Origin: Archaeoglobaceae archaeon
GTDB taxonomy: Archaea; Halobacteriota; Archaeoglobi; Archaeoglobales; Archaeoglobaceae
DNA: 37,810 nt
Assembly: GCA_026986375.1 (NCBI GenBank)
Contig: JALSOQ010000017.1
Coordinates: forward strand, 1-37,810
Direction: 5' to 3'
How positions within the stretch are numbered: the first letter of the stretch is position 1; every line of letters begins with the position of its first letter. Below are positions 1 to 37,810 of the stretch, one piece after another. The position numbers were made by a program, and so were the translations under genes. The notes below the pieces were generated by a model. The model searched no databases, was not told the DNA's origin, and saw nothing but the letters and a program-made list of their open reading frames with translations.

Positions 1-325
1 TCAGCCATTCCTTATCTACATCGTGGTTTCCGGGGATAACATACCAAGGAACGCTTAAGGATTCGAGAGCCCTCAAAGCTGCGAAGTGGTTCTCTGGCTC
101 AGAATTCCTCGTTAGATCTCCTAATACTAATACGAAATCAACCTTCCCGTCAACACTCCTCAAGACATTCTTGAATCTCTGATAGCTGTAAGAATAAAGT
201 TTGGCCGTGTTCTGCGTTTTGAACACGCATACGTGTGGATCCGCTATTACTGCGAACTTCAATCCCATCGCTGGCGTAATTGCTATCGCTATAACCATCG
301 CCATTGCAACCAACAGCTTCTTCAT
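1..325 (-). CDS. Secreted metallophosphoesterase (calcineurin-like), partial
   Basis: The 3' end of this gene lies outside the window; about 108 N-terminal codons are present. The protein starts with a cleavable-looking signal peptide (MKKLLVAMAMVIAIAIT, then an Ala-Met-Gly region), so it is probably exported. It then shows three blocks of the metallophosphoesterase fold: ADPHV (the usual D-x-H metal ligands), LGDLTR (GD motif) and PGNHD (GNH motif). Together these coordinate two metal ions and hydrolyse phosphomono- or diesters. The substrate cannot be told. It is divergent from the Bax1-like gene across a 128-base AT-rich spacer. On this strand a TTTATTAAA-like box about 25-30 bases before the ATG could be its promoter. 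Confidence 0.85.
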   Translation of the reverse strand, partial: MKKLLVAMAMVIAIAITPAMGLKFAVIADPHVCVFKTQNTAKLYSYSYQRFKNVLRSVDGKVDFVLVLGDLTRNSEPENHFAALRALESLSVPWYVIPGNHDVDKEWL

Positions 326-453
326 TATCGAATTCAAATAACGTAAATTTAATAAAATTTTCCTATAAATTTTATGTATTGTAACGATCGGTAGTTGTGG
401 TTTATGTCGGTGTATACGATAAGAGTTTTTAGTAGTCGTTAGCCAAATTAGGT
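326..453. promoter_or_regulatory. Divergent AT-rich intergenic region
   Basis: This 128-base spacer separates the divergent metallophosphoesterase and Bax1-like genes. It is AT-rich near the phosphoesterase (positions about 345-375) and contains a GTATAC palindrome at 412-417 that lies too far (about 40 bases) from the GTG at 454 to be a classic leaderless promoter. A GGTG directly precedes the Bax1 start. No RNA gene was seen. Confidence 0.4.
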
Positions 454-1602
454 GTGCTTCCGAAGGAGCTTCTGGAAGTTAAAAGGGCAGGAGGTATGAT
501 CTTTCCGAAGTTTGCCGGAAATAACGACTTGATGCTGGCCAAAAGAGTAATAGACATCTACAGAAAAGGATTGGGGAAAAAGATGAAAGTCGTCCAAGCC
601 AAACTCAGAGAAATAGAGAACGCCCGAAATTACAAGAAGGTTAGGGCTTTTGCGAAGTTGATAGAGAGGGAGTGCGAATTTGAAAAGGTTACGGACTTAG
701 ATCCTCTCGCGGTTAGGATGGCGTTGTTCGAAAAGGGTTTCGTCACGACTCTGGAGGGGAGGAAGAAGATTTTGGAGGAGGTAGCGGAAAAGTTTGGAGT
801 GGATTGCGAGGAAATAGAGAAAGCCATGTTCGCAGACTTGGAGGAGGAGAAAATCCTTAAATCCGCTCCCGACGTAACTCCTGACCAACTCCTGAAAAGA
901 TACAACCTTTCCCTTCTCCAGACGGTCATATTCAACTGCCTGAGGCTTACTTTTTGGATATCTTCGAACCACAAGAATGTATTCAGGAGGATGAAGTTGC
1001 TCGGTCTGATGTATGAGCTGTTCGAAAGCGACGGGAAAATGCTGATCAGCTTAACCGGTGCGGCATCCATAATAAAGGTTACGAGAAGATATGGGACATC
1101 GATGGCCAAACTGATTCCGGAAATAATTAGAGCCAAGGAGTGGTGGATTAGAGGCGAGATTTTGGACGAGTTCGAGCGCAAGATTTACTTTTTGGAAATC
1201 TCACACAGATTTCGATCCCTTTTTCCAATAGAATTCGATGAGAAAATCGAATACGATTCGTCGCTCGAGGAGGAGTTCGCGAGGAGGATCAAGTTTCTGC
1301 TGAACTGCGAAGTTGTAAGAGAACCGGGAGTGATTAAAGCCGGAAGATACGCATACATTCCGGACTTTTTGATAAGGAAGGGTGATAGGGAAGTATACGT
1401 TGAAATAGCCGGATTCTGGACCGAAGAATACGTTAAGAGAAAACTTGAGAAGATAAGAGAGGCGAACGTTCCCCTCATTCTTATAGTAAGGGAAGATTTG
1501 GCCTTGGACAGGCCTAAGGGAGTTTTGGACGTGATAAGGATAAAGAAGGGTAAGATTCCGTATAGGGATGTCGTCCGCAGAATAAAGGAATATTTAGAGT
1601 AA
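454..1602 (+). CDS. Bax1-like (DUF790) PD-(D/E)XK nuclease, partner of archaeal XPB
   Basis: The 382-residue protein matches the archaeal Bax1/DUF790 family, which binds the XPB helicase and cleaves DNA in a nucleotide-excision-repair-like reaction. The N-terminus (LPKELLEVKRAGG, then IFPKFAG) is the family start, so the GTG at 454 is the likely initiator. The C-terminal third holds the nuclease core: a PDF motif around residues 303-305, then a strand with E317 in VEIAGFW and a lysine-rich helix, the usual order of PD-(D/E)XK active sites. The middle part is helical and basic. No XPB gene is visible here; it may lie elsewhere. S8e follows with its own promoter. Family assignment is confident; nuclease activity is known for relatives and inferred here. 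Confidence 0.85.
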   Translation: MLPKELLEVKRAGGMIFPKFAGNNDLMLAKRVIDIYRKGLGKKMKVVQAKLREIENARNYKKVRAFAKLIERECEFEKVTDLDPLAVRMALFEKGFVTTLEGRKKILEEVAEKFGVDCEEIEKAMFADLEEEKILKSAPDVTPDQLLKRYNLSLLQTVIFNCLRLTFWISSNHKNVFRRMKLLGLMYELFESDGKMLISLTGAASIIKVTRRYGTSMAKLIPEIIRAKEWWIRGEILDEFERKIYFLEISHRFRSLFPIEFDEKIEYDSSLEEEFARRIKFLLNCEVVREPGVIKAGRYAYIPDFLIRKGDREVYVEIAGFWTEEYVKRKLEKIREANVPLILIVREDLALDRPKGVLDVIRIKKGKIPYRDVVRRIKEYLE

Positions 1603-1644
1603 ACATATAATCTTGAATTTTGATTGAACTCGGTGTAGAAAACG

Positions 1645-1652
1645 TTTAAATA
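1645..1652 (+). promoter_or_regulatory. TATA box of the S8e gene
   Basis: TTTAAATA is centred about 26 bases before the ATG at 1675, which fits a leaderless archaeal transcript. Confidence 0.6.
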
Positions 1653-1674
1653 GCCGTCCGCAGAGCTCGATACC

Positions 1675-2061
1675 ATGATCTGGCATGGAAGGAGCAGGAG
1701 AAAGCCGACGGGTGGACTTTACAGACCTCACAGGAAGAAGAGGAAGTATGAGATGGGAAGACCTCAGGTTGAGACGCTCATCGGGGAGAGGAAGATAAAG
1801 AAGGTGAGGGTTAGAGGTGGAAACTACAAGATAAAGCTGTTCAGGGACATGTTCGCGAACGTCTATGTGCCCAAAGAGGGGAAGGTCGTGAGAGCGGAGA
1901 TAAAGAGAGTCGTGGAGAATCCGGCACACGTTCACTACGCGAGGAGGAACGTGATAACGAAGGGGGCGATAATCGAGACTTCCGTCGGACTCGCGAAGGT
2001 CACGAACAGACCGAGTCAGGAAGGAATAATAAACGCGGTGCTCATCGAAGAATCGTCGTGA
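1675..2061 (+). CDS. rps8e: 30S ribosomal protein S8e
   Basis: The 128-residue protein has the characteristic S8e N-terminus, WHGRSRRKPTGG followed by a basic KKRKYEMGRP stretch, and the ITKGAIIET segment near residues 94-102 of the archaeal short form. It is a small-subunit ribosomal protein found only in archaea and eukaryotes. The ATG is supported by a TATA-like box about 26 bases upstream. It is followed after one base by topoisomerase I, so the two are probably cotranscribed. Confidence 0.97.
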   Translation: MIWHGRSRRKPTGGLYRPHRKKRKYEMGRPQVETLIGERKIKKVRVRGGNYKIKLFRDMFANVYVPKEGKVVRAEIKRVVENPAHVHYARRNVITKGAIIETSVGLAKVTNRPSQEGIINAVLIEESS

Positions 2062-2062
2062 C

Positions 2063-4060
2063 ATGTGGCTGATAGTTGCGGAGAAGGATAAGACTGCAAG
2101 AAGAATTGCCCAAATTCTTTTTAAGGATTTTAAAAAACTTAAAAAATACGGCGTGAACTACTATTTCTCCCCCTCCCAAAACGCCTCGGTTTTGGGTTTG
2201 AAGGGGCACATAGTCGAGGTGGACTTTCCTTCCGAGCTAAACGACTGGAGGAGAACTCCTTTAAAGGCTCTTCTAAAAGCAAAGTTCGTTTGGAGGGTAA
2301 AGGAGAAGAACATAGCTAAGCTTCTCGTCGAGCTCGCGAAAGAAGTCGATAGGGTAACGATAGCTACGGATTACGACAGGGAGGGGGAGCTGATAGGAGT
2401 AGAGGCTATAAAGATAATCCGAAAGGTCAATCCGAACGTTAAAGTCGACAGGGTTCGTTTCAGCGCCGTTACTCCTGCCGATATAAGGAGAGCTTTTGCA
2501 AATCCCGTCGGTGTCGATTACAACCTCGCGAAGGCGGCGGAGGTTAGGCAGAAGGTCGATCTGATGTGGGGTGCGGTTCTTACGAGGCTACTCTCCCTAT
2601 CCGCCGGAATGATCGGAAGGGACTTTCTGAGTGCGGGAAGGGTTCAATCCCCAACCCTTAGGCTTGTAGTCGAGAGGGAGAAGCAGATTCAAGAATTTAA
2701 GTCGAAGAAGTTCTGGGAGGTTTACGCCAGAATAGGAGGAGTGGATGCGAAGCTCGAAAGGAGGTTCGAGAGGAAGGAAGAGGCGGAAGACGTTCTGAGA
2801 ACTGTAGGAGATTCCGCGAGAGTCGCGAAGTTTGAGGAGAGGACGGTCAACGAGGGGAAGCCGATTCCCTTCAACACCACCGAATTTCTCAAGGAAGCTT
2901 CGAGGTTCATGAGCCCCGACAGGGCTATGAGAATAGCGGAAGAGCTCTACATGAGCGGTTACATATCCTACCCGAGGACGGACAACACCGTCTATCCTCC
3001 GACCTTAAACCTCAGAAGGATCGTAGAGATGTTCTTGGGTTCGGAATTCGATAGAGAAGCCAAGCTGGTTCTTTCGGGAGATATGGTCCCTTCCAAGGGG
3101 AGAAAGGAGACGAAGGACCACCCTCCGATACATCCCACCGCGGTAGCGTCGAGGAAAGATCTGAGCAGGGAGGAGTGGATTATATACGAGCTCGTCGTTA
3201 GGAGGTTTTTAGCTTCCCTCGCCCCTAAGGCTGTCTGGAGGATAAGAAGGGTGGAATTCTCCGTTAACGGCCTAACTTTCAGAGCTTCCGGGAAGGTTTT
3301 AGTGGAGAAGGGGTGGAGGGAGGTATACCGCTACGTTCAGGCTGAGGAGAAAGAGATTCCCAAATTCAGCGTTGGAGAAGTCGTTGGGATTGAGAGGAAG
3401 TGGATAGAAGAGAAGAAAACCAAGCCTCCACAGAGATACACCACTGGAAGGCTGATAAAGCTCATGGAGAAGCTGGGCTTGGGAACGAAGTCCACGAGGC
3501 ACGAGATCATAAAGAAACTCTACGACAGGAAATACGTTTACGGGAATCCTCTAAGGCCTACGAACACCGCTTTCGCGGTCGTGGAGGCTTTGAAGAGGAC
3601 GGCTGAGGTGATAACCCTTCCCGACATGACCGCGAAGCTCGAGAGGGATATGGATCTGATAGCTGAAGGTAAATTGGACGAGAAAAGCGTTTTGATCGAA
3701 TCCGCGAAGTTTCTCAACGAAGTTCTGAGTAACGTCGACTTCGAGGAACTGGGGAAGAGCCTCAGGGAAGGGATAGAAGAGGACAGAAAGAAGGAGATCG
3801 AAAAGAATTCAGTGGGCAAGTGTCCGAAGTGCGGGGGAGTTCTCGTTATTAAGAGGAAGGAGAAGAGGTTCGTCGGATGTAGCAACTATCCTAAGTGCGA
3901 CTTCACCCTACCTCTGCCCCAGAAAGGCAGATTATACGTAACTTCGAAGGTCTGCGATGAGCACGGAATGAGGAAGTTAAAAATTAGGGATAAAAACGGA
4001 GTCTGGGATCTCGGCTGTCCTTACTGCAGTTATCTGAAGTGGAAGGAGAAGACTATTTGA
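2063..4060 (+). CDS. topA: DNA topoisomerase I (type IA)
   Basis: A 665-residue type IA topoisomerase that relaxes negative supercoils through a 5'-phosphotyrosine intermediate. The TOPRIM domain occupies about residues 1-115, with E7 in IVAEKDKTA and the DYDREGE acidic motif at 103-109. SAGRVQSPTLR lies at 190-200. The catalytic tyrosine is Y303 in YISYPRTDN. A C-terminal zinc ribbon has two CxxC-type pairs (CPKCGG, then CSNYPKC), and a second, degenerate one follows (CDEHG, then CPYC). It begins one base after the S8e stop. Its last 8 bases overlap the convergent pilin-like gene. The ATG at 2063 gives the normal N-terminus. Confidence 0.96.
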   Translation: MWLIVAEKDKTARRIAQILFKDFKKLKKYGVNYYFSPSQNASVLGLKGHIVEVDFPSELNDWRRTPLKALLKAKFVWRVKEKNIAKLLVELAKEVDRVTIATDYDREGELIGVEAIKIIRKVNPNVKVDRVRFSAVTPADIRRAFANPVGVDYNLAKAAEVRQKVDLMWGAVLTRLLSLSAGMIGRDFLSAGRVQSPTLRLVVEREKQIQEFKSKKFWEVYARIGGVDAKLERRFERKEEAEDVLRTVGDSARVAKFEERTVNEGKPIPFNTTEFLKEASRFMSPDRAMRIAEELYMSGYISYPRTDNTVYPPTLNLRRIVEMFLGSEFDREAKLVLSGDMVPSKGRKETKDHPPIHPTAVASRKDLSREEWIIYELVVRRFLASLAPKAVWRIRRVEFSVNGLTFRASGKVLVEKGWREVYRYVQAEEKEIPKFSVGEVVGIERKWIEEKKTKPPQRYTTGRLIKLMEKLGLGTKSTRHEIIKKLYDRKYVYGNPLRPTNTAFAVVEALKRTAEVITLPDMTAKLERDMDLIAEGKLDEKSVLIESAKFLNEVLSNVDFEELGKSLREGIEEDRKKEIEKNSVGKCPKCGGVLVIKRKEKRFVGCSNYPKCDFTLPLPQKGRLYVTSKVCDEHGMRKLKIRDKNGVWDLGCPYCSYLKWKEKTI

Positions 4061-5726
4061 ATATCTGCAAGACGGCTATGTAATCGGTTGCGAGTTCGGA
4101 GTAATAATATGTACGGCCGATTTCTATCGTTCTTCCCCTCTGAACTACCAACACGATCATCTCCCCGTTTTTTATGTAATTTTTCATCTGAGTTTGATTC
4201 AAACCTACGCTGAGCCATATTTCGTTCGGTGAGTCTGTAGATACTATATAATCGTATCTGTTGGATGTGTAGTTCCAGAGATACAAAGTTTCACCATTTA
4301 CTTGGTTGTAGAACCACCACCACCAACTATAGCCGTATCCTACTCCGTAGCCGTTCCAATATACGTATGTTTCGATAACGTTTGTGGTGTTTAGTCCAAA
4401 TATCTCAAATCTCTGCGCGGAATAGTTGTTTAACGATTTAGCAATGCTTACGAGATAAATTCCATCGTCCTTGGTGATGTTCGTAGTGTTGGTTAAAGGT
4501 GTTGAGGGTATCATATTTGAGATAGGTGGATTACTGCTAACGGAATTCCCGTAAGCAAATAAAGCTCCCTTCCTGTTAGCATCGAACGTGACTCCATACG
4601 GAAACTCCGCCGAAACTCCCGTTCCTATAACGTGCAATTTATATGAAACCAGACCGTATTTTGAACTAAAATTTACGATTGCGTTGCCCGTTCTATTTGA
4701 CTTGAAAATCGCATATCCGATTCCGTTTGAATCTGTGATAACTTCTGGGGGGGTAACCTCCCCAACTCCCGTAAGATTCACATTGACTACAACACCCGAT
4801 ACGGGATTCGTAAACTTATCCATAATTATAACTCCCAACGACTTGGATTCATTTAAAAGAACGTTTAAAATCGTTTGATCGGTCGGGAACATCCTGAAGG
4901 GTTCTCTGAGATTAGCGAAGTTGCCTAAGAACTGCTTAGCCTGAATAGATATACCCTTATACAGCATACAGTAAGATACCTCCAACGTGGTCTCGTTTTT
5001 GAAAACTACTGTAACGTTTTTACCTGTAACGCTTATGTTATAGCCCATACTCTCCAGTTCATCCTTCAAACTCCTCCAGTAATCCGGGCAGGACGTTTCG
5101 AAAGTTATCGTGAAATTCCTGACGACGTTCTTTCCTCCGTAGGAAATCGGAACCAAAGCTAAATCAACGGGCTGGGATGCGGAGAAGGATGAGAAAGTAG
5201 AGTTGAGAAGGACTATTCTTATACCTCCCGACGTAAACGAGCTCTGATCGGAATACGAAAACAGATATTTCCAGTTACCGTTCTCATTTCTTAACCTTAA
5301 AATGGCAGTGTTTTCGAGAAGAATGCCTATCCCGCGTGAGTAAAAGTAGTTCGGGACTATCATTAGGTCGTCGGTGTAGGTATCGATATTCCAAGGAATC
5401 CAGCTTCCGTTCGGCAGTAAGAGTTCGAAAGACATCCTCACGGGCATCCTCTCGACCTTGACGAGAGAAGACATCGTCGGAGGGGTGAGAAGCATCGGAT
5501 ACTTAGGATAGCTCATTCCCAAATCCAAAGTTACTGTTGCGAGCTTATTTTCGAGCAAATTCTCCTTCAACTGCTGGACTTCGTCGATCAGCCTATTCAG
5601 ATGCTTAACCTCCGCATCCTTGCACATCCCCGGAACCATGTAGGCCTGTAATATGGAAAGGAATATCATCAACGTGAGCACGAGGAGTATGAATCCCACG
5701 AGCACCGAAACTCCCTTCCTGTCCAT
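4053..5726 (-). CDS. Large pilin-leader surface protein with Ig-like domain
   Basis: The N-terminus MDRKGVSVLVGFILLVLTL is an archaeal class III (type IV pilin) leader: a basic residue and Gly followed by a hydrophobic helix, as cleaved by PibD/FlaK prepilin peptidases. Unlike a pilin of 100-200 residues, this protein is about 557 residues. The rest is secreted-type sequence with many N-x-S/T sequons. A stretch around residues 300-365 resembles a bacterial Ig-like (Big_1/invasin) domain: an NPVSG-VVVNV strand, TDSNGIGYAIFKS, then a glycine-rich Tyr/Trp segment near residue 460. I prefer the ATG at 5726: a GGTGGTT ribosome-binding site inside the gspF stop region precedes it. It is the last gene of the secretion operon and is probably assembled by GspE/GspF. 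The exact role, adhesin or minor pilin, is inferred. Confidence 0.75.
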   Translation of the reverse strand: MDRKGVSVLVGFILLVLTLMIFLSILQAYMVPGMCKDAEVKHLNRLIDEVQQLKENLLENKLATVTLDLGMSYPKYPMLLTPPTMSSLVKVERMPVRMSFELLLPNGSWIPWNIDTYTDDLMIVPNYFYSRGIGILLENTAILRLRNENGNWKYLFSYSDQSSFTSGGIRIVLLNSTFSSFSASQPVDLALVPISYGGKNVVRNFTITFETSCPDYWRSLKDELESMGYNISVTGKNVTVVFKNETTLEVSYCMLYKGISIQAKQFLGNFANLREPFRMFPTDQTILNVLLNESKSLGVIIMDKFTNPVSGVVVNVNLTGVGEVTPPEVITDSNGIGYAIFKSNRTGNAIVNFSSKYGLVSYKLHVIGTGVSAEFPYGVTFDANRKGALFAYGNSVSSNPPISNMIPSTPLTNTTNITKDDGIYLVSIAKSLNNYSAQRFEIFGLNTTNVIETYVYWNGYGVGYGYSWWWWFYNQVNGETLYLWNYTSNRYDYIVSTDSPNEIWLSVGLNQTQMKNYIKNGEMIVLVVQRGRTIEIGRTYYYSELATDYIAVLQIFK

Positions 5727-5727
5727 C

Positions 5728-7515
5728 TCAACCACCCAAAAGGACTCTAAATACTATATATGTCGCCATGAGGAATACGTAAGCGTGCTTGAGTCCCGCC
5801 TCAACTCTCCCTTCCCCTATCACTCCGGCTATCATCCCTGAGAAGAATCCCACCATCAGTGAAACCTCGAAGAAAGCCTCTTTAACGCTTTCCAAATTCA
5901 GACCAAGGTGTATCGTTCCCATCGAAGTTGCGTTGACGTTGAAGGCTGAGAAGAAGCTCTTTATGAATATGTAGACGACGAGCAGAAATATGAAGATCGA
6001 TAAATATGTTATGACGACGTATGTGAACATGTGAGCTCCAACTCTCTTCCTGAAATTTATCTCCGCGTCCGCAAACCTCGCAACCGTAAGGAAGGCGTCC
6101 TTAAACGTAGGAGAGACCTCCAAAGCCTTCGTTATTATCGGCACTATTTTAGCCGTCAGATCGCTCCTAATCCTATAGGCGAGAACCGAAAATGCCTTGT
6201 GGACGGTCGTTCCCCACTCCATCCTCCTCCTCACGATGTTTATTTCTTTGGAAATCAGTCCCAATTCGGATGCTGACAGAACCTTCAAAGCCTCTATTAT
6301 GTTGAGTCCGGCCTCATTTAAAACGGAAAGTTCCCTGAAAACGCTCGGAATTCTCTCCTCCAACTTCCTTATCTTTTTATTCCTTAGCTCGACCAATATT
6401 ATTAAGGGAATCGCTACGGCGGAAACTGTTATTATAATTGTCCTTTCTACTCCGAAGAACTTCGACGCGATTGCAAAAGTTAAGATCGCTATCAGAGCGA
6501 AATGAAAGCTAAGAAACCTGAATTCGAGCGTGTAAATCGTTTTCTCCTCAAAAGGATACAGAACGATCTTCCTGATTTTTCTAAAAATTCTCTTCCATCG
6601 GACGATTTCGAACGAATTTACCCTTCCCTTTTCAACGCTTATAAGCGGTCTCTCCTTCGCATCTACCTCCTCCACAACCCTAACCCTCGCCATCGGAAGG
6701 CTCGACCTTATGAGCCATATGAAAGATATCGTTGCGATCGGCAAGACTATAGCTATCGCAATTCTATAGAGGTTTATCACGTTCTCTCCGATGAGTTGCA
6801 TGACTACGAGAACTATCAGCAGGAAGAGAGGGAGGAGGACGAATATCGCCAAATAAACCTCCGCCATAATCCCCAAAAAATCTATGTAGGATTCGAAGCT
6901 CGTCTCCTGCTCCTCAAGAGCTTCCTCCGACTTTCCCTTCAGAAAATCCTTCAGCTTACCCCCACTGCTGAGTATGTATATGAGGTCGTCCAGAAAAGCG
7001 GCGAGTTTCTCGCTCGGAGTCGTATCCCTCACGAACCTCATAGCATCAAACAGGTTGTGCTTGAAGTCTTCGACGAGCTTCACGATAACTTCGAACTCCC
7101 TGCTTAATTCCCCGCACATCTCCTTCGATTCCGCTATGCACTTTATTATGTCGTAAAACCTGACTCCTCCGACCGCCATTCCGAGCATCATGTTTATCGC
7201 ATGGGGCAAATAGAGGTCTATCTCGTTCTTCCTCCTCATAGCGACGAATATCGGATACGTTAAAACGATGTAGTGCGTGAACTTGAAAGATATCAGACCC
7301 ATCATCAACGCTCCCAAGATGACGTAAGCGTAGTTGAAGAGGGTGAAGTTGTGGATTAAGATTTGTGGAGGAATTATTCTCGCCAGATACGGCGTTACGA
7401 GTCCGAAGGGGATTATATACGTGAAGACGATCGCACCTATGATCGCTCCGATAGCCCCGGAAATAATCGCGTAGAGCAGAGCCTTTGCCAGAAATCTCTG
7501 GACGGTAGTGGGCAT
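5728..7515 (-). CDS. Type II/IV secretion system membrane platform, GspF/TadC-like (two domains)
   Basis: The protein has about 595 residues and two repeats of the T2SSF helical domain, each flanked by transmembrane segments (near residues 11-35, 55-75, 215-270, 330-375, 505-530 and 550-590). This is the architecture of archaeal pilus and archaellum platform proteins (FlaJ/PilC class) that interact with the ATPase. It follows the ATPase gene. The first ATG in frame is at 7515. However, the same frame stays open for a further 31 codons back to a stop within gspE, and the last part of that stretch reads like the usual family N-terminus (EKFEEISKAIITAR before MPTTVQRFL). No ATG, GTG or TTG occurs in that stretch, so the true start is uncertain (see findings). 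The stop overlaps the ribosome-binding site of the pilin-like gene. Confidence 0.88.
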   Translation of the reverse strand: MPTTVQRFLAKALLYAIISGAIGAIIGAIVFTYIIPFGLVTPYLARIIPPQILIHNFTLFNYAYVILGALMMGLISFKFTHYIVLTYPIFVAMRRKNEIDLYLPHAINMMLGMAVGGVRFYDIIKCIAESKEMCGELSREFEVIVKLVEDFKHNLFDAMRFVRDTTPSEKLAAFLDDLIYILSSGGKLKDFLKGKSEEALEEQETSFESYIDFLGIMAEVYLAIFVLLPLFLLIVLVVMQLIGENVINLYRIAIAIVLPIATISFIWLIRSSLPMARVRVVEEVDAKERPLISVEKGRVNSFEIVRWKRIFRKIRKIVLYPFEEKTIYTLEFRFLSFHFALIAILTFAIASKFFGVERTIIITVSAVAIPLIILVELRNKKIRKLEERIPSVFRELSVLNEAGLNIIEALKVLSASELGLISKEINIVRRRMEWGTTVHKAFSVLAYRIRSDLTAKIVPIITKALEVSPTFKDAFLTVARFADAEINFRKRVGAHMFTYVVITYLSIFIFLLVVYIFIKSFFSAFNVNATSMGTIHLGLNLESVKEAFFEVSLMVGFFSGMIAGVIGEGRVEAGLKHAYVFLMATYIVFRVLLGG

Positions 7516-7585
7516 TCTCGCCGTGATTATCGCCTTCGAAATCTCCTCGAACTTCTCCGGATTCTCCCTTATCCTTTCGGCGTAT

Positions 7586-9151
7586 CTATGGATTAGTAGC
7601 CTCGTAGTTCATCACCTCCTCGAAAGCCTTCTCCGGCCTTCTGTAATACTCGTGTATGAACCTCGTAACGGTCTTGTAGTGCCTTATCCCCTTTCTATCC
7701 ATCAACTCAAGGAACTCCTTCCTCCTCTTAAGCTCCTCTAAGACCTCGAACGGCTCCATTCCCATTATTTGGGCTATCTTTTCGAGCTTCTTCGAATCTC
7801 CCACTTGGACGAACTTGTCCTCCACCGGATCCCATCTGAAGAGAGGGTTCACTAAGAGGTTCTTGTTCGCCGGATCTATTCCGAATATCTCATCTACCTC
7901 CTTCGCCCTCCTCTTCCTTATCCCCTTCTTCACCCACATGAACTGGACTATCACCGCATCCAGGAACTGGATCATAACTCTGGGAACGTTGAGAGGCTCG
8001 TTTTCAAGCCTGTAAACCATCTGGTTTATGTCTCCAGCATGCAACGTAGCGTAAGATGCATGGCCCGTGCTCATCGCTTGGAATAATGTCTGTGCCTCTC
8101 TCCCCCTAACCTCTCCGACTATTATGTAATCGGGCCTCTGTCTCAAAGCGGCTCTCAGCAAATCGTACATATCGATTTCGGTTCCCTCTATACCCATCCT
8201 CGTCACTCCGGCGATCCAGTTCTCGTGGTAGAGCTGAATTTCCCTCGTGTCCTCTATCGAAACTACCTTGGCCTCTGGAGGTATGAACATCATCAGAGCG
8301 TTCATAGTCGTGGTTTTTCCTGCTGCCGTTTCCCCTATAACCATGAAACTCATCTTGTTTTCGACTAGCAACCAGAAGTAAGCCAGTAAAGCGGAGTTCA
8401 TCGTTCCGAACCTCATAAGATCGATGGGCGTGAAAGGCTCCGCCCTGAACTTCCTTATCGTGAAACTGCTCCCCCTCGTGGTCACTTCAGTCCCGTATGT
8501 AGCCTGTAACCTGCTTCCGTCCGGCAGAGTGGCATCCACCAAAGGATTTGCGTAGGATATGTGCTTTCCGGACTTCTGGCAGAGGAGTAGCACGAGAGAA
8601 TCCAACTGCTCCTTCGAAAACTTTACGTTCGTTTTTAGGCTTCCGTGCCTTCTGTGGAACACGTAGATGGGAATGTCGTAGCCGTCGCACGATATGTCCT
8701 CCAAGTTCGGATCGAGCATGAAGCACTCCAAAGGGCCAAATCCGAAGAAGTCCCTTAGGAGATAGTATATTATCTTGAGAGCGAACTCGCTACGAATTTT
8801 TATGGCGTATTCGTCCATCAGCTGATCGAGCGTTTCGGTTAGCAGTTGAATCTTTGCATGGACATCTCCGCCGTGCTCCTTCAAAACCAGAAGCCTCTTG
8901 AGGTCGTTGTAGAGAATCGTCATCAGTTCGTATTCGTCTTCCGCAAGCTTCGGCTCCAAAACGTGGTAAGTCCTTTGGAGAGTTTCCACGTTTTTCCTTA
9001 TCTGAACTTTAAGGAATTCCGGAACTATCCAGTATTCGTCGATTACTTCCTCGTTCTCTGGAACTTCGACTTCCAAAATGGGCTTCTCGAACTTCTTGTG
9101 GAGTTCCATCAGAACTCTGTAATGAATCGGTAGTGTTAGTTCGGTGGCCAT
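7586..9151 (-). CDS. Type II/IV secretion ATPase, archaeal GspE/TadA family
   Basis: A 521-residue hexameric secretion or pilus-assembly ATPase of the archaeal GspE group. Visible motifs are Walker A GETAAGKTT (residues 273-281), the Asp box IEDTREIQL (299-307), Walker B region PDYIIVGEVRGREA (340-353) and the His box GHASYATLHAG (363-373). The N-terminal part (1-130) is the helical domain of this group. The ATG at 9151 is about 26 bases downstream of a TTTAAA box on this strand, consistent with a leaderless start. It presumably powers assembly of the pilin-like protein encoded two genes later, using the GspF platform. It could equally drive a secretion pseudopilus. Confidence 0.94.
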   Translation of the reverse strand: MATELTLPIHYRVLMELHKKFEKPILEVEVPENEEVIDEYWIVPEFLKVQIRKNVETLQRTYHVLEPKLAEDEYELMTILYNDLKRLLVLKEHGGDVHAKIQLLTETLDQLMDEYAIKIRSEFALKIIYYLLRDFFGFGPLECFMLDPNLEDISCDGYDIPIYVFHRRHGSLKTNVKFSKEQLDSLVLLLCQKSGKHISYANPLVDATLPDGSRLQATYGTEVTTRGSSFTIRKFRAEPFTPIDLMRFGTMNSALLAYFWLLVENKMSFMVIGETAAGKTTTMNALMMFIPPEAKVVSIEDTREIQLYHENWIAGVTRMGIEGTEIDMYDLLRAALRQRPDYIIVGEVRGREAQTLFQAMSTGHASYATLHAGDINQMVYRLENEPLNVPRVMIQFLDAVIVQFMWVKKGIRKRRAKEVDEIFGIDPANKNLLVNPLFRWDPVEDKFVQVGDSKKLEKIAQIMGMEPFEVLEELKRRKEFLELMDRKGIRHYKTVTRFIHEYYRRPEKAFEEVMNYEATNP

Positions 9152-9174
9152 TATTATGATAATGTTCAGCGGAC

Positions 9175-9214
9175 TTTAAAAAAAGTTCGACGAAAAATAA
9201 AATTTATAAAAAAA
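9175..9214 (-). promoter_or_regulatory. Terminator of the vWA gene and TATA box of gspE
   Basis: Just after the adhesin stop (9215), the minus strand holds T-rich tracts (TTTTTTTATAAATTTTATTTTT, split over about 9193-9213) that would terminate archaeal RNA polymerase. A TTTTTTTAAA element at 9175-9184 lies about 26 bases before the gspE ATG. gspE therefore probably has its own promoter. Confidence 0.55.
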
Positions 9215-11917
9215 TTAGGAAGGTGTTACCGGTTTTATGTATACTCTGACTGATGCAATGAATGTAGATGTGGCTTTGCCGTTTTTGATAGCAACTGCAG
9301 TTAGGTTGTATATACCTGGCGCGTTTGGTATGAAATATGTTTCATTTGTGAAATTGATTGGATTCGGCTCTGTATGATTCCAGATCAATATTCCATTAGC
9401 TCTGATTTCTCCCTCTGTGGCATTTACGAATTTAACGATCATGGGTATCCTATTGCCTACGTAATACGTTGTGTTGTCCGGTGGTGCATACAGCACTTTT
9501 GGATACGGATCTGTGCTCAGATTAACTGATGCGTTATTTCTTATTGTTACATTAGTCGTATTGCTTGCAACAACGCTACCATTCAGAATAGCGTTCCAGA
9601 CTATTCTAAACTTTACATACGTTATGTTCGGATTGATTATAAAGTCGTATTGCGGTGTTATCGATTTTACCCATTCTGTGTCACTTATTCTCATTAGATT
9701 GTCATCCTTCAGTGTTGGACACGATTCTCGTATATGTTCTACAGTCAGATTTGACGATAAAGGTATTATATTACCTATCACGACACTGTCTGGAATAAAA
9801 TTGATCGCTCTTACGTTTACAACGGCCATGTTTCCTTCCGTTACGTTAATGTCCTTTGGAGCCTCTAAAATCCATGGTATATTTTTAACGAGAACAGATA
9901 TCTTTGATGAGTTCGATTGACCATATATGTCAGTCACGCTTACATTCAATGTTACATATCTATCCTTATCGACGTAATTACTTAGTGGCGTCCAGTATAT
10001 TGTGGCGTGATTTCCATTAACAGTTGTGTGCACGATGCTGTTGTATGAATTTATTGCTGGCGTGCCGGTTAAATCGACGTTAGCTAATTTATTGCTTGCA
10101 GTAACGTTTATCTCAAGCGTTTCGCATTCCTTCATCTCAGATCTGTTAGCTTTGACGTATATTGTAAGGGGTGGTATGTTTTTGACATTAAATACAGATA
10201 CCTTAACGCTCGTCGTATTCCACAATCCGTAAACGCTCGTAACGTTGAAGGCAATCGTTGCGGTCGTGTTGGCGTTAACGTAGTTGTAGAACGGAGTCCA
10301 GCTGAAAACGGCCTTCGTTCCGCTTATCGTAATGTTAACGTTGCTGTTGCTTGGTGTTATCGGCGGAGTTGCGGAGTAACTTACGCTCGCTATCGGATAG
10401 TTCGCTGTGATCGTGACGTTTACGGTTTCTCCCTCCCAGATTGCGTTTTTGTCCGAAGTAGCTTTAACTACGAAGTTTCCGGTGAAGTTCATGACAACGT
10501 TAAAGCTCTGATGAGCGGTTGTGAAGCTACCAGTTGTGAAGTTGTAGTATTCGAACGTCAGATTTCCTACGGCAACGGTCAGATTTCCTGCCTTAGTCGA
10601 GTTCACCCACACCTCCACCGATGTCGAGTTCTTAAGCTCGCTCCATTGCCAAGTTACCGTATTACCGGTTACTTTTCCGAAAGGAACGGACTTAACGTAT
10701 TTGACGTTCGGATTTACGAATTCGAGCTTCAGCGTAACGTTCCTTGCGTAGGTAACTATATCGTGGTAGATTTCGTCGAATATTTCCTTAAGGTCGTCGC
10801 AACTCGGAGCGTAGTAATACTTCCCTCCCGTGATTTCCGCTATTTCCTTAAGCAGAGATTCGTTAACCACTCCGAAGCCGATTGTGTAGATTCTGTATCC
10901 TAAAGCTTTCGCGACTTCGGCCATGTCTATCGGGCTTACTCCGTTGTTCCAGTCTCCGTCCGTCAGCAGTATTATCGCCTTGACCGAATTTCTGTTGGAT
11001 GCGTTCAAGGCATCGCATGACTTTGCAATTCCCTCTCCCAAAGCGGTTAGTTCGAATATCCTCACGATTCTACCGCAATTACATCCACAGCTACCGTGAC
11101 AGCCGTGGTGCCAACCGCCTTTTTCGTCTATGCATATCCATTCATCCAAGCTCAGCCCATCTATCGTGCTGTTGATGGTGGCTTTGTCGTTCGTAAGAGG
11201 CAGGACGATCGAAGTCGTGTTCACCGAACCGATCCTAACGATTCCGGCCCTGTCGTAATCGCTCAGCATTCCGACGAACTCCTTAGCTACTTCCTTGGCC
11301 GCGTCTATCTTCGAAGGCGGCAGAGCTACGACGAGCACCCTCATCTCAGTCCTCGGTTTCCCGTGTAACTTCGCGTATATCGTATGCTCTCCTTTTGGAA
11401 CGTTTTCGAATAGGAATGCCGCCGGATCTCCGCACTCGTCTTGCCATTTACAATGTTTACATCCACAGCAACAGCCACACCATCCATGGTGCATGGTCGT
11501 ATAGTTGCTTATCCAGATGTCTATCCTGTCGCATCCTCTCCAGCTTTCGTTGTAGTAATCCTCGTGCGGATAGCTTAGTATTATTTCAACGTCCGAATCT
11601 TTATCGAGCGTGAAGTTCGCTATTGCAACCCATTTTCCGCAACAGCATCCGCACTTCTTCGTTATGTTCACGGTTTCCGGCCCGTATATGACCTTGCTGA
11701 ACCTCTCCATCGAAGGAGAGCAGTCTATCGCCAGAACGACGTCTATCGGAATATGACCTTTCGCGGGATTGACTGTTAGATTTATCTTGAAGCTCGAAGG
11801 AACGCCCACGACTCCCTTTGAGTATATCTGAGATGGAACGCTGACCACTTCGGCACTCGCGCTCGGTATGAGCATTAAAATCAGGACTAACGGTAGTATC
11901 TTTCTCAATTTAACCAC
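9215..11917 (-). CDS. Secreted von Willebrand A adhesin with cysteine-rich insertions and Ig-like repeats
   Basis: A 900-residue exported protein. The signal peptide is within the first 22 residues (basic start, LPLVLILMLIPSASA). A vWA domain follows with the MIDAS motif D65-C-S-P-S69 and a second metal-site aspartate in LLTDGDW (D320). The vWA core is interrupted by two unusual insertions. One spans about 75-195 and contains KKCGCCCGK and HHGWCGCCCGCKHC; the other spans about 260-283 and contains WHHGCHGSCGCNCG. After about 400 come repeated beta-rich modules of about 90-100 residues with many N-x-S/T sequons. There is no LPXTG or PGF-CTERM tail. It overlaps the preceding small gene by 8 bases. 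The GTG at 11917 is used; a TTG at 11908 after the GGTGG site is also possible. Probably a surface adhesin linked to the pilus-like operon. Confidence 0.82.
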   Translation of the reverse strand: MVKLRKILPLVLILMLIPSASAEVVSVPSQIYSKGVVGVPSSFKINLTVNPAKGHIPIDVVLAIDCSPSMERFSKVIYGPETVNITKKCGCCCGKWVAIANFTLDKDSDVEIILSYPHEDYYNESWRGCDRIDIWISNYTTMHHGWCGCCCGCKHCKWQDECGDPAAFLFENVPKGEHTIYAKLHGKPRTEMRVLVVALPPSKIDAAKEVAKEFVGMLSDYDRAGIVRIGSVNTTSIVLPLTNDKATINSTIDGLSLDEWICIDEKGGWHHGCHGSCGCNCGRIVRIFELTALGEGIAKSCDALNASNRNSVKAIILLTDGDWNNGVSPIDMAEVAKALGYRIYTIGFGVVNESLLKEIAEITGGKYYYAPSCDDLKEIFDEIYHDIVTYARNVTLKLEFVNPNVKYVKSVPFGKVTGNTVTWQWSELKNSTSVEVWVNSTKAGNLTVAVGNLTFEYYNFTTGSFTTAHQSFNVVMNFTGNFVVKATSDKNAIWEGETVNVTITANYPIASVSYSATPPITPSNSNVNITISGTKAVFSWTPFYNYVNANTTATIAFNVTSVYGLWNTTSVKVSVFNVKNIPPLTIYVKANRSEMKECETLEINVTASNKLANVDLTGTPAINSYNSIVHTTVNGNHATIYWTPLSNYVDKDRYVTLNVSVTDIYGQSNSSKISVLVKNIPWILEAPKDINVTEGNMAVVNVRAINFIPDSVVIGNIIPLSSNLTVEHIRESCPTLKDDNLMRISDTEWVKSITPQYDFIINPNITYVKFRIVWNAILNGSVVASNTTNVTIRNNASVNLSTDPYPKVLYAPPDNTTYYVGNRIPMIVKFVNATEGEIRANGILIWNHTEPNPINFTNETYFIPNAPGIYNLTAVAIKNGKATSTFIASVRVYIKPVTPS

Positions 11918-12137
11918 CCCCCAAAAACGTATCCTCTATGAGATAGCTCATTGGGTTGAACGGATCCGTCCCGTGCTGAACCTCGACTATGTTTGGCACA
12001 CCATCCCCGTCGATATCCTCATCTATCGCGTTGGGAATTCCGTCTTTGTCTTTGTCCTTTATCTTGGCAACGCTTCCGAGCGTTACGAAGGCGAGTAGCA
12101 GTATGATAATGAGCAGATTTCTCATATAATATCTCAT
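11910..12137 (-). CDS. Small secreted protein with thrombospondin type 3-like calcium-binding repeats
   Basis: A 75-residue protein with an N-terminal hydrophobic signal or anchor (residues about 7-22). A short region rich in D-x-D-x-D-G motifs follows: KDKDKDGIPN, DEDIDGDGVPN and HGTDPFNP. This matches thrombospondin type 3/dockerin-like calcium loops. A TTTAAGTA box lies about 27 bases before the ATG at 12137, inside the end of the upstream gene. Its stop overlaps the start of the vWA adhesin, so the two are translationally coupled. The product may be a calcium-dependent partner of the adhesin; that role is inferred from context only. Confidence 0.75.
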   Translation of the reverse strand: MRYYMRNLLIIILLLAFVTLGSVAKIKDKDKDGIPNAIDEDIDGDGVPNIVEVQHGTDPFNPMSYLIEDTFLGGG

Positions 12138-12158
12138 ATTATGATCTTCTTCAAGAAA

Positions 12159-12443
12159 TTACTTAAACCTTTCCTTAACGAAGATAACCTTCAAATCATC
12201 CCTCATTGGCATGAATTCGTGGCCACAACGGCATTTAGCCTCCTCCGGAACGTCCATAATGCTTTCAAACTCCGCACAAACCCTTCCGCAATTCGGACAG
12301 ATCAGCTTGAACTTCATCTTTAACTTTCCCTTCTCGACCAACTTTAGGCAGAGGTTGGTGGCCTGACAAACGCTGATACCGAATCTCTCAGCCACGATCT
12401 TGGGGTCTATTTCCTCGAATTTTAAAATATCGTTGATATTCAT
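12159..12443 (-). CDS. Small winged-HTH protein with zinc ribbon
   Basis: A 94-residue protein. Residues 1-45 look like a helix-turn-helix (DPKIVAERFGISVCQATNLC, then a charged wing). Residues about 49-76 carry a zinc ribbon of the form CPNCGRVC then CRCGHEF. The two domains suggest a nucleic-acid-binding regulator or transcription accessory factor. It lies 14 bases after prefoldin beta and is probably the last gene of the brix-pcc1-prefoldin operon. Specific target unknown. Confidence 0.75.
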   Translation of the reverse strand: MNINDILKFEEIDPKIVAERFGISVCQATNLCLKLVEKGKLKMKFKLICPNCGRVCAEFESIMDVPEEAKCRCGHEFMPMRDDLKVIFVKERFK

Positions 12444-12457
12444 AAAAATTTAAAAAA

Positions 12458-12811
12458 TTATCCTGCCTGAACCCCGCTCAGCATCGACTTTATCTTCTTC
12501 TGCAACTCCTGCAACCTCTCTTTAAGCTTAGCCTCCTGCCTCTCCAACGTCTTTATCCTTATCTCGAACGTCTCCTTCTTTTCCTTCAACTCCTTGAGAA
12601 CTTCATCCTTCGAAGCCTTCACGAGAACCGTCCCGACGGTTTTGAATATCGGAGTTCCTTCATCGACCTTTTCCACCTCTCGAATCGCGTTCTCCAACTC
12701 TTTCAGCGAGTTCTCAAGCTGAACCTTCTGCGTTATCACCATCTGCAGTTGCTGTTGCGTCTGCTGGAGCTGAGCGATCATGTTCTGAACTTGGGGAGGG
12801 AGTTCTCCCAT
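12458..12811 (-). CDS. pfdB: Prefoldin subunit beta
   Basis: A 117-residue protein with the classic beta-prefoldin layout: an N-terminal coiled-coil helix (PPQVQNMIAQLQQTQQQL), a central hairpin with a GTPIFKTVGTVLV segment, and a C-terminal coiled coil. It forms the hexameric chaperone that hands unfolded proteins to the thermosome. I use the ATG at 12811, preceded by GGAGGTG at good spacing, instead of an upstream extension that lies inside pcc1. The ATG overlaps the pcc1 TGA, which implies translational coupling. Confidence 0.95.
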   Translation of the reverse strand: MGELPPQVQNMIAQLQQTQQQLQMVITQKVQLENSLKELENAIREVEKVDEGTPIFKTVGTVLVKASKDEVLKELKEKKETFEIRIKTLERQEAKLKERLQELQKKIKSMLSGVQAG

Positions 12812-13026
12812 CACAACACCTCCAAACACGCCTTGATCAGCCTCAACCACGCGTTTACAGCCGCTCTCAAATCCGATAACTCGTCAGCTTCGAGTCTTAG
12901 CATTAGCCTACCTCCTTCTAAATAAATCTTTGCCTTGCTTATCGCATCCCTCTCCTCGACCTTCAGAGCTCTGTATAGAATTTTTGCCTTCTCCTCTTCT
13001 ATCTCGAATACGAATTCAGCCTCCAA
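12811..13026 (-). CDS. pcc1: KEOPS complex subunit Pcc1
   Basis: A 71-residue protein matching archaeal Pcc1: an FEIEEEKAKILYRAL start, a KAKIYLEGGRLMLRLEADE beta hairpin and a final helix with AAVNAWLRLI. Pcc1 is the dimerisation subunit of KEOPS, which makes the t6A37 modification of ANN-decoding tRNAs. The initiator is TTG at 13026 with AGGAGG eight bases upstream. The gene overlaps the Brix gene by 11 bases and touches prefoldin beta at its stop. Confidence 0.88.
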   Translation of the reverse strand: MEAEFVFEIEEEKAKILYRALKVEERDAISKAKIYLEGGRLMLRLEADELSDLRAAVNAWLRLIKACLEVL

Positions 13027-13504
13027 ATCTGATTCCTCCTCTCCTCTTTATCTTTATCTTGAAGATGAGAATGTCCTCATACCAGAATTCGAGCGTTATC
13101 CACTCCTCATCCTTCCTAACGTAAACCTTCTTCTTCGAATCTATCTTCCTCGCGAGTCTCAGGCCAGCTTCGTTCTGCGGAAGTGCTCCAAGCAGAAGAG
13201 GATCGAAAGGTGCTTTGCCGACGAAAACGACGGGACTGTCGTCCATCTTAATCTTAACCACGTTGCTCACGTTGAAACGGATCCTCAGCAACTCTCCCCT
13301 CTCGGGATGGACTATCTTGAGGATGGCCGGATTCCCCTTCACCTCCTCTATTATCGCCAAGTTTTCGTTTTTGTTGAGCATGGAGTAGAGTTCTTCCAAG
13401 CTCAGCTTTCCCCTCTGGACGTATCTCCAGTTCATGAACCTTGCCAAAACTTTTGCAAGCCTCCTCGTTCTTCTGCTCGGCTTTCTTGAGGTGGTCAGTA
13501 TCAC
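13016..13504 (-). CDS. Brix domain ribosome-biogenesis protein (archaeal Imp4-like)
   Basis: A 162-residue single-domain Brix protein. Its N-terminus ILTTSRKPSRRTRRLAKVLA is diagnostic of the archaeal Brix/Imp4 family, which binds rRNA during subunit assembly. The C-terminal half contains LEFWYEDILIFKIKIKRRGG. The start is GTG at 13504, about 25 bases from a palindromic TATA box at 13525-13534 that is shared with the divergent tRNA-modification gene. It heads the brix-pcc1-prefoldin operon. Confidence 0.9.
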   Translation of the reverse strand: MILTTSRKPSRRTRRLAKVLARFMNWRYVQRGKLSLEELYSMLNKNENLAIIEEVKGNPAILKIVHPERGELLRIRFNVSNVVKIKMDDSPVVFVGKAPFDPLLLGALPQNEAGLRLARKIDSKKKVYVRKDEEWITLEFWYEDILIFKIKIKRRGGIRFGG

Positions 13505-13524
13505 GCCAACGATTACGCCGAAAA

Positions 13525-13534
13525 GTTATATAAC
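13525..13534. promoter_or_regulatory. Palindromic bidirectional TATA box
   Basis: GTTATATAAC is a perfect 10-base palindrome. Its centre is about 25 bases from the GTG of the Brix gene (minus, 13504) and about 25 bases from the GTG of the Trm5/Taw2-like gene (plus, 13554). It can serve as the TATA element in both directions, each giving a leaderless transcript. Confidence 0.7.
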
Positions 13535-13553
13535 GTTTTTATCCCGTTATTGC

Positions 13554-14390
13554 GTGAGCCTCAAGGAGGCTTTGAGGGGTAAGGTAAGCGAGGAGGAGCT
13601 TAAGAAGGTTACGAAGAGTTTCGAGATAATAGGAGATGTCGTGCTGATAAATCTGCCGGATGAAGTTTTACACCTCAAGGATCTAATAGTGCAAGCTATT
13701 CTGAGCAAGCACAAGCACGTTAAAACGATTTTGAGGAAAGTTGGGGAAGTAGAGGGAGTTTACAGAATCGCCAAATACGAGCCGATCTACGGAGGGGAAA
13801 CGGAAACGATAGTGAAGGAGCACGGGTGCAGGTTTTTGGTCGATCCAACGAAGGTTTACTATTCTGTAAAGCTTTCCGGGGAGAGGGAGAGAATAGCCAA
13901 GCTCGTAAAGCCGGGGGAAAGGGTTTTGGTCATGTTTGCTGGGGTCGGGCCTTACGCCATAGTAATAGCGAAGCTCGCCAAGCCGAAGGAGGTAGTTGGT
14001 GTGGAGATAAATCCGAAGGCGGTCGAATACTTCAGAAGGAACGTGGAGCTAAACAAAGTTCAGGACATCGTAAAGGTTTACGAGGGCGACGTTAGGGATA
14101 TCGTTCCAAAGCTCGAAGGTAAGTTCGACAGGATTTTGATGCCCGCCCCATATTCAGCTGAGGACTTCGTTTACCTGCTTAGGGACAAGGTGAAGGTGGG
14201 TAGCTACGTCCACTTCTACACCTTCGCCGGGGAAGAGGAGGAAGACGAAATCCTTCCTAAGAAAGTCAAAGAGCTATTCAGAAAGCACGGGATGGTCGTG
14301 GAAGTCGAAAAGATAAAAGCGTGCGGTAGCTACGCTCCGAGAGTTTACAGATACGTTTTGGATTTGAAAGTGATCAGCCTATCTCTATGA
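13554..14390 (+). CDS. Trm5/Taw2-family tRNA G37 modification enzyme lacking domain D1
   Basis: A class I AdoMet-dependent enzyme of the COG2520 family, about 278 residues. It starts directly at the D2-like domain (SLKEALRGKVSEEEL, then IIGDVVLINLP). The Rossmann domain follows, with motif I FAGVGPYAI, the acidic end of strand 2 VVGVEINPKA, and DRILMPAPYS at the position of the catalytic NPPY/NLP motif. Trm5 makes m1G37 with N-type residues at that place; Taw2 transfers the aminocarboxypropyl group of AdoMet in wyosine synthesis, lacks D1 and has about this length. Motif I favours Trm5, architecture favours Taw2. The GTG at 13554 is chosen because it lies about 25 bases from the palindromic TATA box; the longer frame to 13434 lies inside the Brix gene. 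Confidence 0.85.
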   Translation: MSLKEALRGKVSEEELKKVTKSFEIIGDVVLINLPDEVLHLKDLIVQAILSKHKHVKTILRKVGEVEGVYRIAKYEPIYGGETETIVKEHGCRFLVDPTKVYYSVKLSGERERIAKLVKPGERVLVMFAGVGPYAIVIAKLAKPKEVVGVEINPKAVEYFRRNVELNKVQDIVKVYEGDVRDIVPKLEGKFDRILMPAPYSAEDFVYLLRDKVKVGSYVHFYTFAGEEEEDEILPKKVKELFRKHGMVVEVEKIKACGSYAPRVYRYVLDLKVISLSL

Positions 14391-14649
14391 CTAATCTATC
14401 GACGCTCGCCTCTATTCTCCTCACCCTCCTCCCTATTTCGAACCTGACCTTGTCCGAAATTCTTTCCGAAGGTAGGCCGAGAGATGTGAAGATGTAACCC
14501 ATGAGCAGGGAGCTGTTTACGAAAAATAGCCCGGCGAGACCCATTTCTAAGAACATCCTGAAGTTCTGCTCTCCCATCCTCTTGTCGTATCCCCTCTCCC
14601 TCAACCACTTCTCGAACTCTTCCAAGCTCAGCGAAACGGTTTTACCCAT
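14374..14649 (-). CDS. Hypothetical protein, possible single membrane segment
   Basis: I do not recognise this 91-residue protein. It begins MGKTVSLSLEEFEKWLRERG, has a hydrophobic stretch around residues 35-55 (GLAGLFFVNSSLLMGYIF) and ends in a basic then acidic tail. The ATG at 14649 is supported by a TTATATTT box on this strand (14670-14677) about 25 bases upstream; a GTG at 14658 is the alternative. It overlaps the 3' end of the convergent Trm5/Taw2-like gene by 17 bases and is divergent from the amidohydrolase. Confidence 0.6.
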   Translation of the reverse strand: MGKTVSLSLEEFEKWLRERGYDKRMGEQNFRMFLEMGLAGLFFVNSSLLMGYIFTSLGLPSERISDKVRFEIGRRVRRIEASVDRLVIEIG

Positions 14650-14685
14650 GAACTGCACTTTTTAAAGAGAAATATAACCGTTTGG

Positions 14686-15690
14686 GTGAAAGCGATGAGG
14701 GGAGAACTTATTACTCCTGAAGGCGAAGTGTTAAGGGGAGAAATCGTCGTTGAAGGTGGTTTGATTAAGTTTGAGGAATGCGAGTGTAAACCCGAGTTCG
14801 TTTTCTCTCCGACATTCTTTAACGCACACACTCACTTGGGGGATTCGATAGCAAAAGAACCGCCTTTCATGGATTTGGTCGATCTGGTTGGGCCGGGGGG
14901 TTACAAGCATAGGGTTTTGGAGAAAGCGGGGGAAGAAGTCGTTGATGGAATCAGAAACTCCTTGGCAATCGCTTTTGAATCCGGAACTACCGCACTGCTC
15001 GATTTTAGGGAAGGTGGAAGTAGAGGATTGGAATTCTTGTTGAAGGCCGACGAACGAAAGCTCTGCTTACCCCTTACGAGACCCTCGGATTTGGAGGAGG
15101 CTGAAGATGTAATCGAAAAGTCCGCGGGATTCGGAATGAGTTCCGCGAGAGACCACGACTACGAGTTTTTGGAAGATCTAAGAGACATCGCAAAGAAGAG
15201 AGGGAAGATCTTTGGAATTCACGCTGGAGAGATCGATGATGGAGATGTGGAAGATGCCGTAGCCTTAAGTCCCGATTTGATAGTCCACATGAATATGGCA
15301 AGCGGGAGGCAATTGAGGGAGGTCATGGATGAAGGTATTCCGATAATTTCCTGCATACGCTCCAATTCATTCTTCGGGTTGTTGAATCCGAAAAATTACA
15401 GAATTCTCGCGGAATACGAGCTATGGCTTTTGGGAACTGACAACGCCATGATATCGAAACCTTCGATGCTCGAAGAAATGCACTTCGCCTCACTTATAGT
15501 AAAAAACGACCTCGCAATCTTCAAAGCGAGCGTTAGGGGTTTCGAGCTCTTCGGAGGAATTGGAGGTGTAATAGTCTTTCATAGGAGGAGAAATTTCAAG
15601 CATAGCAGAAATCCCGTTTCCACTCTCGTCAGAAGGGCTGGAGTGGAGGATGTTGAAAGGATTATAGTGGCAGATCTAAGATTCCTCTAA
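14686..15690 (+). CDS. Amidohydrolase-superfamily metal-dependent hydrolase (deaminase-like)
   Basis: A protein of about 334 residues in the cytosine deaminase/chlorohydrolase branch of the amidohydrolases. Metal-site residues are visible: the HxH of FNAHTHLGDS, the histidine of GIHAGE, the histidine of LIVHMNMAS and the aspartate of LLGTDNAM. It is shorter than classic chlorohydrolases (400-450 residues), and the C-terminal beta domain is small. The substrate is unknown; a nucleobase or similar ring deamination is only an inference. Start options are GTG 14686, about 24 bases after TTTTTAAA, or ATG 14695 after GGGTGA. It converges with the DUF357 gene, with a 15-base overlap. Confidence 0.82.
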   Translation: MKAMRGELITPEGEVLRGEIVVEGGLIKFEECECKPEFVFSPTFFNAHTHLGDSIAKEPPFMDLVDLVGPGGYKHRVLEKAGEEVVDGIRNSLAIAFESGTTALLDFREGGSRGLEFLLKADERKLCLPLTRPSDLEEAEDVIEKSAGFGMSSARDHDYEFLEDLRDIAKKRGKIFGIHAGEIDDGDVEDAVALSPDLIVHMNMASGRQLREVMDEGIPIISCIRSNSFFGLLNPKNYRILAEYELWLLGTDNAMISKPSMLEEMHFASLIVKNDLAIFKASVRGFELFGGIGGVIVFHRRRNFKHSRNPVSTLVRRAGVEDVERIIVADLRFL

Positions 15691-15912
15691 GATTCCCAAG
15701 TCCAACCCTATCTCGAGCCACGCCCAAGCCCAAACGACGCATTCAAATGCCCTTATGAGGTCGTTTTTTTCGAGGAAGTATTCCGAATCGTATACGTATG
15801 CCTCTATGTTTCTCATGAACTCTTCCCCCTTACGATTTACTGCCCTAACGCTTCCAAGTCTTTCCTTTATCCTTTCGAGCCATTTGACAGTCTCTCTCCT
15901 CAACTCCTCCAT
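15676..15912 (-). CDS. DUF357 domain protein
   Basis: A small helical protein of 78 residues (MEELRRETVKWLERIKERL at the start). It contains the AYVYDSEYFLEKNDLIRAFEC core typical of archaeal DUF357 proteins, a helical repeat family of unknown function. The ATG at 15912 follows the NfeD stop closely and has an AAGTGATC site in front; GTG 15921 is an alternative overlapping NfeD. It is probably cotranscribed with the protease gene. Confidence 0.85.
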   Translation of the reverse strand: MEELRRETVKWLERIKERLGSVRAVNRKGEEFMRNIEAYVYDSEYFLEKNDLIRAFECVVWAWAWLEIGLDLGILEES

Positions 15913-15917
15913 GCCGA

Positions 15918-17180
15918 TCACTTCCTCCTAACGAAAAGTATCAAGCCTTCCCTTCCAACTACCACGACTTCGTCCCCTTTCTTCAGATCCTCGTCGCTCT
16001 TACACTGCCACAACTCGCCTCTAACCTTTACGAGTCCTCTTCCGTTTTCGAATTCGATTACCTCCCCGACCTCACCTATCATTGCCTCTCCTCCAACCTT
16101 CTTCTTCATCCTCCTCACCTGAGCAACTTTCAATATGACGAAAGTCATTATGGTTGCCATCCCTAAACTCATACCTCCAGCGAACATCGCAAAATCCCTG
16201 TAGAATCCCTTAGGCATTAGGGGTTCGTTGAACAGCATTATGCATCCGAGAGTTACGCAGATAACTGAAACTACTCCGAGAATTCCGTATGTAGGAGTTA
16301 TGAGTTCGAGGACGAGAAGGAAAATTCCTAAGAGGATCAGAAATACCGCAAAGACGTTCAAGCTTATGGCTCCCAGTCCGAACAGCGCGAGTATTAGGCA
16401 TATCGTTCCGAATACTTCCATACCCAAACCGGGAGTCATGAGTCCGAATATCAGGCAGTATATTCCCAAGATCAGCAAAACGAACGCTACAATCGGATTT
16501 GTAAGGATGTCGTATATAACCGCCTTGAGAGGAGCTTTGATTCTAACAACTTCTACCGTTTCGAAGTTGAGCTTTACCTTTCTCCCCTTTACCTCTACCG
16601 TCCATCCGTTAACTTTTTCAAAAAGTTCCTGAGGTGAATCGGCCAGAACGTCCACAACACCTCTCTCGTATGCCTCCTTAGCCGGGAGACTCAGTCCCTC
16701 AGTTACGAACTTCTCGATCAAATCCGCAGGCCTGTGTCTCATCTCCGCTATACTCCTCGCGTAGCTCGCTATGTAGTTGATCGTCTTGTTCTCAACCTTC
16801 GGCGGAAAGCCAGCGACGTATGGTGTTGCGGCTCCGACCGAAGTTCCGTTCGCCATCGCCGCGATGTTTCCCGATATTAGGATTAGGGAGCCGGCTGAAG
16901 CCGAAAAAGCTCCGGAAGGGTAGACGTAAGTTATCACGGGGATGTCGCTGTTAAGTATGTCCGATATAATTTCCTTCGTTGCGGAGAGCAATCCACCGGG
17001 TGTGTCGAGAACGATGAGTATCGCGTCAGCGTTCATGTCTTTTGCCTTCTTGAAAGCGTAATCGACGAGCATAGCAGTTCCTTGATTTATCTCCCCTTTT
17101 ATGTCGACTCTAACGATGAGCGCACCGCTTGCGGTCGGAATTAGGAGCATGAGGAGTAGTAGGATTATTAGCGCGCGCAT
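15918..17180 (-). CDS. NfeD-type membrane-bound serine protease (ClpP-class)
   Basis: A protein of about 420 residues resembling Pyrococcus PH1510 (1510-N), a stomatin-associated protease. A signal sequence (MRALIILLLLMLLIPTASG) is followed by a ClpP/SppA-like domain with VLDTPGG and a nucleophile Ser in AFSASAGS; a lysine in VENKTINYIAS lies at the position of the catalytic Lys of the Ser-Lys dyad. Four or so membrane helices and a C-terminal NfeD OB-fold follow. I place the start at the ATG of 17180, about 25 bases from the palindromic TATA box at 17201-17208, rather than at TTG 17198 or ATG 17192. No stomatin gene is adjacent, which is the usual partner. Confidence 0.92.
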   Translation of the reverse strand: MRALIILLLLMLLIPTASGALIVRVDIKGEINQGTAMLVDYAFKKAKDMNADAILIVLDTPGGLLSATKEIISDILNSDIPVITYVYPSGAFSASAGSLILISGNIAAMANGTSVGAATPYVAGFPPKVENKTINYIASYARSIAEMRHRPADLIEKFVTEGLSLPAKEAYERGVVDVLADSPQELFEKVNGWTVEVKGRKVKLNFETVEVVRIKAPLKAVIYDILTNPIVAFVLLILGIYCLIFGLMTPGLGMEVFGTICLILALFGLGAISLNVFAVFLILLGIFLLVLELITPTYGILGVVSVICVTLGCIMLFNEPLMPKGFYRDFAMFAGGMSLGMATIMTFVILKVAQVRRMKKKVGGEAMIGEVGEVIEFENGRGLVKVRGELWQCKSDEDLKKGDEVVVVGREGLILFVRRK

Positions 17181-17200
17181 ATAGTAGTTCATCGCCAAAT

Positions 17201-17208
17201 GTATATAC
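17201..17208. promoter_or_regulatory. Palindromic bidirectional TATA box
   Basis: GTATATAC is a perfect palindrome centred about 25 bases from the ATG of TrmY on the plus strand (17230) and about 25 bases from the ATG of the NfeD protease on the minus strand (17180). It is placed exactly as expected for two leaderless divergent transcripts. Confidence 0.7.
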
Positions 17209-17214
17209 CGTTAA

Positions 17215-18380
<1,166 letters not shown>

Positions 18381-18400
<20 letters not shown>

Positions 18401-19541
18401 CGCAACACTCCGCAAGTTTCAAATCGTGTGTTGCAATTATTACGGTCTTTCCCATCTCTCTCGCTATGTTCAAAAGCTTGGCTTTGAATTCGTAATCTTG
18501 CCCTGCCGTTGGCTCGTCTAAAATGACCACATCTCCGCGAAACGCCTTGGCTATTGCCACTCTCTTTGCCTGTCCGAAGCTTAAGGAGTGGGGATTTCTC
18601 GTTGCCAAGTCTACCAAATCGAAACGCCTTAGAAGTTCCGCATCCACTTCTCTGTCTACCCTGCTCTCGAATAGGTGGTAGTTGGGAAAGTTGAAGGCCA
18701 TTCCTATCTTCCCCTTCACCTCAACCGATCCGTCCCACGGTTTCAGAGTTCCGGCGATGATTCTAAGCAGAGTCGTCTTACCACATCCATTTTCTCCTAT
18801 TACCGCCACAACTTCCCCCTTACGAACTTCGAAAGACAGATCCTCGAACAGAGGTTCGTCGTAACCGAACGTTACGGATTCCACCTTCACGACGACTTCA
18901 TCCTCGATCCTGCCTTTCACCAACCTGAATTCTAATTTTGGGGGTTTGGACAACCTTCCATCGTCGATCCAAAAGAATTCATCAAAGTATTTGGCGAACT
19001 CCAACCTGTGCTCCGAGACTACTGAAAGTCTACCACTTTTTAGAAGAACTTTCAGGATTTTCTTCGCCACTTTCGGATGTAAGTTCGCGAAAGGCTCATC
19101 CAAAGCCAAACATTCGAAATCTCCAGCGAGCGCGGAAGCTATAGCGACGAGCTTTTTTTCGCCATCTGAAAGCTTACTCACTTCCTTGTTTAAATCCAAA
19201 CCGCACGTCTTTGCGACCTTCCTAATCCTTCTCTCAACTTCCTCCCAGTCGTGTCCTGAGTGGAGTAAAGAGAGAGCGATTTCATCGTAAACCCTGCTCG
19301 AGATTATGAAATCGTCCGCGTTCTGGCATACGAAAAACACCCTTCCTTCGATTCTCACGAGACCTTCCAATTTCCCTCCATAGAAGTTGGGTATCAGTCC
19401 GTTCAACACCCTCAAAAAAGTCGACTTACCACCTCCCGTTCTACCCCCTATGAATGCGTTCTCTTCGATATCCAAGCTCAATCCTTTCAAACCGACGGTT
19501 CCGTTTGGATAAACGTATTTCACGTTTCTAAGGGAGATCAT
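18381..19541 (-). CDS. Fused double ATP-binding subunit of the ECF transporter
   Basis: A 386-residue protein with two ABC ATPase domains in one chain, unusually compact. Domain 1: Walker A GGRTGGGKST (32-41), Q73, signature KLSDGEKK, Walker B LALDEPF and H-loop H178. Domain 2: Walker A GENGCGKTT (249-257), signature SLSFGQ (319-324), Walker B VVILDEPT and H-loop H372. In domain 2 the Q-loop glutamine appears replaced by Asn (AFNFPNYHLF). It energises biotin uptake with EcfT and BioY. The gene overlaps bioY by 14 bases and ecfT by 20, showing a tight operon. Confidence 0.92.
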
Positions 19542-20145
19542 ACCCCTTCTCCCTAAGTAGTGAGTGAACGTATTTGAAAACGATTAAAGCGAGGACGTGA
19601 TCCATGAACAGATCCTGAGGGACGAATACCAAAACCGTAGCGAAGAAAACTGCCCAAAAACCGCTAAAATTAAATCCGAGCTTCGATGCGATCGATATAC
19701 ACCAATTTAAAAGTCCCGAATTACCGCTCGCGAATTCATAAAACACGGCAAATCCGGCGAGATACATCGGAGTCACGGCCACTAAGCTTCCTAACCACAG
19801 CAGAAACAGTTCCTTCGAGCTTCCCGTTCTGTAGACCTTCTCCCTTATGAGTCCCATTATGAACGCTGAAATCGGAAACATCCACAGATATCCGGCGGTG
19901 TATCCGAACAGAACCCCCAGTCCTCCCTTATATCCCGCTCCCGCCGGTATGCCCAATGCAATCATCGCCAAGTATATAAGCTGTGCAAGGGCTCCGTATT
20001 TACCCAATACGAGTCCAGATAGAATTACAGCGAAGTTTTGCATGGTGTAGGGAATGGGTCCAATCTTTACTACTATCTGAGCAGATATGGCGGTTAGAAC
20101 GGCGAGTGTGCACGCAAGCGTTAGCCTGACGTATTTGTTAACCAT
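19528..20145 (-). CDS. bioY: Biotin transporter substrate-binding subunit BioY
   Basis: A 205-residue membrane protein of the ECF S-component class. BioY marks include IGPIPYTMQNFAVILSGL, the PAGAGYKGGLGVLFGYTAGYL segment and about six hydrophobic helices. It captures biotin and hands it through EcfT and the fused ATPase. I start it at ATG 20145 (VNKYVRLTLACTLAV follows); a TTTTATAAC-type box is centred about 25 bases upstream. The longer open frame to 20232 would include the promoter and has no family similarity. Confidence 0.93.
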   Translation of the reverse strand: MVNKYVRLTLACTLAVLTAISAQIVVKIGPIPYTMQNFAVILSGLVLGKYGALAQLIYLAMIALGIPAGAGYKGGLGVLFGYTAGYLWMFPISAFIMGLIREKVYRTGSSKELFLLWLGSLVAVTPMYLAGFAVFYEFASGNSGLLNWCISIASKLGFNFSGFWAVFFATVLVFVPQDLFMDHVLALIVFKYVHSLLREKGYDLP

Positions 20146-20174
20146 AATCGTTACAAAGTTTACAGTTTTATAAC
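20146..20174 (-). promoter_or_regulatory. bioY operon promoter with possible operator
   Basis: On the minus strand GTTATAAAA at 20166-20174 acts as TATA box. Between it and the ATG lies TGTAAACTTTGTAAC (20151-20165), a direct repeat of TGTAA in the place where an archaeal repressor would block initiation. The operator role is an inference. Confidence 0.5.
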
Positions 20175-20271
20175 GCTTACGTCCTGCGATCGTCGGCGAA
20201 CTTATGGATTCGGGCGGTGACGAATAGCCCATTATCGAAAAGATTATAAATTAATGATGAAAAAACACGTA

Positions 20272-20313
20272 AAATTTATTAAAGTTAAACGACGAACTAT
20301 ACATTAGGTGGTG
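20272..20313 (+). promoter_or_regulatory. Promoter and ribosome-binding site of the first tetraheme cytochrome
   Basis: An AAATTTATTAAAG element at about 20272-20284 is followed by a GGTGGT site at 20307-20312, seven bases before the ATG at 20320. Unlike most genes here, this one would have a short leader with a ribosome-binding site. Confidence 0.5.
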
Positions 20314-20319
20314 GTCAAA

Positions 20320-21132
20320 ATGAACCTGAGTAAAGTCCTGTTGCTTGCGGTGATAGTGGCGGCAACGGGCTTGGTCGTTCTTCCAAACACGGTATCGCTG
20401 TTTGCAGGTCAGCACTACTGGTATAACATAAGCGGGCCTGGTAACCAGATTCCCTGCCAGAAATGTCACGCTGATGTGTTCGAGGAACTGGCCCTAAGCA
20501 ACTTCCACACACACTGGGGCCCTAACGGATGGAACCCATCATCCAAGGGAGTTGCGGATCAATACGACTGTGCGGCTTGTCATAGAAGTAACCTCAGCAT
20601 TCAGTACGCCCTCGTTAACGGTAGTGTTGTGAAATATCAGCCGGGTAAGCAGGCTCACGCTGCGAGCGTGGTTGCATGTATGCTCTGCCATCAGATAAAC
20701 GCCAGCAAGGCTACTTGGGCTCCCGGATTCTACGCCGGAGGATTTAACATAACTCCCTTTGTAAAGGCCGGTGAGATACCCAAGTCACCGTACAAGTACT
20801 CGAACGCAACTTACAACGGTCTATACGCTGCTCACAACGCTTTCATAGCTATGGCTATAAAGAATAACACACTTCCTGACTCGACTGAAGCTTGCATAGC
20901 GTGCCACACTCATGTTGCCGTTAAAATTACTTGGAAGCACAAGAGGAGTCTCGAGTTTACTGTAAACATAACGAATCCAGTTACTCTCAGCAACGGAGTG
21001 CATAACTGGAACGTTAGTGATTGGAAAGTCAACGGAACGGCTACCGCGATATCTTGGGGTAACACCACCGGATACGGTAATACGAGCTACTGGTCTGGAT
21101 GGCCCGGTAACGTTAGCAATATCTACAGTTGA
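20320..21132 (+). CDS. Exported tetraheme c-type cytochrome, candidate filament-forming (nanowire) subunit
   Basis: A 270-residue protein with a signal peptide (MNLSKVLLLAVIVAATGLV). It has four CxxCH heme sites: CQKCH (46-50), CAACH (84-88), CMLCH (120-124) and CIACH (192-196). At least eight other histidines can act as distal ligands (for example NFHTHW, AAHNAF, THVAV, WKHKR and VHNWN). More than ten N-x-S/T sequons suggest heavy glycosylation. No membrane anchor other than the signal peptide is seen. Tetraheme cytochromes of this type form extracellular filaments in Archaeoglobus veneficus and Pyrobaculum calidifontis; assignment here rests on size, heme count, sequons and taxonomy. The ATG at 20320 follows a GGTGGT site; GTG 20308 is upstream. 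The downstream T-rich repeats suggest strong, separate expression. Confidence 0.85.
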   Translation: MNLSKVLLLAVIVAATGLVVLPNTVSLFAGQHYWYNISGPGNQIPCQKCHADVFEELALSNFHTHWGPNGWNPSSKGVADQYDCAACHRSNLSIQYALVNGSVVKYQPGKQAHAASVVACMLCHQINASKATWAPGFYAGGFNITPFVKAGEIPKSPYKYSNATYNGLYAAHNAFIAMAIKNNTLPDSTEACIACHTHVAVKITWKHKRSLEFTVNITNPVTLSNGVHNWNVSDWKVNGTATAISWGNTTGYGNTSYWSGWPGNVSNIYS

Positions 21133-21206
21133 TCGCGTATTGATTATTTTATATTTACTTATTTTTATACTTATTTTTATAAAGTTATTTTTTATAAAGT
21201 TATAAG
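21133..21206 (+). terminator. Tandem T-rich terminator repeats
   Basis: The spacer after the cytochrome stop holds two perfect tandem duplications: ACTTATTTTTAT twice (21157-21168, 21169-21180) and TTTTTATAAAGTTAT twice (21174-21188, 21189-21203), overlapping each other. The repeated oligo-T tracts are what archaeal RNA polymerase uses to terminate. Confidence 0.65.
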
Positions 21207-21285
21207 CCAGCTATGGTTTGGCGAAAACATTATATTTTAGTTTAAGATATCGCAATTAGGGAGAAATGTATTACTGGTGATAATT

Positions 21286-22197
21286 ATGGATATTATGAGA
21301 AGAGAAACATTATCGTTCATGTTAAAGTTCGCATTTCCAGCGGTTATAGTTGGCGTGATACTGTTACCGAATATATCTATAGCCATACTCAAGCACTCCG
21401 AACATAAATTTCGATCCGTGGAACATCCTACATTGGAGGAAAGGTTAGTTTTTTCGGAAATAATAGACGTTCCAGCATCCAAACCCGTTAAGGTGAAACT
21501 TCCAAAGGATGTGGCGAAGGGCTTGGGGTTACTTTCGTTGGAGATTAAGCTACCCAAGAGCATGAAGTTGATAGTTAACGTGTCCGAGGTTTTGAATCCG
21601 CCTCCACCCTTGGAGGAGTTCTTGCTCATTTCAGTTTTCGACATAACTTTTAGAGATGCCGAAACGGAAGAAATCATGGAGCCTTCCGGCAGGATTTACT
21701 TCTCGGTTTCGAAGGACTTCTTCGAATCGACCAAGTTCGATCCAAAAAAGGTCGTGATGCTGAAGTTTCGCGGGGATTGGATTAGGCTGAGGACCGAGAT
21801 GCTCGGTGAGGACAACGAGAGCTACTACTATGTTGCGGAAACGAAATCTTTCAGCGTGTTCGCGATAGCGGTTTACAGAATTGCGAGCGAAAACTGTAGC
21901 GAGTGCCATCCGGATGTCGCTACCGAGGTGAGCATGTCTCCCTACCACAACTTTAACTGCACTTTCTGCCATCCGGGGATGAGCAGAAACGTTACGTGCG
22001 TTCAGTGCCACTTCGATATAGGTAGCTTCTCCGCTCACAAGAATTTCATAGAGTGGGCGGAGAACAACTCCCTAATGATGGGATCGAACGAAGCTTGCAT
22101 AGGTTGCCACACAAATGCCAAGATCCCGATATACAACGTCACCGAGAGGACGCACCTATCCTTTACGTTCGACATGTCGGAACTTCACGGAAGGTGA
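21286..22197 (+). CDS. PGF-pre-PGF-like domain fused to a tetraheme cytochrome module
   Basis: A protein of about 303 residues. The N-terminus has a membrane segment (near residues 11-36). Residues about 50-195 look like the archaeal surface PGF-pre-PGF domain: SVFDITFRDAETEE, GRIYFSVSKDFF, VVMLKFRGDWIRL and KSFSVFAIAVY. The C-terminal part holds four heme sites, CSECH, CTFCH, CVQCH and CIGCH. Its first and last heme segments resemble those of the upstream cytochrome (CHPDVATEVSMSPYHNF and EACIGCHTN). The ATG at 21286 follows GGTGAT; a TATTATAT-like element lies further up. It may anchor or terminate a cytochrome filament, or pass electrons to it; both roles are inferred. Confidence 0.8.
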   Translation: MDIMRRETLSFMLKFAFPAVIVGVILLPNISIAILKHSEHKFRSVEHPTLEERLVFSEIIDVPASKPVKVKLPKDVAKGLGLLSLEIKLPKSMKLIVNVSEVLNPPPPLEEFLLISVFDITFRDAETEEIMEPSGRIYFSVSKDFFESTKFDPKKVVMLKFRGDWIRLRTEMLGEDNESYYYVAETKSFSVFAIAVYRIASENCSECHPDVATEVSMSPYHNFNCTFCHPGMSRNVTCVQCHFDIGSFSAHKNFIEWAENNSLMMGSNEACIGCHTNAKIPIYNVTERTHLSFTFDMSELHGR

Positions 22198-22249
22198 TGA
22201 ACTTTTAATAAATCGTTAATAAGAACTACTATTTTAATCTTAAAAAATT

Positions 22250-22257
22250 TTTTATAA
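22250..22257 (+). promoter_or_regulatory. TATA box of the nifB operon
   Basis: TTTTATAA is centred about 25 bases before the ATG at 22279, indicating a leaderless nifB transcript. The 81-base spacer is strongly AT-rich and also ends the cytochrome transcript with T tracts. Confidence 0.6.
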
Positions 22258-22278
22258 TCTCTAAGCGTTCCTTGCCTT

Positions 22279-23076
22279 ATGATGTTGCATCCCTGCTACA
22301 GCAACTCCGCGCACTTCAAATACGCGAGAATTCATCTGCCCGTCGCCGAGAATTGTAATGTCCACTGCAACTACTGCGTCAGAACGTTCTGCGTGAACGA
22401 AAGCAGGCCGGGTGTAGCGGACAGGATAATTCGACCCGAAGGGGTTCTCGAATACTTGGACGATATAATGAGAAGGATACCGGCAGAAACGACTGTAATT
22501 GGTATAAGTGGTCCGGGAGAGCCGTTGTTCAACGAAGAAACTTTTGAAGCCCTTAGGATCGTAAATGAGAACTACCCTAATCTTTTTAAGTGCGTAGCTA
22601 CTAACGGTCTTCTTTTGGAAGACCGAATTGACGACTTAATCGAATGCGATGTTACGCACGTCACGGTCACAATTAACGCCGTAACGCCTTACACCGCATC
22701 TCGCATATACTCTTGGATCTACTACAACAGTAGGGTCTACAGAGGAATAGAGGCGGGAGAAGTTATGGTTCTAAAGCAGTTCGGAGGTTTGAGGGAGGCT
22801 GCCGAAGCCGGTATTCTCGTCAAGGTCAATACTGTCTATGTTCCCGGAATAAACGATCACGAAATAGTCGAAATAGCCAAGGCCGTCTCGAATTATGCAT
22901 ACATCATGAACATAATGCCGCTCATACCTTTGGGTAAGTTCAGAAATATCCGGAGACCGAGTGTGGAGGAGATAAGTGCGGTGAGGAAAAAGGCTGGAAG
23001 ATACGTTAAGCAGTTCTACCACTGTAAGCAGTGTAGGGCGGACGCATACGGTGTTCCGGGGTGTCCAAATGGTTGA
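22279..23076 (+). CDS. NifB-like radical SAM cofactor-core synthase (minimal form)
   Basis: A 265-residue protein matching NifB, which builds the [8Fe-9S-C] NifB-co precursor of nitrogenase cofactors. The family block HPCYSNSAHFKYARIHLPVA is followed by the radical SAM cysteines CNVHCNYC (C26, C30, C33). C37 and NESRPGV come next, then GISGPGEPL, KCVATNGLLL, VKVNTVYVPGIND, MPLIPLGKF and the C-terminal CKQCRADAYG. All ligand-type cysteines appear present. It lacks the C-terminal NifX-like domain found in many bacterial NifB proteins, as in archaeal NifB. It is first in an operon with NifE-like and NifN-like genes. Activity is inferred from motif completeness. Confidence 0.92.
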   Translation: MMLHPCYSNSAHFKYARIHLPVAENCNVHCNYCVRTFCVNESRPGVADRIIRPEGVLEYLDDIMRRIPAETTVIGISGPGEPLFNEETFEALRIVNENYPNLFKCVATNGLLLEDRIDDLIECDVTHVTVTINAVTPYTASRIYSWIYYNSRVYRGIEAGEVMVLKQFGGLREAAEAGILVKVNTVYVPGINDHEIVEIAKAVSNYAYIMNIMPLIPLGKFRNIRRPSVEEISAVRKKAGRYVKQFYHCKQCRADAYGVPGCPNG

Positions 23077-24314
23077 GCTCGAAACAACACCTGGGGATTT
23101 TACCGAGAGGGGGTTGCTCCTTTTTAGGATGTAGGGTGGTCATATGCGGGCAGATAAGAAACGTGGTTCACATAGTCCACTCTCCTATAGGATGTGCATA
23201 CTACTCTTGGGATTATAGGGCGGACTCAAGGGGATACTGCTTTACGACCGATTTAAACGAGATGGATATAATCTTCGGTGGAGAGAATAAGTTGCTTAAG
23301 GCGGTTCTTAAGGTGATAGAAGAGTTCAAGCCTGATGCCGTATTTATATATGAAACTTGCAGTAGCGGGATAATAGGAGATGATATTCAATTCGTCGCAG
23401 AGAAGGCGAGTCAAATTACTGAAGTTCCGGTTTTAGCGTTCGAATGTGCTGGATTTAGGGGGAGAAGTCAAAACTTCGGGCATAAAATAGCGAACTTGTG
23501 TCTCTTCAAGCTGATGCTCGACGGGGAGAGAAATGCTATTCCGAACGGGGTGAACGTCATAGGTGATTTTAACTCGAAGGATGCGGAAGCTTTGGAAGGG
23601 ATGCTTAGGAGAATAGGTCTAAATGTCGTATGCACGTTCACAGCAAACGCCACCATCGAAAAGATAAGGAACATGAAGAACGCGAGCCTCAACTTGGTTC
23701 AGTGTAGCAGAAGTTCGGAATTCTTGGCAAAATTGATGGAGGAGAAGTTTGGAATCCCCTATCTGGATGTGAACTTCTTCGGCATAGAAAACTGTTGCGA
23801 GTCCCTTCGTAGAATAGCGGAATTTTTTCCGACGCATTCGAGTGTAATAGAGGATTTCATTGACAGGAATCTGAGGAGGATCGAAGGTAAGTTAAGAGAA
23901 TACAGAAAGAGCCTCGAAGGTAAGACTGTTTTTATATGCCATGGGGCGCAGAGGGTTTTTTATTGGATAAAACCCTTCGAGGAGTTGGAAATGGACATAG
24001 TGGGTGTGGCGACGTACTTCAGCAAGAAGGACGATCGAGAAAAGTTGCTGAGGATGCTGGGGGTTCCGGTAGTCGACAATCCGAGCGTAGATGAACTTGA
24101 AGAAATGCTGTTGGATTTAAAGCCAGATTTAGTCGTTTCGGATGATAAAATAAGACATCTTGTGCACAAGCTCTCAATACCGTTTTTAAACGGTAGGGGG
24201 CAGGGAAAGGCATACGTTGGATTCAGCGGATTTTTGGATTTCTCTAAGGATGTTTACGAAACCGTGAATACTAAGATTTGGACGCTCGCGAGGAGGGATC
24301 GATTTTGGAATTGA
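23061..24314 (+). CDS. NifE/NifD-like nitrogenase component 1 alpha-type protein
   Basis: A 417-residue relative of NifD and NifE. Three cysteines sit at the P-/O-cluster positions: C19 (RGGCSF), C45 (SPIGCAYY) and C100 (YETCSSG). A nitrogenase-type FTTDLNEMDIIFGGENKL follows. GFRGRSQNFGHKIAN keeps the Gln and His found near the FeMo-cofactor in NifD (NifE usually has other residues there). C215 in NLVQCSRS matches the cofactor-binding Cys of NifD. The C-terminal cofactor histidine of NifD appears to be replaced by Asn (FLNGRGQGKAYVG), as in NifE. It begins with GTG inside the end of nifB (16-base overlap). A cofactor scaffold or a reductase of unknown substrate are both possible. Confidence 0.85.
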   Translation: MSKWLSSKQHLGILPRGGCSFLGCRVVICGQIRNVVHIVHSPIGCAYYSWDYRADSRGYCFTTDLNEMDIIFGGENKLLKAVLKVIEEFKPDAVFIYETCSSGIIGDDIQFVAEKASQITEVPVLAFECAGFRGRSQNFGHKIANLCLFKLMLDGERNAIPNGVNVIGDFNSKDAEALEGMLRRIGLNVVCTFTANATIEKIRNMKNASLNLVQCSRSSEFLAKLMEEKFGIPYLDVNFFGIENCCESLRRIAEFFPTHSSVIEDFIDRNLRRIEGKLREYRKSLEGKTVFICHGAQRVFYWIKPFEELEMDIVGVATYFSKKDDREKLLRMLGVPVVDNPSVDELEEMLLDLKPDLVVSDDKIRHLVHKLSIPFLNGRGQGKAYVGFSGFLDFSKDVYETVNTKIWTLARRDRFWN

Positions 24315-25549
24315 AGATCAATCCTCCTAAGATGTGTCAGTTGGCGGGAGCGATAATCACTACGTTGGGTGTTGAGGGGGCCGTTCCTCTCATTCACGGT
24401 TCTCAGGGTTGCGCGAACTTCGTAAAACATCTCATGACGAAGCACTTCAAGGAGCCAATAGAGGTGGCGACGACCGCTCTTAACGAGAAGGTAATAGCTT
24501 CTGGCGGTGAGAGAAACCTTGTCGAGGCGATAAAGAATCTGAAGGAAAGAATCGATCCGGATCTGATAGTAGTTATGACCACATGCTTGACGGAGACGAT
24601 AGGTGAAAACGTCGAGATAGCGAAGAACTTCGACGGAGTTGTGGTCGTTAGAACACCCTCCTACTCGGGAATACATATAGACGGTTACGATAAGACCGTG
24701 GAGGCCATACTTTCCATCTGTGAGAGGGAAGAGAGGGAGGAAAGAGTAAACGTAATAACGGGGTTCGTGAATCCGGGGGATGTCAAAGAGATAAAGAAAA
24801 TCTGCGGGGAAATGATAGATTACATGCTCGTGACCGATTTAACCGCTTTGGACAGACCCGTCCTTAAGAAGAGGAAAAGCGAGACGTGCGTTGAAGATTT
24901 GAAATCCTGCGCCAACGCTATTGCCACGGTCTGCTTCGGAAGTGAAGGATTGAGCGGTGCCAAGCTTTTGGAGGGGTTCGGCGTTCCAACACACAACATC
25001 AGGTTTCCGATAGGGATTGAGAACACGGACAGATTCGTCTCCACGTTAGCGAGAATTGCTGGCATTGAAGTTCCGGACAGTATTTTGGATGAGAGGGGTT
25101 ACGCTTTGGACGGCATAATAGATACCAACCACGTTTTGAGAGGTAAGAGGGTGGCGATATTTGGGGACCCTGATAAGGTCATAGCTTTAACGGAGTTCGC
25201 CTTCGAGGTGGGAATGAGGGTTGTGGCTGTGCTGAGTCCGATTAGGAGGATGTATTTTGCTGAAGAGGTAAAGGCGATAGCGAATGCCAACCGAGTTAAG
25301 ATTGCCGTGTTCGAGGATTCCGATCTATACACATTGCACAAGTTTCTCAAGAACAACCGCGTGGACGTTCTTATAGGAGATTACAGGGGAAGGTATATAG
25401 CGAAGGAGGAGAAGATACCCCTGCTTAGAGTTGGATTTCCGATTTGCGACAGGTTCGGATATCACAGAAAGCCTATGCTCGGATACGGCGGAGCTTTGAG
25501 GATGGCGGAGGAGATCGCCAACATGCTCGTCGGGGGATACTACGGATAA
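24305..25549 (+). CDS. NifN/NifK-like nitrogenase component 1 beta-type protein
   Basis: A protein of about 414 residues paired with the preceding gene. It has the NifK/NifN hallmarks KMCQLAGAIITTLGVEG, IHGSQGCANFVKHL, HFKEPIEVATTALNE and MTTCLTETIGEN. The three cysteines (C11, C36 and C94 from TTG 24305) match the NifK P-cluster set; bacterial NifN usually keeps fewer. The start is probably TTG 24305, six bases after GGAGGGATC. It overlaps the NifE-like gene by 10 bases; an upstream TTG at 24278 is possible. With NifE-like it would form an alpha2beta2 complex. No nifH gene is in the window. Confidence 0.85.
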   Translation: MELKINPPKMCQLAGAIITTLGVEGAVPLIHGSQGCANFVKHLMTKHFKEPIEVATTALNEKVIASGGERNLVEAIKNLKERIDPDLIVVMTTCLTETIGENVEIAKNFDGVVVVRTPSYSGIHIDGYDKTVEAILSICEREEREERVNVITGFVNPGDVKEIKKICGEMIDYMLVTDLTALDRPVLKKRKSETCVEDLKSCANAIATVCFGSEGLSGAKLLEGFGVPTHNIRFPIGIENTDRFVSTLARIAGIEVPDSILDERGYALDGIIDTNHVLRGKRVAIFGDPDKVIALTEFAFEVGMRVVAVLSPIRRMYFAEEVKAIANANRVKIAVFEDSDLYTLHKFLKNNRVDVLIGDYRGRYIAKEEKIPLLRVGFPICDRFGYHRKPMLGYGGALRMAEEIANMLVGGYYG

Positions 25550-25557
25550 ACGGATAA

Positions 25558-25565
25558 TTTATATA
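25558..25565 (+). promoter_or_regulatory. TATA box of the translin-like gene
   Basis: TTTATATA is centred about 25 bases before the ATG at 25587, so the downstream gene is probably not part of the nif-like operon. Confidence 0.6.
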
Positions 25566-25586
25566 CAAATATACCCGACGAATGGC

Positions 25587-26210
25587 ATGGAGTTGAGAAA
25601 AACGCTCGATGAGTTCAGAAAGGTTTTGGAGGAGAAGGAGCAGGCGAGAGAGGAGTTGCTGAAACTTACGAGAGAGATGAGAATAAACGCTACGAAAGCG
25701 ATAGCGTTGCTCCATGCAGAGGATTTCGAGAAGGCGGAGGAGCATCTTTCTAAAGCCTTGGAGATTATGGACAAAATTCACGAATTCAAAGATAGGTATC
25801 CTGACATATATTACCCCATAACGTTCGATGCGATGCAGGAGTTGGTCGAGGCTTATTCCTTCCGCCACGTCCTAAAGCACGGAGATCTGAACATCGACTT
25901 TTCTACCCTCAAAGTGGAAATAGCACCAATTCTAACGGGGTTGGCGGACATGGCCGGAGAGATAAGAAGATACGTTCTCGATTTGCTTAGGAAGGGAGAG
26001 TTCGGTAAGGCGGAGAAACTCATCGGTCTGATGGAGGAGATCTATCTTAACCTCATAACGTTCAACTTCCCGGACAAGCTCACGCCGAACCTTAGGCCTA
26101 AAGTGGATTACGTTAGGGGAGCTATAGAGAGAACGAAATCGGATTTCATATCCGCAAAGGTCGCATCTTTGGAGAAATATTTTAAGAGTATTGCAGAACG
26201 TCTTTCCTGA
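25587..26210 (+). CDS. Translin-family protein
   Basis: A 207-residue all-helical protein like archaeal translin/TRAX homologues, which form octameric RNA- or DNA-binding shells with nuclease activity in some relatives. Segments such as LTREMRINATKAIALLHAED, YPITFDAMQELVEAYSF and GEIRRYVLDLLRKGEFGKAE follow the family pattern. The acidic residues of the possible RNase site cannot be judged by eye. It has its own TATA box and overlaps purB convergently by 29 bases. Confidence 0.82.
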   Translation: MELRKTLDEFRKVLEEKEQAREELLKLTREMRINATKAIALLHAEDFEKAEEHLSKALEIMDKIHEFKDRYPDIYYPITFDAMQELVEAYSFRHVLKHGDLNIDFSTLKVEIAPILTGLADMAGEIRRYVLDLLRKGEFGKAEKLIGLMEEIYLNLITFNFPDKLTPNLRPKVDYVRGAIERTKSDFISAKVASLEKYFKSIAERLS

Positions 26211-27534
26211 TCCATTCCACAACTCTTTCCACCCTTTCCTTTGCCGTTCCCAAGTAGTTTTCGGGTTTGAGGAGGTTTCTAAGTTCTTCCTCGCTCAAAT
26301 ATTTCTTAACGGAATCTTCTCTTAGCAGTTCATCGAGCAAGCTCGTCCCTCTCTTGTAAGCTCTCATCGACGCCTTTCTGATCAACTCATGAGCTTCCTG
26401 CCTTTTCATTCCCCTTTTGGTCAGAGCGATCATCACCGCTTCGCTCAAATTCAGACCTCTAAGCCTCTCCAAATTCTCCGCGATTCTCCTTTTATCCAAC
26501 CTAATTCTCTCGACAACCTTCAGCATCTTCGTGATTATGTGATCGGCGAGAACGGTGGCCTCCACGAGTATTATTCTCTCAGCGGACGAGTTCGTGAGAT
26601 CTCTCTCCTCCCAGAGAATGGAGCTCTGATGCTGGGGTTCGACGAAACCCCTTATAACCCTCGATATTCCGCAGATATTTTCGCAATCTATAGGGTTTCT
26701 CTTGTGAGGCATTGTGGAGCTTCCAACCTGCTTCTTTCCGAATTCCTCCATAACTTCCCCAACTTCCCCCCTCTGTAAAATTCTGAAGTTCGTGGCAATC
26801 TTCTCAAGCGTCGTAGCAAGATTCGCGAGGAATTCGATGTATTCACAATATAGATCTCTCGGAACGATTTGAGTTGAGATTATTGCCGGTTTTAACCCTA
26901 GCAACCTCATAACTTTTTCCTCTATATCAAATCCGTCCTTTCCGAACGCCGCCTGAGTTCCCACCGCTCCGCTCATCTGCCCCACTAAAACTCTTTCTTT
27001 CATCTGCCTCAGCCTTATGAGGTGTCTCGCGAGTTCGGAAGCCCAAACGGCAAATCTGAATCCGTATGTAGTGGGTAACGCCGGCTGTCCGTGGGTTCTT
27101 CCCAAGCATACGACGTCCCTGTATTCCAAAGCCTTCTCGCAGAACAACTCAACCAACCGCCTTAGCTTAAGTTCGAGAATCTTTAAGGAGTCTCTAAGCT
27201 GTGTCGCAACCGCCGTATCTATGATATCGTTTGATGTAGCTCCGAAGTGAACCCACCTCGCGACATCTTCATCTACCACCTCGCTTATGGCCTTAACCAA
27301 CGCCATCACGTCGTGCCTTATTTCGGATTCAATCTCCTTAACTCTATCAGGCGTAACGTTTAAAGCCTTTTCTTGTGCCTTCTTAACTTTCTCCTCGCTT
27401 AGGTAACCATTCTTAGCCAGTGCTCTGAGCAGAGCTATTTCGACCCATATCATCCTTTTTATCCTGCTTTCCTCACACCATATCCTCTTCATTTCGGGAG
27501 TTCCGTATCTGTAGTCTATCGGATGGACTATCAT
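26182..27534 (-). CDS. purB: Adenylosuccinate lyase
   Basis: A 450-residue homotetrameric lyase of the fumarase/aspartase superfamily. It acts twice in purine synthesis, releasing fumarate from SAICAR and from adenylosuccinate. Marks are the N-terminal IDYRYGTPEMKRIW, CLGRTHGQPALPTTYG (histidine of the active site) and the superfamily signature GSSTMPHKRNPIDCEN. The ATG at 27534 is near a TTTAAA box (27555-27560) shared with the divergent RNase P gene. Confidence 0.96.
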   Translation of the reverse strand: MIVHPIDYRYGTPEMKRIWCEESRIKRMIWVEIALLRALAKNGYLSEEKVKKAQEKALNVTPDRVKEIESEIRHDVMALVKAISEVVDEDVARWVHFGATSNDIIDTAVATQLRDSLKILELKLRRLVELFCEKALEYRDVVCLGRTHGQPALPTTYGFRFAVWASELARHLIRLRQMKERVLVGQMSGAVGTQAAFGKDGFDIEEKVMRLLGLKPAIISTQIVPRDLYCEYIEFLANLATTLEKIATNFRILQRGEVGEVMEEFGKKQVGSSTMPHKRNPIDCENICGISRVIRGFVEPQHQSSILWEERDLTNSSAERIILVEATVLADHIITKMLKVVERIRLDKRRIAENLERLRGLNLSEAVMIALTKRGMKRQEAHELIRKASMRAYKRGTSLLDELLREDSVKKYLSEEELRNLLKPENYLGTAKERVERVVEWIRKDVLQYS

Positions 27535-27554
27535 GAATTCGAATTCGCGGGAGA

Positions 27555-27560
27555 TTTAAA
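27555..27560. promoter_or_regulatory. Shared TTTAAA promoter element
   Basis: TTTAAA is self-complementary and lies about 24 bases from the purB ATG (minus) and about 27 bases from the RNase P component 4 ATG (plus). It could serve both divergent genes. Confidence 0.5.
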
Positions 27561-27584
27561 AACAGAATCGATTTACCCATAGGG

Positions 27585-27905
27585 ATGCTCAGGAGGGAGA
27601 AGAGACTCGAGAGAAGGATAGCCAAAGAGAGGATTAGAATACTGTTTGAGATGATGGAGAAAATGAAACACGAAGATTACGAACTTGCGAGGAGATACGT
27701 AGAGCTTGCAAGGAGGATAGCGATGAAGTATAGGCTAAAGCTTCCGAAACGCTACAAGATCTTATTCTGCAAAAAATGTCTGTATCCTTACGTTGAAGGT
27801 AAGTTCAGAGTTAGAGTAAGAAAATCGAGAGTCATAATAACTTGCCTGAACTGCGGATTCGAGCGTAGAATACCCATAAGACCAAAAAGACAAAAATATA
27901 AATAA
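27585..27905 (+). CDS. rnp4: Ribonuclease P protein component 4 (Rpp21)
   Basis: A 106-residue basic protein. The zinc ribbon is made by CKKC (C62, C65) and CLNC (C87, C90). The N-terminal helical part contains RRYVELARRIAMKYRLKLP, the family core. It is the archaeal Rpp21 that, with Rpp29, supports specificity of RNase P for pre-tRNA 5' processing. The ATG at 27585 is about 27 bases from the TTTAAA element. Confidence 0.95.
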   Translation: MLRREKRLERRIAKERIRILFEMMEKMKHEDYELARRYVELARRIAMKYRLKLPKRYKILFCKKCLYPYVEGKFRVRVRKSRVIITCLNCGFERRIPIRPKRQKYK

Positions 27906-27934
27906 AGAAAAATAGAAAAGGGAAAGGTTGATAT

Positions 27935-27964
27935 ATGAGTAGCGCGAAATCGCGAAAAAGGTGA
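27935..27964 (+). other. Possible nine-codon leader ORF before the YlbF-like gene
   Basis: A short reading frame from ATG 27935 to TGA 27962-27964 encodes MSSAKSRKR. It has AAAGGTTGAT in front and contains a perfect inverted repeat, CGCGA-AA-TCGCG. Its stop codon overlaps the AGGTGA ribosome-binding site of the next gene. It may be chance or a leader element. Confidence 0.3.
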
Positions 27965-27969
27965 ATGAA

Positions 27970-28326
27970 ATGGTGGTAGATGCGGTTAAGGCGAAGGCTT
28001 TGGAGCTTGCGAATGCAATAATGCAGTTGGAGGAGTATAGGGAGTTCGTTGAAATGGAGCAGAAGCTTAGAGAGGATGAGGTTGCGCAGGAGTTGTTGGT
28101 GGAATTCCAGAAAAAGCAACAGGATTTCGTTGCGAAACAGCTTTCTGGAGAATTCGATCAGGAATTACTGAACGAGTTGACCGAAATTCAATCGAGGTTA
28201 AACGCGAGGGAAAGCGTGGTAAACTTCCTTGAGGCCTATAACAGACTTTTGGCGGTTTTGGGGGAGATCGTAGACCTGATAAGCGAGAGAATTAACCTCG
28301 ATCTCGGCGAGGTATACAGACAGTGA
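27970..28326 (+). CDS. YlbF-family helical protein
   Basis: A 118-residue helical protein with the YlbF/YmcA pattern (ALELANAIMQLEEYREFVEME, LLVEFQKKQQDF, LSGEFDQELLNELTEIQSRL). Bacterial relatives are regulators that associate with RNase Y and an Fe-S cluster; archaeal function is not known. I choose ATG 27970, six bases after AGGTGA; GTG 27961 is an alternative. It lies 12 bases before the DHPS-like gene and is probably cotranscribed. Confidence 0.8.
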   Translation: MVVDAVKAKALELANAIMQLEEYREFVEMEQKLREDEVAQELLVEFQKKQQDFVAKQLSGEFDQELLNELTEIQSRLNARESVVNFLEAYNRLLAVLGEIVDLISERINLDLGEVYRQ

Positions 28327-28338
28327 TTTCAATTTTTT

Positions 28339-29781
28339 ATGAAGATTCTGCTCGTTACGGGCAGGATCGCAGAAAAAGAGGTCAAGAGAATAGCTGAAAA
28401 GTTCGGATGCGACATATATGTTGCTGACGTGGATGTTGCATCTTTTTTAACACCTTCCCACCTTAAAGATTTGGACTTAAGCCGTTACGATTTGGTCATA
28501 GTTCCCGGACTGGCAAAAGGGGATTGGAAAAAACTTGAAAAAGAAAAAGGAGTTAAAATTAGACTTGGACCAGTTCATTTTTCTGATCTCCCTTTCGTTC
28601 TCAAGAACATAGACAAAATCGAGCTATCCCACGAAGTTCCCGCATGCAGACTTTTGAACGATTTTAGAGTTAGAGAAATACTCGATACCATCGACACATC
28701 TGGGGACTGTAAGTTCAAGATAGGTGGTGTAGAAGTAGGTGGAAGGGCCAAGATAATTGCAGAAATAGTCGACGCCACAGAGCTAAGTGATGACGAGCTC
28801 GTCGAAAGGGTAGAATACTACTTGGAGAGTGGAGCGGACATAATAGACTTGGGAATTCCGATCGAGTTCGACTCTAAGGATGTGAGAAGAGCGGTAAAGG
28901 TTGCGAGAGATCATTGTGACGCTTTAAGCGTCGACACATTTAATCGAAAGGCGATCGAAATAGCGATAGAGCAGGGAGTGGATCTGATAATGAGCGTATC
29001 ATACGAAAACTACGATTGCGTGGAAGTTATAAAGGATGTGGCGGTAGTGGCCGTGGAAAGAAATTTGGAGAAGTTAAGGAAGCTCGTGGAAGAACTCAGT
29101 AAAAAAACGGAAAAGATCATAGCTGACCCTCTTTTAGATCCGCCTCCCAAAGTTTTCGAGTCCTTAATTCGCTATTACGAATTTCGAAGGCGAAATCCCG
29201 GTATTCCCATGCTTATGGGCGTGGGTAACGTAACAGAACTCGTGGATGCGGATTCGGTAGGAATAAACGCACTGCTTGCGTGTATCGCGGAGGAGATAGG
29301 TGTTGAACTTCTATTTACGACGGAGGCTAGCAACAAAACGAAGGGATGTGTGAAGGAGTTGAGAACGGCAGTTTACATGTCCAGAGCTTCCAAGCTTATG
29401 AACAGACCTCCCAAGGATTTTGGATTCGACCTCCTTATGCTAAAGGAGAAGAGGGCTGTTTCGGGATTATCTCCGAGTAAGAACGTCGTGGAAGCTGAGG
29501 AGTCGAAGGAATTCGTTAGAGATCCGAAGGGAGATTTCAGAATATGGATATGGAACGGCAGAATAGTATGCGAACACGAAAGCGTTACCATAGTCGGAAG
29601 AAGTGCGAAGGAAATCTTGGATACCGTTGTAAGATTGGATCTCGTTTCTCGATTGGATCATGCCGGATACTTGGGAAGGGAGCTAATGAAGGCGGAAATA
29701 GCCCTCAAGTTAGGGAAGAACTACGTTCAGGACGAACCCCTGAACTTCGGCAGATTGATTAACAAAGTCGGAAGGGATTGA
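28339..29781 (+). CDS. Dihydropteroate synthase-like protein (archaeal, two-domain)
   Basis: A 480-residue protein of the archaeal dihydropteroate synthase-related family. Residues about 1-125 form an extra N-terminal domain. The TIM-barrel part runs from about 135: GADIIDLGIPIEFDSKDV replaces the classical GADIIDIGGESTRPG, and SVDTFNRKAIEIAIEQGVDLI matches the DHPS SVDT block. A C-terminal extension follows. In methanopterin-using archaea such a protein is a candidate for a pterin-joining step, but this has not been firmly shown to my knowledge. It is two bases upstream of the GPN GTPase ATG. Confidence 0.82.
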   Translation: MKILLVTGRIAEKEVKRIAEKFGCDIYVADVDVASFLTPSHLKDLDLSRYDLVIVPGLAKGDWKKLEKEKGVKIRLGPVHFSDLPFVLKNIDKIELSHEVPACRLLNDFRVREILDTIDTSGDCKFKIGGVEVGGRAKIIAEIVDATELSDDELVERVEYYLESGADIIDLGIPIEFDSKDVRRAVKVARDHCDALSVDTFNRKAIEIAIEQGVDLIMSVSYENYDCVEVIKDVAVVAVERNLEKLRKLVEELSKKTEKIIADPLLDPPPKVFESLIRYYEFRRRNPGIPMLMGVGNVTELVDADSVGINALLACIAEEIGVELLFTTEASNKTKGCVKELRTAVYMSRASKLMNRPPKDFGFDLLMLKEKRAVSGLSPSKNVVEAEESKEFVRDPKGDFRIWIWNGRIVCEHESVTIVGRSAKEILDTVVRLDLVSRLDHAGYLGRELMKAEIALKLGKNYVQDEPLNFGRLINKVGRD

Positions 29782-29783
29782 GC

Positions 29784-30551
29784 ATGGATCAGGTATTCGT
29801 TTTCATGGTAGGAACGGCCGGAGCGGGAAAGAGCTATTTAACAAAAGCCTTTTCAGAGTGGCTCGACTTCAAGAAAATCGACAACATAACGGTTAACTTA
29901 GACCCCGGGGCGGAAAAGCTTCCTTACAACCCGGATATAGATGTCAGGGAGTGGATAACTCTGGCGGACATAATGGAGAAATACGATGTGGGCCCTAACG
30001 GGGCGCAGATAATAGGTGCGGATCTGATAAGCACGATAGCTAAAGATTTGAAGGACGAAATAGAATACGAAGGTGCGCCATACGTCATAATAGACACTCC
30101 CGGTCAGATGGAGCTCTTCACGATGAGGAGGAGCGGGGAAGTGATAATTAGAGTTTTGGGGAGGGAGAGGAGCGTAATGGTTTATCTGTTCGATCCTGTA
30201 GTTTCGAAAACGCCGTCCGGATTCCTGAGTTGTCTTTTTATGTGCTCATCAGCAGTTTTCAGGTTGAACGTTCCGCAGATCCCCGTGTTGGCCAAAGCGG
30301 ATGTTTTGGAAGAACACGAGCTTGAGAAAGTTTTGGAGTGGAGCAACGATCCCGACGCTCTATACGACGATCTCCTCAAGGAATCGGAGAAAGTTCTAAG
30401 CGGGGAACTTTTCTACATGCTCAGGGAACTCGGTCTTTTCAGGCCTCTCATTCCCGTTTCAGCGGTAACCGGCTACGGAATGGACGACATATACGACGGG
30501 ATTCAGGAATTATTCTACGGAGGAGACGATTTGGAGAAGTTGATCTACTAA
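29784..30551 (+). CDS. GPN-loop GTPase (archaeal Gpn/PAB0955 type)
   Basis: A protein of about 255 residues. It has the P-loop [12 protein letters not shown], a switch aspartate region VNLDPGAE, the defining GPN tripeptide in [19 protein letters not shown] (G3) and a late base-recognition motif [10 protein letters not shown] (G4). Homodimeric archaeal GPN GTPases are relatives of eukaryotic Gpn1-3, which help RNA polymerase II assembly. The ATG at 29784 is chosen because it follows the upstream TGA closely; TTG 29778 is a longer option. Confidence 0.93.
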
Positions 30552-30553
30552 GG

Positions 30554-30561
30554 TTTATATT
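30554..30561 (+). promoter_or_regulatory. TATA box of gyrB
   Basis: TTTATATT, just after the GPN GTPase stop, is centred about 26 bases before the gyrB ATG at 30584. Confidence 0.6.
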
Positions 30562-30583
30562 CAGCCCGGGAGAGTTTTCTGAG

Positions 30584-32455
30584 ATGAAAGACTACACAGC
30601 GGAGCAGATAGAGGTCTTGGACGATCTTGAGGCCGTAAGAAGAAGACCGGGAATGTATATAGGCGGAGTCGGGGTTAGGGGGCTCCATCACCTTCTTTGG
30701 GAGATAGTGGACAACAGCATAGATGAGGCGCTGGCGGGTTACTGCGATAGGATAACTGTCGTCCTCCACAAGGACGGATCCGCGAGCGTCGAGGACGACG
30801 GAAGGGGAATTCCGGTTGACGAGCATCCGGTCTTCAAAAGGCCGGCGTTGGAGATCGTAATGACGAAGCTACATGCGGGAGGTAAGTTCAGCAAAAAGGC
30901 ATACAAGGTTTCCGGAGGTTTGCACGGGGTTGGGCTTTCCGTAGTTAACGCACTTTCGGAGTGGCTCGAAGTTTGGGTTAAGAGGGACGGAAAGGTTTAC
31001 TATCAAAGATACGAAAGGGGAAAGCCGGTAACTCCGCTTAAAGTAGTTGGAGAGGCGAAGGATACGGGAACGAAGATAAGGTTCAAGCCCGACGAGGAGA
31101 TATTCGAGGTCACGGAGTTCGACTACGACATAATCGCCCAAAGGCTTAAGGAGTTGGCCTACCTAAATAGGGGCATCAGAATCACTCTGATAGATGAGAG
31201 AACTGGAAGGAGGGAAGAGTTCTATTCTGAAGATGGAATAAAGGGGCTCGTCGCCGAGCTCAACAGAAACAAGCCGACTTTACACGATATATTATACTTT
31301 TCCGGGGAGAAGAACGGAATAATAGTCGAAGTAGCTCTGCAGTTCACGGATACCGATTACGAAACTCTCCTCGCCTTCGCGAACAATATACACACAGTCG
31401 AAGGAGGAACGCACGTTTCCGGATTTAGAGCTGGACTGACGAGGGCGATAAACGAATATGGTAAAAAACACATTAGGAAGTTCCAGCCATTGAGCGGAAG
31501 CGACATAAGGGAAGGCTTGACGGCCGTTATTTCCGTTAAGGTTCCCGAACCCCAGTTTGAGGGGCAGACCAAAACGAAACTTACGAACAGCGAGGTTAAG
31601 ACTGTAGTGGAATCCCTCACATATTCGGAAGTCCTGAAGTGGTTAGAGAAGCATCCTCATGAAGCAAACAAGATCATAGAAAAGTGCATAATCGCAATGA
31701 AAGCGAGAGAGGCCGCGAAAAGGGCGAGGGAACTCGTCAGAAAAAAGAGCGAGCTATCCATAACTCTTCCGGGAAAGCTTGCGGATTGTTCATCTAAAAA
31801 TCCGGAAGAGAGGGAACTGTTCATCGTCGAAGGGGAATCTGCCGGAGGTTCCGCGAAGCAGGCGAGAGACAGAAGGTTTCAAGCTGTGCTACCGATAAGG
31901 GGAAAGATCTTAAACGTTGAGAAGGCAGGGATTTTGAGGGTTTTAAAGAACGACGAGATAAAGGCGATAGCTTCCGCTATAGGGGCCGGAATAGGAAAGG
32001 ACTTCGACATCAGCAAGGCGAGATACAGGAGAGTTATCATAATGACCGACGCAGATGTCGATGGAGCTCACATAAGAACGCTACTGCTCACCTTCTTCTA
32101 CAGATACATGAGACCTCTAATCGAGCACGGATACCTATACATCGCTCAGCCTCCTCTCTACAGGGTTAGAAAGGGCAAAAACGTTTACTACGTTTATTCG
32201 GAGAAAGAACTCAAGAATTTGCTCAAAAAGTTAGGAAACGCGGAGGTTCAGAGGTTCAAGGGTTTGGGTGAGATGAACCCCGAACAACTATGGGAAACCA
32301 CGATGGATCCGGAAAGGAGAAAACTAATTCAAGTTACGATAGAAGACGCTTTGAGGGCGGAGAGGCTTTTCAGCATACTCATGGGAGAAGATGTGAACGC
32401 GAGGAGGGAGTTCATAATGAAGCATTCCAAGGATGTTAAAAATTTGGACGTCTGA
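30584..32455 (+). CDS. gyrB: DNA gyrase subunit B
   Basis: A 623-residue gyrase ATPase subunit that introduces negative supercoils with GyrA. The GHKL ATPase motifs are [14 protein letters not shown] (E40, N44), [10 protein letters not shown] and [16 protein letters not shown]. The TOPRIM part has [28 protein letters not shown] and DADVDGAHI. It has the short form without the large insertion of Gram-negative GyrB. Archaeal gyrase is generally considered acquired from bacteria. The ATG at 30584 lies behind a TATA box; the open frame continuing to 30338 overlaps the GPN gene and is spurious. No gyrA follows. Confidence 0.97.
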
Positions 32456-32845
32456 TTACCAGAGGTGATCGCAATGTCCGTGTCTGTGGAAACCTTCCCT
32501 CTTTTCCCATTCCGTATCCAGCACAAGGGTTCCCCTTAGGAATCCCTCCAGAACGTCTCTAACTCTTCCATATGCTCCGGTTATAACTCTTATACCCAAC
32601 TGCTCGAAGAACATCCTCGCCCTCATTCCCACGCCATATGCGAGGACGACATCAACTCCCAAGGAGTATAGGAATTTAGGAATCTGACCGGGAACGTGAT
32701 CGGCGAAAGGTAGCTCGACGACTTCAACGTTCACAACTCTTCCATCCACGACGTCGGCGATTAGGAAGTATCTCGCCTTACCGAAGTGCATAGCCACGTT
32801 GGAGTCCAATCCCCTCGCGTCTTCGCACGGAATAGCGATTCTCAT
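32456..32845 (-). CDS. NifX/NifB-C-terminal-domain family protein with His-rich tail
   Basis: A 129-residue member of the dinitrogenase iron-molybdenum cofactor biosynthesis family. The start MRIAIPCEDARGLDSNVAMH then FGKARYFLI is typical, as is VDVVLAYGVGMRARMFFEQLGI. Family members bind or carry NifB-co-like clusters in diazotrophs, but occur widely in non-diazotrophic archaea. The tail contains HRHGHCDH, which could bind metal. Its stop codon directly abuts that of gyrB. It could be the cluster carrier for the NifB/NifE/NifN-like genes 7 kb upstream, but that link is an inference. Confidence 0.88.
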   Translation of the reverse strand: MRIAIPCEDARGLDSNVAMHFGKARYFLIADVVDGRVVNVEVVELPFADHVPGQIPKFLYSLGVDVVLAYGVGMRARMFFEQLGIRVITGAYGRVRDVLEGFLRGTLVLDTEWEKREGFHRHGHCDHLW

Positions 32846-32944
32846 AACATTCCGATGTTTCTCAAGTATTTCACGTTTGCCACTATTTCGGATAATCCTA
32901 AGAAAAAGTTAAATAAAGGAATGAAAATAAATCTAAAAATAGAA

Positions 32945-33217
32945 TTACTCCTTCTTCGCCAAAATTATCTCTATTGCGGATACGTTGGCCGTTCCCTGCT
33001 CGCTCTCTATTTTTTCCGTGGATATCTTTATGTCCTTTACGTCTACGTCCGTAAGGAATCTCTTTCTCACTATTTCGGCGACGTCCACTGCCCTGCTTAT
33101 GGCTTTACCTCTCGCCTTTATGGCTACCTCTTTCGCTCCGCTGTTGAACTGCGTCAATACCGCCAACACGTAGTTCATTACCGGCTTGTTACCAACAAAC
33201 ACGGCGTTCTCGGCCAT
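32945..33217 (-). CDS. albA: Chromatin protein Alba
   Basis: A 90-residue DNA/RNA-binding protein. The signature [39 protein letters not shown] and a final beta strand match Alba, an abundant dimeric chromatin protein. At the loop where Sulfolobus Alba has two lysines (GKKP), this one has GNKP, so one lysine, probably the acetylated one, is missing. The ATG at 33217 has a strong GGAGGTGA site six bases upstream. Confidence 0.95.
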
Positions 33218-33250
33218 CCTTTCACCTCCCTCCTTCGCAAAATCTCATAC

Positions 33251-33258
33251 TATATTAA
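33251..33258 (+). promoter_or_regulatory. TATA box of the SpoIIM-like gene
   Basis: TATATTAA is centred about 27 bases before the ATG at 33282, suggesting a leaderless start. Confidence 0.5.
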
Positions 33259-33281
33259 TTTTTCTTTAGCGCAACATCTAT

Positions 33282-33860
33282 ATGCGGAGGAGTTTTAGAA
33301 AGGATATGAGACAGGGTGAAATTCTCGTCTACTTTTTCATTCTGACTCTTCTGTTCTTCGCATCCATTTACATGGGTTACTTTACAGCAGAAAATTTTCC
33401 CGGCATGGCTAAAGGTTTCGTGGAGAAGTTTTCTTCTGAATTCGGATTCATAAAGAAATTACCACCCTTCGGGATACTTGCAATTATATTCCTCAACAAC
33501 ACCGTAAAATCCTTTGTGGCTATGCTTTTGGGTCTGTTATTCGGAATAATTCCCGTTCTCTTCGTGTTCATAAACGGATACCTTATAGGGGTCGTCGTTT
33601 ATGTCGTGGGCGGGAGAATAGGCATGGACAGAGTCTTGATGCTACTCATACCTCACGGAGTGCTCGAAATCCCGGCGGTGTTGTTAGCGTGTAGCTATGG
33701 CGTGTGGCTTGGAAAGATGGTTTTAAAGAAAATGGCCGGAAAAGACGTATCCTTAGGGGAATGTATAGATATGGCCGTTAGAGCTTACATAAAAACGGTA
33801 GTTCCCCTTCTCTTAGTGGCCGCATTCGTAGAAACGTTCATCACACCGCACATCGCCTAA
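33282..33860 (+). CDS. SpoIIM-like (DUF95) membrane protein
   Basis: A 192-residue protein with about five membrane helices. It shows the family pattern FGILAIIFLNNTVKSFVAMLLG and a late PHGVLEIPAVLLACSYG, both typical of the stage II sporulation protein M/DUF95 family. Bacterial SpoIIM acts in septal membrane remodelling; the archaeal role is unknown. The stop overlaps the stop of the FtsZ-like gene by four bases (convergent), an intriguing pairing. Confidence 0.85.
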   Translation: MRRSFRKDMRQGEILVYFFILTLLFFASIYMGYFTAENFPGMAKGFVEKFSSEFGFIKKLPPFGILAIIFLNNTVKSFVAMLLGLLFGIIPVLFVFINGYLIGVVVYVVGGRIGMDRVLMLLIPHGVLEIPAVLLACSYGVWLGKMVLKKMAGKDVSLGECIDMAVRAYIKTVVPLLLVAAFVETFITPHIA

Positions 33861-34792
33861 ATCCTGAACCTCGTTATTCCGGAAAGCAGTAAAACTACGC
33901 TGACGAACGGAGACCTCGGAATGGGATAGTCTCCGTATCTGACCACTATATTTTCGTTGAGTTTTTCCACCATTTCTATGCACGAAAACATGCCGTCCAT
34001 CGTTATCTCGTTGGGATTTCCCGCGAATACTATTAGAGCACTCTTCGCCGTCTCCACGTCACCCTTAACGCTCAGATTTTGCAGAGCTTCTTCCACCATT
34101 TCCATCATCCTCTGCGTTCTTACCGCTATCACCTCGCTATCCTTTCTCAGCAGAACCTTGTATAACCACGTTACTGGAAGCCTTCTCTTCGCGAAACCTA
34201 TTGCCGAAAATCCTTCGACCATCAGAGCGTTGAAAACGTCCGAAGTGTCGATTACAACCTCTCCCGCAATTCTCTTCTTCAGATCTATCTCTCCCACCCT
34301 CGCGATGACGTTCAAAGCTTCTACGAGGTTCTGTCCTATCATTTCCTCCTCGACGAGCACGAGAACTCTAACGGCTTCCCTGAACTTCCTTATCCTCCTC
34401 CTCAAATCGTTGGGATCTACCCTCTCGAAAGGAGGAACGATTCCCAGTCCAATAACGGGATCGTCCGAAAATTTCATCAGATTTTTCCCGAACTCTACCG
34501 CTGTATCCACCCCGAATTCGTCGTCTAAGGACGTTATTATTAGAGAGCCCTCGTGCAACTCGTATCTGCTGAGCATTTCGTTCAGAACGCTTCTAACGTC
34601 TATCCTCCCGTCCCTCGCCATCAACCAGAACTTGTTCTTCTGGCCGAGCTTTATCGCCTTGAGATCGTCCAAGCTGTTCGTGACGGCGTAACATCTGAAT
34701 AGGGGGATTCTGTTGACCTTCACACCCTTCTTGGTAAGTAAGCTCGAAACCTCCGAGCCCTTCCTGCCGATTCCTATCGTTAGGAGCTTCAT
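33857..34792 (-). CDS. Degenerate FtsZ/tubulin-superfamily protein
   Basis: A 311-residue protein that reads like FtsZ through its length but lacks the GTP-binding tubulin signature. The N-terminal strand is MKLLTIGIGRKGSEV. At the place of GGGTGTG it has ITSLDDEFGVDTA (about 86-98), followed by an FtsZ-like VIGLGIVPPFERVDPNDLR segment. The T7 loop keeps two aspartates (IDTSDV, D182 and D185). The C-terminal domain has DVETAKSALIVFAGNP and RSPFVSVVLLLSGI, close to the FtsZ pattern. I infer an FtsZ fold with lost or altered nucleotide binding, perhaps a modulator of division or membrane shape. It converges with the SpoIIM-like gene and is divergent from iorA. Confidence 0.7.
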   Translation of the reverse strand: MKLLTIGIGRKGSEVSSLLTKKGVKVNRIPLFRCYAVTNSLDDLKAIKLGQKNKFWLMARDGRIDVRSVLNEMLSRYELHEGSLIITSLDDEFGVDTAVEFGKNLMKFSDDPVIGLGIVPPFERVDPNDLRRRIRKFREAVRVLVLVEEEMIGQNLVEALNVIARVGEIDLKKRIAGEVVIDTSDVFNALMVEGFSAIGFAKRRLPVTWLYKVLLRKDSEVIAVRTQRMMEMVEEALQNLSVKGDVETAKSALIVFAGNPNEITMDGMFSCIEMVEKLNENIVVRYGDYPIPRSPFVSVVLLLSGITRFRI

Positions 34793-34843
34793 TTTTCAGC
34801 CGATCCACGGCCAAACTAATAACGGTTTCGTAAATCAACAAAC

Positions 34844-34853
34844 TTAAATAAAA
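34844..34853 (+). promoter_or_regulatory. TATA box of iorA
   Basis: TTAAATAAAA is centred about 25 bases before the ATG at 34873. Confidence 0.55.
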
Positions 34854-34872
34854 TTCTCCTTTTCGTGGCAAT

Positions 34873-36717
34873 ATGGACGTTTTGGAAGAAGAAGGTAAGA
34901 CGGTATTTCTTCTCGGGAACGAGGCGATTGCGAGAGGGGCTTTGGAGGCGGGAATAGACGTATTCGCATGCTATCCCGGAACACCTTCCTCGGAAATTGG
35001 AGATACGTTGGCGAAGGTTTGCAGGTTGATGCCCGGATTCATGCACATGGAGTATTCGACCAACGAGAAGGTAGCTTTCGAAGTCGCTATGGGCGCTTCT
35101 TTGGCCGGAAAGAGGGGAATGTGCGCGATGAAGCACGTCGGAGTAAACGTGGCGAGCGACGCCCTCTTCAGCTTCGCATACATAGGTGCGAGGGGTGGTT
35201 TCGTTTTGGTGTCCGCGGACGATCCGTTCATGCACAGCAGTCAGAACGAGCAGGACAACAGATGGTATGGCATCTCCGCAAAGATTCCGGTCGTAGAGGC
35301 TTGTAGCGTTCAGGAGCTAAAGGATTTAACCGTCGAGTCTTTCGAGCTTTCGGAGAAATTCAGCCTACCATTCATGCTCAGAACATACACCCGCCTGAGC
35401 CACGCGAGGGGTGTGGTTAGGCTCGGAAGGATTCCAGAGAAAATGCTCGAAAAGGTAGAGTGGAGGAGGAATCCGAAGACGGATGTTGTCCTCCCCTCCC
35501 ACGCGAGGGAGTTGAAGAAGAAGCTCTGGAAGAAGCTCGAAAGGCTTGAGAGCTTCTTTTCGAAGTGGGATAGGAATTGGATAGTTGAAGGAAAAGACAG
35601 AAGGCTCGGTATCATAGCGTGTGGGCTCAGCTACGCATACGCGAGGGAGGCGGTGGAAAGGCTCGGACTGGACGTTCCCATTTTAAAGCTCTCCTCAATG
35701 CATCCCCTGCCTATGAAGCTCGTCGAGGATTTCGTTTCGGAAGTGGATAAGGTGCTCGTGGTGGAGGAGGTGGATCCCTTCGTTGAGTTGCACGTTAAAA
35801 CCTTGGATAGAGAGGTTTACGGGAAGTTGAGCGGGCATCTGCCAATGGACTACGAGTTCAACGTCGCGATAGTGGAGAAGGGTATAGCCAAGCTCTTGGG
35901 GATTAAAACGAGCGTCGATTACGATAAAATAGAAGAAAGGGGTAAGGAGCTCGCCAAATTGGCTCCACCCCGTCCGCCCGTTTTCTGTCCCGGATGTCCT
36001 CACTCCGCAACCTTCTACGTCATAAGGAAGGTCGTGAACGAATTGGGAAACGCCTGCTTGCCAAGTGATATAGGATGCTACACGCTCGGAATAAACAAGC
36101 CGTTCGAGGCCGTGGATATATGCGTGTGCATGGGTGCGAGCGTCGGTGTTTCGAACGGTCTCAGCCGGGTTCTGAAGGACAGGATAGTAGCCACTATAGG
36201 AGATTCGACGTTTCTACATGCCGGAATTCCACCGCTGATAAACGCGGTCTACAACGGAGCGAATTTCGTCCTCGTGATTTTGGACAACCAGACTACGGGA
36301 ATGACCGGCCACCAGCCCCATCCCGGAACGGGAATAACGGGTTGTGGAATGGGAAGGGCCGTGAAGATAGAGAACATCGTTAGAGGCGTAGGGGTGGAGT
36401 TCGTCGAAGTGGTCAACCCATACAACGTATCGAAACTCGAAGAAACTCTCAAGAGGGCTTTAAAGCACGAAGGGGTTGCCGTAATAATAGCGAGGCAGAA
36501 GTGCTCGATTTTGAGGGTTAGAGAGGCGAAGAGGAAAGGAAAGAAGCTGAAGCCTTTCAAGGTCACCGATGCATGTGACGGTTGCATGAAGTGCGTTAGG
36601 GAATTCTCATGTCCGGCGATTTTCTTGGAAAATGGGAGGCCGAAGATAGATCCCTCGCTCTGCACTTCTTGCGGAGTCTGTGCGAAGATATGTCCGGAGA
36701 ACGCGATAAGGGTTTAA
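34873..36717 (+). CDS. iorA: Indolepyruvate ferredoxin oxidoreductase alpha subunit
   Basis: A 614-residue thiamine-diphosphate enzyme subunit that oxidatively decarboxylates aryl pyruvates to aryl-CoA with ferredoxin as acceptor. The N-terminal pyrimidine-binding domain begins GNEAIARGALEAGIDVFACYPGTPSSEI. The TPP domain contains FCPGCPHSATFYVIRK, IGDSTFLHAGIPPL and DNQTTGMTGHQ. The C-terminal ferredoxin-like part has two clusters (CDGCMKCVREFSCP and CTSCGVCAKICPENAI). Full length. The beta subunit gene iorB is not next to it, as it is in many archaea. Leaderless start supported by a TATA box. Confidence 0.96.
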   Translation: MDVLEEEGKTVFLLGNEAIARGALEAGIDVFACYPGTPSSEIGDTLAKVCRLMPGFMHMEYSTNEKVAFEVAMGASLAGKRGMCAMKHVGVNVASDALFSFAYIGARGGFVLVSADDPFMHSSQNEQDNRWYGISAKIPVVEACSVQELKDLTVESFELSEKFSLPFMLRTYTRLSHARGVVRLGRIPEKMLEKVEWRRNPKTDVVLPSHARELKKKLWKKLERLESFFSKWDRNWIVEGKDRRLGIIACGLSYAYAREAVERLGLDVPILKLSSMHPLPMKLVEDFVSEVDKVLVVEEVDPFVELHVKTLDREVYGKLSGHLPMDYEFNVAIVEKGIAKLLGIKTSVDYDKIEERGKELAKLAPPRPPVFCPGCPHSATFYVIRKVVNELGNACLPSDIGCYTLGINKPFEAVDICVCMGASVGVSNGLSRVLKDRIVATIGDSTFLHAGIPPLINAVYNGANFVLVILDNQTTGMTGHQPHPGTGITGCGMGRAVKIENIVRGVGVEFVEVVNPYNVSKLEETLKRALKHEGVAVIIARQKCSILRVREAKRKGKKLKPFKVTDACDGCMKCVREFSCPAIFLENGRPKIDPSLCTSCGVCAKICPENAIRV

Positions 36718-36733
36718 GCTCGCACGGCAAAAA

Positions 36734-36741
36734 TTTTTAAA
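36734..36741 (+). promoter_or_regulatory. TATA box of the CRM protein/S19e operon
   Basis: TTTTTAAA is centred about 25 bases before the ATG at 36762. Confidence 0.55.
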
Positions 36742-36761
36742 CAATCGTCGGTGTTAAGTGA

Positions 36762-37013
36762 ATGCCTATGAAGAAGGACGACATAGTCACGATAAACGTA
36801 GGAAAGAAGGGAATTACGGAAGGACTGATAAACGAGATAAATACGATACTCGAAAAGCACGGAATAGTCAAGGTTAGGATGCTGAAGAACTTCAGAATGA
36901 AGGGGGAGTTGGAGGGAAAGGATAAAAAACAGCTTGCCAAGGAGATTGCGGAGAAGGTTAACGGTAAGTTGGTGGACTTTAGGGGTTTCGTTTTAACGTT
37001 CAAGAGGTGTTGA
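36762..37013 (+). CDS. YhbY/CRM-domain RNA-binding protein
   Basis: An 83-residue single CRM domain. [20 protein letters not shown] is followed by the [12 protein letters not shown] strand, a lysine-rich helix and a RGFVLTFKR end. Such proteins bind pre-ribosomal or other structured RNA; the usual GxxG loop is represented by VGKKG. It starts about 25 bases after a TATA box and is followed one base later by S19e, fitting a ribosome-assembly operon. Confidence 0.88.
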
Positions 37014-37014
37014 T

Positions 37015-37464
37015 ATGGCGACGGTTTATGACGTTCCGCCGGATTTGCTGATTCAGAGGGTCGCGGAGAAGCTGAAGGAGATGCCGGAATTCGAGCCTCC
37101 GGAATGGGCGAAGTTCGTTAAAACGGGCGTTCACAAGGAGAGGGCTCCGGAGCAGAAGGACTGGTGGTGGATAAGGGTGGCGGCGATATTCAGAAAGGTT
37201 TACATAGACGGGCCGGTGGGAATAGAAAGGCTCAGAACCGCATACGGCGGAAGGAAGAGGAGGGGTGTGGAGCCACCGAAGTTCAGAAAAGGTAGCGGTT
37301 CTATAATTAGAAAAGCACTTCAGCAACTTGAAAAGGCTGGATTCGTGAAGAAGACGGAGGAGGGGAGGGTGGTAACGCCCAAAGGAAGGTCTTTCTTGGA
37401 CAAGGTTGCCGCTGAGATAAAGAGAGAACTCGTTCAGCAGATTCCGGAGCTCGCAAAATACTAA
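37015..37464 (+). CDS. rps19e: 30S ribosomal protein S19e
   Basis: A 149-residue archaeal/eukaryotic ribosomal protein. Marks are [18 protein letters not shown], the [18 protein letters not shown] segment, [20 protein letters not shown] and a C-terminal winged-helix part ending in [19 protein letters not shown]. It acts in small-subunit assembly. The ATG follows the upstream TGA by one base with GGTG in front, so it is coupled to the CRM gene. Confidence 0.97.
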
Positions 37465-37498
37465 ATACTTTCAAACCTAAGTTCGGGTGGTGATCGAC

Positions 37499-37810
37499 AT
37501 GGACGAGAGGGAACTTGAAGAGATCCGAAGGAGGAAGCTTTTGGAGTTACAGAGGCAGAGGGAACTGGAGGAGCTCAGAAGACAGCAGGAATTGCAGAGA
37601 CAGATCGAGTTGCAGAAGAGGGAAATTCTGAGAAGGATACTCGAACCGGAAGCGAGGGAAAGGCTCGCGAGGCTGAAGCTCGCTCATCCCGACATAGCCG
37701 AAGCTGTGGAGAACCATCTGATCGCTTTAGCTCAGGCCGGAAGGATAAGGCAGAAGATTAGCGATGAGGTTTTGGTTTCCATACTCAGGCAGATATCCGC
37801 GAGGAAGAGA
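37499..37810 (+). CDS. PDCD5-family DNA-binding protein, partial
   Basis: The 3' end is cut by the window edge; 104 codons are present. The N-terminal helix is long and highly charged ([20 protein letters not shown], then Gln/Arg/Glu repeats). The helical core with [20 protein letters not shown] and [15 protein letters not shown] is diagnostic of archaeal PDCD5 homologues. GGTGAT lies five bases before the ATG. It follows S19e, the usual archaeal gene order. Confidence 0.93.

Follow-up and report, generated by a model that had tools for sequence, protein, structure and literature searches.

The window, a stretch of 37,810 nucleotides from an Archaeoglobaceae archaeon, contains an operon of three genes, nifB, alpha and beta (Table 1), which probably serves cofactor assembly as one half of a split nif system of the Mo type. 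In this system, alpha and beta would form a second, independent NifEN-like maturase derived from a self-maturing NifDK. By ordinary annotation the three genes would be named nifB, nifE and nifN. The three overlapping plus-strand ORFs reported in a preliminary description of this DNA were confirmed at the coordinates listed below.

Table 1. Genes of the nifB-alpha-beta operon and key residues of their products, in window positions
Feature	Position	Strand	Description
nifB	22279..23076	+	minimal radical-SAM NifB, without NifX domain, 265 aa
alpha gene (nifE position, NifD descent)	23061..24314	+	417 aa, GTG start, 16-base overlap with nifB
alpha Cys19 = NifD C62	23115..23117	+	alignment
alpha Cys45 = NifD C88	23193..23195	+	alignment
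alpha Cys100 = NifD C154	23358..23360	+	alignment
alpha Gln137...His141 = NifD Q191...H195	23469..23483	+	alignment
alpha Cys215 = NifD C275 / NifE C250, cofactor cysteine	23703..23705	+	alignment; ligand role from PMC13031127
alpha Arg379, at the position of cofactor ligand H442	24195..24197	+	alignment; Arg in 10/10 orthologs
beta gene (nifN position)	24278..25549	+	423 aa, TTG start, 37-base overlap with alpha
beta Cys20 = NifK C70	24335..24337	+	alignment; present in 5/5 Archaeoglobaceae; all five methanococcal orthologs have lost it
beta Cys45 = NifK C95	24410..24412	+	alignment; invariant
beta Cys103 = NifK C153	24584..24586	+	alignment; present in 5/5 Archaeoglobaceae; all five methanococcal orthologs have Gly

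The nifB product, besides which no protein of the genome matched NifB well, aligned with TIGR01290 over residues 4-261 (E 1.7e-83) with a score of 280.8 bits, which is below the cut-off of 343.65, the 441-position model extending past the minimal form of NifB. It contains both the radical-SAM motif CX3CX2C, read directly in the ORF as CNVHCNYC, and the NifB-specific CxxCRADAxG; the NifB-type CKQCRADAYGVPG was also read directly. As had been proposed, the protein has the complete length of a minimal archaeal NifB. Alpha and beta both matched PF00148 end to end (E 1.3e-93 and 4.5e-114, respectively), and the nearest named relatives of alpha come from Archaeoglobaceae MAGs. Structure models (pLDDT 88 for alpha and 90 for beta) confirmed the fold, and Foldseek listed the MoFe alpha subunit first and NifE at rank 50, a ranking that mostly echoes sequence. 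Membership in the CfbD/DPOR families was rejected, since these NCBIfam models gave at most 101 bits versus 320-364 for the NifD/NifE or NifK/VnfK models. Likewise, the nitrogenase-like chains 9fmg/9d9u, which we take to be Mar, scored no higher than 98.6 bits versus 281-301 for nitrogenase chains, and membership in Mar was rejected as well. Two multiheme cytochrome-like genes, the second with a PGF-pre-PGF domain, are located immediately 5' of nifB (20308-22197). Operators of the NrpR type (GGAAN6TTCC) were absent near the operon and near nifH, and their counts were close to those expected by chance.

The preliminary description considered the operon an orphan, possibly encoding a maturase without a client, in an apparently non-diazotrophic archaeon, with no nifH, nifD, nifK or nifI beside it. 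These genes are indeed missing from the window, but the genome, assembled into 30 contigs (99.9% complete) with the window as contig C17, contains all of them, and the recommended search for NifH and NifDK found both. Contig C22 carries nifH-nifI1-nifI2-nifD, where nifD is represented by its first 243 residues and runs off the contig start, while contig C29 carries the 3' end of nifK (the last 199 residues), which runs off the contig end. The 284-aa NifH scored above the cut-off of the NCBIfam equivalog. In relatives, nifHI1I2DK is followed by a small ORF, and the same ORF is located 3' of nifK on C29; since it is conserved at this place in archaeoglobal and methanococcal nif loci, C22 and C29 bracket one operon. 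The missing middle of nifDK, about 1.5 kb as judged from genome G010, is an assembly gap, and an intact NifDK is likely in this species; nif sets that are broken or incomplete occur in further genomes of its genus. The C-termini of NifK in this genome and in G010 share 98.5% identity. Given the nifHI1I2DK locus, the orphan reading was rejected, and that of a non-diazotroph is not supported. Two small proteins encoded after nifK (L015:11411-11731 and L015:11044-11301) had no NCBIfam match; the former is kept after nifK in Archaeoglobaceae and Methanococci, and the latter was found in Archaeoglobaceae only.

Inspection of related genomes showed the two halves of the system together. The whole nif set is present on one contig in the sister genus. 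The nifHI1I2DK and nifB-alpha-beta clusters share a contig in G010 (about 32 kb apart) and in G042 (L126; within 10 kb), and in Methanococci the alpha/beta orthologs are located directly 3' of nifHI1I2DK. Alpha and beta were found in 12 genomes, five of Archaeoglobaceae and seven of Methanococci. All 12 encode NifDK and 11 encode NifH, the contig of the twelfth beginning inside nifI1. An additional canonical NifE was found in none of them, possibly except G043, whose extra set is a second, Vnf-type locus. Three other genomes (G080, G053 and Desulforudis) combine the same NifDK type with a stand-alone NifE and have no alpha/beta, in agreement with the presence of nifE without nifN in FS406-22 (PMC8809328) and the lack of nifN in most F-Mc taxa (PMC7216921). 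The G000 ranking of G010, G044, G043 and G042 was nearly the same for NifK and alpha. A separate transfer, argued from the anomalous identity of NifHDK, was dropped from consideration, since the order of relatives is almost the same for NifHDK and alpha/beta, the main difference being one of rate. Identity to the sister genus was 54-70% for two housekeeping proteins. Frameshifted, partial or remnant nifD, nifK or nifI2, and no nifB, alpha or beta, were observed in G002, G001, G004, G021 and G003 (loci L046, L047, L048, L050 and L051), which suggests either ongoing nif loss in the family or assembly errors.

In the alpha tree of 60 rows, the NifD clade included alpha together with its nine orthologs (support 99/98 and 97/98), which did not group with canonical NifE. 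The concatenated tree of both subunits (39 pairs) set canonical NifEN apart from a group of NifDK and alpha/beta (100/100) and placed the pair in the F-Mc/Vnf/seep subgroup (99/99); the Roseiflexus NifDK was left out of the trees. Neither alpha nor the concatenated pair belonged to a monophyletic canonical NifE/NifN clade, and the trees place their descent within NifDK rather than NifEN. The AU test rejected the grouping of alpha with canonical NifE (p 0.008), with stand-alone NifE (p 0.015) and with all NifE (p 0.030), as well as that of the pair with canonical NifEN (p 0.034). Origin from a recent duplication of the genome's own NifDK was excluded by the 35% identity of alpha to G010 NifD and by AU tests against grouping with the own NifD type (p 0.044 for alpha) or own-type NifDK (p 0.004 for the pair). 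These rejections are moderate (p 0.004-0.044), the union with NifEN being the null fixed beforehand and several of the other tests being picked after the tree. A joint clade of the pair and methane-seep NifDK was not rejected (p 0.36). In its tree, beta alone was not part of the canonical NifN clade, and its AU tests gave p 0.118 with canonical NifN and p 0.133 with seep NifK. Of the combination that the preliminary description regarded as fatal to its reading, a nifHDK locus elsewhere in the genome with the pair nested in ordinary NifEN, the first part was found and the second was not.

Alpha retains the equivalents of NifD C62, C88, C154, R96, Q191, H195, C275 and R359, in line with the three cluster cysteines, the Gln and His and the cofactor cysteine recognized earlier from the sequence. 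The Gln and His are not unique to alpha, being retained also in stand-alone NifE of Methanococci and Desulforudis. Canonical NifE has K191, mostly Y195, N442, K359 and T381, and at positions 191/195/442/359 alpha has Q/H/R/R instead of K/Y/N/K. The residue replacing the cofactor ligand His442 of NifD is Arg379 rather than the NifE-like Asn reported previously; the Asn occupies position 440, where it also occurs in NifD of the wider clade. Stand-alone NifE has Pro at 442. The aromatic residue at 444 is absent in all ten alpha orthologs. In functional terms, alpha/beta would be of the NifEN kind: a NifDK-like pair encoded with NifB and NifHDK, with the cofactor Cys kept and both His442 and the 444 aromatic absent (10/10 orthologs). 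The cofactor of Azotobacter NifEN is bound through C250, which corresponds to C275, and a weak Gln; it has been proposed that the cofactor can leave again because His442 and Trp444 are missing (PMC13031127). The alignment shows the same loss in alpha, through another substitution. The mixture of catalytic and scaffold residues described earlier is real, and it is explained by descent of the pair from the NifDK side rather than from canonical NifEN.

Beta, as had been proposed, carries a NifK-like set of three cysteines, and together alpha (19/45/100) and beta (20/45/103) have all six P-cluster cysteines, from which an 8Fe P-cluster is predicted in the archaeoglobal proteins. The accompanying statement that NifN usually lacks the TTC cysteine was not borne out: in the first panel, all three are present in each of the 10 canonical NifN from outside the proteobacteria. 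Two of the three are missing in both proteobacterial NifN examined, those of Paraburkholderia and Rhizobium, which have Ser, Cys, and Gly or Ala at these positions, and the five methanococcal beta orthologs have Asn or Asp, Cys, and Gly. Since the methanococcal and proteobacterial lineages are separate in the trees, parallel loss is the best reading.

The closest counterparts of the pair are nifE/nifN of methanogens of the Methanothermococcus type (Methanothermococcus sp. SCGC AD-155 and the Methanococci G069, G070, G075, G076 and G078). They are orthologous (46-56% alpha identity), belong to the same nif system and share the Arg at 442, but are located directly after nifDK, in ordinary-looking nif operons, and their beta lacks C70 and C153. 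Both nifE and nifN are induced in diazotrophic Methanothermococcus thermolithotrophicus (PMC9765008), which would fit a maturase role if its alleles are the alpha/beta orthologs. Canonical NifEN of Azotobacter and relatives has the same operon partners, the cofactor Cys and neither His442 nor the 444 aromatic, but forms a separate clade with K/Y at 191/195, N at 442 and K at 359, and proteobacterial NifN lacks two of the cysteines kept by archaeoglobal beta. The NifD closest in sequence (38-42% to alpha), and from the same tree region, belongs to methane-seep NifDK (ANME, Methanoperedens, Hydrothermarchaeota), which however keeps His442 and the aromatic and serves as the catalytic component. 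Stand-alone NifE of Methanocaldococcus FS406-22-like taxa and Desulforudis accompanies the same NifDK type and keeps Q191/H195, but has no NifN partner, belongs to a different clade and has Pro at 442.

According to the proposed scheme, NifB would make the 8Fe core (NifB-co, or L-cluster), and the alpha/beta complex would take it up, holding one end by Cys215. Together with NifH and homocitrate, the complex would mature the core, and the matured cofactor would be handed to NifDK encoded elsewhere in the genome. Alpha/beta would descend from NifDK of the group containing methane-seep (ANME) nitrogenases and would not be orthologous to canonical NifEN. Facing the Mo end of the cofactor, the ancestor would have lost both the His and the aromatic lock, and an active site that held the cofactor permanently would thereby become one that holds it only for a time. 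The evolutionary step would be short because the NifDK ancestor presumably already matured its own cofactor. A model is provided by NifDK of Roseiflexus, which matures its own cofactor without NifEN (PMC11573651) and differs from alpha/beta in being catalytic and keeping its function. The seep group has no nifEN, and its nearest relative is reported to be Roseiflexus (PMC9012536). Retention of Gln191, His195 and R359, absent in canonical NifE, speaks against the proposed scheme.

The pair could instead be a canonical NifEN, fast-diverging in thermophilic archaea, that works as in Azotobacter and is attracted to NifD by a tree artefact. Its operon position and partners are those of NifEN, a union with canonical NifN is compatible with the beta data alone, and the p value of 0.034 for the pair is only modest; nevertheless, we consider this unlikely, since alpha has NifD residues in place of the canonical NifE set, the grouping with NifDK is supported at 99-100 in two data sets, and AU rejects alpha with canonical NifE. 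Also improbable, and somewhat more so, is that the genes are leftovers in a species that stopped fixing N2, the operon decaying or being retained for another role. The broken, partial or incomplete nif sets of five relatives and the unassembled middle of nifDK would agree with such decay, but nifB, alpha, beta, nifH, nifI1 and nifI2 are each full-length and open with intact ligands, and the NifK C-terminus is almost identical to that of G010.

The least probable reading, to which we assign very little weight, is a second catalytic enzyme, a nitrogenase-like reductase with the all-Fe NifB-co held by one Cys and a P-cluster passing electrons from NifH. Such an enzyme could account for the six P-cluster-type cysteines and the retained Q191, H195, C275 and R359, and both NifEN and L-cluster-loaded NifDK reduce N2 (PMC11168457). 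On the other hand, alpha/beta occur only alongside NifDK (12/12 genomes), replacing NifE rather than adding to it, none of the orthologs has H442 or the aromatic lock, and the methanococcal orthologs lack two P-cluster cysteines. Of the two roles suggested in the preliminary description, the reductase with a simplified cofactor is less likely than the maturase.

Whether NifEN arose from NifDK or the reverse is disputed, and a single origin of NifEN is usually assumed (PMC8399215, PMC11573651, PMC11168457). Our data raise the possibility that scaffolds of this kind arose on two occasions. The chances appear evenly balanced for a scenario in which NifEN evolved at least two times, Archaeoglobaceae and part of Methanococci demoted a self-maturing NifDK via His442 to Arg, the archaeoglobal form still has a P-cluster, and the two beta cysteines missing from proteobacterial NifN were lost independently in the methanococcal form. 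If so, the archaeoglobal form would show the state before, and the methanococcal form the state after, one and the same transition. With its residue path known, a second, later NifEN would make the switch from enzyme to maturase directly testable, including the proposal that loss of two beta cysteines, and hence of the P-cluster, marks this change (PMC11168457). It would also explain how a two-subunit scaffold was acquired by some of the F-Mc nitrogenases, which for the most part lack NifN. In the literature searched, with incomplete coverage of the key nitrogenase-phylogeny works, no account of the descent of these pairs from NifDK was found.

Other nitrogenase-like loci were observed in the analysed genomes. 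In the second nif-like set of G043, an archaeoglobal MAG (L214:2375-9416, contig C139), D and K group with VnfD/VnfK at 100/100; two further PF00148 ORFs are present in this set, and a similar set occurs in G100. Four genomes, G022 (L049:3490-6312), G028, G030 and G039 (L020, L021 and L022), encode a family of single-subunit proteins of about 400 aa, which are about equally similar to NifD/E and NifK/N and contain three cluster-type cysteines and a C275-like Cys. All four genomes have nifB, and in G022 the single-subunit gene adjoins a nifH-like gene, with nifB in convergent orientation. This family is possibly a one-subunit, NifB-dependent nitrogenase-like enzyme.
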